From contig NZ_MXAV01000020.1 of NCBI RefSeq assembly GCF_002847505.1, positions 1-64,000 on the forward strand: a DNA stretch of 64,000 nucleotides, in the 5' to 3' direction. The position numbers and the translations under genes are program-made. The stretch's first letter is position 1, and each line of letters opens with the position of its first letter. The notes under the pieces are model-generated. The model ran no database searches, was not told the DNA's origin, and worked only from the letters and a program-made list of their open reading frames with translations. The DNA is from Acidithiobacillus marinus. GTDB taxonomy: Bacteria; Pseudomonadota; Gammaproteobacteria; Acidithiobacillales; Acidithiobacillaceae. Shown in pieces: positions 1 to 64,000 of the stretch.

Positions 1-722
1 CCAGCAAGCTGCTGGTACAGCATGAATCCAGCGATGCCGGAGATGGACAAAAAACCCAACAAAATAAGTTGTGCAATGCGTGAACTCATTCTTATGTTTT
101 TTTTGAACATAAGTTCTTTAGCATAGACCAGTGTGATTGTGGCGCTCAAAAATACTAATAGTGCCCCCGCAGCCGTGCTGATACCCGTAGCTATCGCAGC
201 CATGAAATACTTTTTCTTGCGGAGCGACAGAAAAGTAAGGATGACCAGTAGATTCATGATCGAAGTGGGGTAAGCCGATGCAAAAAAAGTGGCGCCTGGA
301 TACAGCGCGTAGGCCGCTGTGGCAAATAATGAGGCATTTTCGTTTAATAAGGTTTTAGCGAGCGCATGAAAAGCATAAATGGAAGTGATGCCAATGAACA
401 GCGCTGGAAGAACAGTGGCGATACCGTTGTGCAAACCAAAAAATTGCCCAAAAAATTTCATGATAATTGGATATAAAGGAAAAAAGGCGATATTTTGTTG
501 CAACAAATCGTTACCATTATAATGATAGCCGTGCTGAACAATATCCAGGTACCAACCAGCATCCCAATGAATCATTGCTTGTAAGATATTTGCTGTATTG
601 TTGTAATTGTACGTGACGCCGGGAATAAAAAAATAATAACCTAACCAGATGCCAATCCAGATGGTCAGTAAAAATGCAATTACAATTTTGTCAATTGGTC
701 TTATTTTCAATGTGGTTATCAT
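1..722 (-). CDS. PIG-V-like GT-C mannosyltransferase family membrane protein (partial, C-terminus outside window)
   Basis: The open frame starts at an ATG (722-720) and runs off the left edge with no stop, so about 240 N-terminal residues are visible. After a first membrane segment (about residues 12-35) comes the motif HWDAGWYLDIVQHGY followed by NIAFFPLYPII. This is the hallmark of the PIG-V family, integral-membrane GT-C enzymes that use polyprenyl-phosphate sugars as donors. Further hydrophobic segments follow. The gene overlaps the end of the upstream glycosyltransferase by 32 bp, which indicates translational coupling. That neighbour probably makes the lipid-linked donor. The family call rests on the motif; donor and acceptor are unknown. 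Confidence 0.7.
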   Translation of the reverse strand, partial: MITTLKIRPIDKIVIAFLLTIWIGIWLGYYFFIPGVTYNYNNTANILQAMIHWDAGWYLDIVQHGYHYNGNDLLQQNIAFFPLYPIIMKFFGQFFGLHNGIATVLPALFIGITSIYAFHALAKTLLNENASLFATAAYALYPGATFFASAYPTSIMNLLVILTFLSLRKKKYFMAAIATGISTAAGALLVFLSATITLVYAKELMFKKNIRMSSRIAQLILLGFLSISGIAGFMLYQQLA

Positions 723-1656
723 GACTTTGTGAGTGTCTTTCCCATGTTTGCCGCACCAAATAAATCGGTCGATGTTTGCTTTCTTCATAGATGCGTCCCA
801 GATATTCTCCGATTACTCCCAGCGCCATGAGTTGCACGCCTCCCAGGAAAAGCAAGGTGACCATCATGGAGGGATAGCCTTTGACGGGGTTGCCGTAAAC
901 CAGAGTGCTGATCACCAGCCAGATGGCATAGAGAAAGGCCAGCAAAGAAACCACAAAGCCCAGATATGCGGCCAGTTGCAGGGGTATCTGGCTGAATGAA
1001 GTGATACCTTCTACGGCAAAATTCCAGAGTTTCCAGTAGTTCCAGGTGGTTTTACCGCTATGGCGGGGGGCGCGATGATAGTAGACATTGGTGCTACGAA
1101 AACCGACCCAGGCAAACAGTCCTTTCATGAAGCGCCGCCGCTCCGGAAGGCTGTGCAAGGCGTCCAGTACCGGGCGCGACAGAAGCCGGAAGTCACCCGT
1201 ATCAGCGGGTATATCTACTTCACTCATGCGGTTGATCACCCGGTAAAAAAAATGGGCAGATGCGCGCTTGAGCCAGGATTCACCGTCACGGGATAAACGC
1301 ACGGCGTTGACCACATCAAACCCTTCTTTCCAGCGCTTGATGAGCTCGGGGATGACTTCGGGAGGGTCCTGAAGATCAGCATCGAGGGGGATGGCGGCAT
1401 CTCCCCGGGCTGCGTCCAATCCCGCAGTCAAGGCTGCTTCCTTGCCAAAATTCCTGGATAGATCAATGATATGAATGCGGGAGTCGCGCTGATGCAGGGC
1501 AATGAGATGGAGGAGGGTGTCATCCGTGCTGCCATCATTGATGCAGATCATTTCCCAGGGTTCCTGGCAGGCATCCATGATACTGCAAATGCGTGCGTAC
1601 AATGTCGCCAGGTTGGCCGATTCATTATGACAGGGAACGATGATGGAAACGGTCAT
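691..1656 (-). CDS. GT2 family polyprenyl-phosphate glycosyltransferase (GtrB/ArnC/DPM1-like)
   Basis: A 321-residue protein with an N-terminal GT-A domain: SIIVPCHNE at the nucleotide-binding strand, NDGSTDDT near residue 41, and the metal-binding DADLQDPPEV near residue 92. Two hydrophobic hairpins lie near residues 230-295. This architecture is that of enzymes transferring a hexose from a nucleotide sugar to undecaprenyl or dolichyl phosphate at the cytoplasmic face. The overlapping downstream PIG-V-like gene would use such a product, so the pair probably adds a sugar to a surface polymer or protein. Sugar identity cannot be read. It is divergent from guaB. Confidence 0.85.
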   Translation of the reverse strand: MTVSIIVPCHNESANLATLYARICSIMDACQEPWEMICINDGSTDDTLLHLIALHQRDSRIHIIDLSRNFGKEAALTAGLDAARGDAAIPLDADLQDPPEVIPELIKRWKEGFDVVNAVRLSRDGESWLKRASAHFFYRVINRMSEVDIPADTGDFRLLSRPVLDALHSLPERRRFMKGLFAWVGFRSTNVYYHRAPRHSGKTTWNYWKLWNFAVEGITSFSQIPLQLAAYLGFVVSLLAFLYAIWLVISTLVYGNPVKGYPSMMVTLLFLGGVQLMALGVIGEYLGRIYEESKHRPIYLVRQTWERHSQSHDNHIENKTN

Positions 1657-1667
1657 GAGCAGTGGAT

Positions 1668-1676
1668 TGTTATAAT
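1668..1676 (+). promoter_or_regulatory. putative extended -10 promoter of guaBA
   Basis: TGTTATAAT is a perfect extended -10 element (TGn plus TATAAT), 168 bp upstream of the guaB start and just outside the divergent glycosyltransferase. No convincing -35 box is seen at 17 bp, as is common for extended -10 promoters. Confidence 0.4.
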
Positions 1677-1844
1677 ATCTCTGAATTTTCTCGAAAGTTA
1701 CCGGCGATTGCCGGGTAAGTCAATTTTTTGAGCCAGATATCCCACTGGAAAATCCCCGATGCTTTGGCTATATTACGGGATGCCTTTTATCATGGGGCTG
1801 GGATGCCAAACCCGGCCCTTTTTCTGTTTAGGGGTGACTCAACT

Positions 1845-3305
1845 ATGCAATTGATCGGCGAAGCTCTCACCTTTGATGACGTATTACTGGTTCCTGCCCA
1901 CTCTGCTGTACTCCCCCGCGATGTCCAGATTGCGACACCGTTGACCCGCCGTCTGCGGCTCAATGTGCCGCTGCTTTCCGCCGCCATGGACACGGTGACT
2001 GAAGCCGCGATGGCGATTGGCATGGCTCAGGAGGGAGGCATCGGAATTGTGCACAAGAATATGTCGCCGGATCAGCAGGCGGCATTGGTTCGGCGGGTCA
2101 AAAAATTCGAAGCCGGCGTCATCAAGGACCCCATCACCACGCGTCCCGAAGTGAGTATTCGGGAGGTCCTGCAAGTCATGGCCCTGCATGGCATTTCCGG
2201 GGTGCCAGTAGTGGAGGATGAGCGTCTGGCAGGGATTGTCACCCATCGGGATCTGCGCTTTGAAACCCGCATGGATGCGCCGGTGAGCAGCGTGATGACG
2301 CCCCGGGAGCGTTTGGTGACGGTGGCCGAAGGCACCAGCCTCGATGCGACCAAGGCTTTGCTCCATCAACATCGTATTGAAAAAATATTGGTGGTCAATG
2401 ATCGCTTTGAGTTGCGGGGTTTGATTACGGTCAAGGATATTCGCAAGGCTACGGAACATCCGCTGGCCTGTCGTGATGCCCAGGGTCGCTTGCTGGTGGG
2501 CGCGGCGGTGGGCGTCGGCGAGGGTACGGATCTCCGGGTGCAGGCGCTGGCGGAGGCCGGTGTCGATGTCATCATCGTCGACACGGCCCACGGCCACAGT
2601 CAGGGCGTGCTGGATCGGGTGCGCTGGATCAAGGAGCATTATCCCGACGTGGACGTGATTGGCGGCAATATTGCCACCGGAGAAGCGGCCCTGGCGCTGG
2701 TGGAAGCGGGCGCAGACGGGGTGAAGGTCGGGATTGGCCCCGGCTCCATTTGCACGACCCGGATTGTCGCCGGGGTCGGTGTGCCCCAGGTGACGGCCAT
2801 CAGCAACGTCGCTGATGCCCTCGCCCATACGGGGGTGCCCTTGATTGCTGACGGAGGCATTCGTTTTTCCGGAGATTTTGCCAAGGCTCTGGCCGCCGGC
2901 GCACATTCGGTGATGGTCGGCGGCCTTCTGGCGGGTACCGACGAGGCTCCGGGAGAAATCGAACTTTATCAGGGGCGCTCATATAAAGCCTATCGGGGTA
3001 TGGGCTCATTGGGCGCCATGCAGCAGGGATCGGCAGACCGCTATTTCCAGGATGCCAGCCCCGAAGCGCCCAAGCTGGTGCCTGAAGGCGTAGAAGGCCG
3101 GGTGCCTTACAAGGGGCCGGCCGGTCAGGTGATTCATCAATTGCTCGGGGGCCTGCGTTCCAGTATGGGTTATTTGGGCGCCGAAGATCTGGTCGCCTTG
3201 CGCAACCGCGCGCGCTTCATCAAAATTACCCAGGCAGGCGTCCGCGAAAGTCACGTCCACGATGTCAATATTACCAAAGAAGCCCCTAATTACCGGGTGG
3301 AGTAG
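1845..3305 (+). CDS. guaB: IMP dehydrogenase
   Basis: Oxidises IMP to XMP with NAD+, the committed step to guanine nucleotides, in the cytoplasm. The 486 residues are the normal family length. The start [18 protein letters not shown] is the typical N-terminus and is preceded by AGGGGTGA; the frame is open upstream to 1728, but that extension lacks family similarity. Two CBS domains interrupt the barrel (about residues 95-205). The catalytic loop GPGSICTTR holds the active-site cysteine, and the flap motif [11 protein letters not shown] is present. guaA follows after 3 bp, so the two form an operon. Confidence 0.97.
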
Positions 3306-3308
3306 CGC

Positions 3309-4853
3309 ATGCAAGAACGCATCCTGATTCTCGATTTTGGTTCCCAGTTCACTCAGCTGATTGCCCGGCGGGTGCGCGAAGCCCATGTGTACTGTGAAAT
3401 TCATCCCCATAGCATGTCCCTGACTGACATTCAGAACTGGGAGCCCCAGGGGATCATTTTGTCGGGAGGCCCTTCTTCGGTGCATGATCAGGATGCGCCT
3501 ATGGTCGATCCGGGTATTTTTGTGCTGGGACTGCCTATTCTCGGTATTTGCTATGGGTTGCAGCTGATGGCCCATGTTTTGGGTGGCAAGGTGGCCAAGG
3601 CGGAGCACCGGGAATATGGTCGGGCGCATTTACAGATTCACGATGCCCTGGGCCCTTTACTGCCCTTTAAAAGCAGTGAAGATACGGAAGAAGTCTGGAT
3701 GAGCCACGGGGATCGTATTGAAAAAATGCCCGATGGTTTCCGGGTGCTGGCCAGCAGCACCAATTCACCTCTGGCGGCCATTGGTGATCCCATCCGGCAT
3801 TTTTATGGCGTGCAGTTTCACCTGGAAGTGGTGCATACCCCCCGTGGTGCCGAAATGCTGACGGCTTTCGTCCGGGGGGTATGCGCCTGTAACGGGCAAT
3901 GGACCATGCATTCCTACGTGGAAAGCGCCATCGCCAGTATTCGTGCTCAAGTGGGCAAGGGTAAAGTCATTGCCGCCCTGTCGGGCGGAGTGGACTCGGC
4001 GGTGGCCGCTGTGCTGATTCATCGCGCCATTGGCGATCAACTCACCTGTATATTTGTGGATAATGGTCTGTTGCGCTTTGGCGAGTCAGAGAAAGTTCAG
4101 ACAGTGTTCCGCAATTATTTTCAGATTCCACTGCAGGCCATAGATGCGCGGCAGCGGTTTTTGGATGTGCTGGCGCAGGTGACGGACCCGGAAAAAAAGC
4201 GCAAGGCCATTGGCAATTTGTTTATCGAAATTTTTGAGGAGGAAGCCAAAAAGGTGGAGGGTGCTGATTTTCTGGCCCAGGGCACCCTTTATCCCGATGT
4301 GATTGAATCGGTTTCCTTCAAAGGCCCCAGCGCCACCATCAAGTCCCATCATAATGTCGGAGGACTTCCCGAGCGGATGCATCTCAAGCTGGTCGAACCC
4401 CTGCGCGAGTTGTTCAAGGATGAGGTCAGGGAACTGGGGCGGGAATTGGGTATGCCGGAAGAAGTCATTCGTCGCCAGCCCTTTCCTGGCCCCGGTCTGG
4501 CCATCCGTTGTTTGGGAGCGATTGATGCACAGCGCTTGGAAGTCCTGCGCCGCGCCGACCGCATTGTCATGGAAGAAGTCCGCGAGGCGGGCTTGTATGA
4601 CCGCCTCTGGCAGGCCTTTGCCGTATTGCTGCCCGTGCGCAGTGTGGGCGTCATGGGCGATGCCCGTACCTATGATGAGACCATTGCCCTGCGGGCGGTG
4701 GAGTCTTCAGATGGCATGACCGCAGACTGGGCGCACTTGCCCTATGACGTTTTGGGCCGTATTTCCACGCGGATTATCAATGAAGTGGCCGGTATCAACC
4801 GGGTGGTTTACGATATTTCTTCCAAGCCACCGGCAACGATTGAGTGGGAGTGA
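3309..4853 (+). CDS. guaA: GMP synthase (glutamine-hydrolysing)
   Basis: Converts XMP to GMP with ATP and glutamine. The 514 residues hold a class I glutamine amidotransferase domain (catalytic Cys in GICYGLQ; His and Glu in GVQFHLEV, where Leu replaces the usual Pro), an ATP-pyrophosphatase domain with P-loop SGGVDSA, and the dimerisation domain ending KPPATIEWE. The final codons and stop (GATTGAGTGGGAGTGA) are a known insertion site for integrative elements. A copy of this 16-mer at 12865-12880 marks the far end of an island, so the last bases of this gene may be element-derived. Confidence 0.97.
4838..4853 (+). other. attL-like core at the guaA stop codon
   Basis: GATTGAGTGGGAGTGA encodes the last residues of GuaA and its stop. 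It is matched by the right copy with a single T/C difference. Confidence 0.7.
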
Positions 4854-4862
4854 TTCGGCGTC

Positions 4863-4888
4863 TGGCACTGGCTGGCACCTATTGGCAC
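4863..4888 (+). repeat. three TGGCAC repeats phased at 10 bp beside attL
   Basis: TGGCAC occurs at 4863, 4873 and 4883, each 10 bp apart (one helical turn), starting 9 bp inside the island. A fourth copy lies at 12802-12807 near attR. Phased short repeats beside an attachment core are typical of arm-type integrase or excisionase sites; this role is inferred. Confidence 0.5.
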
Positions 4889-4970
4889 GAGAAAACGCAG
4901 GACAAGACGTGAGCGCCCCGCAGAACGACAGCAGCCAGGTGGCAACGTCCCGAGGGGGGGCTGCACGCCC

Positions 4971-7742
4971 ATGAACGCCGTAGAAATTGAACAGGCCATC
5001 ACAGACCTGGCGGCGCAGCCCTTTGATCCCGCTGAATTCCCCTATGCGTTCCTTGAAGCCTTTGGCAATAAAGCAACGACCATCAAGCGCCTGCGCGCCG
5101 GGGCGTCGAACAAGTCCGACCTCGGCGGGGTGCTCCAGACCAGCAACATCCACATCCTGAGCTGCGAGGCAGGGCAGGTGACCCAGACACTGGCCGCGCT
5201 CAAGGCCAGCCCTGCCACAGCCAAGGGCAAGGCCAAGTTCATCCTCGCCACCGACGGCACGGACTTCGAGGCGGAAGATCTGACCAGCGGCGAGACGGTC
5301 GCCTGCGCTTATCCTGACTTTCCCGACCACTTCGGCTTCTTCCTGCCGCTGGCGGGCATCAGCACCGTCCGCCAGATCAGCGAAAACGCCTTCGACATCC
5401 GCGCCACCAGCCGCCTCAATCGCCTGTATGTCGAACTCTTGAAAGACAACCCCGCATGGGGCACGGCGGAGCGCCGCCACGACATGAACCACTTCATGGC
5501 GCGGCTCATTTTCTGCTTTTTCGCCGAGGACACCGGCATCTTCGGCGGCAAGGGCAAGTTCACCGAAACCGTCGCGCAGATGAGCGCACGGGATGCGTCC
5601 AACACGCACGAGGTCATCAGCACCCTGTTTCTTGCCATGAACACCCCGCGCGAGGAGCGGGCAGCGGCCCATCTTCCCCGCTGGGCCAACAGCGACGACT
5701 TCCCCTACGTCAACGGCGGCCTGTTCTCTGGCAGCATGGACGTGCCGACATTCAGCAAGATCGCCCGGACCTACCTGCTGCACGTCGGCGGCCTCGACTG
5801 GACCCGCATCAACCCCGACATCTTCGGCTCGATGATCCAGGCCCTCGCCGAGGACGAAGAGCGCGGCGAGCTGGGCATGCACTACACCAGTGTCCCCAAC
5901 ATCCTGAAGGTGTTGAACCCGCTGTTCCTCGACGACCTGCGGGCGAAGCTGGAAGAGGCGGGCGACAACCCGCGCATATTGCTCAACCTGCGCAAGCGCA
6001 TGGCGAGAATCCGCGTTTTCGATCCGGCCTGCGGATCGGGCAACTTCCTCGTCATCGCTTACAAGGAAATGCGCGCCATCGAGGCCGAGATCAACCAGCG
6101 GCGCAACGAACGTGATCGCCGCTCGGACATTCCGCTTACCAACTTTCGCGGCATCGAACTGCGTGACTTCCCGGCGGAAATCGCCCGCCTCGCGCTGGTC
6201 ATCGCAGAGTATCAGTGCGACGTACTCTATCGCGGGCAGAAGCTGGCGCTGGCCGAGTTTCTGCCCCTGAGCCATGACAACTGGATCACCTGCGGCAACG
6301 CCCTGCGGCTGGACTGGTTGAGCATTTGTCCGCCGACTGGCACGGGTGTGAAGGTGCAGGCGGATGATTTGTTTGAAACGCCGCTCGATCAGGCGGAGAT
6401 CAACTTTCAGAACGAAGGGGGCGAGACATACATTTGCGGGAATCCGCCGTACCTTGGGAGTCAGTGGAGAAATGATTCACAACAAGATGATATGGATGCG
6501 GTATTTTCGAATGAGACAAAGACCTACAAAGATCTCGATTATGTAGCTGCGTGGTACTTGCAGGCAGCGCGCTATTGCTCGACCGAGAATGCTGACTTCG
6601 CACTGGTTGCGACAAAAACAATATGCCAAGGGATTCAAGTGGCGATGCTGTGGCCTCTTATCCTAGGTCGCGGTATGACAATTTTCTTCGCCCATAGATC
6701 ATTCACTTGGGGCAACTTGGCCAAAGACAAAGCTGGTGTGACATGCGTAATCGTTGGCGTATCCAAGAGGAATATTCGGCCAAAGAGAATATTTGAAGGG
6801 GAGACGATCAAGGAGGCGGACAACATTGGGCCATACCTTATAGATATGCCTAATGTCATCGTTCAAAAGCAGGCTCTGCGATCAGATGCTCTGCCAATCA
6901 TGGACTATGGAAATAAGCCGTCTGATGGTGGCAACCTTATCTTTGAGGACCGGGAAAGCGTTGATATCTTTTTGCAAAAACATCCTGAGGCAACGCACCT
7001 CATTCGCCGCTATGTAGGCTCACAAGAGTTCGTCAGATCGACCGCACGTCATTGTCTTTGGATTGAAGAAGAAGACCTTGACCTAGCAATGAGCATACCG
7101 CCCATTGCGGAAAGACTCGCGCGAGTTCGGGCGCTGCGAATGGCGAGCAAGGGAAAACAGTCGAACGACAACGCGAAGACACCCCATCGTTTCGTCTACA
7201 CCCCTCATCGTGACGGAAGTGCGCTCGTGGTTCCGAGGGTCACATCAGAGAATCGCCCCTACCTACCTTGTGGATTCGTTGATGTCGGAACAGTGGTGGC
7301 TGATACCGCAGCCGTGGCGTATGACGCTCCAACGTGGATGTTGGCGATCGTAGCAAGTCGTCTGCATCAACAGTGGATTGCGACTGTATGCGTCAGGCTG
7401 AGAACCGACTACCGCTATTCCAATACCCTCGGCTGGAACACGTTCCCGGTGCCGACGCTTACCGAGAAAAACAAGGCCGACCTCACCCGCTGCGCGGAGG
7501 ACATCCTGCTGGCGCGGGAGCATCATTTCCCGGCCACGATTGCCGAGCTCTACGCTCCCGATAAGATGCCCGCCGACCTGCGGGCGGCGCACGCGCGCAA
7601 CGACGAAGTACTGGAGCGCATCTACATTGGCCGCCGTTTCAAGAACGACACCGAGCGGCTGGAGAAGCTGTTCGAGCTGTACACGAAAATGACGGCAGAG
7701 ACCAAGCCTGCTTCGAAAACAAGGAGAGGCAAACCCCAATGA
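4971..7742 (+). CDS. MmeI-like class I SAM-dependent DNA methyltransferase
   Basis: A 923-residue protein. SAM-binding motif I is FDPACGSGNFL (residues 350-360) and catalytic motif IV is NPPY (491-494), as in gamma-class N6-adenine methyltransferases. The segment LGMHYTSVPNILKVLNPLF just before motif I is typical of MmeI-type enzymes. The C-terminal third should be the target recognition domain. The N-terminal 200 residues occupy the place of the MmeI nuclease domain, but I see no clear D...ExK nuclease motif, so it may only methylate and leave cleavage to its partners. DNA at about 6430-7420 is more AT-rich than the flanks, suggesting an exchanged specificity segment. The stop overlaps the next start (ATGA). 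Likely the modification and specificity subunit of the four-gene system. Confidence 0.85.
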   Translation: MNAVEIEQAITDLAAQPFDPAEFPYAFLEAFGNKATTIKRLRAGASNKSDLGGVLQTSNIHILSCEAGQVTQTLAALKASPATAKGKAKFILATDGTDFEAEDLTSGETVACAYPDFPDHFGFFLPLAGISTVRQISENAFDIRATSRLNRLYVELLKDNPAWGTAERRHDMNHFMARLIFCFFAEDTGIFGGKGKFTETVAQMSARDASNTHEVISTLFLAMNTPREERAAAHLPRWANSDDFPYVNGGLFSGSMDVPTFSKIARTYLLHVGGLDWTRINPDIFGSMIQALAEDEERGELGMHYTSVPNILKVLNPLFLDDLRAKLEEAGDNPRILLNLRKRMARIRVFDPACGSGNFLVIAYKEMRAIEAEINQRRNERDRRSDIPLTNFRGIELRDFPAEIARLALVIAEYQCDVLYRGQKLALAEFLPLSHDNWITCGNALRLDWLSICPPTGTGVKVQADDLFETPLDQAEINFQNEGGETYICGNPPYLGSQWRNDSQQDDMDAVFSNETKTYKDLDYVAAWYLQAARYCSTENADFALVATKTICQGIQVAMLWPLILGRGMTIFFAHRSFTWGNLAKDKAGVTCVIVGVSKRNIRPKRIFEGETIKEADNIGPYLIDMPNVIVQKQALRSDALPIMDYGNKPSDGGNLIFEDRESVDIFLQKHPEATHLIRRYVGSQEFVRSTARHCLWIEEEDLDLAMSIPPIAERLARVRALRMASKGKQSNDNAKTPHRFVYTPHRDGSALVVPRVTSENRPYLPCGFVDVGTVVADTAAVAYDAPTWMLAIVASRLHQQWIATVCVRLRTDYRYSNTLGWNTFPVPTLTEKNKADLTRCAEDILLAREHHFPATIAELYAPDKMPADLRAAHARNDEVLERIYIGRRFKNDTERLEKLFELYTKMTAETKPASKTRRGKPQ

Positions 7743-9193
7743 GCGGACAACGCACACTGGCTCTGATCGATGAATCGCGCCATCTTCCGGCGGAAACCGC
7801 GTGGGTGGAGTTCAAGGTAAACAATGCCGACGCTGACATGATCGGCAAGCATATTTCGGCCATGTCCAATGCCGCCCGACTGGCCGACAAAGCTTATGCT
7901 TACCTGCTTTGGGGAATTGCTGATGCCGACCATGCTGCGGTCGGCACGACATTCGAGCCTTCCAGTCAGAAGCAACAGAGTCAGCCCCTGGAACTGTGGC
8001 TGGCACAACGCCTGCAACCAGCCATCGACTTCCGTTTCGAGACCGTCGATTACCATGGCACAAGGCTGGTGTTGCTGGAAATTCCAGCGGCCACCAGCAG
8101 TCCAGTGGAATTTGATCGGTTGGCGTATATCCGTATCGGCAGCGCCACGCCCAAGCTGTCCGATCACCCGGAACGCTTGAAGGTTCTGTGGGCGAAATTG
8201 CAGTCCTATGCCTGGGAAACGGGCATCGCGGCGCAATTCTTGAGCGGCGATGAGGTGTTGTCGCGTATGGATTATGCCGCCTACTTTGATCTGACCGGCC
8301 AGCCTTTGCCGGATAACCGGCAGGGCATTTTCGACAAGTTGGTGGCGGATCATCTGATTCAGTCGGATGTCGGCGGCCATTGGAACATCACCAACCTGGG
8401 CGCGGTATTGTTCGCCAAGCGGCTGTCGGATTTTCCGTCCTCCATCGCACGTAAGGCTATTCGCTTTGTGGCCTATGACGGCAACGGCCGCGCCGACACG
8501 GTGACACACCGGCTGGATGGACAAAAAGGCTACGCCATCGGCTTCACTGGCTTGATCGACTATGTTGATGGGCTTATGCCGCGCAATGAATACATCGGCA
8601 AGGCATTCCGTGAGGAGCGACCGTTGTATCCCTCCATCGCCATCCGTGAACTGGTTGCGAATGCCTTGATTCATCAAGATATGTCCATCACCGGCACGGG
8701 CCCCTTGGTGGAGATGTTCAGTGACCGGCTTGAAATCACCAACCCAGGTCAGCCCTTGGTACAGCCCGAGCGATTCCTGGATTTTCCCCCGCGTTCGCGT
8801 AATGAAGCGCTGGCTTCACTGATGCGCCGGATGCGTTTGTGCGAAGAACAGGGCACGGGGATCGACAAGGTGCTGGTAGCCGTCGAGTTGCACCAGTTGC
8901 CGCCACCTGATTTCCGCGTAGAAGGCGATGCGGTGCGTGCGGTGTTATATGCGCCCCGCCGGTTTGCCGACATGACCCCGCAGGAGCGAGTGCGAGCTTG
9001 CTACCAACACGCTGCGCTGAAGCATGTCAGCGGCCAGCGAATGACGAATTCCACCCTGCGCGAGCGGTTTGGCATCGATCCGCAAAACGCGGCGCAGGCT
9101 TCTGGGGTGATCCGGCAGGCAATACAGGCGGGGCTGGTTCGCCCTGCTGATCCGGAACACCCGCGTTCTGGCTATGTCCCCTTCTGGGCCTAG
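7739..9193 (+). CDS. AlbA_2 (Schlafen-like) domain / GHKL-type ATPase protein
   Basis: A 484-residue protein. Residues about 12-130 look like the AlbA_2 (Schlafen AlbA) fold, with WVEFKVN near the start and LAYIRIGSATPKLSD closing the domain. Residues about 290-400 resemble the HATPase_c_4 region (ELVANALIHQDMSITGTGP, then EEQGTGIDKVL). The C-terminus looks like a winged helix. The family is usually annotated as an ATP-binding protein or regulator and is common in defence loci. Translation is coupled to the methyltransferase (4-bp overlap). It could be an effector, a sensor or the operon regulator; the sequence does not decide. Confidence 0.7.
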   Translation: MSGQRTLALIDESRHLPAETAWVEFKVNNADADMIGKHISAMSNAARLADKAYAYLLWGIADADHAAVGTTFEPSSQKQQSQPLELWLAQRLQPAIDFRFETVDYHGTRLVLLEIPAATSSPVEFDRLAYIRIGSATPKLSDHPERLKVLWAKLQSYAWETGIAAQFLSGDEVLSRMDYAAYFDLTGQPLPDNRQGIFDKLVADHLIQSDVGGHWNITNLGAVLFAKRLSDFPSSIARKAIRFVAYDGNGRADTVTHRLDGQKGYAIGFTGLIDYVDGLMPRNEYIGKAFREERPLYPSIAIRELVANALIHQDMSITGTGPLVEMFSDRLEITNPGQPLVQPERFLDFPPRSRNEALASLMRRMRLCEEQGTGIDKVLVAVELHQLPPPDFRVEGDAVRAVLYAPRRFADMTPQERVRACYQHAALKHVSGQRMTNSTLRERFGIDPQNAAQASGVIRQAIQAGLVRPADPEHPRSGYVPFWA

Positions 9194-9196
9194 TTC

Positions 9197-9220
9197 GGAA
9201 AGTTTTGATTGAGTTTTGAT
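9197..9220 (+). repeat. direct repeat unit 1 in the AlbA_2/helicase gap
   Basis: GGAAAGTTTTGAT, four bases, then TTTTGAT. The same composite element recurs at 9303-9326. Within each unit the two TTTTGAT blocks start 11 bp apart. It may be a protein-binding site controlling the two downstream genes. Confidence 0.55.
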
Positions 9221-9302
9221 TTCGCCCGCCAGAAACCGAGTCATGGCCGGATGTGAAGCAAAAAATGAAAATTTAACAGATAGTTATGAAAAAAGTGGCT
9301 CT

Positions 9303-9326
9303 GGAAAGTTTTGATCCACTTTTGAT
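9303..9326 (+). repeat. direct repeat unit 2 in the AlbA_2/helicase gap
   Basis: Second copy of the composite element at 9197-9220, 106 bp away. The 13-bp block, the 4-bp spacer length and the TTTTGAT block are conserved, while the spacer bases differ (TGAG against CCAC). The copy ends 28 bp before the helicase start. Confidence 0.55.
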
Positions 9327-9354
9327 CGCCTAATCCAGATGTTGCACTCTCAAG

Positions 9355-11445
9355 ATGGAAACCATGAACGCAATGACCAACTCCACCAACATTTATAGGG
9401 TGCCATCGGTATCCATCACCACGGTGCGTACTGGCGCATCCACCAAGGCCAACGCCCTTGGGATGCGGCCCATGCAGGAGCGGGCCTACGAAAAACGCGG
9501 CGAGCAGTACCTGCTTATCAAGTCGCCACCCGCATCGGGCAAGAGCCGTGCGCTGATGTTCGTGGCACTCGACAAGCTCACGAACCAGGGCCTGAAGCAG
9601 GCCATCATCGTCGTGCCCGAGAAGTCCATCGGGGCCAGTTTCAATGACGAACCGCTGTCGAAGAATGGCTTCTGGGCCGATTGGCACGTCGAACCCAAAT
9701 GGAACCTGTGCAACGCGCCGGGCAACGACAACGGCGGCAAGGTAAAGGCACTGGGCGCATTCCTCGAAGGCGACGACAAGGTACTGGTCTGCACCCATGC
9801 CACCTTCCGCTTCGCCGTCGATGCCTTCGGCGTGGAGGCGTTCGATGACCGCCTGATCGCGGTCGATGAGTTCCATCACGTCTCAAGTAATCCCGACAAC
9901 AAGCTCGGGTTGCACCTCGGGCAGTTCTTCGCGCAGGGCAAGACGCATATCGTCGCCATGACCGGCTCCTACTTCCGGGGCGACGCTGAGGCCGTGCTGG
10001 CACCGCAGGACGAGTCGAAGTTCGATACCGTCACTTACACCTACTACGAGCAGCTCAACGGCTACGAGTACCTCAAACAACTCGACATCGGCTACTTTTT
10101 CTACAGCGGGCCTTACGTTGATGACATCCTCAAGGTTCTCGACCCGGCCGAGAAGACCATCATTCACATCCCGAATGTCAATTCGCGTGAAAGCACGAAG
10201 GACAAGATGCGCGAGGTGGAACACATCATCGAGGCGCTGGGTGAATGGCAAGGCATCGACACCGCGACCGGCTTCCAGCTCGTCAAGCGTCCCGATGGCC
10301 GGGTGCTGCGCATCGCCGATCTGGTAGATGACGATGCCGCCAAGCGCGACCGCGTGTCCGCCGCGCTCAAAGATCCGGCGCAGAAGAACAACCGCGACCA
10401 TGTAGACATCATCATTGCGCTGGGCATGGCGAAGGAGGGCTTCGATTGGATTTGGTGCGAACATGCGCTCACCGTGGGCTACCGCGCGAGCCTGACCGAG
10501 ATCGTGCAGATCATCGGCCGAGCGACCCGAGACGCCCCCGGCAAGACCCGCGCGAGGTTCACCAACCTGATCGCCGAGCCGGATGCGGCTGAGGAAGCTG
10601 TCACCGAGGCCGTCAACGATACATTGAAGGCCATCGCGGCGAGCCTGCTGATGGAGCAGGTTCTTGCGCCGCGCTTCGAGTTCAGGCCCAAGAACCCCGA
10701 CAACGGCCCGACGCCGGGCTTTGACTACGGCGAGGGTGGCTACGACCCGGATCGCTGTAATGTCGGCGTTAATGAGCAGACTGGTGCCTTCCAAATCGAG
10801 ATCAAGGGCATCGCCGAGCCCAAGAGCAAAGAGGCAGCGCGAATTTGTCAGGAAGACCTGAACGAAGTGATCGCGGCTTTCGTGCAGGACAAGCCCAGCA
10901 TCGAGCGCGGTCTGTTCGATGAGGAGCTGGTTCCCGAGGAGCTGACGCAGGTTCGCCTGGGCAAGATCATCAAGGACAAATATCCCGAGCTTGACGCTGA
11001 AGATCAGGAGACCGTGCGCCAGCACGCCATCGCCGCCCTCAACCTCACGCAGCAGGCCAAGCGGCTTGTCGCCGAAGGCCAAAACGGAGGCGACAGCGAT
11101 GGGTCGCCCAACACCGCCCTGATCGACGGTGTGCGCCGCTTCGCGATGGATGTGCGCGATTTGGATATCGACCTGATCGACCGCATCAACCCCTTCGGGG
11201 AAGCCTACGCCATCCTCGCCAAGGCCATGAGTGAGGACAGTTTGAAGCAGGTCGCGGCGGCCATATCGGCCAAGCGTACGAGCCTGACGCCGGACGAGGC
11301 GAAGGAGATGGCCGTTCGCGCCGTCCAGTTCAAGAAGGAGCGCGGTCGAATTCCGGCGCTCGATTCCCAGGATGCCTGGGAGCGCCGCATGGCCGAAGGC
11401 GCGGTCGCCTTCATGCGTTTCAAGGCGGAGGGACGCTATGAGTAA
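9355..11445 (+). CDS. SF2 DEAD/DEAH-box helicase (type III Res-like)
   Basis: A 696-residue protein. Helicase motif I is PPASGKS (residues 58-64), motif II is DEFHH (171-175), motif III is MTGSYF (202-207) and motif VI is QIIGRATRD (385-393), so both RecA domains look functional. The C-terminal 280 residues are mostly acidic and helical, and I see no nuclease motif. It resembles the helicase part of type III restriction subunits. The start is uncertain: ATGs at 9355, 9364 and 9373 all lack a strong ribosome site. It overlaps the next gene by 8 bp. Probably the translocase or target-engaging motor of the island's system. Confidence 0.82.
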   Translation: METMNAMTNSTNIYRVPSVSITTVRTGASTKANALGMRPMQERAYEKRGEQYLLIKSPPASGKSRALMFVALDKLTNQGLKQAIIVVPEKSIGASFNDEPLSKNGFWADWHVEPKWNLCNAPGNDNGGKVKALGAFLEGDDKVLVCTHATFRFAVDAFGVEAFDDRLIAVDEFHHVSSNPDNKLGLHLGQFFAQGKTHIVAMTGSYFRGDAEAVLAPQDESKFDTVTYTYYEQLNGYEYLKQLDIGYFFYSGPYVDDILKVLDPAEKTIIHIPNVNSRESTKDKMREVEHIIEALGEWQGIDTATGFQLVKRPDGRVLRIADLVDDDAAKRDRVSAALKDPAQKNNRDHVDIIIALGMAKEGFDWIWCEHALTVGYRASLTEIVQIIGRATRDAPGKTRARFTNLIAEPDAAEEAVTEAVNDTLKAIAASLLMEQVLAPRFEFRPKNPDNGPTPGFDYGEGGYDPDRCNVGVNEQTGAFQIEIKGIAEPKSKEAARICQEDLNEVIAAFVQDKPSIERGLFDEELVPEELTQVRLGKIIKDKYPELDAEDQETVRQHAIAALNLTQQAKRLVAEGQNGGDSDGSPNTALIDGVRRFAMDVRDLDIDLIDRINPFGEAYAILAKAMSEDSLKQVAAAISAKRTSLTPDEAKEMAVRAVQFKKERGRIPALDSQDAWERRMAEGAVAFMRFKAEGRYE

Positions 11446-12622
11446 GTCCGATCTTGACGAACTCGCTGCGGAGCTTGCCGAGTTCGCACCGCCCAAAGCG
11501 AAGGGCGGACGGCCAGCCAGCGAGGAGCGCGTCATCGCGGGCTTCGAGGAGATCCAACGCTTCACCGAGAAGCACGGGCGTGCGCCGCAGCATGGTGAGG
11601 ATCGCGATATCTTCGAGCGCCTTTATGCCGTGCGGCTTGACCGTCTGCGCGCGCTCCCGGATTGCCGCGCCCTGCTGGAGCCGCTGGATCATCAGGGCTT
11701 GCTTGCCGGGGTGCCGACCGTTGCCGCTTCGGCGGATGAAGCTGTCGACATCGACGACCTGGCCGCCGAACTGGCGGATGTTGCCGGCGCGGACGACATC
11801 GCGGTCCTACGCCATGTCCGCACCAGCGCCGAAAAGCGCGCCGCCGAGGAGATCGCGGATCGCAAGCCCTGCGAGGACTTCGAGACCTTCCGGCCCTTGT
11901 TTGAGCGCGTGCAAGCGGAAGTCAAAACCGGTATGCGCCAGTCCCAACCCATCGAAGCAGGCCGCCGCGCGATTGAAGCCGGGGACTTCTTCGTTCTCGA
12001 TGGCCTTACTCTCTACGTCGCCGAGGTCGGCGAGCCGTTGAAAATTACCGCCGGAGAAGTGGACCGCCGCCTGCGCCTCATCTTCTCCAACGGCACCGAA
12101 AGCAATCTGCTGCTGCGCTCGCTCCAGCGCGCGTTCTACGACGACCCCGCTGCGCGGCGGCTGGCCTCGCCCGAGAGCGGGCAACTCTCTTTCGGCGGTG
12201 AGCTTGAGGCCGATGATGTCGAAAGCGGCACGATCTACGTCCTGCGCTCCCTCTCGGATCATCCCTATGTCGCGCAGAATCGGGGCCTTATTCACAAGAT
12301 CGGCGTGACCGGGGGCAGGGTGGAGACGCGCATTGCCAACGCCGAACACGACTCCACCTACCTGCTGGCGAAGGTCGAAGTGGTAGCGACCTACAAGCTC
12401 GCGGGCATCAACCGCACTCGGATGGAGAACCTGTTCCACAGGCTGTTCGCGCCTGCGCGGTTGAACATCACCATCAACGACCGCTTCGGTCACCCCGTGC
12501 AGCCCGAGGAATGGTTTCTTGTTCCGCTGTTCGTGATCGACGAAGCTGTCGCGCGCATCAAGGATGGCAGCATCACTGGCTACATCTACGATCCTAGCGC
12601 CGCGAAGCTGGTGAAGGCATAG
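11438..12622 (+). CDS. GIY-YIG (T5orf172-type) nuclease family protein
   Basis: A 394-residue protein; the ATG at 11438 is preceded by GGCGGAGGG and overlaps the helicase stop. The C-terminal third is a GIY-YIG domain of the T5orf172 type: GTIYVLRS (264-271), HKIGVTGG (286-293), candidate catalytic Arg298, and Glu330 in RMENLFHRLF. The N-terminal half is not recognised. It contains two similar acidic stretches, DLDELAAELAE (5-15) and DIDDLAAELAD (104-114). Coupling to the helicase suggests that it supplies the cut that the helicase directs. Substrate and trigger are unknown. Confidence 0.82.
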   Translation: MSKSDLDELAAELAEFAPPKAKGGRPASEERVIAGFEEIQRFTEKHGRAPQHGEDRDIFERLYAVRLDRLRALPDCRALLEPLDHQGLLAGVPTVAASADEAVDIDDLAAELADVAGADDIAVLRHVRTSAEKRAAEEIADRKPCEDFETFRPLFERVQAEVKTGMRQSQPIEAGRRAIEAGDFFVLDGLTLYVAEVGEPLKITAGEVDRRLRLIFSNGTESNLLLRSLQRAFYDDPAARRLASPESGQLSFGGELEADDVESGTIYVLRSLSDHPYVAQNRGLIHKIGVTGGRVETRIANAEHDSTYLLAKVEVVATYKLAGINRTRMENLFHRLFAPARLNITINDRFGHPVQPEEWFLVPLFVIDEAVARIKDGSITGYIYDPSAAKLVKA

Positions 12623-12636
12623 GAGAGCCCAAATGC

Positions 12637-12786
12637 ATGAATAGCCCTGGCCGCCTGCTGCCGAGGCCAGAGACACTGGCAGCGGAGATTGATATCTTGG
12701 CGGCCTGGGCGGATAGCTTTCGGCAGCGTCATGGTACTGCGAGGTTGCCCTTAATCCTTGGCGTCATCCAAGTGCTGTGGAGCTGA
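12637..12786 (+). CDS. possible small ORF, 49 aa, unknown
   Basis: ATG to TGA, 50 codons, starting 15 bp after the nuclease gene. The product starts MNSPGRLLPRPETLAAEID and contains AAWADSFRQRHG. Codon choice looks like the island's. No family is recognised and no clear ribosome site is seen. It may be a real small gene or the truncated start of a lost cargo gene. Confidence 0.25.
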   Translation: MNSPGRLLPRPETLAAEIDILAAWADSFRQRHGTARLPLILGVIQVLWS

Positions 12787-12864
12787 GCGTGGTATTTTAC
12801 ATGGCACTTACAGAGCAGCCGTTAGTAAGGCATCGATATGTATGGTGTTTTCTTGGCTATTTAT

Positions 12865-12880
12865 GATCGAGTGGGAGTGA
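12865..12880 (+). other. attR-like core, second copy of the guaA 3' end
   Basis: GATCGAGTGGGAGTGA. Together with the preceding ATG it would read M-I-E-W-E-stop. It matches the guaA terminus with one mismatch. Confidence 0.7.
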
Positions 12881-13025
12881 GTGAACAGTCTAGTGTAAAA
12901 TCACTTATGGTCATGGGGAATAGAAACACTGTTGCAATTGGTTTCACAGTTATTTTGGTGTCAGGGCGATTTCTTCAAAGAAATATGTTATCTTAATCAC
13001 ATGTTAACTGTTGATTTGGGTAATC

Positions 13026-14186
13026 ATGAAAAATAAATCACCGGAAAAATCACGGAATTTATTACAAACAAAAGCACAGCGCTGGATTATAAAAATAGGG
13101 AGCAGCCTTCTCACCGATGATGGTCGCGGCTTGGATCGGGAAGCGATTCGGACCTGGGTCAAGCAAATTGTTGCCTTGCGCCGTTCGGGAGTTGAGGTCA
13201 TTTTGGTATCATCAGGATCCGTCAGTGCGGGGGTGCAGCGCTTGGGATGGTCTCAGCGCCCTGCAAACCTCAAGGAGCGTCAGGCTGCTGCCAGCGTGGG
13301 TCAGTCGGCATTGATTCACACCTACGAAAAATTACTCCGGGAAGAGGATATTCCTGAAGAGGTGCCGGTTCACTGTGGACAGGTGCTACTGACCCATGAT
13401 GATTTACGCAGCCGACGACGCTATCTCAATGCGCGCTCGGCCCTGCTTACACTGTTAGAAATGAATGTATTACCCATTATTAACGAGAACGATACGGTAT
13501 CTTATAATGCCATCAATCTGGGCGATAATGACACCTTGGCGGCGGTAGTCAGTAATTTGCTGGATGCAGATTTGCTGGTCATATTGACGGATCAGGACGG
13601 TATATTTGATGCGGATCCGCGCAGTAATCCCAACGCAAAACTACTCGCTGAGGTCAATGCCGGTGCGGCGATGTTGGAACGAGTGGCCGGAAGCGGCGGT
13701 TCTGGTGTAGGCACTGGCGGAATGTTGGCCAAAGTGCGCGCTGCCACTCGGGCGGCTCGATCCGGTACATCCACCATTATTGCCAATGGGCGTTGTGAGG
13801 ATGTTTTGCTGCGGATTCGTCATGGTGAGGCTTTGGGTACTTTTATCCATGCTCGACTTCCCAAACTGGATGCTCGTAAGCGCTGGTTAGCAGGTCATCT
13901 GCGTGCACGGGGTGTCCTCCATTTGGATGCTGGAGCTGTTCTTGCTCTCAAACAGGAGGGGGGAAGCCTGCTACCCGTGGGCGTGACTGCACTTGAGGGT
14001 AATTTCCATCGTGGTGATCTGGTTCTTTGTAAGGACCCCGAAGGACATGAATTCGCTCGCGGCCTGGTGAATTGGGATGCTACTGTTGCCCTGCGATGCC
14101 TGGGTAAAAAAAGTCGGGATATTGCCGATGATCCGGATGTTGCTGAAGGCATCCTGATTCATCGCGATAATTTGCTGATTCATTGA
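13026..14186 (+). CDS. proB: glutamate 5-kinase
   Basis: Phosphorylates glutamate to gamma-glutamyl phosphate, the first step of proline synthesis. With the ATG at 13026 it has 386 residues (a TTG at 13011 would add five). The amino-acid kinase domain shows WIIKIGSSLLT, VSSGSVSAGV, INENDTVSYNAINLGDND and GSGGSGVGTGGMLAK. A C-terminal PUA domain (about 280-370) is present, as in long ProB proteins. The first resident gene to the right of the island. Its end overlaps the convergent channel gene by 7 bp. Confidence 0.95.
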   Translation: MKNKSPEKSRNLLQTKAQRWIIKIGSSLLTDDGRGLDREAIRTWVKQIVALRRSGVEVILVSSGSVSAGVQRLGWSQRPANLKERQAAASVGQSALIHTYEKLLREEDIPEEVPVHCGQVLLTHDDLRSRRRYLNARSALLTLLEMNVLPIINENDTVSYNAINLGDNDTLAAVVSNLLDADLLVILTDQDGIFDADPRSNPNAKLLAEVNAGAAMLERVAGSGGSGVGTGGMLAKVRAATRAARSGTSTIIANGRCEDVLLRIRHGEALGTFIHARLPKLDARKRWLAGHLRARGVLHLDAGAVLALKQEGGSLLPVGVTALEGNFHRGDLVLCKDPEGHEFARGLVNWDATVALRCLGKKSRDIADDPDVAEGILIHRDNLLIH

Positions 14187-16558
14187 GGGCCTGATTCCAG
14201 AGCGTCCTGTGCTTTCCCGGTAGCTTCGTTGATTGGCAGAATCTGGCTGGGGATGATGTGTACATCCTGCTGCTGATGAGCCAGCCGAATATTATGGCGT
14301 AATAGACTCTCTACCACGGCTGACCGTAAGTCGGTTTGCACATAGAAGCTTTTATTGCAGTCATCCAGGTAAACACGCAAATAAAACTGCAGGGCATTTT
14401 CACTGACATCCAGTAACAGGGCAGTGGGTGGAATACCACGCGGATCATCCTGCAGAACATCGGGATGATTTTGTCCTTCCTTGACCAGCAGTTCCTTTAC
14501 CAATGCAATGTCCGCGTTGTGCGCCACATTGAAAGGAATCATCAAGCGCAATACATTGTTGGTATACATCCAATTGGTGACCTGTCCGGAAATGAGCTCG
14601 GAATTGGGTATAAAAACTTCGGTACGATCAAAAGTCAGAATCAAGGTATAGCGGATACTCATTTTTTGAACGGTCCCCTGAGTACTCCCGACTTGTATCC
14701 AGTCACCAACCCGAATAGGTCTTTCCAGTAATAAAATCAGCCCGGAAACAAAATTATTGACGATATTCTGTAATCCAAAACCAATACCGACGGATAAGGC
14801 CCCGGCTATGATGGCCAGATTCTGAAGGGCAACCCCTGCCGTGGAGAGAGCGACCAGTATGGCTATGATAAAGCCTGTATAGCGGACAATAGAGAGTATG
14901 GAATGTCTTGCCCCGCTTTCCAAGTGCCCGATGATTCGGGAGTTTTCGGAAAGGTACCTTTGTATGAATGCGTTGATATTAAAGAGCAGAATCAGCAGGA
15001 CAATAGCAATGATCCAACGGAAAGGCTGGACATGGAATGTGCCAACAGAGAATCCTGTAATAAAGTATTTCCAGATCAGGGAAAATCCTGCGTGAGTCAA
15101 ACCCCAGGCAAAAAGGACAAAAGCAGCGACGGCAAGCCAGACAGCAATATGACTGAGGGCACTAAACCAGCTGAGCCAGGGCAGTGGCTGATCATCGTTC
15201 AGACCCAGGCGTTGTTTGAGAGCATGCTGCCAGCGGCCGTTTTTTTGAGCGGTGTAATTCCAGAAATCACTGAGCCCCCAGGAAATAAACAAGCCGCAAC
15301 CAAAAGCCAACAAGGACATGAGTAAGCCAAAAAACAGATAGCCGGTCAGATTGCGGTAGCCTAACAGGGTAAAGACGACTGTGGTTGCCAAAGCCAACAA
15401 GATGATGATCCGCAGAAAAGGATAAGCCCGAAAAGGTTTTTTGGCGCCGGCTACCCATACCAGTCGGAAAACGGCTCCTAACATGACGAGATGATAGGCG
15501 GACCAAAAAAAGGCTTGCTGTTGGGAATTAAGATAATCCTGCGGTGCGGTGAGCAACCACGCTATCGCGAAACCGGCAAGCAGGGCGATAAAACGCAGAT
15601 TACGTAAAGTGGAGCGGAGAGATTTTGGACCCCAAGCAAAATGATGAAAAACCATGCCGCTTGGACGTAATGCCCAGGTGACCAGAATGGCGAGCAGGGC
15701 ATACGTGCCCCAGGTAAACAGAATAATACGCACCAGAGGCGAAAAAACGCCCATAAAATGTGCGATCACTGCTGTAGCGGTAACGCCAGCTATGATTGGT
15801 AGATAGTGATAAAGGCTTTTTTGCGCTGCGGATAATTGCGTGCCATGTGCTGCACTTTCGGGCAGTGACTTGCGCACGACCAGCAGCAGCAAAAAAACAA
15901 ACAGACCAATAGCGATGGCTATTTGTACGTTTTTCTGGGCGAGAATGAAGTGATCATGATGTACTAACCAGTAATTTTTTTCCTGACCCCATGTATAGCC
16001 GCTGACGGCGGTGAGGATCGTGAATTGCTCCCAGATATTTTGATCTCGACGCAATAATATTCTGGCGTGCAGACTCTCCTTGGCACTATCTACTTCCTCC
16101 GCCAGATCGGTGCTGGCAACAGTCAGTACCTTGCAGGTGGCTATTTCCCCACGTAAGTTTTTCTGACGATTAGTCAGCTTCACCCTTAATGCAGTGAGAT
16201 TTTCAGGTTCTTCAGCAACAGCGGGTCCAAGAATTTCAAGTCCATTATCGGTTTGTTCGAGCTGCTTGTTTTTTTTATCCAGGCAATTTTTCGCATCATG
16301 TTTAATGGTGTTGATGCTTTTATTCCAGGCAAGGAGCTGCTGCATCGAAACTGGTTGTTTGAGTTCCGTATGAATTTTCTGTAAAGTCTTACTGTCTTGT
16401 GCGATGTTATCGCCAGCAGATGCGCCAGTAGATGCGTATGCCGCAAATGGTAATATTAACAGAAAATATAAAAAAAATTTAAAAAAACAAGAGGGATTTG
16501 GTAATGCTGAAATATAATAATAAGGTGCTATCGAAGAAAGGATTTTTTGTTCCGTCAC
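14180..16558 (-). CDS. MscS-family mechanosensitive channel (large, multi-TM)
   Basis: About 792 residues from a GTG at 16558 with GGGG five bases upstream; the frame is open to a TTG at 16633. A hydrophobic signal segment (CFFKFFLYFLLILPFAAYA) precedes a periplasmic helical region of about 150 residues and then many membrane segments. The C-terminal third is the MscS core: GIGFGLQNIVNNFVSGLILL is the pore-lining helix, followed by the beta domain (RPIRVGDWIQVGSTQGTV, FIPNSELISGQVTNW). The size and layout resemble large MscK/MscM-type channels. It would release solutes on osmotic downshock. Confidence 0.88.
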   Translation of the reverse strand: MTEQKILSSIAPYYYISALPNPSCFFKFFLYFLLILPFAAYASTGASAGDNIAQDSKTLQKIHTELKQPVSMQQLLAWNKSINTIKHDAKNCLDKKNKQLEQTDNGLEILGPAVAEEPENLTALRVKLTNRQKNLRGEIATCKVLTVASTDLAEEVDSAKESLHARILLRRDQNIWEQFTILTAVSGYTWGQEKNYWLVHHDHFILAQKNVQIAIAIGLFVFLLLLVVRKSLPESAAHGTQLSAAQKSLYHYLPIIAGVTATAVIAHFMGVFSPLVRIILFTWGTYALLAILVTWALRPSGMVFHHFAWGPKSLRSTLRNLRFIALLAGFAIAWLLTAPQDYLNSQQQAFFWSAYHLVMLGAVFRLVWVAGAKKPFRAYPFLRIIILLALATTVVFTLLGYRNLTGYLFFGLLMSLLAFGCGLFISWGLSDFWNYTAQKNGRWQHALKQRLGLNDDQPLPWLSWFSALSHIAVWLAVAAFVLFAWGLTHAGFSLIWKYFITGFSVGTFHVQPFRWIIAIVLLILLFNINAFIQRYLSENSRIIGHLESGARHSILSIVRYTGFIIAILVALSTAGVALQNLAIIAGALSVGIGFGLQNIVNNFVSGLILLLERPIRVGDWIQVGSTQGTVQKMSIRYTLILTFDRTEVFIPNSELISGQVTNWMYTNNVLRLMIPFNVAHNADIALVKELLVKEGQNHPDVLQDDPRGIPPTALLLDVSENALQFYLRVYLDDCNKSFYVQTDLRSAVVESLLRHNIRLAHQQQDVHIIPSQILPINEATGKAQDALESGPQ

Positions 16559-16667
16559 AATAACCCCTACAGAAGAAGATTTAAGCAAATATTTTCGTAA
16601 AACAAGATAACATACAACACCGGATATAGCCAAATGCTACAGTTTTGTAAGTTGCGGTAAAGCCACT

Positions 16668-16691
16668 AAAAACCCGCGCCCTCCGGCGCGG
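16668..16691 (-). terminator. rho-independent terminator of the ferritin-like gene
   Basis: Stem CCGCGCC / GGCGCGG (16674-16680 with 16685-16691) and loop CTCC. On the minus strand it is followed by TTTTT. It lies 42 bp after the stop of the gene at 16733-17581. Confidence 0.8.
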
Positions 16692-16732
16692 AAAACCAAT
16701 TTCCCTGCAAGCTTTGTCCCCTCTTGACTGGA

Positions 16733-17581
16733 CTAGCTGGCTAAAGCGCGACGGGCACTGCGTTTCAACAAAGGCAGCGCCATTTTTTGCAGGGCGGGGG
16801 GGAGCGATACCGGCTTGAGCAGCATTTTGATAGCCATTTCAAAGGGATAATGGCGGCTGACCCAGTCACCCATCCGTTCTCGAAATGCCGCAAAATCCTT
16901 GCCGGAAAAGGTCTGCCCCGAGTTTTTCACTTCAAATGCACTTTTGATGGCGAGATAACTGTCTTCCTGATCTGCTTCAGAGACTCTTTTCCAGAGTTCC
17001 CGTCCAATGCGCCAACGCGAATTTCTTTCGCGGCGCTGGTATTCCCTAAAAAATTTGTAGAAGTGCTTGTAATGATGCACTTCATCGGCACGAATACGTC
17101 CTGCCAGCAAGCGGAGCACCGGTTCCGGACTGGCTGCCTGAATCATGGTGTAGAAACTTGCAGTACCGGTTTCGACGACACAGCGAGATGCCATTTCCAG
17201 GGCCTGAGTGGGTCCCAGCAAGTCTGTCTGACAATAGGGCTGGTAGGCTTTGACGAAGCGCCGATATGCCCGGTCCCAGTCAAAATCTGGCCAGACCTCC
17301 AGTACATAGGTTTTCAGAGCCAAACCGTGCTGGACTTCTTCCTGTTCCCACTGCTGGTTGAGCCAGGTCGTGGCGGGAAGGTTTTCTTGAAAGTATTCCA
17401 CCAGATTACTGGCATAAAGATCAGAGAGCGTTTCGACAAAGGAGGCTCCAGCCAGCAGATAAAACCAGTCTGGTTGATCTTGGATGCTGGCTTTTTCGAT
17501 ATTGGCATAGGGAATATCCGCAACCGACCAGGTCGGATGTGTTCTAACGGCGTGCATGAATTGTGTCTGTCTCCTGCGCAT
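16733..17581 (-). CDS. ferritin-like (di-iron type) protein of unknown role
   Basis: A 282-residue helical protein. Two spaced motifs look like di-iron carboxylate ligands: EQEEVQHG near residue 85 and ADEVHHYKHFY near residue 170. The helical composition and motif spacing fit a ferritin-like four-helix bundle. I cannot assign a reaction. The ATG at 17581 is taken as start; a TTG at 17599 would add six residues and overlap queC. It follows the QueC-like gene closely, so the two are probably co-transcribed, and it is closed by a clear terminator. Confidence 0.6.
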   Translation of the reverse strand: MRRRQTQFMHAVRTHPTWSVADIPYANIEKASIQDQPDWFYLLAGASFVETLSDLYASNLVEYFQENLPATTWLNQQWEQEEVQHGLALKTYVLEVWPDFDWDRAYRRFVKAYQPYCQTDLLGPTQALEMASRCVVETGTASFYTMIQAASPEPVLRLLAGRIRADEVHHYKHFYKFFREYQRRERNSRWRIGRELWKRVSEADQEDSYLAIKSAFEVKNSGQTFSGKDFAAFRERMGDWVSRHYPFEMAIKMLLKPVSLPPALQKMALPLLKRSARRALAS

Positions 17582-17595
17582 GAAATACCATCGGA

Positions 17596-18279
17596 TCAAT
17601 TATCATAACCCATATCCGGGTCGTTGACTCCAGCCAGGGCAAAAGCAGCCTCTCTTTTCAGGCATTGAGGGCAGAAACCGCAAGCTGGCGTGCGGCCGAG
17701 CAGACAGCTGTAGGTTTTCGCCCAGGGAACACCCAAGGCGTTACCGTACTGAATGATAGCGTCTTTGCCAAGATGGATGAGGGGTGTTTCCAGTTGCAGG
17801 CCCAGGCTGCCCAGGGTGTCGTGTATGGCGTTTTGAAAGGCCGGTCGGGAGCAGGTGTCGACTGCTGCATCATCGGCACTCAGTCCGATGACGATGCGCT
17901 TGATGTTCAGGTTGCTGGCAATGGCCGCAACTGCTGCGATAGCCACAAAATTTCGATGGGGCAGGGGAACGTGATAGCGCGCGGTGCGCAGGGCGCCGAC
18001 GGCATTCCCGAAGGCCGAAAGGTCATAGCGTTGTGGATCGATATGCAGTTGTAAACTCAGCGTTTGCACTGCCTGCCACTCTTGCCGGGCGGCACGCTGC
18101 GCATAATCCAGGAAAACGGGTTGGGGATTTTCCTTTTGGGCGAGCTGGAACAGCAGCGTACTGCTTTCTATGCCGCCGCTCATGAGCAGCAGGCATCTGC
18201 GGTCTGGTGACATTGACTCAGGCTGGCGTATGATCGTTGCGGTTTCGGAACGGGTATTCATGGGGGCTAAAGATAACAT
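17596..18279 (-). CDS. queC: QueC-like 7-cyano-7-deazaguanine synthase
   Basis: QueC makes preQ0 from 7-carboxy-7-deazaguanine with ATP and ammonia, in queuosine synthesis. The adenine-nucleotide P-loop reads LMSGGIESSTLL, with Glu where QueC enzymes normally have Asp (SGGxDS). The zinc site is present as C-x8-C-x2-C-x2-C (SCLLGRTPACGFCPQC), and LPHRNFVAIA matches the conserved RN segment. The 227-residue length is normal. The start is ambiguous: the ATG at 18279 overlaps the start of the divergent gene, and ATGs at 18261 and 18213 are alternatives. It could be a divergent paralogue. Confidence 0.72.
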   Translation of the reverse strand: MLSLAPMNTRSETATIIRQPESMSPDRRCLLLMSGGIESSTLLFQLAQKENPQPVFLDYAQRAARQEWQAVQTLSLQLHIDPQRYDLSAFGNAVGALRTARYHVPLPHRNFVAIAAVAAIASNLNIKRIVIGLSADDAAVDTCSRPAFQNAIHDTLGSLGLQLETPLIHLGKDAIIQYGNALGVPWAKTYSCLLGRTPACGFCPQCLKREAAFALAGVNDPDMGYDN

Positions 18280-18907
18280 GAGTTCATGTATAAGGGTGCA
18301 TCCTGCGAACCCCCAGCGGCGTCTGCTAGAGCCGGTACTGGATGTGTTGCGCAGCGGTGGATTGATGGTTTTTCCGACAGATACCTGTTACGCCTTGGGT
18401 TGTATGGTAGGCGCCCGTGAAGCCCAGGAGCGTTTGCGGCGGATTCGACAACTGGATTTGCAGCATGATCTGTCTCTGCTTTTTTCAGGCATTTCCCAAC
18501 TGGCTGAGTATGCCAAGCTGGATGACCGTGCCTTTGCCTTGCTGCGCAAGGCGTTGCCGGGACCCTACACGTTCATTCTCCCGGCGACCAAAGATGTGCC
18601 CCGGCGTCTGGCGGACCCCAAAAAACGGAGTATCGGGGTGCGTATTCCTGCGCACCCCATTTGCGAACTGCTCCTGACAGAACTGGGTGAACCTTTGATG
18701 ACTTCGACCTTGCAACTTCCCGATGCGGAACTGCCCTTGACTGATCCGGAAGAAATTTGTGCGCTTTTGGGGAATCAGGTGGATACGGTCATTCTGGCGG
18801 AGCCGGGACGGGCCAAATGTTCAACCGTGATTGATTTGCTGCAATGGCCGCCTCAGTTGCGGCGCAAAGGTGCCGGAGATCCTTTGGCCCTGGGCATCGA
18901 AGCCTAA
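18278..18907 (+). CDS. YrdC/Sua5/YciO family protein
   Basis: A 209-residue protein with the YrdC fold. GGLMVFPTDTCYALGC is the nucleotide and substrate-binding start, followed by LPGPYTFILPAT and IGVRIPAHPICELLL. The family includes TsaC/Sua5 (threonylcarbamoyl-AMP synthase for tRNA t6A) and YciO. The length and PTDTCYALGC fit the YciO branch best. The start at 18278 is chosen by similarity; the frame is open to 18170. The start codon shares bases with the divergent queC start, so both promoters must lie inside the opposite gene or one start is wrong. Confidence 0.8.
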   Translation: MSSCIRVHPANPQRRLLEPVLDVLRSGGLMVFPTDTCYALGCMVGAREAQERLRRIRQLDLQHDLSLLFSGISQLAEYAKLDDRAFALLRKALPGPYTFILPATKDVPRRLADPKKRSIGVRIPAHPICELLLTELGEPLMTSTLQLPDAELPLTDPEEICALLGNQVDTVILAEPGRAKCSTVIDLLQWPPQLRRKGAGDPLALGIEA

Positions 18908-18963
18908 GTTCTGCCCGTGGCAGCATTAGGTAGCCGATAGCCCCTGCTGATATACTCTCGGCC

Positions 18964-19626
18964 ATGTTTGATCTCACGCATTTTATCCGTACTCTGGCAA
19001 TTTGGGCGATTCCGGTGCTCTTTGCCATCACCGTACATGAGGTGGCCCATGGTTGGGTGGCCTGGAAGCGGGGCGATCCTACCGCCATGCTCATGGGTCG
19101 TCTGACGCTGAACCCCGTAAAACACATTGATCCATTCGGAACCATTTTGCTGCCAGGTATATTGTTGCTCTTTCATTCCCCTTTTCTGTTTGGTTATGCC
19201 AAACCGGTGCCGGTGAATTTTGCGGGTCTGAAAAAGCCCAAAAGTGATATGGTCTGGGTGGCGATTGCCGGTCCCGCAGCCAATTTGTTGATGGCTATTT
19301 TCTGGACGGCGGTGCTGTGGTTGGGCGGGCATTTGCCCGGGGCTCTGGCTTATGTGGCCGAGCCCATGCAGTTGATGGGCGAGGCGGGCATTATCATCAA
19401 TGTCATTCTGATCATTTTCAACCTGATTCCGATTCCGCCGCTGGATGGAGGGCGAGTAGCGGTTGGCCTGTTGCCCGCTTCCGCCAGCATCGCCCTCAGC
19501 CGGGTGGAACCCTACGGATTTATCATTCTCATCGTGCTGCTGTTTACCGGCATTTTGTGGTCCGTGCTGGGACCTTTGTTTTTATGGATTTATCATTTTT
19601 TTCTGGCAGTAGGTGGCGGATCATGA
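18964..19626 (+). CDS. site-2 protease family (M50) membrane metalloprotease
   Basis: 220 residues with several membrane segments. The zinc-binding HEVAHG motif lies in the first helix (about residues 26-31). The third ligand lies in NLIPIPPLDGGRV, the family's second signature. It lacks a PDZ domain, as in short Rip-like enzymes. The substrate is unknown; family members cleave transmembrane segments of regulators. TATACT near 18950 could be a -10 box. The stop overlaps the trpS start by 4 bp (ATGA). Confidence 0.88.
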   Translation: MFDLTHFIRTLAIWAIPVLFAITVHEVAHGWVAWKRGDPTAMLMGRLTLNPVKHIDPFGTILLPGILLLFHSPFLFGYAKPVPVNFAGLKKPKSDMVWVAIAGPAANLLMAIFWTAVLWLGGHLPGALAYVAEPMQLMGEAGIIINVILIIFNLIPIPPLDGGRVAVGLLPASASIALSRVEPYGFIILIVLLFTGILWSVLGPLFLWIYHFFLAVGGGS

Positions 19627-20834
19627 AAGAAATCATCGTGTCGGGAATGCGTCCTACCGGACGTCTGCATATTGGTCATTACCACGGTGTGCTGAAAAAC
19701 TGGGTGCGTTTGCAGGATGAAGGGGAATGCTACTTTTTTGTCGCTGACTGGCATGCCCTGACCACACATTATGAAACTACTCAGGGCATTTCCATGGCCG
19801 TCTGGGATATGCTGGTCGAATGGTTGGCGGTGGGCATAGACCCGGAAAAGGCGGTGCTTTTCATTCAGTCCCAGGTGCCCCAACATGCCGAATTATCCTT
19901 GCTGCTCGGGATGCTGACGCCCTTGTCCTGGCTGGAACGGGTGCCGACCTTCAAGGATCAGCAGGAAAAACTCCGGGAACGTGACCTGGCGACTTTCGGT
20001 TTTCTGGGGTACCCCTTGTTGATGACGGCCGACATCCTCCTTTATGCAGCCCAGCAGGTGCCGGTGGGTGCCGATCAGGTGGCGCATCTGGAAATCAGCC
20101 GGGAATTGGCGCGGCGTTTCAATAGCTTTTACGGGCGGGATGCAGAAACCCAGGAGCTGGTTGATAAGGCTTTGAAAGCTATGGGAAAGAACGCTGCCAA
20201 AACTTTTGCGCGCTTACAGCAGCGTTTTCAACAGGATGGGGATATGCTGGCGGTCACTGAAGCCGCTGATTTTCTCCGGCAGCAGGCGGGCTTGAGTCCG
20301 GCGATGCAGGCCCAGTTGCTGGCCCATCTGGAAGGAAAAGGTCGGGAAATCCTTCGGGAACCCCAGGCTTTGTTGACCGAAGCCTCCAAATTGCCGGGGC
20401 TGGATGGTCAGAAAATGAGTAAATCCTACGGCAATACGATTCCGTTGCGGGAGGACCCTGCCGTAATACAGAAAAAAATGCGTACCATGCCCACGGACCC
20501 TGCCCGCGTTCTGCGCACCGATCCGGGGACTCCGGAAAAATGTCCGGTATGGGGTTTTCATCAGGTTTATTCCAGTCCGGAAACCAGACAATGGGTCAGG
20601 CAGGGCTGTACCAGTGCCGGGATTGGCTGCGTGGAATGCAAGCAGCCGGTGATTGATGCCGTGCTGGCAGAACTGGCCCCCATGCGCGAGCGGGCGGAGT
20701 ACTGGGCGGCACGTCCGGAACAACTCCGTGAAATCGCCCATGCCGGTGCGCAACGCGCCCGCCACAAGGCCGAACAGACCATGGAAACAGTGCGGGCAGC
20801 GATGGGCTTGGCCCACGCGCGGGGTATGGGCTGA
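19623..20834 (+). CDS. trpS: tryptophanyl-tRNA synthetase
   Basis: Charges tRNA-Trp. The 403-residue product starts MKEIIVSGMRPTGRLHIGHY, containing the HIGH motif, and has KMSKSYGN near residue 262. It is longer than E. coli TrpRS (334) because of a C-terminal extension and an insertion before KMSKS. The start is fixed by the 4-bp overlap with the protease gene. Eleven bases separate it from scpA, so protease-trpS-scpA-scpB form a probable operon. Confidence 0.95.
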   Translation: MKEIIVSGMRPTGRLHIGHYHGVLKNWVRLQDEGECYFFVADWHALTTHYETTQGISMAVWDMLVEWLAVGIDPEKAVLFIQSQVPQHAELSLLLGMLTPLSWLERVPTFKDQQEKLRERDLATFGFLGYPLLMTADILLYAAQQVPVGADQVAHLEISRELARRFNSFYGRDAETQELVDKALKAMGKNAAKTFARLQQRFQQDGDMLAVTEAADFLRQQAGLSPAMQAQLLAHLEGKGREILREPQALLTEASKLPGLDGQKMSKSYGNTIPLREDPAVIQKKMRTMPTDPARVLRTDPGTPEKCPVWGFHQVYSSPETRQWVRQGCTSAGIGCVECKQPVIDAVLAELAPMRERAEYWAARPEQLREIAHAGAQRARHKAEQTMETVRAAMGLAHARGMG

Positions 20835-20845
20835 GTACTGCGGGC

Positions 20846-21661
20846 ATGAGCACAGCCCATGGACCCGCAGGACAGGGCGTGCAGGTGCATGGCCAGCCTT
20901 TGGAAGCTTTGCCCGAGGGGTTGTTCATTCCACCTGATGCCTTAGAACTGCTGCTCGACAGTTTTTCCGGGCCTCTGGAGTTGCTGCTCTGGTTGATCCG
21001 GCGGAATCGCATGGATATTCGCGACATTCCGGTGGCGGAAGTCACCCGCCAGTATTTGCTGTATTTGCAGGAAGCGCGACGGCGCAATCTGGAATTGGCG
21101 GCAGAATATCTGCTCATGGCCGCCTGGCTCGCGGAAATCAAGGCGCGTATGTTGCTGCCCGCGCCGCCAGCTGGTGATGAAGAAGAGTTGGATCCCCGTC
21201 TGGAGCTGGTCCGGCGTCTGGAGGCCCTGGCGCAGGTGCAGGCCCAGGCGGAAAATCTGCAGCAATTACCACGTGCCGGTCAGGACTTCTGGATGGCTGC
21301 CGCCATGGGTCCCGAACACTGGCCGTTGCCGCCACCTTTGTTGACTTTAGAGAATGTTGCCGGGACCTGGTTGCGTATCCTGACACGCCCGAAGCCCGAT
21401 GAAATACCGGCACATACGCTTTCCCAACCGCAAATGGGCTTGCGCCAGCGCATGGTAGACCTGCTGCGGCACTGCCGTCAGGATGCTTCCCGCGCCTGGT
21501 ATCTTGCAGAATTACTGCCAGATCTGAATCGCCATACCTTGGCCATATCCTTGTTGGCCATTCTGGAGCTGTTGCGGCAGCAGGCTTTGCAACTGCGGCA
21601 AGAAGAATCGCTGGAATGGCAGGTACAGATCGCAGTGCAGGAGATTCCGGCCCATGCGTGA
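20846..21661 (+). CDS. scpA: segregation and condensation protein A
   Basis: The kleisin subunit of the SMC-ScpAB complex that organises and segregates chromosomes. A 271-residue protein. The N-terminal region matches ScpA: FSGPLELLLWLIRRNRMDI, then VAEVTRQYL and AAEYLLMAAWLAEIKARMLL. The C-terminal winged helix should contact the SMC head. It overlaps scpB by 8 bp. Confidence 0.92.
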   Translation: MSTAHGPAGQGVQVHGQPLEALPEGLFIPPDALELLLDSFSGPLELLLWLIRRNRMDIRDIPVAEVTRQYLLYLQEARRRNLELAAEYLLMAAWLAEIKARMLLPAPPAGDEEELDPRLELVRRLEALAQVQAQAENLQQLPRAGQDFWMAAAMGPEHWPLPPPLLTLENVAGTWLRILTRPKPDEIPAHTLSQPQMGLRQRMVDLLRHCRQDASRAWYLAELLPDLNRHTLAISLLAILELLRQQALQLRQEESLEWQVQIAVQEIPAHA

Positions 21662-22151
21662 AGCCCTGCTGGCCTTGTTTTTGTCCAGTGCGGAATCCTT
21701 ATCCCGCGAACGTCTGGCGGCTATTTTTGGGGATGATCCCGCCTATGTGGGTTGGGAAGCGGCCTTGGATATACTGTTGGCAGCGGGAGAGGGGCCCCTG
21801 CAACTGATATCTGTCGCCGGAGGCTATCGCCTGCAGATTCACCCCCGGCATCGTGATCTTCTGGTTCGCTTGCATGTGGATGCTCCCCGCCCTTTGTCCA
21901 AAGCGGTGCTCGAGACCTTGGCGGTCATCGCCTATCAGCAGCCGGTTACCCGGCCGGAAATCGAGCACTGGCGGGGGGTTTCGGTGAATGCCCAAATCAT
22001 GCAGCAGCTCCAGGAGCTGGGCTGGGTTGCGGTGGTGGGGCATCGGGAAACGCCGGGACGTCCAGCGCTTTGGGCAACAACCTCAGAATTCCTGCAACAT
22101 TTTGGTCTGGCTTCTCTGGAAGATTTGCCGACGGTCATGCTGAGTAAATAG
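21654..22151 (+). CDS. scpB: segregation and condensation protein B
   Basis: Partner of ScpA. A 165-residue protein with two winged-helix domains. Typical motifs are ALLALFLSSAESLSRERLA at the start, LSKAVLETLAVIAYQQPVT, and RGVSVNAQIMQQLQELGWV. It is translationally coupled to scpA and is the last gene of the run. Confidence 0.92.
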   Translation: MREALLALFLSSAESLSRERLAAIFGDDPAYVGWEAALDILLAAGEGPLQLISVAGGYRLQIHPRHRDLLVRLHVDAPRPLSKAVLETLAVIAYQQPVTRPEIEHWRGVSVNAQIMQQLQELGWVAVVGHRETPGRPALWATTSEFLQHFGLASLEDLPTVMLSK

Positions 22152-22182
22152 AAAGATTATTTTAATATTAGAAAAAACTTAT

Positions 22183-22211
22183 TTGACGACCTGGTAATAT
22201 GGTCGCATATT
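22183..22211 (+). promoter_or_regulatory. putative sigma-70 promoter of sqr
   Basis: TTGACG (22183-22188), 17 bp, CATATT (22206-22211), about 90 bp upstream of the sqr start. The -35 matches 5 of 6 and the -10 matches 4 of 6. Confidence 0.4.
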
Positions 22212-22269
22212 TCTTGATAATTTGTTGATGACGGGTCTGTATATAGATGCCGACATCCGCACTGAGTGA

Positions 22270-23610
<1,341 letters not shown>

Positions 23611-23639
23611 TCCTGATCTGATTGGTTATATCCTGAAGA

Positions 23640-23662
23640 CCCCGCCTTGAGCGGGGTTTTTT
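23640..23662 (+). terminator. rho-independent terminator of sqr
   Basis: Stem CCCCGC / GCGGGG, loop CTTGA, followed by six T residues, 30 bp after the sqr stop. Confidence 0.9.
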
Positions 23663-23749
23663 GTAGGGTTTGTGCGGCAGACAGGATATGATGGCGCACT
23701 CGCTTGGTCGCTTATTCAAGAACCGGGTATGTTTGGAGAAAATGGATAC

Positions 23750-24505
23750 ATGGACGAAAAACTACAAAAAGTGCTGGCACGATTTGGCCTGGGTTCGCGG
23801 CGCTTGATGGAGCAGTGGATTACCGCAGGCCGTATTCAGGTCAATGGCCAAATCGCAAAGCTGGGCGACCGGGTCACCGCCCAGGATAAAATTGCTGTGG
23901 ATGGTGAAGCGTTGCGGATACCTTCCTGGGTGCGCCCCCGATTGCGCGTCTTACGTTACCACAAGCCAGCCGGGGAGCTGACAACCCGCAAAGATCCAGA
24001 AGGTCGTCCGACGGTGTTTGATCGCTTGCCGAAATTGCGGGGAAGTCGTTGGATTGCCGTCGGCCGCCTGGATTATAACACCGAGGGCTTGCTGCTGTTG
24101 ACCAATGACGGTGATCTGGCGAATGCCCTGATGCATCCCCGTGCAGGTATTGAGCGGGTCTATGCTGTGCGTACCCTGGGCGTGTTGACCGCAGAGCAGG
24201 AAAACACCCTATTGAAAGGCATAGCCCTGGATGATGGAGAGGCCCGTTTTCTGCAAATCGAGGACGCCGGCGGAGAGGGAGCCAATCACTGGTATCACGT
24301 AACCTTGGCGGAAGGGCGCAACCGCGAGGTACGGCGCATGTTTGAAGCTTTGGGCATGGCGGTCAGCCGCTTGATCCGGATACGCTATGGCGTCGTGGAA
24401 ATGCCGCGACTGCTCAAAACCGGTTATTTTGATGAGCTGCCTGATGAGGAAAGGGAGAACCTGCTGGCGAGCGTACACTGGGTGAATCCGGCGTCTCGTT
24501 CCTGA
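23750..24505 (+). CDS. rluB: RsuA/RluB family pseudouridine synthase
   Basis: 251 residues. An N-terminal S4 RNA-binding domain (residues about 2-60, GLGSRRLMEQWITAGRIQVN) precedes the catalytic domain, with the active-site Asp in GRLDYNTEGLLLLTNDG and the later REVRRMFEALG motif. It isomerises a uridine in rRNA; the target (23S U2605 for RluB) is inferred. The ATG at 23750 follows GGAG; an ATG at 23729 would add seven residues. The RluB versus RluE/RsuA assignment is moderate. Confidence 0.82.
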   Translation: MDEKLQKVLARFGLGSRRLMEQWITAGRIQVNGQIAKLGDRVTAQDKIAVDGEALRIPSWVRPRLRVLRYHKPAGELTTRKDPEGRPTVFDRLPKLRGSRWIAVGRLDYNTEGLLLLTNDGDLANALMHPRAGIERVYAVRTLGVLTAEQENTLLKGIALDDGEARFLQIEDAGGEGANHWYHVTLAEGRNREVRRMFEALGMAVSRLIRIRYGVVEMPRLLKTGYFDELPDEERENLLASVHWVNPASRS

Positions 24506-24601
24506 TACAAAGTACCGTCATAACGTCAATGTAATATTATTGAAACAGGTGTAAGTAATGTGATAAATTGAAACGGATTATATTTTTGGGGGATGGTGTC
24601 A

Positions 24602-24790
24602 ATGGATTTTCAGCACGCATCAGCAACTTCGCCAGCAAGTTTTGCCTCCAGTCACAGTAAAGCAGGCCGGAGTAACCAGGCTGCAGATACTAAGGCTGAT
24701 GAAGAATCGGTTTTACATGTTTCATGGTTTACTCTGGTTGTATTTATCGTTGTTTCAGAGCTTACTGGATTTGTAATGAAACTACTTTAA
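24602..24790 (+). CDS. small single-TM protein, unknown
   Basis: 62 residues from the ATG at 24602 (an ATG at 24593 gives 65), preceded by GGGGGAT. A polar serine/alanine-rich N-terminus is followed by one hydrophobic helix (WFTLVVFIVVSELTGFVMK). No family is recognised. The end overlaps the convergent small membrane gene by 9 bp. The AT-rich upstream stretch (24506-24592) may hold its promoter. Confidence 0.5.
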   Translation: MDFQHASATSPASFASSHSKAGRSNQAADTKADEESVLHVSWFTLVVFIVVSELTGFVMKLL

Positions 24791-25081
24791 AGTATGATAA
24801 TATTCATTCAGAATTTCCCAGGCACCAAAAATAATTTTGGTGATGACGTAAGCAGAAAACCATAATACCAAAAAGCGTAATATACTTATCAGTAAGGGAA
24901 CCCACACGGGTAATCCGTCTTGTGCGGATAAGGGTTGCGGTAATAGGCCCCACTCAGCCGCAAAAATAGCCAATAGCCAGGTAATGGCCCAGCTTTTAAT
25001 CGCCCCTTTTTTGGGTGACTGAAATTTTTTAGTCTCTTCTATATTCAGAGTGGGTTCTGACTTTTTCTGCTTTTTAGCCAT
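24782..25081 (-). CDS. small membrane protein (two TM segments), unknown
   Basis: 99 residues. A lysine-rich cytoplasmic N-terminus (MAKKQKKSEPTLNIEETKKF) is followed by hydrophobic segments near residues 29-46 and 60-85. No family is recognised. It lies 21 bp after the chemotaxis operon on the same strand and may be its last gene. Confidence 0.55.
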   Translation of the reverse strand: MAKKQKKSEPTLNIEETKKFQSPKKGAIKSWAITWLLAIFAAEWGLLPQPLSAQDGLPVWVPLLISILRFLVLWFSAYVITKIIFGAWEILNEYYHTLK

Positions 25082-25102
25082 GCTGTTCCGGATCCGGTTG
25101 CA

Positions 25103-26446
25103 TCAATGGCCCATAATATGATCACGTAATTTATCCAGTTGTTGTTGCACCATGGTACTCAAGCTTTTCAACTGTTCTGCACCTTTATGTACGGCTGAAT
25201 TGTCGCCTTTTTTCATGGCATTGATAATGGCAATACCAAGCTTGTGCACCTGCGGATGAACCTGTTGTACGGCAACAAAGGCCTCGGATTGACCAATCGG
25301 GGTATCCACCATGCTGTCCATCCATTGCCCCAGACGGCATTGGTGGTGATCTTTCAAAGTGCTGTCATCCATTTCGGCATTAGGATGACCTATGGCTTCC
25401 AGAATTTTATTGACCCATAGTACGTGATCCGATTTTGCCACGGTCAAACGGGTCGCCAGAGCCGGTTCTCCCTGGGTGGCTGCTTCACTTCCTTGAACAA
25501 GGGCTTCTTGAACCTGATCCAGATTGTGGCGAATACCCTTGAACTGCTGAGTAAATTGCTGCATGGATTGTTGCAAGGCATTCATATGTGTTCCCATGGC
25601 TTCAGCGGCGGTAATTTCCTGAACGCTGCCATGCACAATGCTTTCAATGTTGCCACGCGTTTTCTGGGCGGACTGATTGGCCATGCCCAGCACTTCAGCT
25701 ACTGTTTCAAGAGAGTCTCCACCGCGACGCAAATGGACGATACTGGCGCTCACCCCTGATTCCACCTGTATGGCCCCTTTGTTGATGGTGGTGGCCGAAC
25801 TGCGAATATCCGCCGCAGCCCGAGCAGAACTCTGGGCCAGCTTTTTCACTTCGTCAGCTACGACCGCAAAGCCGCGTCCATGTTCCCCGGCGCGAGCGGC
25901 TTCAATGGCGGCATTGAGGGCCAGCAGATTGGTCTGCTTGGCAATTTCCTGAACTTTGGCAGCCAGTGTGGTAATGGTGCGGGTTTGTTGCAGAAAAGCC
26001 TGGACGGTTTCCCCCATAGCGGTCACAGACTGTTCGACAAGATCCATTTCGCCAATGAGCTCAGACAATCTTTCGTTACCCATTTGTACATCATGCAGAG
26101 TCGCTTCAGCCAGTTCCTGATTGGCTCCCACACTCTCGGCTATATGACGTACCGCAGCCACTACTGCCTGAGCCTGATCGACCAATGCTTGACTGTCCTG
26201 CTGAGCGCTTTGCAGGTTTTTGTCAAAATTCATGCCCAGCAGATGACTGTCAGCGGTTTTTTCCAATGCGACCACCTGATGATCCAGGACGCGACAGCCC
26301 TGCCAGAGACGGGCTTTTTGCCAGTCACAGATGGGCGTAATGGTTTTCGCGAGTTCAGGATCCTCCTGAATGAGCCGGGCTGTGTCAGCGTCTCCGTCCA
26401 GACAGGCGGAAAACAGGGAGAGTAGCGTTGGGTTTTCGGTAGACAT
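25103..26446 (-). CDS. soluble methyl-accepting chemotaxis protein with CZB domain
   Basis: 447 residues, no signal peptide and no membrane helix, so a cytoplasmic receptor. The signalling hairpin tip is intact ([20 protein letters not shown]). The C-terminal 110 residues form a CZB (chemoreceptor zinc-binding) domain: a first His in DHVLWVNKI, then HHQCRLGQW and HPQVHKLG, giving the His-Cys-His-His zinc set. CZB domains are linked to sensing of zinc, pH or reactive chlorine. The N-terminal 90 residues have no recognised fold. It is the last receptor of the chemotaxis operon, after cheV. Confidence 0.9.
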
Positions 26447-26472
26447 GGGGTAGCCTCTTCAAGATACGGTTT

Positions 26473-27429
26473 TTAATGAGGACGAATGACGTTGGTGATG
26501 GCACGAGCGAGATCATCGGGCAAAAATTTTGCCACATAGCCATCGGCATTGACGCTACGCGCGTGGGCCTCATTGGCGGTACCCGACAAGGAGGAGTGAA
26601 TGACTACTGGTACATCGTGAAGCGCTTCGTTTTCCTTGATGCGCCGGGTGAGAGTGAAGCCATCCATCTCCGGCATTTCCAGATCGGTCAATACCATGGC
26701 GACCTTGTCATGAAGCGGGATACCCGCCACTTTCGCATCCTGGGCCAATTGCTGTAGTCGCTCCAGGGCTTCTTTCCCGGTTTTGGTCCCGATGAAGGCC
26801 AATCCCAGGCTTTTCAGGGTTTTTTCTATTTGATTGCGGGCCACGCCAGAATCGTCCGCGTAGAGGATCACGGCGCCTTTGGGGATTTCTACTGCATGTT
26901 GCTGTACCAGCTCATCTCCAGCCTTGAAACGGGAGGGCAGCACCTGGCGGAGAATGTGTTCCACATCCAGCACCAGGGCCAGACGCGCTTTTTCTTCATC
27001 TTCATCAAGCCTGGCCAGACTGGTGACCAGGCCCCCTACGGAAGCACCTTCCGCCGAAAGTACTCGACTCCATTCCAGGCGGACTATTTCTTCCACATCT
27101 TCCACAGCGAAACCTTGCACGGAGCGCTCATATTCCGTGACGAGAAGAATATTTAATCCTTCGGTTTTACAACCGACTACTGCAGGTAAATTAATGACAG
27201 GGATGATTTGCCCGCGAATATTGGCTACCCCCATCACATGCTCGGGAGCGCCGGGCATGGGCGTGATTTTAGGCATGACCAACGCTTCCCGCACCTTGAA
27301 CACATTGATGCCAAATAACTCACGACTATTGGTGCCGGGATCTGAGCCGAGGCGGAATACCAGCAGTTCGAACTTGTTGGTACCTGCCAGTTGGGCTCGT
27401 TCATCCACTTCCCGTAATAACTGATTCAT
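26473..27429 (-). CDS. cheV: chemotaxis coupling protein CheV
   Basis: 318 residues: a CheW-like domain (about 1-165, with NIRGQIIPVINLP) followed by a receiver domain (about 190-315) with VILYADDSG, phospho-acceptor Asp in LTDLEMPEMDGF, and a lysine near FLPDD. It couples receptors to CheA and can be phosphorylated in adaptation. The cluster has no separate cheW, so CheV is probably the main coupler here. It sits between the two CZB receptors. Confidence 0.93.
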   Translation of the reverse strand: MNQLLREVDERAQLAGTNKFELLVFRLGSDPGTNSRELFGINVFKVREALVMPKITPMPGAPEHVMGVANIRGQIIPVINLPAVVGCKTEGLNILLVTEYERSVQGFAVEDVEEIVRLEWSRVLSAEGASVGGLVTSLARLDEDEEKARLALVLDVEHILRQVLPSRFKAGDELVQQHAVEIPKGAVILYADDSGVARNQIEKTLKSLGLAFIGTKTGKEALERLQQLAQDAKVAGIPLHDKVAMVLTDLEMPEMDGFTLTRRIKENEALHDVPVVIHSSLSGTANEAHARSVNADGYVAKFLPDDLARAITNVIRPH

Positions 27430-27439
27430 GATGTAGTCC

Positions 27440-28690
27440 TCACTGACTTTCCTGAAGGGTGGTGTTCAGCGCATCCAGTTGTTGAAAAATCCTGTCACGA
27501 TTCCCCAAAACTTGCTGTAGCATTTGCTGAGATCGTTCCTTGTCCCCTGACTGATGGAGAGCCAGAAGTTCTCTGGTGCTTTGATGAAACTTTCGATGCG
27601 GTTCTGCCAGAGCGATAAATGCGGCATCCTTACCCAGTAGTTGAGCACCAATACCGTCATACCAGCGGCCCAGCGTGCAGCTATGATGATCTTTGAGATC
27701 TTCCAAACGCAGGCTGTGCTGATCTCCCAGTAACTCGTTCTGCAAGCGCTGCACAACAATTTCATGCCTTTGGCGGGCTGCAGTCAGGGTCATGGAAGCC
27801 GCCAAAGTACGCAACTTTTTAATTTCATACTGCAAATTTTTGGCAACATCCCCAGACTGCTGCGCCTGAGCCTGGTTTTTCTGGGCTGCTTCATCAATAT
27901 GCCGCGCGGTGCTGGTGACGGCAGTAATATTGTTTTGCACTTCGTCTGTAGCTTCTTGCACTCGGCGGGATAGGTTGCGGACTTCATCGGCCACTACGGC
28001 AAATCCCCGACCATGCTCCCCGGCTCTGGCCGCCTCAATGGCGGCATTCAGTGCCAGTAAGTTGGTTTGATAAGCAATATCACGAATAGTCTGAGCGATC
28101 TGTCGAATGGAGCTCACTTCTCCTATCAGCGATTTAGTGGCCTGATGATTGTCATCAATGGATTTTGCCAGCAGAAGCAGGTTCTTGTTGACGGTTTCCA
28201 TGGCCGTTGCCGTTTCAGCAGCAGTATCGGTGAGCATCTGGGCATTATGCGTAGCTTGCTCGGAGCTGAGGTTGGAAAATTCTACTATCCGGCGCTGAGC
28301 ACTCAAATCTTGCCAAGAAGCATGATAAGCAATGGGCGTTCCGGATGTATCACGCAGAACAGTAAATTGTAGTGCGAAGGTGATGGTCCCCAATCGCAGT
28401 TCTGCCTGGTGGCTTTGAATGCTTCCTTTGGCCAAATCCCGAAAAATCTGCCGAATCCGCTCTGGATCTTTGTGAAATTGATGAATGGAATGATTGAGGG
28501 CATTACGGACATCTGCACCACGTAATAATGGATTTAGTTGATCATGATAAAAATCCATGATTTTTTGTGCACTCGGATTCATGTAAAAGATGCAATTTTC
28601 CATGGCAGCATCGGCTTCGCAGAGCATTTCCAGGGTCGGCAACGGATCCAGCAGTGCTTGCGCATACTCTTCCAGGGTTGATCTATCCAT
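27440..28690 (-). CDS. soluble chemoreceptor with PAS-like N-terminus and CZB domain
   Basis: 416 residues, cytoplasmic. Residues about 15-125 resemble a PAS domain ([16 protein letters not shown]). The signalling domain has the conserved tip [24 protein letters not shown] domain ends the protein (HEIVVQRLQ, then [19 protein letters not shown]), carrying the zinc ligands. The signalling domain is shorter than in membrane receptors. It is 10 bp upstream of cheV and 20 bp downstream of the di-iron protein gene. Confidence 0.88.
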
Positions 28691-28710
28691 AGGGTTATTC
28701 CATCCAGTGA

Positions 28711-29460
28711 TTAAATGATGGCCGTGCCGACAGTGAGCTTGTCGAACCAGTCCAGAAAGCGTTTGACGTTATCACCACTGTATATGGCCCCATGCTGCGG
28801 ACACAGGTATTGAATATCCATCTGGCTGACCCGCTCTATCCAGTTTTTCTTGGCAGCATTGGAAGGCATCCAGCGTTCGTGAAAATATTTGGCCTTGCTG
28901 ATATGTTCTGCAAATGCCCGCCCGGTTTTGTCGCGCCGATCCACCCAGGCATCATGACCGGGAGGTAACAATGCCGCCCCTACATCGCCTGAAAAAAGAA
29001 TTTTTGCTTCTGGATCATAGAGGTGAAAATTGGCGGAGGAATGCAGGTAATGCGCGGGAATAAACTCCAGGCGTCTTCCACCGATAATGATACTGCCACC
29101 GGTATCCTCGATATTTTGCAGGGGAGCATCCAGAGCCCCGTAATGCCGGATAAAGCCTTCCCAGAGCTTGGGGATATGCCATTCCATTTTTTCATTACAA
29201 GCGTGCCAGAGGGGCAGACTGGAGGCGATATCGGGATCCTGATGCGATACAAAAGCCGCTTTCAGGCTGGAAGGTGGTACGGCTTCGACCAGTGCGGCAA
29301 ACACCTGAGGAAATATCTCAAAACCACCGGGATCCAGGATGATGGTTTGCTCATTAGATTCGATGACATAGACGTTGGAATCAATGACACGATGTTCATC
29401 CTGATCGTAAATAATCCACCAGCGGTGACTGCCTGCTTCAAAGATGGGTGCTGCTTTCAT
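28711..29460 (-). CDS. ODP-like di-iron metallo-beta-lactamase-fold protein
   Basis: 249 residues with the flavodiiron-type beta-lactamase fold but no flavodoxin domain. Iron ligands are visible: [10 protein letters not shown] (HxDxD in place of HxExD), His in [11 protein letters not shown], Asp in [10 protein letters not shown] and His in LCPQHGAIY. This is the pattern of ODP, an oxygen/iron sensor linked to chemotaxis in Treponema denticola. Its place between cheA and a soluble receptor supports a sensory role, perhaps oxygen or Fe(II) taxis. It overlaps the preceding gene by 23 bp. A diffusible enzymatic role cannot be excluded. Confidence 0.8.
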
Positions 29461-30058
29461 GTTCCAGACTCTCCAATTGGTGACGATAGCTGCGAATCGC
29501 CAGTGCGACGGTGCGGACGGCTTCGCCCATTTCTCGGGATACCCGCATCAGGGGGGCTCCAGTGCTTTCTGCCAGAGCGGCTTCAATGCGGCCATTGGTG
29601 ACCACATATTCCTGCTCTTCAATACCTTCCTGAAGCAGCTGAACCATCTCCAGAAGCCTTTCCAGTACTGCCTTTGCTTCAGCTTCTTCTTCCACAATGA
29701 TTATTTGCCATTTTTTTTGGGTACTGCGCAGGCCTGGGCAGTGTTTTTCATGATCTGCGTTATGCGCGAGCATCTGCTCAAAAGAATCAGAAAAGCGTTG
29801 ATGCTGCAAAATACGCATATAGGCTTCGATGAGCGGGGCAATGCTTTCCTGGAGATGTGCAGCGGAGTCCTTGAGGGTGGCGGCGCGCTCCCGAAAAGCC
29901 TGGGCTACGACCCCATATCCAGCCAGGGCATTACCATGCCGCTTCACGAGAACCATGGCGTTGAGGGCGCGGCGGTCAATTTCCCGCAAGGCTTTTTCGA
30001 TGCTTTGACGCGCGGCAAAAGAAGCATCTACAACTCCCATGATATGCTGAATATTCAT
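29438..30058 (-). CDS. chemoreceptor-tip-like helical protein
   Basis: 206 residues, soluble and largely helical. The segment RALNAMVLVKRHGNALAG then YGVVAQAFRERA (about residues 30-60) follows the receptor signalling tip pattern ([27 protein letters not shown]) at the conserved Asn, Arg, Gly and VVA positions, though only a short part of a receptor is present. The rest is long helices. It lies between cheA (1-bp contact) and the di-iron protein (23-bp overlap), so it may link that sensor to the CheA array. The resemblance is my own reading; no family is known to me. Confidence 0.6.
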   Translation of the reverse strand: MNIQHIMGVVDASFAARQSIEKALREIDRRALNAMVLVKRHGNALAGYGVVAQAFRERAATLKDSAAHLQESIAPLIEAYMRILQHQRFSDSFEQMLAHNADHEKHCPGLRSTQKKWQIIIVEEEAEAKAVLERLLEMVQLLQEGIEEQEYVVTNGRIEAALAESTGAPLMRVSREMGEAVRTVALAIRSYRHQLESLEHESSTHL

Positions 30059-32133
30059 CAGGCAGCTCCTATGCAGGGCGTGTTTTTTGTTGTTGGATCG
30101 CTGCTGTGATCAAGCACATGATTCACCAGGGCATTGGCGTCGAGAATCAGCACGACATTGCCCTTACCGGAGATCGTCGCGCCCTGATACCAGTTTTGTT
30201 CAGCAAGAAAATCTATGGGCTTAACCACTGAGTCTTCGTTCCCCAGTACTTCGGAGACCATGAATAGTCCACGCTCAGTCAGTACGCCTTCAATAGGCTC
30301 GGAACCTAATCGGAGCGAGCGTTCGTGGAGTAAGGCACCCAAGTCGACAATGGGTACGACCTCAGTACCATCCACCCGATAGACCGTACGTCCACTCATA
30401 CGATGTATGCGGGTTTTCTGTATATCCAGCAAACTTTCGATACTGGAAACCGGGAGGGCATAGATCTCTCGCCGCAAACGTAGGTAAAGTACCGGAAGTA
30501 CAGCCATGGTCAGCGGGAATTCCATGGAAATGCGAGTTCCCAATCCGGGGCGAGTCTGAATGTCCAGACGGCCACGCAGCTTGCGGACGGTCTCCTTGAC
30601 TACATCCATACCCACACCGCGTCCGGAGATGTCGGTGACCTGGTCGTTGGTGGAGAATCCAGGTCGGAAAATCAACTCCACTGCTTCCTGCTCCGAAAGT
30701 CGAGCACCTTGTTCGGCACTAATAACGCCCTTATCGATGGCTTTCTGAATCACAAACTGGCTATCAATGCCGCGACCATCATCGGAAACATCAATCCTGA
30801 CCTTGTCACCAAGGTGTATGGCAGCTACGCGTATTTTGGCGCTTCGCGACTTACCTGCGGCCTGGCGCGCTTCAGGAGATTCAACCCCATGATCCAGACT
30901 ATTGCGGAGCAGATGGGTCATGGGACCGGAAAGTGCATCGACAACCGCTTTGTCGATTTCTACATCTTCTCCGACAATTTCCAGGGCAACCTCCTTGGAG
31001 AGTTGTCGGGATGCATCGCGAACCACTCGAGGCAGCTGCTGAAACAGTCGCTTGCAGGGCTGCATCCGCAAGCGCATAACGGTACTCTGAATGTCGTTTA
31101 CCGTGAGATCGACTTCTCTGGCGATACGCAGCATGTCTTCATTTTCTTCGCCGAGGCTGCCAATGGCCGAACTGAGGCGATTGCGCAGGAGAACCAGTTC
31201 TCCGACCTGGTTCATCACGGCATCCAGGCGAGCTGCATCGACCCGCAGGGTAACATCCGCAGTCTCCTGAGTGCCGGGACTGCCACGCACAGCTGCCGGA
31301 GCCGCCGGTTGGGATGTTGGAGAAGGTGGAGCCGCTGGACTTGGGGCAGGGGCAGTCTGTACCGAAGCAACTGGTGGATTGCCTGGCGCTGCGGTCACCG
31401 GCAGATCTTCCGCACCTTTGGGCGAAATTTCTGTATCAAAGCCCGGGGCTTTGTCACCATAGAGCTGATCCAGTACCTGTTCAAATTCTTCCGGAGAAAT
31501 CTCATCACTGGCAGCGCATTGGCTTTCCGGAGGGGGGGCATAACCGGGTGCTTGCGTTCCATAGAGTGCGTCAAGTGTGGCTTCAAATTCTTCTGCGGAA
31601 ATTTCGTCTGATCCCGTGTCAGGGGAGGGTGTTGCGTCAGCGCGTTCCAGAAAAAGACCTGCTTGCCCATCGGCTGTGGCGCGTTGGCTGACCTTAAGGG
31701 TCGCTTCTGGTGCAGTACAAGCGGGAAGGGTGGGCTGCAAGGGTTCCACTGGAGTCGTTCCAGCTGCCAGTTGACGAATGATACCGCTCAACTCTTCTGG
31801 TCCTGGCGCAGGATATTCCCCATTGGCGAGTTGCTGCAGCATATCATCGATGACATCCAGACCCCGCAAAATGGCATCAATCATTGGGCCGGTAACAGTC
31901 AAAGTATGGGAACGCAGCTTGTCGAGCAGATCTTCCAGATGATGCGTCCAGTTGACCAGATTTTCGGCTTCGAGAAATCCCGCTCCGCCTTTCAGGGTGT
32001 GGAAAGCACGGAATACTGAAGCCAGAACATCGTCATTACCCGGATCAGACTCCAGACGCAAGGTGTCGTCCTGGGCCTTTTCCAGTAGCTCCCGGGCTTC
32101 GGGTAAATAATCCTGCAGAATTTCCATATCCAT
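30058..32133 (-). CDS. cheA: chemotaxis histidine kinase CheA
   Basis: 691 residues. P1 has phospho-acceptor His45 in FRAFHTLKGG. P3 dimerisation starts about 293, the P4 kinase has HLLRNSLDHGVE (N box) and DDGRGID plus GRGVGMD (G boxes), and the P5 CheW-like domain starts about 540. In place of a typical P2 there is a Pro/Ala-rich linker with two near-copies of DEISxEEFExxLDxLYGxxAPG (residues 176-197 and 210-231). The kinase phosphorylates CheY and CheV. cheZ lies 4 bp upstream. Confidence 0.95.
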   Translation of the reverse strand: MDMEILQDYLPEARELLEKAQDDTLRLESDPGNDDVLASVFRAFHTLKGGAGFLEAENLVNWTHHLEDLLDKLRSHTLTVTGPMIDAILRGLDVIDDMLQQLANGEYPAPGPEELSGIIRQLAAGTTPVEPLQPTLPACTAPEATLKVSQRATADGQAGLFLERADATPSPDTGSDEISAEEFEATLDALYGTQAPGYAPPPESQCAASDEISPEEFEQVLDQLYGDKAPGFDTEISPKGAEDLPVTAAPGNPPVASVQTAPAPSPAAPPSPTSQPAAPAAVRGSPGTQETADVTLRVDAARLDAVMNQVGELVLLRNRLSSAIGSLGEENEDMLRIAREVDLTVNDIQSTVMRLRMQPCKRLFQQLPRVVRDASRQLSKEVALEIVGEDVEIDKAVVDALSGPMTHLLRNSLDHGVESPEARQAAGKSRSAKIRVAAIHLGDKVRIDVSDDGRGIDSQFVIQKAIDKGVISAEQGARLSEQEAVELIFRPGFSTNDQVTDISGRGVGMDVVKETVRKLRGRLDIQTRPGLGTRISMEFPLTMAVLPVLYLRLRREIYALPVSSIESLLDIQKTRIHRMSGRTVYRVDGTEVVPIVDLGALLHERSLRLGSEPIEGVLTERGLFMVSEVLGNEDSVVKPIDFLAEQNWYQGATISGKGNVVLILDANALVNHVLDHSSDPTTKNTPCIGAA

Positions 32134-32137
32134 GCTT

Positions 32138-32623
32138 TTAGATCCCCAATTCCGCCAATAAGCTGTCGACTTCGTCCTGATTGATGCTGGGATTGCTATC
32201 GGTAGATACCTCGGGTGTTGGATGCTTGCTGGTATCCAACCCGGTTTCTGCCAGAGTCAGGCGAATCCGCTCTTCAACCGCCTGGAGCAGAGCAATAGCC
32301 TTTTTTAACCGCTGACCGGCAAGATCCTGCCCCTGCTGGCTGGCCAGAATCACCAGTAGTGCACTTTCGATCTGCTTGAGGGGTTCATCTATGAAGCTGT
32401 TATGGGCGTTGCGAATATCCGCGACCGCATCCTGAGCTCTTTCCACAGCGGCCAAGGTGGCCATGGTCTGTTCTTCGGTCAGACGCAGGGCTTCTTCCAG
32501 GGGGTTTTGCGCCCCGGAGAGTTTTTCTTCAGCGGTATTGGCAATGCGTTTCAGGCCTTCTCGTAGCAGGAGTTCCGCTTCGCCCAGCAATCGATTGGGA
32601 TCCAGTGGATTTTGGGTATTCAT
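32138..32623 (-). CDS. cheZ: chemotaxis phosphatase CheZ (short form)
   Basis: 161 residues, against about 214 in E. coli. The active-site helix has [14 protein letters not shown], matching the CheZ motif QDLTGQxIK with its catalytic Gln. The C-terminus [12 protein letters not shown] matches the CheY-binding tail, after a flexible Ser/Pro linker. It dephosphorylates CheY-P. The stop overlaps nothing, while the start overlaps the cheY stop by 4 bp. Confidence 0.88.
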
Positions 32624-33039
32624 CCCTGGGCTCCTTGGGCGGCTTGCAGTCGTTTGAAGACACTATCGAGTTTTTCTTTCAGGGTATCCGCTGTAAAGGG
32701 TTTGACGATATAACCGTTGACTCCCGCCTGGGCTGCTTCGAGAATATTTTCGCGCTTGGCTTCGGCCGTCACCATCAGAACCGGTATGTGCTTGAGTTGC
32801 GGATCGGAGCGGATGGCACGGAGCAAATCAATACCCTGCATGTTCGGCATGTTCCAGTCGGACACCACAAAATCAAAAGGACGAGTATGCAGTTTTTGCA
32901 GTGCCTGGACGCCGTCTTCAGCTTCATCGAAATTACTGAAGCCCAATTCACGTAATAAATTACGCACAATGCGCCGCATGGTAGAGAAATCGTCCACTAC
33001 TAAAATGTGGATGCCCTTGTCGACCTGGTCAATGCCCAT
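32620..33039 (-). CDS. cheY: chemotaxis response regulator CheY
   Basis: 139 residues, a single receiver domain: acidic pair in [11 protein letters not shown], phospho-acceptor Asp in [13 protein letters not shown], Thr in [13 protein letters not shown] and Lys in [11 protein letters not shown], all very close to E. coli CheY. The ATG at 33039 follows GGAGGAG and is preferred over the longer frame from 33090. CheY-P binds the flagellar switch. First gene of the operon that runs down to 25103. Confidence 0.95.
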
Positions 33040-33065
33040 AAATGATGATCTCCTCCTTGAGTCAA

Positions 33066-33082
33066 ACCCCGCCGCTCGGGGT
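33066..33082 (-). other. hairpin in the cheY leader
   Basis: Stem ACCCCG / CGGGGT with a 5-nt loop, about 27 bp upstream of the cheY start and just before its ribosome site. It is short and not followed by a T run long enough for a terminator. It may shape translation initiation. Confidence 0.35.
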
Positions 33083-33121
33083 ATCAGCAAGCAATTACTG
33101 TACCAATATACGACGGGGCTT

Positions 33122-33145
33122 TTAGCAATGTCATATGCTTGCTAA
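33122..33145. promoter_or_regulatory. inverted repeat upstream of cheY (candidate operator)
   Basis: TTAGCAA, 10 bp, TTGCTAA, a perfect dyad. It lies about 85 bp upstream of cheY and overlaps the possible sigma-28 -10 element GCCGTTAG (33149-33142, minus strand). A regulator site is inferred. Confidence 0.4.
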
Positions 33146-33169
33146 CGGCACGTTCACCCCATAACTAAA
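33142..33169 (-). promoter_or_regulatory. weak sigma-28-like promoter of the che operon
   Basis: On the minus strand, TTTAGTTA, 12 bp, GCCGTTAG. The -10 resembles those at fliC and flgK, but the -35 matches only 5 of 8 and the spacing is 1 bp long. Confidence 0.3.
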
Positions 33170-33202
33170 GGGTGTCTGTTCCAGAATTTTTACAGTTCTG
33201 CC

Positions 33203-34045
33203 TCAGCCGCGCTGGCTGATGCTCCCTGCCATAATGGGATCAGTACCAGCTTTGCTGGGATTTTGCGGCGCTACCACCACAATGCTGACGCGCCGGTTCA
33301 TGATCAGCCCCTTGGCGGTGTTGTTGGAAGCTACGGGATGATATTTGCCATATCCGGCAGCCACCAGATGATGGGGATTGACGCCTTGCTGGATGAATAA
33401 TTCGACCACCGATACAGCGCGTGCCGCAGACAGCGCCCAGTTGGAACGGAATTGTGGGGTACGAATGGGCAAATCATTGGTGAAGCCGTTGACCTGAATC
33501 TGATAGGGAATTTGCGCCAGAATCTTAGCAATTTTGCTGAGGGTGCTGGTGGCGTTGGGGCTGATCTGGGCAGCGGCTGATGGGAAAAGAATTTTGGCAT
33601 TCAAGTCGATCACAATACCCAGGTTGCTTCTATGAATGGCTACGCTTCCCTGTTCAATCAGCGGCTTCAGCAAATCGCGCATCTGTGCTTCTATTTTTTG
33701 CATTTCCGGGTTGGCCGGGTTTTCAGGATTTTTTGCTTTTGGTGAAACCTGTCCCTGCTGCACATGGGGTACCGGTGCCATGCTGGCAACCTTGGGTAAT
33801 GCGGGCAAGGCAACCGGCGTTTGGGTAAGGCTGTTGGTATCCGAGCGAATAGGTACCGGCGACCAGGGCTGACCACTGAACGCAGACACCAGAGTTTTCG
33901 ATAATACTTTGTATTTCCCTTCGTTAACCGAAGAGATAGCGTACATGACCACAAAAAACGCAAAGAGCAGGGTGATGAAGTCGGCATAGGAAACCAGCCA
34001 GCGCTCATGATTTTCCCATTCTTCTTCTTTCTTCTTGCGTGCCAT
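33203..34045 (-). CDS. motB: flagellar motor stator protein MotB (or MotD)
   Basis: 280 residues. A short basic N-terminus precedes one membrane helix with the proton-carrying Asp in SYADFITLLFAFFVVMYA. A proline-rich linker follows, then an OmpA-like peptidoglycan-binding domain (VNGFTNDLPIRTPQFRSNW, LSAARAVSVVELF, NRRVSIVV). It anchors the stator. No motA/motC lies beside it, which is unusual because the pair is normally adjacent. It is divergent from the ycgR-like gene. Confidence 0.92.
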   Translation of the reverse strand: MARKKKEEEWENHERWLVSYADFITLLFAFFVVMYAISSVNEGKYKVLSKTLVSAFSGQPWSPVPIRSDTNSLTQTPVALPALPKVASMAPVPHVQQGQVSPKAKNPENPANPEMQKIEAQMRDLLKPLIEQGSVAIHRSNLGIVIDLNAKILFPSAAAQISPNATSTLSKIAKILAQIPYQIQVNGFTNDLPIRTPQFRSNWALSAARAVSVVELFIQQGVNPHHLVAAGYGKYHPVASNNTAKGLIMNRRVSIVVVAPQNPSKAGTDPIMAGSISQRG

Positions 34046-34214
34046 AGGGTGTTCTCCTCTCTCATGTTTTGCTGTTCATACCTACTAAGTAGTCGGGATG
34101 TGTTGCTTTGCAGCCCATTCCGACCTTTTCAAGCGAGATTCGTGCCGTCCGTGCTGGACGGTTGATAGGCATGAATCCTGCTGTGTATTTGCCTGATATC
34201 AACCATCTTCCTGG

Positions 34215-34230
34215 TGTCAAAAGTTTGACA
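34215..34230. promoter_or_regulatory. perfect palindrome between motB and the ycgR-like gene
   Basis: TGTCAAAAGTTTGACA, 7-bp arms with a 2-bp centre, 24 bp before the ycgR-like start. A dimeric regulator could bind and control the divergent pair. Confidence 0.45.
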
Positions 34231-34253
34231 ATGGGTTCATATGAGGAATGAAT

Positions 34254-34997
34254 ATGGTCAACGAAAAAAACCTCGTCGATAAATTGTTTGCCCACGCCAA
34301 TCGTTTGACGTTAAACACAGCCGTCGAGCGAATGTTACAGTCCCTCGTCGACGCGCAACAAAACATGCAGGTATTGGTGGGTCAACGCAATACTGTTCTA
34401 GGTCACACCAGCCTGTTGGCTGAAGATGATCAGAAAAATAGTTTGATTATGGATGCCTTGATGCCAGAAGCCGTCAATACTCATTTGCATCCAGGAGAAG
34501 ATTTGTTGTTGTGGACTGTTGATGCCTTGCCTGCTGGCTTCCAGACTACCGTGCTGGAGCAGCTCACTTGGCAACGTTTTGCCGCTATCCGGATTCAGCG
34601 ACCCGAAGTGGTTTATCAGTGGCAAAGACGAGCAAATCTGCGTGCAGTACTTGATGTCTCTGACAAAATGACCGTAGTGCTGCGTCGTTTTGGTGCGCGT
34701 GCGCTGGAGGGGGAATGCGTGAACATTGGTGCGGGTGGCATGCGGATGCGAATCACGATTCCTCATGACTATCCGTTGGCTGCAGGCGAGCTGCTGGCGC
34801 AGATACAGTTCCGATTCCAGAATCACCCTTATTCGCTTGCTGCCAAAGTCTGTTATTTGAGTGGCGGAAGGCGTCTACAGGGCGGTATGCAAGAGCTGGG
34901 CTTGCGTTTTATGGATGTTTCTTCCGCCCTCGAAGATAAAATCATGCAGTTCGCACTGCGTTATGATCGCGAATGCTTACGCCGTGCCAGTCGATAA
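34254..34997 (+). CDS. ycgR: YcgR-like flagellar brake protein (PilZ domain)
   Basis: 247 residues. An N-terminal YcgR-type domain (about 1-115) precedes a PilZ domain carrying the c-di-GMP motifs: QRRANLR (RxxxR) and NIGAGGMRM (the D/NxSxxG position, with Gly for Ser). On binding c-di-GMP, YcgR slows the motor. The ATG at 34254 lies 7 bp after GAGGA and is preferred over the ATG at 34248. Its end overlaps the convergent fliW by 21 bp. Confidence 0.85.
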   Translation: MVNEKNLVDKLFAHANRLTLNTAVERMLQSLVDAQQNMQVLVGQRNTVLGHTSLLAEDDQKNSLIMDALMPEAVNTHLHPGEDLLLWTVDALPAGFQTTVLEQLTWQRFAAIRIQRPEVVYQWQRRANLRAVLDVSDKMTVVLRRFGARALEGECVNIGAGGMRMRITIPHDYPLAAGELLAQIQFRFQNHPYSLAAKVCYLSGGRRLQGGMQELGLRFMDVSSALEDKIMQFALRYDRECLRRASR

Positions 34998-35483
34998 GGG
35001 TTGCTTTACCTGGGTATCGCTGCTGGACAACTCCTGAAGGGGAACCACAGTCTGGGCACCCAATGCAGCAGGAGGCAGATGACTGGTCAGTAAAGGCTCT
35101 GACACTATTTCCTGATGTTCGACAATCCACTGTCCAAACTGCATTTTGTCGGGCAGAAAATAAAGCGGCGCCAGAGCATTGCTCTGCAGTTTTCCATTTT
35201 CTGTCTGTGGCAGGATGACCATGACCATGGTAATTCCTTCTTTTTCGCTTTTGGCAAAATGCGGAGTTTGTGAATAGCGCAGATTAAAGTGCTCTGGAGC
35301 TATTAACAGAAAGGTGATCAGCGGGTCATCCAGAGACTGCAACCAGACAAAGGGACCTTGACTGGGTAGATGTAACAAGGCGAACTGATGCAGTTCCGTA
35401 AACCCAGGCATGGGTGCAATGCAGTGCCAGATATCTTTTTCAGCGATGGACAAGGGGCCAAAACGGGTACTATAGGTGCTCAT
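34977..35483 (-). CDS. fliW: flagellar assembly factor FliW
   Basis: 168 residues with the FliW signature: STRFGPLSIAEKDIWH, PMPGFTELHQFALL and GPFVWLQSLDDPLITFLL. FliW binds either flagellin or CsrA. When flagellin is secreted, free FliW sequesters CsrA and flagellin translation resumes. The C-terminal 35 residues are an extension. It directly abuts csrA (1-bp contact), as in many FliW-CsrA pairs. Confidence 0.93.
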   Translation of the reverse strand: MSTYSTRFGPLSIAEKDIWHCIAPMPGFTELHQFALLHLPSQGPFVWLQSLDDPLITFLLIAPEHFNLRYSQTPHFAKSEKEGITMVMVILPQTENGKLQSNALAPLYFLPDKMQFGQWIVEHQEIVSEPLLTSHLPPAALGAQTVVPLQELSSSDTQVKQPLSTGTA

Positions 35484-35743
35484 CAGGATTCATCCTCAGG
35501 ATGACCATTGTCATCCGTATGGTGTTGCTGTCTCAACCAGTGTTCAAAATCGTTGGGCGCCAGGGTTTGGGCGGATTGGTTGGCCAGTTTGACGGTTTCC
35601 AGCAATTCTTCGCGTAAAATCGTGAGATTTTCGCTGCTTTCAATGCCTAGTCTTACCTGGCCGTCATCAATGCGGGTAACGACAATGCGAATGTTGTCGC
35701 CTATGCAAATGGCCTGACCACGACGCCTGGTGAGTACCAGCAC
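35483..35743 (-). CDS. csrA: carbon storage regulator CsrA
   Basis: 86 residues. The core MLVLTRRRGQAICIGDNI and GQVRLGIESSENLTILREEL matches CsrA (RNA-binding beta-strands 1 and 5). The C-terminal extension of about 25 residues is typical of the longer CsrA proteins that respond to FliW. It blocks translation by binding GGA motifs in leaders; a strong candidate target is the fliC leader at 58188-58201. Confidence 0.95.
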   Translation of the reverse strand: MLVLTRRRGQAICIGDNIRIVVTRIDDGQVRLGIESSENLTILREELLETVKLANQSAQTLAPNDFEHWLRQQHHTDDNGHPEDES

Positions 35744-35746
35744 GAT

Positions 35747-36133
35747 TCAGGCGCTCCCGATCAAATGGTTTGCCGGGGTTGATCGAGTGGTACCAAGGTC
35801 CGTATAGATGGGCTGACTGTTACCAAAGAAAATTTCCCATGCACCTTGATTGAAGCGCATCAAAGCCTGGATGATTTGCCCGTTTAATTGGTTCTTGCGC
35901 AGGATTTCGGTCAGCAAGCTGCGTCCCGGAACAGATTCCAAGGTATTGCGGAACTCGGAATTTGACGATTTCATCTGCTCAAGCTGGGCGAAGCAGCGCA
36001 TTTTTTCTGAAGCAACTTGCTGGAGATTCTGCATATGGCCTGTCTTCAGGCTGGCAGTCTCATCATCCAGTAACCGCTGCAGTTGTTCCAGCAGTGGAAA
36101 CTGTTGAGAAATTTTATGCGCATCCGGATGCAT
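35747..36133 (-). CDS. flgN: flagellar export chaperone FlgN
   Basis: 128 residues, helical, with the FlgN-like pattern LLEQLQRLLDDETASLKTG near the start and a helical hairpin, then FNQGAWEIFFG. FlgN chaperones FlgK and FlgL before export. It lies 7 bp after flgM and 3 bp before csrA, a typical flgM-flgN order. Confidence 0.85.
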   Translation of the reverse strand: MHPDAHKISQQFPLLEQLQRLLDDETASLKTGHMQNLQQVASEKMRCFAQLEQMKSSNSEFRNTLESVPGRSLLTEILRKNQLNGQIIQALMRFNQGAWEIFFGNSQPIYTDLGTTRSTPANHLIGSA

Positions 36134-36140
36134 ACTGTGA

Positions 36141-36479
36141 TCAGGCTGGGGTGCCGGGCTTGTTAGGCATAAACTGCTGATTATCCTGGGTCAGCCCCAG
36201 TCCGATTTGCTGCGGAGCAATCTGATAGCTGCCGTTGACAATACTGGAACGAATTGCCGCCAATTGTTCGGTGCTGGCAGAGCTCTCTTTTTGCGCCGCC
36301 ATCAACTGCCTGGCTTTGGGTGACAAGGTCAAATGATCTTGTGCCACCGAATTGCCACCAGCAGGCTGAACTGCATTTTTTTCGGAACCCGCATTACTGA
36401 CGGATTGTTCAGGGTTACTCCGGGTTTCCTTGGACGCTATTCCCGTAAGTAATCCATTGTAGGGGTTGATGGGATTCAT
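36141..36479 (-). CDS. flgM: anti-sigma-28 factor FlgM
   Basis: 112 residues with a disordered polar N-terminus and the conserved C-terminal sigma-binding part (DHLTLSPKARQLM, then LAAIRSSIVNGSYQI). FlgM holds sigma-28 inactive until the hook is complete and FlgM is exported. The start follows AGGAGGT. It heads flgM-flgN-csrA-fliW on the minus strand. Confidence 0.9.
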   Translation of the reverse strand: MNPINPYNGLLTGIASKETRSNPEQSVSNAGSEKNAVQPAGGNSVAQDHLTLSPKARQLMAAQKESSASTEQLAAIRSSIVNGSYQIAPQQIGLGLTQDNQQFMPNKPGTPA

Positions 36480-36576
36480 GAATGTACCTCCTGCCTGACT
36501 ATGCTATCTCTAGTATTTACGACACATAACAACAATAACTGAAGGTGTTTGAGCCATTTATTTTTCACCATGTCCC

Positions 36577-37299
36577 TTAAAAGTTTACCACGACATGTCC
36601 TTGCGCGGTGACCGTACCCCGTATTATCCGACCGGATTGCAAATTTCTGACCATGATGTTTTGTCCGGGACGACCATTTTCAATGGCGTCGGCAATGGTA
36701 GCAATGCGAATGCCATCGCCTTCAGCGTAAAGTGTCACCTGTTCCCCAGCATGTACCACATCAGGAGCGTTGAGCATGCCGGTGGTGATGGGCTGTCCGG
36801 CCAAGGTACCGAAGCGCAGGACTTTACCAATAACTGCCTGAGGGGAACGAATCGCACTACCGCTCAAGCCACTGGTATTTCTGCGGACAACAGCCAGATC
36901 ACCGGCTTGGATGACGGAGCCCGCCGTCAGGGGGCGGGCCGCAATGACCACGGCCTGATCCACCTGGACTTGGACTGGTAGATATATCTGCCAATTGCTG
37001 GGTGCCTGACAGAGCACTTTTATGGTCTGGTTGCCATAGGGATTACTGTACCCAAAGTAACTGACTTTGAGCTTGGTACAGCGAGGAAAATGAATGCCCG
37101 AAGCAGGGCCATCCAGATGGATATGCAGCCCGGAAGACTGAGCAGGTAAATGGGCGCGAACAAAACTCAGAGCAGCGTTGCGAATAGCATCGGGACTCTC
37201 CACGCCAATTTGCGCATGGGCAGCAGTGCTCATCATCATAAGCATGAGTGTCACGACGGCATGGTTGTACCTTCTCCCTGGCGAAGATCTGTGCTTCAT
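36577..37299 (-). CDS. flgA: flagellar P-ring assembly chaperone FlgA
   Basis: 240 residues. A signal peptide (about 1-29, ending AAHAQ) precedes a SAF domain (about 125-240, VVIAARPLTAGSVIQAGDL) with the usual C-terminal GQNIMVRNLQSGRIIRG motif. It assists FlgI assembly in the periplasm. Its sigma-54 promoter is at 37355-37370, divergent from that of flgB. Confidence 0.92.
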   Translation of the reverse strand: MKHRSSPGRRYNHAVVTLMLMMMSTAAHAQIGVESPDAIRNAALSFVRAHLPAQSSGLHIHLDGPASGIHFPRCTKLKVSYFGYSNPYGNQTIKVLCQAPSNWQIYLPVQVQVDQAVVIAARPLTAGSVIQAGDLAVVRRNTSGLSGSAIRSPQAVIGKVLRFGTLAGQPITTGMLNAPDVVHAGEQVTLYAEGDGIRIATIADAIENGRPGQNIMVRNLQSGRIIRGTVTAQGHVVVNF

Positions 37300-37354
37300 T
37301 TAATGCCCATGCTCCCTACGCTTGTATCCATGAGATCTCATCAGCAAGAGCGAA

Positions 37355-37370
37355 AGCAAATAACGCGCCA
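37355..37370 (-). promoter_or_regulatory. sigma-54 promoter of flgA
   Basis: On the minus strand, TGGCGCGTTATTTGCT: GG, ten bases, GC, with TGGC and TTGCT as in the consensus TGGCACG-N4-TTGCW. It lies about 55 bp upstream of the flgA start. Confidence 0.75.
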
Positions 37371-37432
37371 CAACCCAGAACCGGCACATGGTCTTTGAAG
37401 TGAACGCTTCTGCTTGCGTGGGCAGCAGGATG

Positions 37433-37448
37433 CGGCATTTTTTTGCCG
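37433..37448. promoter_or_regulatory. inverted repeat between the flgA and flgB promoters
   Basis: CGGCA, six T, TGCCG. It stands between the two divergent sigma-54 promoters (the 318-bp gap 37300-37617), where an activator or IHF might bind. Its GG-to-GC spacing of nine rules it out as a third sigma-54 promoter. Confidence 0.35.
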
Positions 37449-37564
37449 ATGCGCCTGAGTCAACCCAATGCAGGCGGCCCTTATCTGCCGTTGAAGACAA
37501 GGCAACGGGGTGGAGTCAGCGATAAATACTGCTGTAAAAGATGCTCGGTATGAAAAGATCATTG

Positions 37565-37580
37565 TGGCATATTTTTTGCT
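37565..37580 (+). promoter_or_regulatory. sigma-54 promoter of the flgB operon
   Basis: TGGCATATTTTTTGCT: GG, ten bases, GC, TGGC and TTGCT conserved. It lies 38 bp upstream of the flgB start. Confidence 0.78.
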
Positions 37581-37617
37581 TTTAAAAGCCCAAAGGTTTC
37601 TCAGGGAGGTCGAGCGG

Positions 37618-38031
37618 ATGTCGGGTTTATTGGATCAAGCGTTGGATCCCTTGGCGGATGCACTGAAAGTGACCGGCTATCGGCAACAACTGCTGGCCGC
37701 CAATATAGCCAATGCTAATACACCGAATTATCACGCCGTAGATATCCCTTTCCAGCAGACCTTGGCCGCTGTGCAGTCTGGAGATGATGGAGGCCTTACT
37801 CTGGAAACCGATCATCACCGGCAGTTTGCTGCTACTGGTAATGACGCGAGTATGGCAGCTTTTGTGCAGTATCAGCGTGGTAGCCAGGTAGGCCTGGATA
37901 ATAACTCGGTGAATATGAATCGTGAGCAGGCCAGTTTTTTACAAAATAGTGTGCATTATCAGGCCGATCTCACTTTTCTGACCGGAAAAATCAAAACGCT
38001 GATCTCGGCCATTACGGGAACAACCAGTTAA
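37618..38031 (+). CDS. flgB: flagellar proximal rod protein FlgB
   Basis: 137 residues from the ATG at 37618, preceded by GGGAGG; upstream in-frame codons are leader. The rod motif [18 protein letters not shown] is conserved, and the C-terminus is helical ([17 protein letters not shown]). First gene of the rod/hook operon flgBCDEFGHIJ. Confidence 0.94.
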
Positions 38032-38051
38032 ATGTTGCAGGAGTAAATACT

Positions 38052-38468
38052 ATGTCATTGTTTTCAGTTTTGGATGTGGCAAGTTCGGCGCTGACGGCTC
38101 AGGGTTATCGGCTGAATGTGGTTGCCAGTAACATGGCGAATGCCAATTCGGCCACCAGTTCTGATGGCCAGCCCTACAGGGCGCGCGAAGTAGTATTTGC
38201 GGCACAACCCTTTGCGGGTGCGGGCGCTCCGGCAGGAGTGAATGGTGTGCGTGTGGCGGAAGTCGTCAGCAAGCCTGGGCCATTCAAAATGGTGTATCAG
38301 CCCGGTAATCCCCTAGCCGACAAGGAAGGTTACGTCAAAATGCCCAACGTGAATCCGGTGGATGAAATGGTGAACATGATCTCGGCCTCACGGGCTTATC
38401 AGGCGAATGTGAATGTGATGAACACCACCAAAGCCTTGCTGCAGAAAACCCTTACTCTGGGAGCCTGA
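38052..38468 (+). CDS. flgC: flagellar proximal rod protein FlgC
   Basis: 138 residues. The N-terminal [19 protein letters not shown] and the C-terminal [35 protein letters not shown] are typical. It has a strong ribosome site (AGGAG). With FlgB and FlgF it forms the proximal rod. Confidence 0.96.
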
Positions 38469-38470
38469 AC

Positions 38471-39166
38471 ATGAGCGTCAATTCTCTGACATCCAGCGTC
38501 AATCCTTTTTATCAGTCCTTACAGACCAGTTCGGCAGGCAGTTCGGGTACGGCCAGCAGTGGTGCCAGCGGCCTCGCCAGCGAGAGCACTTTTTATAATT
38601 TGCTGGTCACCCAATTAACCAATCAGGATCCGCTTAATCCGCTCAGTAATCAGGATTTGTCCTCACAGTTGGCGCAATTCAGCATGGCCAACGGCGTGCA
38701 GGCCATTCAGGGTTCACTCAGCTCGCTGATGGCACAGATTAACCAGAATCAGGGTTTGCAGGCGGCCTCATTGATTGGCAAATCGGTAACCACTTCCGGC
38801 AATCAACTGACTTTGAGTGGCAGCAGTTCTACGGGTGCTTACGATCTTGCCGGTGATGCCGCTGCAGTGAATGTGCTGATAAAAAACAGCGCCGGACAGA
38901 CGCTAGCGATTTTGCCCCAGGGTCCACAGTCTTCGGGAATGCAGAGCTTTTCCTGGAATGGTAAAGCAGCCAACGGGAGCGCTCTGCCAGCCGGCAATTA
39001 TCAGTTTTCCGTTCAGGCTGCTGGCGCCAATGGCGATGCGGTAACGAGTACGCCGTATATGTTCGGGGTGGTCAATGGCGTCACCCTCGGAAATGCAGGT
39101 CCCACCCTGCAATTACAAGGTCAGCAAGGTTCTGTGCCTTTCAGCTCCGTGCAGAATATTATTTAA
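38471..39166 (+). CDS. flgD: hook capping scaffold protein FlgD
   Basis: 231 residues. The N-terminal motif FYNLLVTQLTNQDPLNPLSN and FSMANGVQAI precede a FLN-type Ig-like domain with FSWNGKAANGSALPAGNY. It caps the growing hook during polymerisation. It starts 2 bp after flgC. Confidence 0.95.
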   Translation: MSVNSLTSSVNPFYQSLQTSSAGSSGTASSGASGLASESTFYNLLVTQLTNQDPLNPLSNQDLSSQLAQFSMANGVQAIQGSLSSLMAQINQNQGLQAASLIGKSVTTSGNQLTLSGSSSTGAYDLAGDAAAVNVLIKNSAGQTLAILPQGPQSSGMQSFSWNGKAANGSALPAGNYQFSVQAAGANGDAVTSTPYMFGVVNGVTLGNAGPTLQLQGQQGSVPFSSVQNII

Positions 39167-39177
39167 GGAGTTTTAAA

Positions 39178-40422
39178 ATGGGTGCATTCAATACAGCATT
39201 AAGTGGTTTGCAGGCGGCCAATTCTGATTTACAGGTGTTGGGTAATAATATCTCCAATGCGAATACGGTGGGGTTCAAAAGCTCCAATGCCGAGTTTGCC
39301 GATGCCTATGCTTCGGCCATGGCCAATACTGCGCCTACAGACGGACAGGTAGGTATTGGTACAACGGTTCAGACGATTGCCCAACAATTTACCCAGGGCA
39401 ATATCCAGACAACCAGCAATCCGCTGGATGTGGCAATCAATGGTAATGGTTTTTTTCAATTCAATTATAATGGCTCTACGGTTTATGGACGTAATGGACA
39501 GTTCCAGCTCAATAAAAATGGCGTCATTGTAGACGCCAATGGCGGCGAGTTGATTGGTGTTCAGGCGCAGAATGGCAAGCTGACCGGAGCCAGTGGTCCA
39601 TTAACCATCAATCAGAATGCCATTGCCCCACAGGCTACCTCGGGATTGAGTCTGGGCTTAAATCTGGATTCCACTAATACACCGCTGAGTGGTGCAATTA
39701 ATATCAATGACCCAAGCACTTATAATTATTCTACGACGACAACTGTTTACGACAGTCTGGGAACCCCACAGTTATTGACCACTTATTATCAATTACAAAG
39801 TGGTTCAGCAACAACAAGCTCTGGACAGACCTGGAATGTCGATTACTCGGTTACGGGTACCAATGGCGCCAGCGGCATTACGTCTGGCAGTGTAGGCACC
39901 TTGCAATTTAATAATCTGGGGCAGGAAACCAGTTCGACCTCCACCCCTATATCCGGTATTTCCTGGGCAGATGGCGCAGCTTCCACCACCATCAATGTGA
40001 ATTTTAGCGGTAGCACCAATTACAACTCTCCCAATTCGGTGATTACCAATAACAGTAATGGTTATAGTGCCGGCCAATTGTCAGGGCTCTCCATTGACTC
40101 CGGTGGTAATATTTTCGGGCGTTATAGTAACGGTGAATCGCAGCTCATGGGGCAAATCAGCCTGACGCGGTTTCCGGATAATAACGGTCTACAAAATCTC
40201 GGCAACAATTACTGGGCGGAAACCTATGTATCCGGACAACCGCTGTCCGGTCAGCCGGGCAGTTCCAATCTTGGGGTTTTGCAGGCGGGTGCTGTGGAGC
40301 AGTCCAATGTGAATATTTCAAAGGATCTCGTCAATCTGATTGTGGCGCAACAAGCCTACCAGGCCAATGCCCAGACCATTAAAACTCAGAATACCGTGGT
40401 GCAGACGCTCTTGAGTTTGTAA
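39178..40422 (+). CDS. flgE: flagellar hook protein FlgE
   Basis: 414 residues. N-terminal D0 has LQVLGNNISNANTVGFKSS. The middle is rich in Thr, Ser, Asn and Gly. The C-terminus ends with LVNLIVAQQAYQANAQTIK, the D0 helix. It forms the hook. The ribosome site is AAGGAG. Confidence 0.96.
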   Translation: MGAFNTALSGLQAANSDLQVLGNNISNANTVGFKSSNAEFADAYASAMANTAPTDGQVGIGTTVQTIAQQFTQGNIQTTSNPLDVAINGNGFFQFNYNGSTVYGRNGQFQLNKNGVIVDANGGELIGVQAQNGKLTGASGPLTINQNAIAPQATSGLSLGLNLDSTNTPLSGAININDPSTYNYSTTTTVYDSLGTPQLLTTYYQLQSGSATTSSGQTWNVDYSVTGTNGASGITSGSVGTLQFNNLGQETSSTSTPISGISWADGAASTTINVNFSGSTNYNSPNSVITNNSNGYSAGQLSGLSIDSGGNIFGRYSNGESQLMGQISLTRFPDNNGLQNLGNNYWAETYVSGQPLSGQPGSSNLGVLQAGAVEQSNVNISKDLVNLIVAQQAYQANAQTIKTQNTVVQTLLSL

Positions 40423-40433
40423 GAGGATAAATC

Positions 40434-41174
40434 ATGGATACCCTTTATATTGCCATGAGCGGTGCCAACGCCATTCTGCAGAAGCAGACGGTCACCGCCA
40501 ATAATCTGGCCAATGCCAACACCACCGGTTACCGCGCCGACGAAGCCCAATTCAGCGCATTGCCTGTTTATGGACAGGGTTTGCCGACCCGCGCCTATAC
40601 GGCTACGGAAACCCCCAGCTTGGATTTTCAGTCGGGACCCATTGTCCACACCGGCCGACCGCTGGACGTGGCAGTGAATGGCCAGGGCTGGTTGACCGTG
40701 CAGGGCCCTGACGGTCAAGAGGCTTATACCCGGGATGGGAACTTGCAGCTCAATGGTCAGGGTATTCTCATGACGGCAACCGGCCATCCGGTGCTGGGCG
40801 TCAATGGCGCACCGATTTCTCTGCCACCCATGCAGTCTCTGGTGATTGGCAGTGACGGGGTCATCTCTGGAGTTCCGGTAGGGAGTCAGCCCAATGCCAT
40901 CGTGACCATCAACCAGATCAAGCTGGTGAATCCTTCAGAAAAAGGCTTACAGAAAAATCCCGATGGTCTTTTTCAGAACAGCGACGGCAAACCCGCCCCC
41001 GAGGATGGTAATGTCGTGCTGGAGCCTGGCGCTCTGGAAGGCAGCAATGTGAATCCGGTCAATGCCATGATCCAGATGCTGGAAGACACACGGCAATTCG
41101 ACATGCAGACCAAATTGATGCAGACCGTATCCCAGGATCGGCAAAGCGCCAATCAATTGCTGGTTCTGTCATAA
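40434..41174 (+). CDS. flgF: flagellar proximal rod protein FlgF
   Basis: 246 residues, FlgE/F/G family. MDTLYIAMSGANAILQKQ and NNLANANTTGYRAD open it, RPLDVAVNGQGWLTVQ lies in the core, and NPVNAMIQMLEDTRQFDMQ closes it. Distinguished from FlgG by its position and N-terminus. Confidence 0.93.
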   Translation: MDTLYIAMSGANAILQKQTVTANNLANANTTGYRADEAQFSALPVYGQGLPTRAYTATETPSLDFQSGPIVHTGRPLDVAVNGQGWLTVQGPDGQEAYTRDGNLQLNGQGILMTATGHPVLGVNGAPISLPPMQSLVIGSDGVISGVPVGSQPNAIVTINQIKLVNPSEKGLQKNPDGLFQNSDGKPAPEDGNVVLEPGALEGSNVNPVNAMIQMLEDTRQFDMQTKLMQTVSQDRQSANQLLVLS

Positions 41175-41194
41175 TTTATCAGGAGTAATCCATC

Positions 41195-41980
41195 ATGATG
41201 CGTTCTCTTTATGTGGCAGCAACCGGGCTGGAAGGTGAGCAGACCAAAATGGACGTAATCGCCAATAATCTGGCGAACGTCAATACCACCGGGTTCAAGC
41301 AGTCCCGAGCTGTATTTCAGGATCTGCTTTATCAAAATCTGCGCCAGCCCGGTGCCCAGTCTTCACAAACCACGCAATACCCATCGGGGCTGCAGTTGGG
41401 AACCGGTGTAAGGGTGATGTCCACAGAGCGATTGATGACCCAGGGCAACTTGACCCAGACGGGGAACGCTCTGGATGTGGGGATCAATGGGCAAGGTTTT
41501 TTTCAGATCATGCAACCCAATGGTACCATTGCCTATAGTCGGGATGGCACTTTTCAGATGAATAATCAGGGACAATTGGTCAATTCCAATGGTTACCTGC
41601 TCCAGCCGCCGGTCACCATTCCACCCAATGCCCAGTCCATCACTATCGGCAATGATGGTACGGTATCGGTGGTCTTGCCGGGGCAAGCGCAGCCCCAGCA
41701 GGTCGGTACCATCCAACTTGCCAACTTTATCAACCCCACGGGTTTGCAGAGTATTGGCGATAATCTCTACTTGCAGACTGGATCTTCCGGAGCTCCGCAA
41801 ACAGGGCAACCCACCCTCAATGGGCTGGGCTCCGTGCAGCAGGGTTATCTGGAATCCTCCAATGTCAATGTGGTGTCGGAACTGGTGGATATGATTGCTA
41901 CCCAGCGCGCTTACGAAATCAACAGCAAGGCGGTATCCACGTCGGATTCCATGCTGGGTTATCTCACCCAGAATTTGTGA
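41195..41980 (+). CDS. flgG: flagellar distal rod protein FlgG
   Basis: 261 residues: [55 protein letters not shown], and [19 protein letters not shown] at the C-terminus, all canonical FlgG. The ribosome site is CAGGAG. Confidence 0.97.
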
Positions 41981-41990
41981 GGCTGATACA

Positions 41991-42752
41991 ATGCGCACTC
42001 CAGCCATGAGTAAACACAGCACTGATTTTGCGGCGTCTTCAGGACATATCGGGATGCTTTTGCTGCGTCTGGGGCTGCTGCTGATATTGGCTATGGGCTT
42101 GAGTGCCTGCGCCAGTCTGCAGGGAGATCATGATGTTAAACCCTTAAAGCCATTGCCGATACCTGCAGAACCGGAATCATTGGCGGCGCATGCCCCTAAT
42201 GGTGCCATCTGGCAGGCGGGTACCAATGTGTCCTTGTTCAGTGATAATCGCGCCAATCGCGTGGGTGATCTGATTACCGTTCTGATTCAGGAAAACTCTA
42301 GTGCCAGCAATAATACCAACACGGCCATCAACACTTCGGATTCTCTGAGTGCGGCGCTGACCAATTTCTTTGGCATAGTTCCTGCTTTTGGAAGTGTGGC
42401 GGGAACACCCTTCAGTCCGAGCATGGGCGCTAATAGTGCCCAGAAGTATGGCGGAACAGGGGCGACATCCCAGAGTAATACGTTTAAGGCGACCCTGGAG
42501 GTGACTGTGGTGCGTGTGCAAGGTAACGGCAATCTGGTCATTGAAGGCTCTAAAGAGGTGCTGCTCAATGGCGGTCATGAATACATCCGGGTCGCGGGTG
42601 TTGTGAGGCCTGCAGATGTGACCCCGCAGAATACGATACTTTCCACCCAGATTGCTGATGCCCGCGTCGAATACAGCGGCAATGGCACGATTTATTCAGC
42701 AGCAAGAATGCCTTGGCTGGCGCGCTTCTTCCTGTCACTATGGCCTTTCTGA
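41991..42752 (+). CDS. flgH: flagellar L-ring lipoprotein FlgH
   Basis: 253 residues from the ATG at 41991, 8 bp after GAGG. A signal sequence ends in the lipobox LSAC, so it is an outer-membrane lipoprotein. SLFSDNRANRVGDLITVLI and GNLVIEGSKEVLLNG are the FlgH motifs. The N-terminal region before the signal is longer than usual. Confidence 0.95.
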   Translation: MRTPAMSKHSTDFAASSGHIGMLLLRLGLLLILAMGLSACASLQGDHDVKPLKPLPIPAEPESLAAHAPNGAIWQAGTNVSLFSDNRANRVGDLITVLIQENSSASNNTNTAINTSDSLSAALTNFFGIVPAFGSVAGTPFSPSMGANSAQKYGGTGATSQSNTFKATLEVTVVRVQGNGNLVIEGSKEVLLNGGHEYIRVAGVVRPADVTPQNTILSTQIADARVEYSGNGTIYSAARMPWLARFFLSLWPF

Positions 42753-42760
42753 GGAAGGTG

Positions 42761-43891
42761 ATGATGAACAAGCACTTTCGCTCCTTACTCGCGCTATGCA
42801 TGATACTAGGTCTGACCATTCTGGTGGGCTTGGAGACTGCTCAGGCGGAAACCATCCGCAATCTGGTCGCCGTAGGTGGGGTACGGAGTAACCAGTTAGT
42901 AGGTTATGGCCTGGTGGTCGGACTCAATGGTACCGGCGATCAGGCCACCCAGGTGCCCTATACCACCCAATCCCTGCTGAACATGTTCCAGCGCCTGGGC
43001 ATCAATTTACCCGCTTCTGTGGCCACGAACCTGCAGCCCAAGGATGTGGCTGCGGTGATTGTCACCGCACATCTGCCGCCTTTTGCGCAGCCCGGGCAGA
43101 CCATCAATGTCACGGTTTCGGCGGTGGGTAATGCCAGCAGCCTGGCCGGGGGAACCCTGCTGATGACGCCGCTGAAGGGTGCCGACGGGCAAACCTACGC
43201 GGTCGCCCAGGGTAGTTTGATTGTCAGTGGATTCGGGGCCAGCAGTAATGGCTCTTCGGCGCAGGTGAATATTACCACTGCGGGGACCATTCCCAATGGT
43301 GCCAACGTCGAGCGTTCCGTGTCTTCCGGCTTTGACCAGGCCGGGCCAATGATGCTGGAGTTGCATCAACCGAGTTTTACTACGGCAGCGCGGATTGCCA
43401 ATGTGATCAATCAACAGATGGGGTATGGGGTGGCAGAAGCCCTGAATGCCGGAGAAGTACGGGTGAATGCCCCCGGCACCCCCGGTGCGCGTGTCAATTT
43501 TCTGTCGCAGATCGAAAACCTGAACGTCAGTCCCGAAACGCCGCTGGCGAAAGTGGTGATTGATGCGCGCAGTGGTACGGTCGTGCTGGGGCAGAATGTG
43601 ACCCTGGGAGCCTGTGCTGTTGCTCACGGTAATCTGTCGGTGACCATTTCCCAAAAGTACCTGGTCAGTCAGCCGAATCCTCTGGGTGCCGGGCAGACGG
43701 TGGTTGCCCCCCAGGCCAATGTGAAGGTTACTCAGCCCCAGGCCAAGCTCTTGATGTTTGAACCGGGAGTCAGCCTGGAGGCAGTAGTGCGGGCGCTGAA
43801 CGCTGTTGGGGCGACACCGACGGATCTGATCGCCATCTTGCAGGCCATGAAAGCCGCAGGCGCCCTGCATGCACAGCTGGAAGTGATATGA
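42761..43891 (+). CDS. flgI: flagellar P-ring protein FlgI
   Basis: 376 residues from the ATG at 42761, after GAGGAAG; the frame is open further upstream. A signal peptide (ending AQA) is followed by RNLVAVGGVRSNQLVGYG, LNGTGDQ and FDQAGPMMLEL. The C-terminal GATPTDLIAILQAMKAAGAL is conserved. It forms the periplasmic ring. The stop overlaps flgJ by 4 bp. Confidence 0.96.
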   Translation: MMNKHFRSLLALCMILGLTILVGLETAQAETIRNLVAVGGVRSNQLVGYGLVVGLNGTGDQATQVPYTTQSLLNMFQRLGINLPASVATNLQPKDVAAVIVTAHLPPFAQPGQTINVTVSAVGNASSLAGGTLLMTPLKGADGQTYAVAQGSLIVSGFGASSNGSSAQVNITTAGTIPNGANVERSVSSGFDQAGPMMLELHQPSFTTAARIANVINQQMGYGVAEALNAGEVRVNAPGTPGARVNFLSQIENLNVSPETPLAKVVIDARSGTVVLGQNVTLGACAVAHGNLSVTISQKYLVSQPNPLGAGQTVVAPQANVKVTQPQAKLLMFEPGVSLEAVVRALNAVGATPTDLIAILQAMKAAGALHAQLEVI

Positions 43892-44865
43892 GTGGCACTG
43901 GAATACAGCTGACGGCAAACACCACGGCCACAGCCGTCAGCCCCCAGGCAGCGGCTGCGACGGCCAGTGACGCTCTGAATTTTTCTGGTCTGAGTCAGTT
44001 GCGCAGTGATGCCGATGCCCATGATCCCAAGACCATTCTGGCGGTAGCCAAGCAATTTGAGGCGGTGTTACTGCAGGAAATGCTCTCGGCCATGTCGGCA
44101 ACGTCTTTCGGCTCGGATTTGACCGGAAAAAACTCCGGCCCGCTGATGAAGTCCCTCTTTAATCAGCAAATCGCCCAAACCGTCAGCCAAGGGCAGGGGA
44201 TAGGTATCGCCCAGACCCTCGCCAAGGAAATTGCCACCCGTTACCACTTGCATTGGGGCAAGCAGAATGCTGCGCAAAGTGCTGACAAGCCGCTAAGCAT
44301 GCCCGCACGAAATGCGGGCTTGTCCGCTCCCTTGGCATCCTCTGCCATGTCTCCGGAATCCTGGGTGAAACCTTCACAGTCTTTGCTGGAGCAAGCGAAA
44401 TCCTTTGTCCAATCCATTTTGCCGGCCGTGCGGGTAGCCGCACAGAAGCTTGGCGTGGCACCTACCGCCATTATTGCCCAGGCTGCCCTGGAAACGGGCT
44501 GGGGCAGCCATGTGGCCGGTAATAATCTGTTTGGTATTAAAGGCGGTGGGGGCTGGCTGGGCACATCAGTACATAGTCTGACCCATGAATTCGAAAATGG
44601 CGTCAATGAAGTTGAAAATGCGGCTTTTCGCGCCTATCAGAATGTGGGGGAAAGTGTGCATAATTATGCCCAGTTGCTGCTGAATAATCCCCGTTATCGC
44701 CAGGCTTTGGGGCAGGGCAACAATATCGCCGGATTTGCCGAAGCTCTGCAGCAGGGGGGATATGCCACAGATCCGCACTATGCCAGCAAGCTGGTGGCAG
44801 TGGCTGAAAGCCCGCTCATGCAGACAGTCATGGGAGATTTATCAGGTGAAAATGCCGCCAGTTAA
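43888..44865 (+). CDS. flgJ: FlgJ: rod cap plus peptidoglycan hydrolase
   Basis: 325 residues in two domains. The rod-cap part (about 45-120) has AKQFEAVLLQEMLSAMS and FNQQIAQTVSQGQGIGIAQ. The C-terminal glucosaminidase-type hydrolase (about 165-325) has QAALETGWGSHVAGNNLFGI with the catalytic Glu, then NYAQLLLNNPRY. It opens peptidoglycan for the rod. Its stop lies inside the sigma-28 promoter of the next unit. Confidence 0.95.
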   Translation: MSGTGIQLTANTTATAVSPQAAAATASDALNFSGLSQLRSDADAHDPKTILAVAKQFEAVLLQEMLSAMSATSFGSDLTGKNSGPLMKSLFNQQIAQTVSQGQGIGIAQTLAKEIATRYHLHWGKQNAAQSADKPLSMPARNAGLSAPLASSAMSPESWVKPSQSLLEQAKSFVQSILPAVRVAAQKLGVAPTAIIAQAALETGWGSHVAGNNLFGIKGGGGWLGTSVHSLTHEFENGVNEVENAAFRAYQNVGESVHNYAQLLLNNPRYRQALGQGNNIAGFAEALQQGGYATDPHYASKLVAVAESPLMQTVMGDLSGENAAS

Positions 44866-44889
44866 ACTTTATGGCATTTGTGCCGTTAA
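44863..44889 (+). promoter_or_regulatory. sigma-28 promoter of the flgKL unit
   Basis: TAAACTTT (44863-44870), exactly 11 bp, GCCGTTAA (44882-44889), against the consensus TAAAGTTT-N11-GCCGATAA: 7 of 8 in each half. The first base is in the flgJ stop codon. It puts the next three genes under FlgM control. Confidence 0.75.
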
Positions 44890-44925
44890 TCAAATAGGGC
44901 CTCATTTGCAGGCGGGAGATTCTCG

Positions 44926-45282
44926 ATGAGCGATGCATCCATGCAGCAGGAACTGGAAACCGTTCGTCAGTTGACTCAGGTTCTGGAAAACCAGAAACAG
45001 TGGCTGGCGCAGGGTGACTGGACGCAGCCCATGCCTGATGCCGATATGACGGAGCGCTTGGGAAAGCGCTTACTGAGCATGCGCAGCAATCATCCTGAGG
45101 CTGTTCCCTCCGCAGAACTCAAAGAAGCTGTGCTGATGCTGCAGGAGCACTACAGTGCCCTGGACCATGCCTTACGGGTGGCTGGTTCCGGCCTGGGGGA
45201 GGCGCTGATGATGCTGCGTGAACAAACAGGTCTGGTTTATGGCAGTGCAGAGTCCACCGGTCGATCTTTAGGGAGTGCTTGA
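44926..45282 (+). CDS. small helical protein, possible FlgK/FlgL export chaperone
   Basis: 118 residues, probably all helical: an N-terminal helix (QELETVRQLTQVLENQKQWL), a middle part, then a long helix around residues 63-105. No family is certain. It is the first gene behind a sigma-28 promoter, directly before flgK and flgL, and its size matches FlgN/FliT-type chaperones. A regular FlgN is also present (35747-36133), so this would be a second one. Confidence 0.5.
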   Translation: MSDASMQQELETVRQLTQVLENQKQWLAQGDWTQPMPDADMTERLGKRLLSMRSNHPEAVPSAELKEAVLMLQEHYSALDHALRVAGSGLGEALMMLREQTGLVYGSAESTGRSLGSA

Positions 45283-45284
45283 CC

Positions 45285-47312
45285 ATGTCGGGTATCAGTG
45301 GGTTGGTCAATAATGCCCTCACGGGTCTGCAGGCGGCGCAATCGGCCCTGCAGGTGACCGGTGATAATATTGCCAACGTCAATACCCCCGGTTACAGCCA
45401 GCAGAACATCGTGCAGTCCACCGCCGTGCCCACTCTTTTGGGGGGGCAGTATTATGGTAATGGTACCCAGGTCGAATCGGTACAGCGCAGTTACAGCAGC
45501 TTTTTGCAGGGTCAGGTCTGGACGGCCAGCGCCAGTGCCAGTGGGCAGGCCAGTCTTTCCAGTTCTCTCCAGAATATTCTGGGCATCCTCAATAACGGGG
45601 GTATCAGTTCGCAGGTCAGTCAGTTTTTTTCAGGGGTGGCCCAAGTGGCTGCCAGTCCCACGGATATTCCGGCGCGCCAGAGTATGCTCAGTAACGCCCA
45701 GACTCTCAGTCAGACCTTTCAGTCTTTGGGGCAGCAACTCGCCAGTGTGGATAGCGGTGTCAATCAGCAAATTTCCGAATCTGTCAGTCAGGTCAATGCA
45801 TTGAGCAAGCAGATTGCGCAACTGAATGTGCAGATTGCCGCCTCGCAAAGCGGGGCCAATGCCACACCCAATGATTTACTGGACCAGAGGGATCATCTCA
45901 TCACCGAATTGAACGGTCAGGTAGGCGTGCAGGTGTTGAAGCAGAACAATCAACAGCTGAGCGTCTATTTGAGCAATGGCCAGGTATTGGTAGCGGGCAG
46001 CCAATCCTTTGCCCTGCAAACCCAGCCCAGCCCTTACAACCAGCAAACCCTCAATGTGGGCTATGCCAGCAATGGCGCTGACTTGACCAAAAATCTGACC
46101 GGTGGAACCCTGGGTGGTCTGCTGCAATTTCGCAGCCAGTCTCTGGATCCCGCTGAAAACGGATTGGGCCTGCTCGCAGACGGCATTACTGCTGCATTGA
46201 ACGCGCAGCAGGCCCAGGGCTTGAATCTGTCAGGTTCCAGCGGCACGGCCCTGTTCAGCGCCGGGCCGGTCAGTGTGTATGCCAATACCCATAACAGCAG
46301 TGGCAGTGTCTCCGTGGTCGGCACCATCACCAATGCCGGTAATCTCAGCGCCAGTCAGTATATTCTGAGCAAAAGTTCCGGCTCGGTATGGAATCTGGAG
46401 AACAGCAGCACCGGTGCTGTCGTGGCGAGCACTTCTGGGACTCCACTGAGTGGTGCTGGTGCGACGACCCTGAATTTTTCTCAGCAAGGTTTTCAATTGC
46501 AGGTGTCCGGCAGTGCTGCAGCGGGTGATAGTTTTCTGGTTGAACCCACCCGCCTGGGGGCGATGGACATGCAGACGGTCATGACAGACCCTGCGGGTAT
46601 TGCCGCTGCCAGTCCTTATGTCAGCAGCCCGGGCCAGTTGCTAAGCGGCAGCAGTCTGGTGAATAACAATCGCGGCAATATGACCCTCTCGGCCGGGCAA
46701 TATGTAAGTAGTAGTGGTTCGGGCGCCATTGTAGTTTCCGGTCTGTCCACTTTCCCGACACCTTTACAAATTACCATCACCAGCGGCGCCAGCCAGGAGG
46801 GCGGCACGGCCAGCTTCCAGATCAGCTCCAGTTCCGGAACCGGATCGGTGCTGGGATCAGGAACGGTCAGTCTGGGTGGTTCCGGTACCGTCATTGATAT
46901 ACAAAACCCCAATGCGCCCGGAGGATATTGGCAGGTAAATCTCAGTGGTAGTCTTGCGGCTTCCGGTGATGCTTTCACCCTGAGTAAGGGGGGGGCAGGC
47001 AGCAATGGTAATGCCCAATTGATGACCGGATTGTCCACCAGCAAGATTTTGAATAGTGGAACCGCGACTTTTAATGACAATGCCGCCCAGTTGATTACCC
47101 AGGTGACCAATCAGGCCGCTCAGGCCCAGAATAATGCCCAGGCCCAACTGACGGTGCTGCAGTCTGCCCAGGCTGCCCAGCAATCCGTATCCGGCGTCAA
47201 TCTGGACCAGGAAGCTGCCAATCTGGTTCAATATCAACAAGCCTACCAAGCGGCCGCCAAAGCCATTTCCGTGGGGAATACCCTGTTTCAGTCCCTGATT
47301 CAGGCCTTATAA
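45285..47312 (+). CDS. flgK: hook-associated protein 1, FlgK
   Basis: 675 residues. The N-terminal ALQVTGDNIANVNTPGYSQQ and the C-terminal SGVNLDQEAANLVQYQQAYQ are the FlgK D0/D1 signatures. The central Ser/Gly-rich part is larger than in enteric FlgK (about 550). The ATG at 45285 is used; TTG at 45279 is unlikely. It joins hook and filament. Confidence 0.95.
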   Translation: MSGISGLVNNALTGLQAAQSALQVTGDNIANVNTPGYSQQNIVQSTAVPTLLGGQYYGNGTQVESVQRSYSSFLQGQVWTASASASGQASLSSSLQNILGILNNGGISSQVSQFFSGVAQVAASPTDIPARQSMLSNAQTLSQTFQSLGQQLASVDSGVNQQISESVSQVNALSKQIAQLNVQIAASQSGANATPNDLLDQRDHLITELNGQVGVQVLKQNNQQLSVYLSNGQVLVAGSQSFALQTQPSPYNQQTLNVGYASNGADLTKNLTGGTLGGLLQFRSQSLDPAENGLGLLADGITAALNAQQAQGLNLSGSSGTALFSAGPVSVYANTHNSSGSVSVVGTITNAGNLSASQYILSKSSGSVWNLENSSTGAVVASTSGTPLSGAGATTLNFSQQGFQLQVSGSAAAGDSFLVEPTRLGAMDMQTVMTDPAGIAAASPYVSSPGQLLSGSSLVNNNRGNMTLSAGQYVSSSGSGAIVVSGLSTFPTPLQITITSGASQEGGTASFQISSSSGTGSVLGSGTVSLGGSGTVIDIQNPNAPGGYWQVNLSGSLAASGDAFTLSKGGAGSNGNAQLMTGLSTSKILNSGTATFNDNAAQLITQVTNQAAQAQNNAQAQLTVLQSAQAAQQSVSGVNLDQEAANLVQYQQAYQAAAKAISVGNTLFQSLIQAL

Positions 47313-47322
47313 GGAGCAGATC

Positions 47323-48651
47323 ATGCGCGTCAGCACCCAGGAATTTTATCAGAGCAGCCTGTATTCACTCTTGAACCAGCAAAGCACACTGAATAATCTC
47401 TCTCAGCAGCTTTCTACGGGTAATGCCCTGATCAATCCCACCAGTAATCCGGTGGCCAATGCCCAGGTGCTGGACCTCAACAGCAAAATTGCCAATCTGG
47501 GCAGCTATCAGCAAAGTAATACCTATGCACAGCAGGATCTGGGCATGAGTTCCAGCACGCTGCAAAGTGTCGGCACCCTCATGAATCAGGTCCAGCAACT
47601 GGCGGTGCAGATGAATAATGCCACCGTCAATGCCAGTGATCTGCATAACGCGGTGACCACCATGCAGGGCAATTTGCAGCAACTGGTGCAACTGGCCAAC
47701 ACCCAGGACGCCAACGGGACTTATATTTATGGTGGTTCCCAGGCCAACACTCCGCCATTTCAGCTTCAGAGTGATGGAAAGGTGCAGTATCTCGGCGATT
47801 CCAGCCAAAAAACCCTAGAAATTGGTCCGGGACTCACGACACCCATTTCCCAGGCAGGAAACGCGGTTTTCATGAACACCCTGGCGGGCAACGGGACGTT
47901 TACCGTCAGCGCCTCTGGTAGTAATTATCAGATTCCTGCGGGTAGTTCCGGAACCTCGGTCAATGCCGTGGGAAGTACCACCTTAGGTCCGGGCAGTGTG
48001 CTGAATTCTGCAACGGCCAACGCGGAATTTGTGGCGAAGGGCGTACAGTTTGAGGTTACCATCAGTAATGGTGCCAGTGGATTGACTTATAATGTCACCA
48101 GCGGAACGGGGGCGGTGGGTAGTGGTCAATGGACGGCCAGTTCCGGCAGTGTCGTCAGTGGAAAATATACCCCCGGGCAAAGTATTGCCATTCCCGCCAC
48201 AGCAGGAGGTAGTCCATTCATCACTGTGCCCACTAACGGTGAGCCTGCCACCGGGCAAACTGCCTCGTTTACCCTGGCTGCTTCCAAACCACAAAGCCTG
48301 TTTCAGACTTTCAGTGACCTGATCACGGCTTTTTCGGGAGGGTCCGGTTCGCCCGGAGCCAATACCCGTCGTTCCCAGGACATCAGCAATGCCCTGGCGA
48401 ACCTCAATCAGTTTCAGACCAGCCTGCTCAGCACTCAGGCACAAATAGGCTCCCAATTGCAGCAAGCTCAAAGTGTGCAGTCGCTGAATACCAACTTGAC
48501 CCAGCAGTTCCAGACTGAACAGGGGAAGCTTGCGGATGTGAGTTACCCCCAGGTCATCACCCAGTTTCAGGAAAGCTCGACGGCACTGCAGGCAGCGCAG
48601 AAGGCCTTTGTGCAGGTGCAGGGGTTGAGTTTGTTTAATTATATTTCGTGA
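47323..48651 (+). CDS. flgL: hook-associated protein 3, FlgL
   Basis: 442 residues. The N-terminal MRVSTQEFYQSSLYSLLNQQ and LSTGNALINPTSNPVANAQ, and flagellin-like C-terminal helices (FQESSTALQAAQKAFVQVQG, LSLFNYIS), are diagnostic. AAGGAG lies upstream. The next gene starts 10 bp later and belongs to the glycan locus. Confidence 0.94.
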   Translation: MRVSTQEFYQSSLYSLLNQQSTLNNLSQQLSTGNALINPTSNPVANAQVLDLNSKIANLGSYQQSNTYAQQDLGMSSSTLQSVGTLMNQVQQLAVQMNNATVNASDLHNAVTTMQGNLQQLVQLANTQDANGTYIYGGSQANTPPFQLQSDGKVQYLGDSSQKTLEIGPGLTTPISQAGNAVFMNTLAGNGTFTVSASGSNYQIPAGSSGTSVNAVGSTTLGPGSVLNSATANAEFVAKGVQFEVTISNGASGLTYNVTSGTGAVGSGQWTASSGSVVSGKYTPGQSIAIPATAGGSPFITVPTNGEPATGQTASFTLAASKPQSLFQTFSDLITAFSGGSGSPGANTRRSQDISNALANLNQFQTSLLSTQAQIGSQLQQAQSVQSLNTNLTQQFQTEQGKLADVSYPQVITQFQESSTALQAAQKAFVQVQGLSLFNYIS

Positions 48652-48661
48652 GCGTTTTGGA

Positions 48662-49807
48662 ATGAACGAGTTGTTAAAAAAGATTTATGTCACACAACCC
48701 TTTCTTCCCCCGCTGGAGGAATTTCTTCCCTATCTCGAGCAGATATGGGATAACAAGATTCTGACCAATGGCGGACCTTTTCACGTTCAGTTCGAACAAG
48801 CGCTGTGTGAATATCTGGGCGTTGAACATGTGGCGCTATTCACTAGCGGCACAATAGCTCTTGTAACGGCTCTGCAGGCGCTTCGTATCACGGGTGAAGT
48901 GATCACAACACCTTACTCTTTCGTCGCCACGTCTCATTCACTATTATGGAATGGTATCAGACCGGTGTTCGTCGACATTGATGCTGATACGCTCAATTTG
49001 GATCCGACCAAGATCGAAGCCGCCATTACGCCGCAAACCACGGCCATCATGCCAGTGCATTGCTATGGCCGTCCGTGTGATATGGAAGCCATCGAAAAAA
49101 TCGCCGATAATTATAATCTCAAGGTCATCTATGATGCCGCGCACGCCTTTGGTGTACGTGATGAAAATGGCAGTGTGCTGCGTTACGGCGATCTGTCGAT
49201 CCTGAGCTTTCATGCCACCAAGGTTTTTAATACCTTTGAGGGTGGTGCCATTATTTGTCCAGATGTCAAGATGAAAACACACATTGAGCATTTAAAGAAT
49301 TTTGGCTATGTCAATGAAGTGACAGTTATCGCACCCGGAATCAATGGCAAGATGAGCGAGTTCAACGCTGCACTTGGCCTACTTCAATTGAAATACATTG
49401 ATCAAGTATTAGGTGAGCGCAGGCGTATTGATGGTGTCTATCGCGAACAGCTCCATGGTATCCCGGGTATTCGGTTCCCTTCGATGCCAGTAGTCAGCGC
49501 CGCCAACTACGCTTATTTCCCAATTCTCGTCGGGCCGGAATACCCACTTTCGCGCGATGCACTGAATGAGTTGCTGAGAGAGCACAACATATACGCCCGG
49601 CGGTATTTCTATCCGCTGATCTCAGGTTTTCCGATGTACCGTGGTCTACCTTCCGCTAAGCGGGAAAATCTACCAGTAGCCACGGAAATGGCGCAACAGG
49701 TGCTGTGTTTGCCCATTTTTCCTGGATTAAACGAATACGAGCAAAAGCGCATCACTGGACTGATTAACTTGCTTGCTCATAATCGAAAATCAGAGGCAAT
49801 TTTATGA
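48662..49807 (+). CDS. DegT/DnrJ/EryC1/StrS family PLP aminotransferase
   Basis: 381 residues. PLP-binding features are intact: TSGTIALVTAL, the Asp in VIYDAAHAFG (Asp158) and the Schiff-base lysine Lys187 in LSFHATKVFNTFEGG. Such enzymes transaminate 4-keto-6-deoxy nucleotide sugars; the closest pattern is dTDP-4-amino-4,6-dideoxy-sugar formation. It starts the locus between flgL and fliC and overlaps the next gene by 4 bp. It would provide an amino sugar for a flagellar glycan; the sugar is not determined. Confidence 0.88.
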   Translation: MNELLKKIYVTQPFLPPLEEFLPYLEQIWDNKILTNGGPFHVQFEQALCEYLGVEHVALFTSGTIALVTALQALRITGEVITTPYSFVATSHSLLWNGIRPVFVDIDADTLNLDPTKIEAAITPQTTAIMPVHCYGRPCDMEAIEKIADNYNLKVIYDAAHAFGVRDENGSVLRYGDLSILSFHATKVFNTFEGGAIICPDVKMKTHIEHLKNFGYVNEVTVIAPGINGKMSEFNAALGLLQLKYIDQVLGERRRIDGVYREQLHGIPGIRFPSMPVVSAANYAYFPILVGPEYPLSRDALNELLREHNIYARRYFYPLISGFPMYRGLPSAKRENLPVATEMAQQVLCLPIFPGLNEYEQKRITGLINLLAHNRKSEAIL

Positions 49808-50508
49808 AGCTGGCTATTATGCAACCATATTTTTTCCCATATATTGGATATTGGCAATTGATGAGTGAAGTAGATAAATTCGTAGTTTATGATAATATTA
49901 AATACACAAAAAGCGGTTGGATTCGAAGAAATAGAATTTTGTTGAATGGTCACGATAAGTTAATTTCGTTGCCTATAAAAAATGATTCTGATTTTTTGGA
50001 TATAAAAGATAGGAGCATTTCTGAAATTTTCTATTTAAAAGAAAAAGAAAAAATAAAAAACCTCATTGATGCAGGCTATAGTAAAGCCCCAAATTACGAT
50101 ACAGTAAAACCAATAATAGATAGGATATTAGATCAAAATGAATCGAATCTTTTTTTGTTCATCTATAATTCAATTCTTACCATAAAAAAATATTTAGGCA
50201 TAGATACTGAGCTTATGATTTCTTCAGAGATTAACATTAACCATTCGCTTCGCAATAAATATAAGGTTATAGAAATATGTAAAAATTTGAAATCTGATCA
50301 TTATATTAATTCAATTGGTGGCGCAACAATATACAACAGAAATGAGTTTCTATCGAATGGTATTAATCTAATGTTCTTGAAAACAAGGGATATTATCTAT
50401 CAACAATTTAATAATGGATTCATCCCAAATTTGTCCATAATAGATGTTATGATGTTTAACTCAACGGATCAGGCCAAAGAACTATTAAAACAATATATTT
50501 TGCAGTAG
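49804..50508 (+). CDS. WbqC family protein
   Basis: 234 residues opening MKLAIMQPYFFPYIGYWQLM, the WbqC signature, then VYDNIKYTKSGWIRRNRIL. The family occurs in O-antigen and flagellar glycan loci, and its members are thought to act in amino-sugar modification; the reaction is not firmly known. The gene is far more AT-rich than its neighbours, with many AAA, ATA and TTA codons, a sign of recent transfer from an AT-rich donor. It is coupled to the aminotransferase gene by a 4-bp overlap. Confidence 0.85.
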   Translation: MKLAIMQPYFFPYIGYWQLMSEVDKFVVYDNIKYTKSGWIRRNRILLNGHDKLISLPIKNDSDFLDIKDRSISEIFYLKEKEKIKNLIDAGYSKAPNYDTVKPIIDRILDQNESNLFLFIYNSILTIKKYLGIDTELMISSEININHSLRNKYKVIEICKNLKSDHYINSIGGATIYNRNEFLSNGINLMFLKTRDIIYQQFNNGFIPNLSIIDVMMFNSTDQAKELLKQYILQ

Positions 50509-50560
50509 GGGGGTAAAGGTATGTGCGAATTTGACAGGCACAAATAAGGATTGATCTATA

Positions 50561-51268
50561 ATGAGCAAATCACAACCCTATCCAAAGTTTAGCTACGACG
50601 CCCATGCCAGAACCTGTGCGCCGGACGATTTTCTCGGTCAAGTGTGTCGTACCGTGTGCGGAAAGCCGGTGTCAGAAGATCAAATTCGCATGATTCGTGA
50701 GGCTATTCATAATGGCCTGCAACTACGACCGGATGATGTGTTGTTAGATTTGGCATGCGGGAATGGATCATTATCGAGAGAACTGTTCAGGGTTTGTCGT
50801 AGTTATCTGGGTGTTGATATTTCTGAATATATGATTTCGATGGCAAAATGGAGTTTTGAGCGCCAACCTACTCACGTATTTGCAGTGCAGCATGGTGTGG
50901 AATACGTGCACCAGGAAGGCCATCCGGAACGCTTCACCAGAGCATTGTGTTATGCTGGATTCCAATACTTTTCCGATCCCGATGCCATTGACCTGCTTGC
51001 GACTCTACACAAACGTTTCAGTCATCTGGAAAGGATGTTTATCGGAAACCTTCCAGATAAGGAGTGCGTCACCAATTTTTATATCGACCGTACGCCCAGC
51101 GAGGATGAGCTGACCGATCCAAGTACGGCCATCGGCATCTGGCGCACGCGTGAAGCCTTTGCGCAACTGGCGGAGGCCAGCGGCTGGCAAGTGGCGTTTA
51201 CCGTAATGCCGCCTTCGTTCTATGCCGCACACTACCGTTACGACGTCGTATTAACTCGCAAGTGCTGA
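50561..51268 (+). CDS. SAM-dependent methyltransferase (class I)
   Basis: 235 residues. SAM-binding motif I reads DVLLDLACGNGSLSREL, followed by the acidic YLGVDISEYMI. The substrate is not visible. It sits in the glycan locus, so sugar or peptide O/N-methylation is the likely job. It abuts the following gene (start at 51269). Confidence 0.8.
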   Translation: MSKSQPYPKFSYDAHARTCAPDDFLGQVCRTVCGKPVSEDQIRMIREAIHNGLQLRPDDVLLDLACGNGSLSRELFRVCRSYLGVDISEYMISMAKWSFERQPTHVFAVQHGVEYVHQEGHPERFTRALCYAGFQYFSDPDAIDLLATLHKRFSHLERMFIGNLPDKECVTNFYIDRTPSEDELTDPSTAIGIWRTREAFAQLAEASGWQVAFTVMPPSFYAAHYRYDVVLTRKC

Positions 51269-52486
51269 ATGTTTATGATCGAAAAATCGAGTATCGACGA
51301 TCTGGCCATTTTTGGTGGCCCTTCGGCCTTTGCCCTCCCTAAATCCACTTCCAACCTGCTACAACCGGATTTCGACCGTTTCATGGCCTATTCGGACCTT
51401 TTTCTGCAGGCGCAACAGTACACTGATGGCGGTCCGGCCGTTCAATTGCTGGAACGGCGGCTCGCCGATTTTCATCAAGCGGCGGACTGTGTCACCTTCT
51501 GTAGCGGTTTCTGGGCCCTGGCGCTGACTATTGCTGCGCTTGCCTTTCCTGGCAAGAGCGAAATCATTATGCCATCGCTGACCTATCGCCGCATGCCAGA
51601 CATCGCGGCTTGGATTAAACTAAAACCGCATTTCTGTGAAGTGGAGCCGAGTACGTTGGCTGTTAGCGCCGAAACTGTGGCACCGCACATCAACGCGGAT
51701 ACGGCATTGATTCTTGCCCCGCACCCAATCGTCAACAATTGCGATGTGGCAGGGTTGCTTTGTTTGGCGGAAGAACGCAATGTACCGTTGTTATTTGACT
51801 CGGTAGAGTCGGTTTACGAAGCCACAGCGGACGGTAAGGTGGGTGGGCTGGGCCACGCTGAAGCCTTTTCGCTGCATGCCTGCAAGCTGCTCAATGGTTA
51901 CGGTGGTGGCTATGTCACCACCCGTGACGTGAATCTGGCGCGGCAGCTCAGGGCCTTGCGTCGTTACGGCATGGATGAAAGCGGCAGGGCCATTTTTCCG
52001 GACGGCATGAATGCCAGTCTGAACGAAATGCATGCTGCCATGGCTCTAGCTAGCCTGGACGATGTCGAACAGCAGGTGCAGCGTAACCGCGAGCGTTATT
52101 ACACCTATCGGCGCGGGTTGGTCAGTCTGCCGGGAATCCGGCTGCTTGAATTTGACGACAGTCACGCGACCGGCTATAAGAACATCGTCGTGGAACTGCT
52201 CGACGACTGGCCCTTGAGCCGCGACGAAACTATCCGCATCCTCAATGCCGAGAATGCCTTGGTCCGAGCCTATTATTCGCCACCGCTGCACCAGAAACCG
52301 ATGGAATTTGCTTATGTTCCGACACAGTTACCAGTCACCGACCAGTTGGCTGAACGGTTCATGAATTTGCCTTGCGGCCACCTGATTAGCAACCAGGACA
52401 TCGAGCGGATTGTGGACCTGCTGGCCTTCATCGCAGCCAAATGGGCACCCATCCGGGCACGTCTAGACGCGCAGGGGGCTGCATGA
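51269..52486 (+). CDS. DegT-type aminotransferase homologue
   Basis: 405 residues. The fold is recognisable (FCSGFWALALTIAALAFP, FDSVESVYEA with Asp177, Lys206 in FSLHACKLLNGYGGG), so PLP chemistry is possible. The pattern around the lysine (HACKLLNGYGGG) differs from the sugar transaminase at 48662. The start may be the ATG at 51269 or 51275. The stop overlaps the next start by 4 bp, and the two homologous proteins may form a heterodimer. Confidence 0.78.
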   Translation: MFMIEKSSIDDLAIFGGPSAFALPKSTSNLLQPDFDRFMAYSDLFLQAQQYTDGGPAVQLLERRLADFHQAADCVTFCSGFWALALTIAALAFPGKSEIIMPSLTYRRMPDIAAWIKLKPHFCEVEPSTLAVSAETVAPHINADTALILAPHPIVNNCDVAGLLCLAEERNVPLLFDSVESVYEATADGKVGGLGHAEAFSLHACKLLNGYGGGYVTTRDVNLARQLRALRRYGMDESGRAIFPDGMNASLNEMHAAMALASLDDVEQQVQRNRERYYTYRRGLVSLPGIRLLEFDDSHATGYKNIVVELLDDWPLSRDETIRILNAENALVRAYYSPPLHQKPMEFAYVPTQLPVTDQLAERFMNLPCGHLISNQDIERIVDLLAFIAAKWAPIRARLDAQGAA

Positions 52487-53637
52487 GTGCCAATGCTATA
52501 GCCCTGAACGGGGCTGCGCCGCTGTTTGATCGGCCACTCGCGTGCGGGCAGAAGTACTTCCCTTCGCGCGAACGTTATGAAGACGCATTTCGCGGTATTT
52601 TTTCGCGGCAGTATTACAACAACAATGGCCCATTACATGAGCAACTCGAGGCCCAGTTGCAGGAATTCCTTTGTGTGCGCCACGTAATTTGTACCAGCAA
52701 TGCCATTCTGGGACTGATGATCACTGCGGATGCGATGCAACTACATGGCAAGGTGATAGTGCCGGCATTCGCGCATCCGGGCACGATCCAGTCGCTACGC
52801 TGGGCTGGGCTCGAACCAGTGTGGTGCGATGTCGACATCAATACCCATATGATTAATCCTGGGCAAGCGGCTGCCCTCATCGACGGCGACACCTGCGCGA
52901 TCCTGGCCGTCAATCTATGGGGTGGGGCCTGCCAGTCCACTCGTCTGCAGGAAATCGCCAAGGCGCACGGTATCCGGCTGTTTTTTGACTCTTCACAAGC
53001 GTTTGGCTGCATGACACCTGCTGGCCGGGTCGGCTGCTTCGGTGAGGCTGAAATCTTCTCTTTCCACGCGGACATGATCCTCAGCGCCGGTGACGGCGGC
53101 TGTATCGCTACCAACGATGATGTGCTGGCGCTACGCGCACGCAGCATCCGCCCCAGTTACGGGTTGGAACACCCCGCGAACATTGTGCGAGTAGCTAATG
53201 CGCGCCTGTCTGAGGCACAGGCCGCCGTTGCGTTGATGAACCTCGAAGATATTGCTATTCACCAGGCGCACAACCGGACCTTGCGCGCTGCGTGGGCTTC
53301 TGGACTGGCCGATATTCCCGGGCTGACGTTGTATCATCCAGTCGGGGTGAAAGAATCCAACTGGCAAAATCTGGTTGTAATTGTCGATGAACTGGACTTC
53401 GGCTTGTCGCGCGACCGATTGATGAAATTGCTTATGGTGGAGAACGTCCTGGCAAGGCGCTGCTTTACCCAGGTCGACTATGCGGCTAGTTTACCGAATA
53501 CCAGCCAGCTGATGGCAACCTGCCTAGAATTGCCGCTTGGGGCACAAGTTACCATTGAGTCTATTGGACGTATATGCGAGATGCTTGCGCGTACTCAGCG
53601 GCTTGCCGACAAGATCTGGGGGCGTCATGACAACTAA
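52483..53637 (+). CDS. DegT-family protein lacking the PLP lysine
   Basis: 384 residues, homologous to its upstream neighbour. The segment FSFHADMILSAGDGG aligns with FSFHATKxFNxxEGG: the Schiff-base Lys is Met198, while the PLP-contacting Asp (Asp169, LFFDSSQAFG) stays. It therefore cannot be an ordinary transaminase. It may be a structural partner of the 51269 product or a lyase-like enzyme; ColD-type dehydratases also replace this Lys, with His. The change is in clean sequence, not next to a frameshift. Confidence 0.8.
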   Translation: MSANAIALNGAAPLFDRPLACGQKYFPSRERYEDAFRGIFSRQYYNNNGPLHEQLEAQLQEFLCVRHVICTSNAILGLMITADAMQLHGKVIVPAFAHPGTIQSLRWAGLEPVWCDVDINTHMINPGQAAALIDGDTCAILAVNLWGGACQSTRLQEIAKAHGIRLFFDSSQAFGCMTPAGRVGCFGEAEIFSFHADMILSAGDGGCIATNDDVLALRARSIRPSYGLEHPANIVRVANARLSEAQAAVALMNLEDIAIHQAHNRTLRAAWASGLADIPGLTLYHPVGVKESNWQNLVVIVDELDFGLSRDRLMKLLMVENVLARRCFTQVDYAASLPNTSQLMATCLELPLGAQVTIESIGRICEMLARTQRLADKIWGRHDN

Positions 53638-53806
53638 GAAACTGCCGCTCCCCAATGGATTGATCACCATCAAAACCAGCGAGGCAAGAGTGCTCAACCC
53701 GATCAAGACGCGAAAGAGAGTAATGGCCCGCGCAGCGCGCGAATATGTCACCGTTGAGTCTGCAAATTATACATTAACGTCGTGGCAAAAGGACTTAACC
53801 CCATGA
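53627..53806 (+). CDS. possible small basic protein, 59 aa, unknown
   Basis: An ATG at 53627 overlaps the previous gene by 11 bp, and the stop overlaps the next start (53803) by 4 bp. This spacing is what coupled genes show. The product is basic (KTRKRVMARAAREYV) with no recognised family. It may only be a linker frame. Confidence 0.35.
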   Translation: MTTKKLPLPNGLITIKTSEARVLNPIKTRKRVMARAAREYVTVESANYTLTSWQKDLTP

Positions 53807-56800
53807 CCTCATACCTCTATCTCAACATCGGCTGTGGCAAGGTCAAACTGCCCGGTTTCGTCAATATCGATCTGGAGCCCGGTGGAGACGTCCAATGCGA
53901 TGTGACCCAGGGCCTTCCCTACGCTGACGCGACTGTGGACGGCATCTACAGTGAGCATTTCATTGAGCAACTGAGTCAGAAAGATATTCTCAGCTTTCTC
54001 CGAGAGTGTCGCCGGGTTCTCAAGCCGAGTGGGCGGATACGTATTGCAACGCCTGATCTGGATGCCATCATTGCGAAGTTCACAGAGAATAACTGGCGTC
54101 AGCCATGGCTTGAAAAATACGGTTACGCATGGATAAATAACCGTGCCGAATACCTTAACGTTGCGCTGCGCGAATGGGGGCATTCGTGGGTGGTCGACGA
54201 AGAAGAGTTGTCGCGTCTGGCAAAATGGGCCGGACTTGAACAGCCGCAACGCGCAAAAATTAATGATAGCACTGACCCAAACCTTGCAGGATTGGAAACA
54301 CGGATTGAATCGACGCTGATTATGGAGTTCAAAAAGCGGGAAGATTCTATTGATGACAATCCGCTGGTATCGATTGTCATACCGGCCTATCGTCCTGACT
54401 TTCTCGCTGCCTGTCTCGAAAGTGCATTATCCCAAACTTACCAGAATACTGAGATATTGATTCTCGATAGTTGTCCAACTAATGCAGTAGAAAAGGTCAT
54501 ACAATTATATCAACCTCGTGATTCGCGGGTGTCATACCAACGTAATACGCCGCCACTTCTGGAGGCAGACAATCTGACGAAAGGAATACACCTTGCTCGC
54601 GGTGATTTTATTAAGCCGCTATATGATGATGATCTACTCGAACCCGATGCGATTGAACGCTTATTGGCGATATGGCGTTTGCAACCGGATGTTCGACTGG
54701 CTGCAGGTCGTCGATTGCCGATTGATATGGAAGGCAATAGTCTTGATCCGACTATCCTTGGTGCGCCTCTAACTTCTGTTGATAGCCGACTTTCAGGGAT
54801 AAAGATTATAGGACACATCTTGTCTACTGGGCTCAATGCCTTGGGTGAGCCATCTGTTATGATGTTTCGCCGTTCTGATGCACTTATGATTGATGAACCA
54901 AATGTCATGACTTTATTTGGTAGATTATGTGTTCGTGCTGGCGATGTCTGCCTTGCTTTAAATCTATTATCGCGTGGCGATCTAGCCTATATTGCTTCGC
55001 CCATAGCTAAATTTCGGATACATCCTGGGCAGACGCAGAAACAGGACGAAAATCAAGAGGTTGGAGTGGATACTTGGCACTATTTGCGACAACAAGGGGA
55101 GAGGTTTGGGTTTCCAATTTCTGCGGTTAATCCTATTGTACAAAGCGAAAAAAGCGATGGAGATCATCGTGATCAAGTTGTAAATAGTTCTAGATCTTAT
55201 ATATTTCAGCCTTGGCTCTCCGAGGCCCGTTGGCTACACCAGGAAGAAGCTTGGGCCAAAGAGCTGATGGAATCATGGCGGAAAGACGGCCAGATTTCGC
55301 CGTGCTTTGCTCTGGCCTTGATGGCCGGAGGGCATCGCTCAGCCCAAAGTACGCAGGAAAGCATGGCCGGGCAATGGTTGCCGGGAGAGCTATTGTCTCT
55401 CGCTGATGGGACGGGCAAGGACGAAATGCAGTTTAATGTCTTGAACCATCATATCCGGGACATGGCAGCGGACTGGGTTGGCATTGTAGATGCTGGCGAT
55501 CAGCTCGCCCCCGATGCCTTGTTCCTGGTGGCTCACGCCTTGCGGGAGCATCCCGAGTGGCAAGTGGTTTATACCGACGAGGACTCAATGACCCCAGATG
55601 GGCAGCACGTCAATCCCCACTGCAAACCCGATTTCAATATCGACTATTTGCGTAGCCTGCCCTATATCGGTGGCTTGCTGCTCATCAAAAAGGAACTCTT
55701 CGCCGAGCTAGGCGGCTTTGATCCCGAAACCGATGGGGCCGAAGATTACGATCTGATTCTGCGGGCCTGGGAAAAGGTGGGAGATGCGGGAATTGGGCAT
55801 GTTCCCGAAGTCCTCTATCACCGCTTGCAGGGCGGCGGCCATTGCAACAAGTCCGTGGAAGAGATCATTCAGGTCAGCCAGACGGTGCTGCAAGGGCATT
55901 TGCAACGCCTGGACATTGCCGCCGAAGTGACTCCTGGGCCTTTCCCGCCGTCCACGCGGGTGCGTTACCCGCTGACCGGTACGCCGCTGGTGTCCATTCT
56001 GATCCCTACCCGTAATCAATTGGGCTATCTGCAGCGCTGCGTGGAATCGCTCATCGAGAAAACCCAATATCCCGCTTATGAAATCCTCATCATCGACAAT
56101 GACAGCGATGAGGCCGAGGCGCGAACCTATCTGGACATGCTGGCGGCCCAGGAGGAGCAACTCGCTGGCCGTTTGCGGGTGCTGCGCCATCCCGGTCCCT
56201 TCAATTTTTCTGCCATGAACAATCGCGCCGTGGAAGAGGCGCGGGGGGACTATATCCTGCTGCTCAACAATGATACGGCGGCCTTGCACGAAGACTGGCT
56301 GGACGAAATGGTGAGCCATGCCCTGCGTCCCGAAGTGGGGGTGGTAGGAGCCAAGCTGCTTTTTCCCGATGGCAAAATCCAGCATGCGGGCGTCATTCTG
56401 GGGATGCGCGGGCCGGCAGAACACCCCTTCATTGGCCAGCCACCGGAATTCCGTGGCTATTTTGGTCGGGCTATGTTGACCCAGAACCTCTCGGCGGTGA
56501 CGGGTGCCTGTCTGCTCATCAGTAAAGCCCTGTATCAAGAACTGGGCGGGCTGGATGAGCAGCAGTTTCAGGTGTCCTACAACGACATCGATCTTTGTTT
56601 GAAGGCGCGGGAAGCAGGGCACAAAGTCGTGTTTACTCCCTGGGCCATGCTCCTGCATGAGGGGTCCGCCAGCCAGCGCGGCGAGGTGGAGAAAAAGCCC
56701 AGCCCTGAAAAAGAGCAGCGCTTTGCCGGTGAAAAAATGGCCTTTTACCAGAAATGGCTACCGCAATTGGCCTTTGATCCGGCCTATAATCGCCATTTGA

Positions 56801-57846
56801 GTCTGGCTAGTACGGATTTCCTGCTGGAGGACCAGGCGGCCCTGACCTGGGACCCGGAATGGCGCCCGCGCCCCCGTATTCTGGTGCATCCCGCCGATCG
56901 GGAGGGTTGCGGAGAGTACCGGATCATCTCGCCCATGCGCGCCTTGCAAAAGGCGGGGAGGGCGCAGGGCTGGGAAACCATGCGCATCTTCGAACCCGCC
57001 GAAATGTCGCGCTTTTCGCCTGAAAGTATCGTCTTGCAGCGACAAATGGAATGGCCGCAGATCGAAGCCCTGGAACGGCACAAAAAACTGCTGAAAACCT
57101 TCCGGGTTTTTGAGATCGACGATCTGATCACCAATTTGCCGGTCAAGAGTCTGCACAAGGCCCAAATCCATAAGGACATCGCCAAGCGTTTCCGTAAAGC
57201 CGCTGGCCTGTGCAATCGCCTGGTGGTGGCGACGGAGCCCCTGGCCCAGGCCTATAAGGGCTTCAGTGACGAAGTGCGTGTCCAACCCAATTGCATCGAA
57301 CAGGCCATCTGGGGAGCCTTGCAGCCCAAGCGGCGCGAGCTGCCCAAGCCCCGCGTGGGCTGGGCCGGCGGAGTAGGGCACACCGGCGATCTGGAAATGA
57401 TTGCCGACGTGGTCCGCGATCTGGCCGATGACGTGGACTGGGTGTTCTTCGGCCTCTGTCCTGATGCTCTGCGCCCCTATGTGCGCGAGTTCCATACAGG
57501 GGTGCCGCTACCTCAGTATCCCGCCAAGCTGGCCAGTCTGGACCTGGATCTGGCCCTGGCACCGCTGGAGAATAATGCTTTCAATGAGGCCAAGAGCCAT
57601 CTGCGGATTCTGGAATATGGAGTTTTAGGCTACCCGGTGATTGCTTCGGACATTTTTCCCTATCAGGGCGACTTTCCCATCACCCTGGTGACCAACCGCT
57701 ATCGGGACTGGGTGCGGGCTATCCGCGAGCAGATTGCCGACCGGCAGGCCCTGGCTGCGGCGGGCGACCGCTTGCGGGCTCATATACGCGCCCATTGGTT
57801 GCTGGAGGAACATCTGGACGATTGGCTGGCAGCATGGTTGCCCTGA
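53803..57846 (+). CDS. giant multi-domain methyltransferase/glycosyltransferase, likely flagellin glycosylation
   Basis: 1347 residues from the ATG at 53803 (AGGA upstream; a GTG at 53782 is possible). Domains in order: a methyltransferase-like domain (1-180, YLNIGCGKVKLPGFVNIDLE); GT2 domain A (187-410, VSIVIPAYRP and DDD at 275-277); the catalytic second half of a GT2 domain B (about 555-690, VVYTDEDSM and GAEDYDLILRAW); a complete GT2 domain C (728-960, ILIPTRNQLGYL and NND at 822-824); and a GT-B-like C-terminal domain (about 1005-1347, PRVGWAGGVGHTGDLEMI). It lies just before fliC. DNA up to about 55200 is AT-richer than the rest, which suggests the 5' third was added later. Confidence 0.85.
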   Translation: MTSYLYLNIGCGKVKLPGFVNIDLEPGGDVQCDVTQGLPYADATVDGIYSEHFIEQLSQKDILSFLRECRRVLKPSGRIRIATPDLDAIIAKFTENNWRQPWLEKYGYAWINNRAEYLNVALREWGHSWVVDEEELSRLAKWAGLEQPQRAKINDSTDPNLAGLETRIESTLIMEFKKREDSIDDNPLVSIVIPAYRPDFLAACLESALSQTYQNTEILILDSCPTNAVEKVIQLYQPRDSRVSYQRNTPPLLEADNLTKGIHLARGDFIKPLYDDDLLEPDAIERLLAIWRLQPDVRLAAGRRLPIDMEGNSLDPTILGAPLTSVDSRLSGIKIIGHILSTGLNALGEPSVMMFRRSDALMIDEPNVMTLFGRLCVRAGDVCLALNLLSRGDLAYIASPIAKFRIHPGQTQKQDENQEVGVDTWHYLRQQGERFGFPISAVNPIVQSEKSDGDHRDQVVNSSRSYIFQPWLSEARWLHQEEAWAKELMESWRKDGQISPCFALALMAGGHRSAQSTQESMAGQWLPGELLSLADGTGKDEMQFNVLNHHIRDMAADWVGIVDAGDQLAPDALFLVAHALREHPEWQVVYTDEDSMTPDGQHVNPHCKPDFNIDYLRSLPYIGGLLLIKKELFAELGGFDPETDGAEDYDLILRAWEKVGDAGIGHVPEVLYHRLQGGGHCNKSVEEIIQVSQTVLQGHLQRLDIAAEVTPGPFPPSTRVRYPLTGTPLVSILIPTRNQLGYLQRCVESLIEKTQYPAYEILIIDNDSDEAEARTYLDMLAAQEEQLAGRLRVLRHPGPFNFSAMNNRAVEEARGDYILLLNNDTAALHEDWLDEMVSHALRPEVGVVGAKLLFPDGKIQHAGVILGMRGPAEHPFIGQPPEFRGYFGRAMLTQNLSAVTGACLLISKALYQELGGLDEQQFQVSYNDIDLCLKAREAGHKVVFTPWAMLLHEGSASQRGEVEKKPSPEKEQRFAGEKMAFYQKWLPQLAFDPAYNRHLSLASTDFLLEDQAALTWDPEWRPRPRILVHPADREGCGEYRIISPMRALQKAGRAQGWETMRIFEPAEMSRFSPESIVLQRQMEWPQIEALERHKKLLKTFRVFEIDDLITNLPVKSLHKAQIHKDIAKRFRKAAGLCNRLVVATEPLAQAYKGFSDEVRVQPNCIEQAIWGALQPKRRELPKPRVGWAGGVGHTGDLEMIADVVRDLADDVDWVFFGLCPDALRPYVREFHTGVPLPQYPAKLASLDLDLALAPLENNAFNEAKSHLRILEYGVLGYPVIASDIFPYQGDFPITLVTNRYRDWVRAIREQIADRQALAAAGDRLRAHIRAHWLLEEHLDDWLAAWLP

Positions 57847-57860
57847 TGGGGATGATGCGT

Positions 57861-58158
57861 TCAGTCCGCCAGCTCCAGATGGCGCTCGATTCTTTCCAGT
57901 CGCTCCCGGATGCGGTCCATGATATGTTGTTCTTGGATAATCTCAGCAAAATTAGGCGCTTCGTCTCTGTCTACGCGACTGCCCCCTGCCTCTATGCCAT
58001 TTAGACGGTTCAGGATTTCACGATCCCTGTCACGGGCGGCGTCCAGCTCTGCTTGGGAGGCCTCCTGCGACGCTTTTCAGGAAGCCGGCAATGTGGATTT
58101 CGGCTTCTCTCGCCAACGCCCTGCGTGCGGGCCATTCAAGTTTTTCACTGAAGTGCCG
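57861..58158 (-). pseudogene. possible frameshifted remnant of a gene, unknown
   Basis: On the minus strand, a frame reading SEKLEWPARRALAREAEIH and then IAGFLKS breaks near 58070. A +1 shift continues as SQEASQAELDAARDRDREI, then IIQEQHIMDRIRERLERIE, and ends ERHLELAD-stop at 57861. The amphipathic, charge-patterned helical composition looks coding. No start codon or family is seen, and it overlaps the fliC promoter. The 57847-58228 gap otherwise holds only fliC control elements. Confidence 0.3.
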
Positions 58159-58162
58159 TTAT
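58136..58162 (+). promoter_or_regulatory. sigma-28 promoter of fliC
   Basis: TCAAGTTT (58136-58143), exactly 11 bp, GCCGTTAT (58155-58162), against TAAAGTTT-N11-GCCGATAA. Transcription would start near 58170, giving a leader of about 60 nt. Confidence 0.78.
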
Positions 58163-58167
58163 AGGGA

Positions 58168-58187
58168 GTGTGGAAGGGATTCCACAC
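58168..58187 (+). promoter_or_regulatory. 5' stem-loop of the fliC leader
   Basis: Perfect 8-bp stem GTGTGGAA / TTCCACAC with loop GGGA, at the predicted 5' end of the mRNA. The loop contains GGA, so it may be a second CsrA contact, or it may stabilise the transcript. Confidence 0.65.
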
Positions 58188-58201
58188 TGGCAAGGATGCC
58201 A
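58188..58201 (+). promoter_or_regulatory. CsrA-binding hairpin in the fliC leader
   Basis: TGGC-AAGGAT-GCCA: a 4-bp stem presenting AAGGAT in the loop. CAAGGATG matches the core of the CsrA selection consensus CARGGAUG exactly. The ribosome site AAGGAG (58216-58221) is a further GGA, as expected for CsrA dimers bridging two sites. Confidence 0.65.
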
Positions 58202-58228
58202 TCTCAACCCTAAGAAAGGAGTCTTATC

Positions 58229-59845
58229 ATGGCAATTTCAGGAATTATCAATACCAATGCTTCGGCGTTGAGCACGCTGGACGCCCTCAACGGCACCCAG
58301 GGTAGCCTCAATACCTATCTGCAACAGTTGTCCACGGGCAAGAGCATCAACGGCCCGGCCGACAACCCGGCGGGCTACGCCATTGCCCAGCGTTTTCAGA
58401 CCCAGATCAATGGCTTGAATCAGGCGGTTTCCAATGGCAATCAGGGCGTTTCCCTGGTGCAGACCGCTACCGGCGCCATTCAGAACCAGACCAGCCTGCT
58501 GCAGCAAATCCGGACCACGGCGGTGCAGGCGGCCAATGCCTCCAACACCACCTCCGACCGGCAGGCCCTGCAGGGTGTGGTGAGTCAGTTGCTGGCCCAG
58601 GTGCAGACCATTGCCACCCAGACCCAGTTCAACGGCCAGAACCTGCTGGACGGTACTTTTGCCGGTGCCGCTTTCCAGGTGGGTGCCAACTCCAACCAGA
58701 TCATCAATGTGGCGGTGGGGGATACCAAAACCAATGCCATGGGGAACTACACGCTGACATCAGGGAGCGGTGGTGCTTACTCCAGTAGTTCTGGTGCTTT
58801 TATTGATGGTGGCTATGCGGCTGGCGGAGCATTTACGGTCAGTAGTGGAGCGACGTTGGGAGCGGGTGGTGCAGGAAACTTTACAACTGCCGACAACTTG
58901 GGGGTTTCCGGATCGGTGGGTAGCGCAGCGGTCAAGGTTAATAGCACTGACGAATCTGCCTATAATTTGGCGCAGAGTGTCAATGCTGTGTCAGCTCAGA
59001 CAGGGGTGAGTGCACAAGCGTATACCAGTGTGGCCTTTCAGGTCACTTCGACGGGCAGTATAAGTTTTAGCCTCGGAAATGGTTCCAGCGGAAGTGTTTC
59101 AAATAAAGTTAATATTTCCGCCACGATTAGTAGTGGTTCTGGTGGGCAGATCGATCTCAGTTCCTTGGTTACGGCGGTTAACAATCAGGCGGCAATCACT
59201 GGTGTTTCCGCCAGCACACAGACGGTCAATGGCACGCAGGAACTGGTGCTGACCCAAAGTCAGGGTCGAAATATTGTCATGCAGGCTGGGACTGGTACAG
59301 CAACTTCTGGTTTATCCAGTGGTTCTACTGCATCACTGCAGGTGGTGAGCAATCCGAGTTTGGGTAGCACAAGTCCCACTCCCGTCGGCGGCACATTCAG
59401 CTCCGGTAGCGGCGGCCTCCTCATCCAGGGTGCCGTGCAGTTTCAGTCATCGTCTTCCTACGCTATTGGCAATGCCAACGAGATTGGCTTCAGTTCCCAG
59501 GCGGCAAGTCTGACATCTGGTGCGGGTGGTTCGGCCGTCGCGAGCATCAACGTCACCACCGCAGCCGGCGCCCAGCAGGCCATCGGGATTGTCGATCAGG
59601 CTATCAACTACCTCAACCAGCAGAACGGCAGCCTGGGAGCCATCCAGAACCGGATTCAGGCTTCGGTTTCCAACGACCAGACCACGGCGACTAACCTCCA
59701 GTCGGCGCAGTCGGTGGTGCAGGATGCGAACATCGCCCAGGCGACTTCGCAGCTGACCAAGTATCAGATCCTGCAACAGGCGGGTATCTCGACCCTGGCC
59801 CAGGAAAACTCCTTGCAGCAGAGCTATCTCAAGTTGCTGCCATAA
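58229..59845 (+). CDS. fliC: flagellin
   Basis: 538 residues. The conserved N-terminal D0/D1 (MAISGIINTNASALSTLDAL, LQQLSTGKSINGPADNPAGY) and C-terminal D1/D0 (NQQNGSLGAIQNRIQASVSN, QATSQLTKYQILQQAG) frame a Ser/Thr/Gly/Ala-rich centre (about 170-440), the region exposed on the filament and a natural substrate for O-glycans. Class-3 expression comes from the sigma-28 promoter, with leader control by CsrA. The core starts with the canonical loop, so it is a normal exported flagellin. Confidence 0.96.
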   Translation: MAISGIINTNASALSTLDALNGTQGSLNTYLQQLSTGKSINGPADNPAGYAIAQRFQTQINGLNQAVSNGNQGVSLVQTATGAIQNQTSLLQQIRTTAVQAANASNTTSDRQALQGVVSQLLAQVQTIATQTQFNGQNLLDGTFAGAAFQVGANSNQIINVAVGDTKTNAMGNYTLTSGSGGAYSSSSGAFIDGGYAAGGAFTVSSGATLGAGGAGNFTTADNLGVSGSVGSAAVKVNSTDESAYNLAQSVNAVSAQTGVSAQAYTSVAFQVTSTGSISFSLGNGSSGSVSNKVNISATISSGSGGQIDLSSLVTAVNNQAAITGVSASTQTVNGTQELVLTQSQGRNIVMQAGTGTATSGLSSGSTASLQVVSNPSLGSTSPTPVGGTFSSGSGGLLIQGAVQFQSSSSYAIGNANEIGFSSQAASLTSGAGGSAVASINVTTAAGAQQAIGIVDQAINYLNQQNGSLGAIQNRIQASVSNDQTTATNLQSAQSVVQDANIAQATSQLTKYQILQQAGISTLAQENSLQQSYLKLLP

Positions 59846-59869
59846 GGAAATAGTAGGGAATAGCTTTCT

Positions 59870-59922
59870 CTCCCGCTCTGCAGGCTCCTTTGAAGGTGCT
59901 AATTGCAGGGCGGGAGGGTTTT
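59870..59922 (+). terminator. rho-independent terminator after fliC
   Basis: Long stem CTCCCGC-T-CTGCA / TGCAG-G-GCGGGAG (59870-59882 with 59904-59916), followed by GGTTTT. It would reduce read-through into flaG. Confidence 0.75.
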
Positions 59923-59939
59923 GAAAGTGAGGCATACCC

Positions 59940-60344
59940 ATGGATACTTTCTTGATCACCCATAGTCGCTTGAATGCGCAGCAAGCTACGACGTCAGCAT
60001 CTCCGCCAACGCCAGCGGCCAATAATGCTCCGCCAACGCGGCCACCCACAGGTCAGGCAGAAACTGCGGCAAAAAAACCGGTTTCGACACTCAGCGTTCC
60101 ACCCGAAAAATTACAGAAGGCCATTCAAAAATTACAGGATAAAATGCCCGCCAGTGCTTCTGTAACCTTAGAGGCGGGACTGGACCCGAACGGAGATCAT
60201 CCCGGTCAGGTATTGATTAAACTCAGTGACAAAGTGACCAAGCAGATATTTTTTCAATATTATGTACCCGCCGAGCAGGTGGTGAGAAGTGCAGATTCCG
60301 GAGAGGCCTTGAATCCGGGTAGTCTGATGCGTAGCAAGGCGTAA
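59940..60344 (+). CDS. flaG: FlaG family protein
   Basis: 134 residues. A Pro/Ala-rich N-terminus precedes the FlaG domain (PPEKLQKAIQKLQDKM, then GQVLIKLSDKVTKQIFFQY). FlaG affects filament length. The position between fliC and fliD is standard. Confidence 0.88.
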   Translation: MDTFLITHSRLNAQQATTSASPPTPAANNAPPTRPPTGQAETAAKKPVSTLSVPPEKLQKAIQKLQDKMPASASVTLEAGLDPNGDHPGQVLIKLSDKVTKQIFFQYYVPAEQVVRSADSGEALNPGSLMRSKA

Positions 60345-60377
60345 TTTTTTGCGTATTTTTGCACAGGAGTATGGTTT

Positions 60378-62321
60378 ATGACGGCTTCATTATCCGGTTT
60401 GGTGAGTGGCATTGATGTCCAATCCCTGATCAGTAACCTCAGTGCCGCTTATCAGGCGCCCATCACCCTGCTCCAGAATCAGCAAAAATCCTATCAGACC
60501 ACCTTGAGTGCCTGGGGTACCCTGCAAAGCAGTTTATCCGGTTTGCAGTCGGCTATGAGTAGTCTGCAGAATCTGGGCAGTACGAATAATCGCAGTGTAA
60601 GTCTCTCCAATAATAATGTTGCGACCGCCACGGCTACAGCCAATGCTCCCCAGGGGAGTTACAGCCTCAGTAATATTGTACTGGCCCAATCTCAAAGTAT
60701 TTACTCCAGTAATTTCTCCAGTGCGACGAATAATTCTGTAGGTACTGGCACCCTCCAGATTCAGGTGGGCAGTGGTGCGGTGAAAAATGTCAGCATCAAT
60801 GGTTCCAATGACAGCCTGGATGGTATTGCCAGCGCCATTAACCAGGCCAATACCGGCGTGAATGCCGCTGTGGTCTATGATGGCACCGGTTATCGCCTGA
60901 CCCTGACCGGTAATGGCACCGGGGCCAGCAGTGCTTTTACGGTCAGCACCAGCGGCGCCACCGGCAGTCTGGCTTCCCTGAGTTACAGCAGCGGGGTGTC
61001 GGGGTCCATGACCTTGAGTCAACAGGCGCAAAATGCCGGCGTCAGTATTAACGGCTTGCCGGTGACGAGCACGAGCAATACCGTATCTGGCGCTATCCCA
61101 GGGGTGACCCTGAATTTGCTGCAGGCCAGTGGCAGCGCCACATTGCAGGTTTCCAGTAGCAATGCGTCTTTTGTGACAGGGGTGCAGAGTTTTGTCAAGG
61201 CCTTCAACAAAACTATGAGTACCATCAATCAGTTGACCGCTTATAACGCCCAGGCGGGCTCGGGTGGACCCTTGTTGGGTGATGCCTCTGTACAGGGCTT
61301 GCGGACCCAGTTGCTGGACATGATTTCCGGGCAGGGGGTGGGGATATCCTCGGGAAGTGCCTACAATTCATTGGGCAGCGTCGGGCTCGGGCTGACCAGC
61401 AGTGGCACCATCAGTCTGAATACCGGAACTCTGGGTACCGCGCTTTCTGCGGATTTCAATACCGTGGCCGGTCTTTTTGGCCAGGCGGGTAGTACCAGCA
61501 ACAGTAATGTGCAATATCTGACCGCAAGCAGCGTGACCCAGGCGGGTACTTATGCCATTAACGTGAGTCAGGCCGCCACTCAGGCCAGTACGTCCGGATC
61601 TGCAGCCGTTCCTTCTGGGGGGATTCTCCAAAGTGAAAGTCTGACTTTCGGGTCGGGGGGTAGCTCGGTGGTGGTGTCCCTGAGTTCGGGCAGCACCCTG
61701 ACGGATATTGTCAACACGATCAATGATACTCTCCAGCAATCAGGCATGACGGGCATTACTGCGAGTGCTAACAATGGTTATCTGGATTTACAGTCCAATG
61801 CCTATGGGAGCGCCCAATCATTTACTGTTCAGTCCAATGTGGCTGCGGGGTCTGGCGGGACCGGGATTGGCACCAGCTTGGTCACCGCCACAGGAACTGA
61901 TGTGGCAGGCAGCATCAATGGTCAGGCTACCAGCGGTTCCGGTCAGACTTTGTCGGTGACAGGACCCGGGAATGCGGCAGGGTTGCAAGTGAAAATCACG
62001 GGTAACAGTACTGGAAACCTGGGAACTGTCACCCTCAGTCAGGGACTGTATCAGCAGATGAGTACTTTGTTGAGTTCCGCCCTGAATACCCAGAGTGGTT
62101 TTGTGACGGCTGCACAAAATGGTATTACCTCTTCTATCAATGGGTTGGGCGCGCAGATCACCACCTTGCAGCAATCCGCTTCCAATCAGACCGCCCTGCT
62201 GACCCAGCAGTTTGCCGCCATGCAGTCACAACTGGCTTCGCTGCAATCCACCGGACAATATCTCAATGCCTTTTATTCTTCTGGTAATTCCAGTTCATCC
62301 AGTTCGAGTTCCAAGAGTTAA
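60378..62321 (+). CDS. fliD: filament cap protein FliD
   Basis: 647 residues. The start SGLVSGIDVQSLISNLSAAY is the FliD N-terminus. The middle is Ser/Gly-rich. The C-terminal region has SSINGLGAQITTLQQSASNQ followed by FAAMQSQLASLQSTGQYLNA. It caps the filament and guides flagellin folding. It is longer than enteric FliD (about 470). CAGGAG upstream. Confidence 0.95.
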   Translation: MTASLSGLVSGIDVQSLISNLSAAYQAPITLLQNQQKSYQTTLSAWGTLQSSLSGLQSAMSSLQNLGSTNNRSVSLSNNNVATATATANAPQGSYSLSNIVLAQSQSIYSSNFSSATNNSVGTGTLQIQVGSGAVKNVSINGSNDSLDGIASAINQANTGVNAAVVYDGTGYRLTLTGNGTGASSAFTVSTSGATGSLASLSYSSGVSGSMTLSQQAQNAGVSINGLPVTSTSNTVSGAIPGVTLNLLQASGSATLQVSSSNASFVTGVQSFVKAFNKTMSTINQLTAYNAQAGSGGPLLGDASVQGLRTQLLDMISGQGVGISSGSAYNSLGSVGLGLTSSGTISLNTGTLGTALSADFNTVAGLFGQAGSTSNSNVQYLTASSVTQAGTYAINVSQAATQASTSGSAAVPSGGILQSESLTFGSGGSSVVVSLSSGSTLTDIVNTINDTLQQSGMTGITASANNGYLDLQSNAYGSAQSFTVQSNVAAGSGGTGIGTSLVTATGTDVAGSINGQATSGSGQTLSVTGPGNAAGLQVKITGNSTGNLGTVTLSQGLYQQMSTLLSSALNTQSGFVTAAQNGITSSINGLGAQITTLQQSASNQTALLTQQFAAMQSQLASLQSTGQYLNAFYSSGNSSSSSSSSKS

Positions 62322-62337
62322 GCGAGGATCATGAACC

Positions 62338-62718
62338 ATGAGTTATGCTACAGCAGCAGCCATGCAGGCCTACAAGCAGGTTGGCAATCAGGGGGTATCC
62401 AGCGATCGTCTGGTTTTGTTGGGTCTGGAGGGAATTCTGGAACATATCCGCCGCGCCCGGCTGGCGATTATGGCCCATGACATCAGCAGTAAGGCCGAAT
62501 CCATGGATAAGGCCTATCAACTCACTGCCCATCTGTTGGCCAGTGTCAACTTTGAGCAAGGTGGCGAAATTGCCAAAAATCTCGACAGTCTTTATCGTTT
62601 CCTGTTAAATCAGTTGGCACAAGCCAATATTTTTGATGATCTGCAGGCGCTGGATGCCTGCCAGCCGGTGCTGGAAGACTTGCGCGATGCATGGAGAGGA
62701 TTGTTGGGACAATCATAA
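62338..62718 (+). CDS. fliS: flagellin export chaperone FliS
   Basis: 126 residues: YATAAAMQAYKQVGNQGVSS and VLLGLEGILEHIRRARLAI are typical of FliS. It binds flagellin's C-terminus and prevents premature polymerisation. Confidence 0.94.
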   Translation: MSYATAAAMQAYKQVGNQGVSSDRLVLLGLEGILEHIRRARLAIMAHDISSKAESMDKAYQLTAHLLASVNFEQGGEIAKNLDSLYRFLLNQLAQANIFDDLQALDACQPVLEDLRDAWRGLLGQS

Positions 62719-62748
62719 GGCAACTTCTCCGCTGTCAAGGGAGAAGAA

Positions 62749-63312
62749 ATGAGTGAGCAGCACGCCGTTGTCCTGGAAGATATTCTGCCCCTGAGCCTGG
62801 AGAAAGGTGAGTTAAACTCCCTGCGTCGTAGTCGTCTGATGCGGGATAATCTGGCTCTGCTCAAGGCGCTGCTGGTGATGGACGACCATCTGCTGGCGGA
62901 AGATGAAAACCGCGAAGTGACTAGTAGCCTCGAAACCAAAATCGATTTATTGCTGTTGTTGGTGGGTAAAGGCATACAGGGCCTCGACCCGTTGCCATCC
63001 GCCTTTCCCTGTGCTCTTGGTGCGGAAAATCTGTATTGGGACGCACCGGTTTCCGAAATAATGCCTGAGTCGGGAAGTGCTGTCTGCGTGTCGCTTTTTT
63101 TACGGCCGGGAATAGCTATGCCGTTGTTTTTGCCGGGTGTTCTTGAGAATGACGCGAAGGGATCAGGAGCAGCTACAGATACGCTGTTGCGTCATCATCT
63201 GCATTTTCAGGTAGATACTCGTGTGCAAGAATCACTGGATCGACTAATATTCCGTTATCATCGGCGTGCCATTGCGCGTAAAAAGGATCAACACGCTCTT
63301 TCCACGGATTGA
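62749..63312 (+). CDS. possible atypical PilZ-domain flagellar protein
   Basis: 187 residues. A helical N-terminus (NSLRRSRLMRDNLALLKALL) precedes a beta-rich part, and the C-terminus ESLDRLIFRYHRRAIARKKD resembles the end of atypical (tetrameric) PilZ proteins encoded beside fliS in some gammaproteobacteria. Canonical RxxxR and D/NxSxxG motifs are not clear, so c-di-GMP binding is doubtful. GGAG precedes the start. It is between fliS and a sigma-54 activator. Confidence 0.5.
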   Translation: MSEQHAVVLEDILPLSLEKGELNSLRRSRLMRDNLALLKALLVMDDHLLAEDENREVTSSLETKIDLLLLLVGKGIQGLDPLPSAFPCALGAENLYWDAPVSEIMPESGSAVCVSLFLRPGIAMPLFLPGVLENDAKGSGAATDTLLRHHLHFQVDTRVQESLDRLIFRYHRRAIARKKDQHALSTD

Positions 63313-63324
63313 CAGGTTGTGGTT

Positions 63325-64000
63325 ATGTACACTGAAGTAAGCACAGAAATCGGGGCAGTCAGGGAAAGGCGCAGCCTGTCGCGGGAAAGCTGTGGGCTGG
63401 TGGGCGGTAGTCAGCCGATTCAACGCATGACGGCCATGCTGGCCAAAGTAGCGGCAACCGATTGTACAGTATTAATACTGGGAGAATCGGGAACGGGTAA
63501 GGAAGTGATTGCCCGCTGCCTGCATCAACATTCCCTGCGGCATCAAGGGCCATTTGTGGCCGTGAATTGCGGCGCCATTCCTGAAGAGCTGATGGAAAGT
63601 GAGCTCTTCGGTCATGAAAAAGGGGCTTTTACGGGTGCCTTGGCAGCGCGTAAGGGCCGCTTTGAACTGGCTGAGGGGGGAACCCTTTTTCTGGATGAAA
63701 TCGCCGAAATGAGCCCGCAAATGCAGGTCAAGCTGCTACGGGTGCTGCAGGAAAAACAATTCGAGCGGGTCGGTGGTTCGCGCCTGCTGACAAGTAATGT
63801 GCGCGTTCTGGCTGCCACCCATCGTAATCTGGAAGCGCGCATTGACGAAGGCTGTTTTCGGGAAGACTTATATTATCGTCTGAATGTGTTTCCGGTAGAA
63901 GTACCTCCCTTGCGCGAACGCCCCGGCGATATCCACTTGCTGTTCCGCTATTTTATCGACAGATTGGTGGGGGAGGGGCATCTTCCGGTGAAACTGGAGG
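63325..64000 (+). CDS. sigma-54-dependent transcriptional activator (partial, flagellar type)
   Basis: Open to the right edge, 225 residues visible. The AAA+ domain begins near residue 24 and has Walker [10 protein letters not shown], the sigma-54 contact loop GAFTGA, and Walker [13 protein letters not shown]. Only about 23 residues precede it, so it lacks the N-terminal receiver or FleQ domain seen in most members; a C-terminal HTH should lie outside the window. Position after fliS suggests that it activates sigma-54 flagellar promoters such as those at flgA and flgB. An unusual start further upstream is not excluded. Confidence 0.85.

Follow-up and report, generated by a model that had tools for sequence, protein, structure and literature searches.

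The present analysis is concerned with the question of how an oxygen-binding di-iron protein (ODP), encoded within a chemotaxis operon of Acidithiobacillus marinus, could pass a signal to CheA; the operon lies in a stretch of 64,000 nucleotides (contig NZ_MXAV01000020.1, positions 1 to 64,000), which we refer to as the window. ODP has already been described as an oxygen/iron sensor that is coupled to soluble receptors (PMC7666581; PMC6978683): in Treponema denticola, it influences the ordering of CheA in the arrays and is coupled to an MCP homologue without sensing and membrane parts (PMC7666581), and it is reported as a sensor of Fe[II] and oxygen in the title of a PNAS paper cited in PMC7666581. 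Furthermore, the TREND case study (PMC7319448) mentions groups of ODPs whose MCP genes come in two different orders, and a published drawing of the chemotaxis cluster of Acidithiobacillus lists a “flavoprotein” in the place between CheV and CheA (PMC5468388); this is probably the ODP, the name being contradicted by the lack of a flavodoxin domain.

The ODP of the window is encoded by the open reading frame 28711–29460 of the minus strand (249 residues), exactly where the sequence-only reading, made from the DNA letters, had placed it; its assignment is based on the list of open reading frames, Pfam, solved relatives and alignment. The ODP profile (PF19583) is matched over positions 1–194 of 194, with 227.4 bits against a cut-off of 27.2, and the best matches in the PDB, 6qrq (E 2e-59) and 6qnm (E 1e-42), are both oxygen-binding di-iron proteins, aligning with the window ODP over the whole length at 41% and 33% identity; we take 6qrq/6qwo and 6qnm/6r9n to be the ODPs of T. 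denticola and T. maritima. Flavodiiron proteins are next among the PDB matches (E 3e-9 and weaker), and the weak matches include NO reductases. The ligand positions of the solved ODPs are all kept, namely H73 (codon 29242–29244), D75 (29236–29238), D77 (29230–29232), H140 (29041–29043), D159 (28984–28986) and H223 (28792–28794), all on the minus strand, and the six positions are invariant in 133 of the 133 aligned relatives. The motif of the window ODP reads S-H73-Q-D75-P-D77-I, i.e. HxDxD without a following histidine; in the 133 relatives, HxDxD is followed by I, V or T and never by His, while the flavodiiron protein 1ycf, taken for comparison, has HTESDH, with the histidine present. No flavodoxin domain is found in the 249 residues, PF19583 and Lactamase_B being the only Pfam matches. 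The HxDxD variant, the absence of a flavodoxin domain and the conservation of the ligands have thus all held up, and the kinship with ODP, as it had been claimed, is borne out by the profile, the solved relatives, the ligands, the synteny and the tree; judged by its sequence, the protein is an additional member of the known ODP family, and ODP-type sensing in chemotaxis is already known.

Membership of the flavodiiron enzyme family was considered and rejected for the window ODP, which has no C-terminal flavodoxin and carries the HxDxD ligand variant instead of HxExDH. A broader version of this idea is that the ODP is mainly an enzyme, either an oxygen or NO scavenger descended from flavodiiron proteins or a hydrolase, whose task is to protect or tune the array and not to sense; the fold, which is that of the flavodiiron proteins, and the weak matches to NO reductases agree with it, but we regard it as very improbable, given the missing flavodoxin domain, the I, V or T that follows HxDxD, with HxExDH in none of the relatives, and the strict linkage of ODP to a receptor-tip protein, which is presented below.

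On the minus strand, the genes of the operon are arranged in the order cheY (32620–33090, with TTG as the listed start, although the true start may be further in), cheZ (32138–32623), cheA (30058–32133; Hpt, dimerisation, HATPase and CheW-like domains), hyp206 (29438–30058), ODP, a soluble MCP with a C-terminal CZB domain (27440–28690), cheV (26473–27429; CheW and receiver domains) and a second soluble MCP with a CZB domain (25103–26446); the che and MCP genes were assigned by Pfam, together with the list of open reading frames for cheY and with hydropathy for the two MCPs, neither of which has a transmembrane segment (maximum KD19 0.93). The N-terminal 140 residues of the MCP at 27440–28690, matched by PAS_9 at E 0.24 only, are perhaps a PAS domain. 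ODP had been read as lying between cheA and soluble receptors: it does lie between cheA and two MCPs without transmembrane segments, but the direct neighbour of cheA is hyp206, not ODP, and the synteny supports the genetic coupling of ODP to CheA and to soluble receptors that had been claimed. The start of hyp206 overlaps the end of cheA, and its stop overlaps the start of ODP by 23 nt, an end-to-start arrangement of the three genes that points to translational coupling. The product of hyp206, a receptor-tip protein of 206 residues, is proposed here to be a single-chain, four-helix pseudo-dimer and a relay between ODP and CheA.

Only four proteins of the window genome exceed the MCP cut-off, two in the ODP operon and two in a second chemosensory cluster (G000:C15:3281-9881), which comprises CheA, CheR and two MCPs; the genome has two CheA proteins, and its only CheR match is located in this second cluster, on contig C15. 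It therefore appears that the flagellar ODP operon responds only to signals from inside the cell and has no methylation genes itself; since both of its MCPs are devoid of transmembrane segments, the flagellar system may be confined to such signals.

The linkage of these genes was explored in 80 ODP relatives that were gathered by scanning genome contigs. A relative of hyp206 is located directly before ODP in 79 of the 79 readable loci, one locus (L035) being left out of the upstream count because its sequence ends at ODP. ODPs of at least 64% identity are found in the same che operon in Acidithiobacillus, Thiomonas, Acidihalobacter, Tibeticola and some bog MAGs, and cheA precedes hyp206 in those of their loci that are long enough to show it; of the relatives of 50–53% identity, those of Methylobacter and of one gammaproteobacterium are within or close to other che clusters, and those of Dechloromonas/Azonexus are outside che clusters. 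Close homologues do not, then, always occur outside chemotaxis loci: every readable one of at least 64% identity is in such a locus, and the ODP relatives away from chemotaxis loci are only the paralogues of about 36% and some relatives of about 50% identity. Even away from che genes, hyp206 adjoins every evaluable ODP of its clade, and strong hyp206 matches (>120 bits) in 57 related genomes occur only beside an ODP of the hyp206 type. Both genes are present in 23 of the 29 family genomes and neither is present in the other 6; three genomes (G012, G015 and G018) have no cheA, no hyp206 and no hyp206-type ODP, the other scanned family genomes having cheA. This co-occurrence of ODP and hyp206, and their absence together with cheA, indicates that the pair is passed on as a single unit together with the chemotaxis system.

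The same loci bear on the possibility that ODP signals through the soluble CZB-MCPs (27440–28690 or 25103–26446) as an accessory to ordinary receptors, with hyp206 doing no more than giving structure to the array or serving as its scaffold. In the window, ODP is indeed directly followed by a CZB-containing MCP, and the ODP of T. denticola is coupled to an MCP homologue devoid of sensor and membrane parts (PMC7666581), but the MCP behind ODP is absent or escapes recognition in several relatives (L009 and L016) and in the Dechloromonas/Azonexus loci, where hyp206 is always present; we consider this route unlikely, and hyp206, a partner that had been overlooked, the likelier direct relay for ODP. 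The occurrence of the hyp206–ODP pair outside che loci in Dechloromonas/Azonexus suggests that part of its role may work without a neighbouring cheA.

Several further loci were observed in this survey. In L058-L081, mostly from Dechloromonas/Azonexus, the hyp206–ODP pair is outside che genes, and in L062 its neighbours are genes for PhaC and for a beta-CASP metallo-hydrolase. In one genome (L120:8609-9351, G004, a single contig), the chemotaxis ODP is broken by stops/frameshift, with hyp206 and cheA intact, which is either a natural knock-out or a sequencing error. Second, diverged copies of the ODP cluster, with 70–75% ODP identity, occur alongside the first within one genome at L118 and L119 (G021 and G026) and at G001:C45. 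Lastly, bog MAGs labelled Acidobacteriaceae/Bryobacterales (L018-L021) carry the same operon with about 70% ODP identity, through horizontal transfer or wrong binning.

In a tree of 82 proteins, the hyp206-coupled ODPs form one clade (support 100/100), ODPs that are coupled to Roadblock genes are on another branch, and the solved ODPs are outside both groups. Acidithiobacillus has both kinds, the second being about 36% identical and located beside a Roadblock/LC7 gene; in G015, this is the sole ODP. In Acidithiobacillus as in other Pseudomonadota, members of the Roadblock-associated subfamily (L112-L117, L121, L123, L124 and L137-L146) lie outside che loci, and a further set of ODPs outside the hyp206 clade (L147-L161 and L125-L127) has neither a hyp206 nor a Roadblock partner detected.

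What kind of protein hyp206 is was sought in its weak similarities. No Pfam model exceeds its cut-off for the window hyp206, MCPsignal (PF00015) reaching E 0.032 and 14.5 bits, below the cut-off of 34.6; across the family, MCPsignal is the commonest weak Pfam match, found in 37 of 40 members, with E 4.3e-10 in the best one. A profile of 40 hyp206 relatives matches chemoreceptors of the PDB, the best match being the soluble receptor 3g6b/3g67 (E 1e-9), which, like 3ur1, is presumably Tm14. Profile positions 7–89 cover nearly the whole receptor fragments of 3ur1 and of 4jpb, a structure of CheA P4-P5 with CheW and a TM14 fragment (PMC6746300). In profile-profile comparison, each half of hyp206 matches the MCP tip separately: the N half with a probability of 94%, none of 200 heptad-preserving shuffles being as good, and the C half without gaps over 90 columns, at a probability of 30%, weak when taken alone, with 1 of 200 shuffles as good. 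The two halves compared directly give no significant internal repeat (probability 0.4%), so that a recent duplication is not shown. The candidate explanation of hyp206 as a chance helical protein was rejected on the receptor profile matches and the heptad-preserving shuffles. By profile, hyp206 is thus homologous to the chemoreceptor tip, despite the sub-threshold Pfam score of the window protein.

The two tips are unlike each other. Tip 1 (residues 27–56; 29891–29980, minus strand) keeps Tsr A379, N381, A382, R388, G390 and G395, and tip 2 (residues 150–176; 29531–29611, minus strand) keeps Tsr I384, E385, A386 and V399, in a Tsr numbering that we anchored on N381. In the alignment of 40 hyp206 relatives, tip 1 has A379, N381 and A382 in all 40, R388 in 38 (K in 2), G390 and G395 in 38, and never E at position 385, while tip 2 has I384 and E385 in all 40, A386 in 39, and never R at position 388. 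E385 is therefore confined to tip 2 and R388 to tip 1, so that what belongs to one receptor tip is divided, in complementary parts, between the two tips of a single chain; in receptors, trimers of dimers are mediated by conserved E and R residues of the tip (PMC12871147).

AlphaFold models of the window hyp206 (mean pLDDT 89.7) and of a divergent relative from L059 (89.4) find single-chain four-helix bundles as their best structural matches (Z 16.7 over 175 residues at 2.2 A for the former, Z 17.6 over 178 residues at 2.4 A for the latter), and the designed bundle 8a3k (127 residues) is entirely covered by both models at 2.1 A. Since such bundles are a common arrangement, these matches describe the shape of hyp206, not its kinship; no MCP signalling domain is among the structural matches listed, which speaks neither for nor against kinship, and Foldseek with the hyp206 model returned no match at E<=0.001. 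For a four-helix bundle, the chain has to turn within its first ~97 residues, a place consistent with tip 1; DSSP has no helix break at tip 1 in either model, and the exact first turn is thus deduced from bundle geometry and homology.

As regards the signal, the ODP of the window is 96% identical to that of the nearest named relative, A. montserratensis, with 84–87% DNA identity in the operon region. The organism had been described as living on sulfur and iron redox chemistry, which our findings do not support: rusticyanin has no match in the window genome, so that the organism is probably a sulfur oxidiser only, and oxygen taxis is likelier than iron taxis. That Fe(II) and not oxygen is the main ligand of ODP, the cell sensing iron supply or iron stress, would accord with the title on the T. 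denticola protein cited above, but is opposed by the lack of rusticyanin and by the retention of the chemotaxis ODP in records named as iron oxidisers (A. ferrivorans, A. ferrianus and A. ferruginosus) and in the presumed sulfur-only window genome alike, which indicates that the gene does not follow iron oxidation; we give this reading little credence.

Our preferred answer, which we hold to be reasonably probable, is that the locus is an intracellular oxygen (possibly Fe(II)) input to flagellar chemotaxis, with ODP acting via hyp206 on CheA. Judging from studied relatives, ODP would bind two irons and form a stable peroxo adduct with oxygen, its states differing in shape; it would then act on hyp206, a soluble receptor-tip protein whose gene overlaps that of ODP, through a contact suggested by gene adjacency. 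A single hyp206 chain is predicted to form a four-helix bundle resembling the end of a receptor dimer that contacts the kinase; tip 1, with its R388-type residue and those for contact with CheA/CheW, and tip 2, with the E385-type residue, would have the roles that the sequence match and the model suggest. In this form, hyp206 may join a cytoplasmic array of the two soluble CZB-MCPs and CheV and alter the activity of CheA, hence CheY-P and swimming; the likeliest behaviour would be aerotaxis of a sulfur-oxidising acidophile to its preferred oxygen level.

Chemoreceptor signalling is thought to need homodimers that are grouped as trimers. We tentatively suggest, at somewhat less than even likelihood, that chemoreceptors of a new class are represented by hyp206, whose single chain would be a pseudo-dimer with joined and specialised tips (N381/R388 versus E385) and a dedicated relay for a separate oxygen-binding protein, sensing and kinase control being split over two soluble proteins. 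If this is true, nature has provided a one-chain pseudo-dimer whose tips differ, and with it the contribution of each dimer half to CheA, CheW and the packing of the array could be tested directly. The locus is also a candidate oxygen input for motile Acidithiobacillus, organisms that serve in bioleaching and about whose chemotaxis inputs little is known; in one species of the genus, A. caldus, a deletion of rpoF has been made (PMC6543871). The new part is the ODP–hyp206 pair and the one-chain receptor tip with split residues, their homology and linkage being findings and the mechanism a proposal; no description of hyp206 was found in the literature searched, in which the PNAS 2019 paper on ODP was covered through papers that cite it.

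Among the known systems, the T. denticola ODP (TDE2498, with receptor TDE2496) resembles the window ODP in having all ligands, no flavodoxin domain and a gene coupled to a sensor-less soluble receptor, whereas the window ODP belongs to a separate clade, its partner is the divergent hyp206, a proposed single chain with two tips, instead of a canonical dimeric MCP, and its host is an aerobic acidophile, unlike that of the T. denticola system. The flavodiiron proteins (ROO, FprA) have the metallo-beta-lactamase di-iron fold in common with the window ODP, which has neither their flavodoxin domain nor their histidine after the motif. The Roadblock-coupled paralogue of Acidithiobacillus has the same full PF19583 match and the same ligands, but, at about 36% identity, it adjoins a Roadblock/LC7 gene and not che genes. 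For hyp206, the closest solved relative by profile is Tm14, the soluble receptor of Thermotoga maritima: both are without a sensor domain and of similar chain length (213 residues in Tm14, 206 in hyp206), but Tm14 has one tip per chain, at mid-chain, and dimerises, whereas in hyp206 the MCP-like tip is at residue ~42 and another segment resembling a tip follows at ~165.
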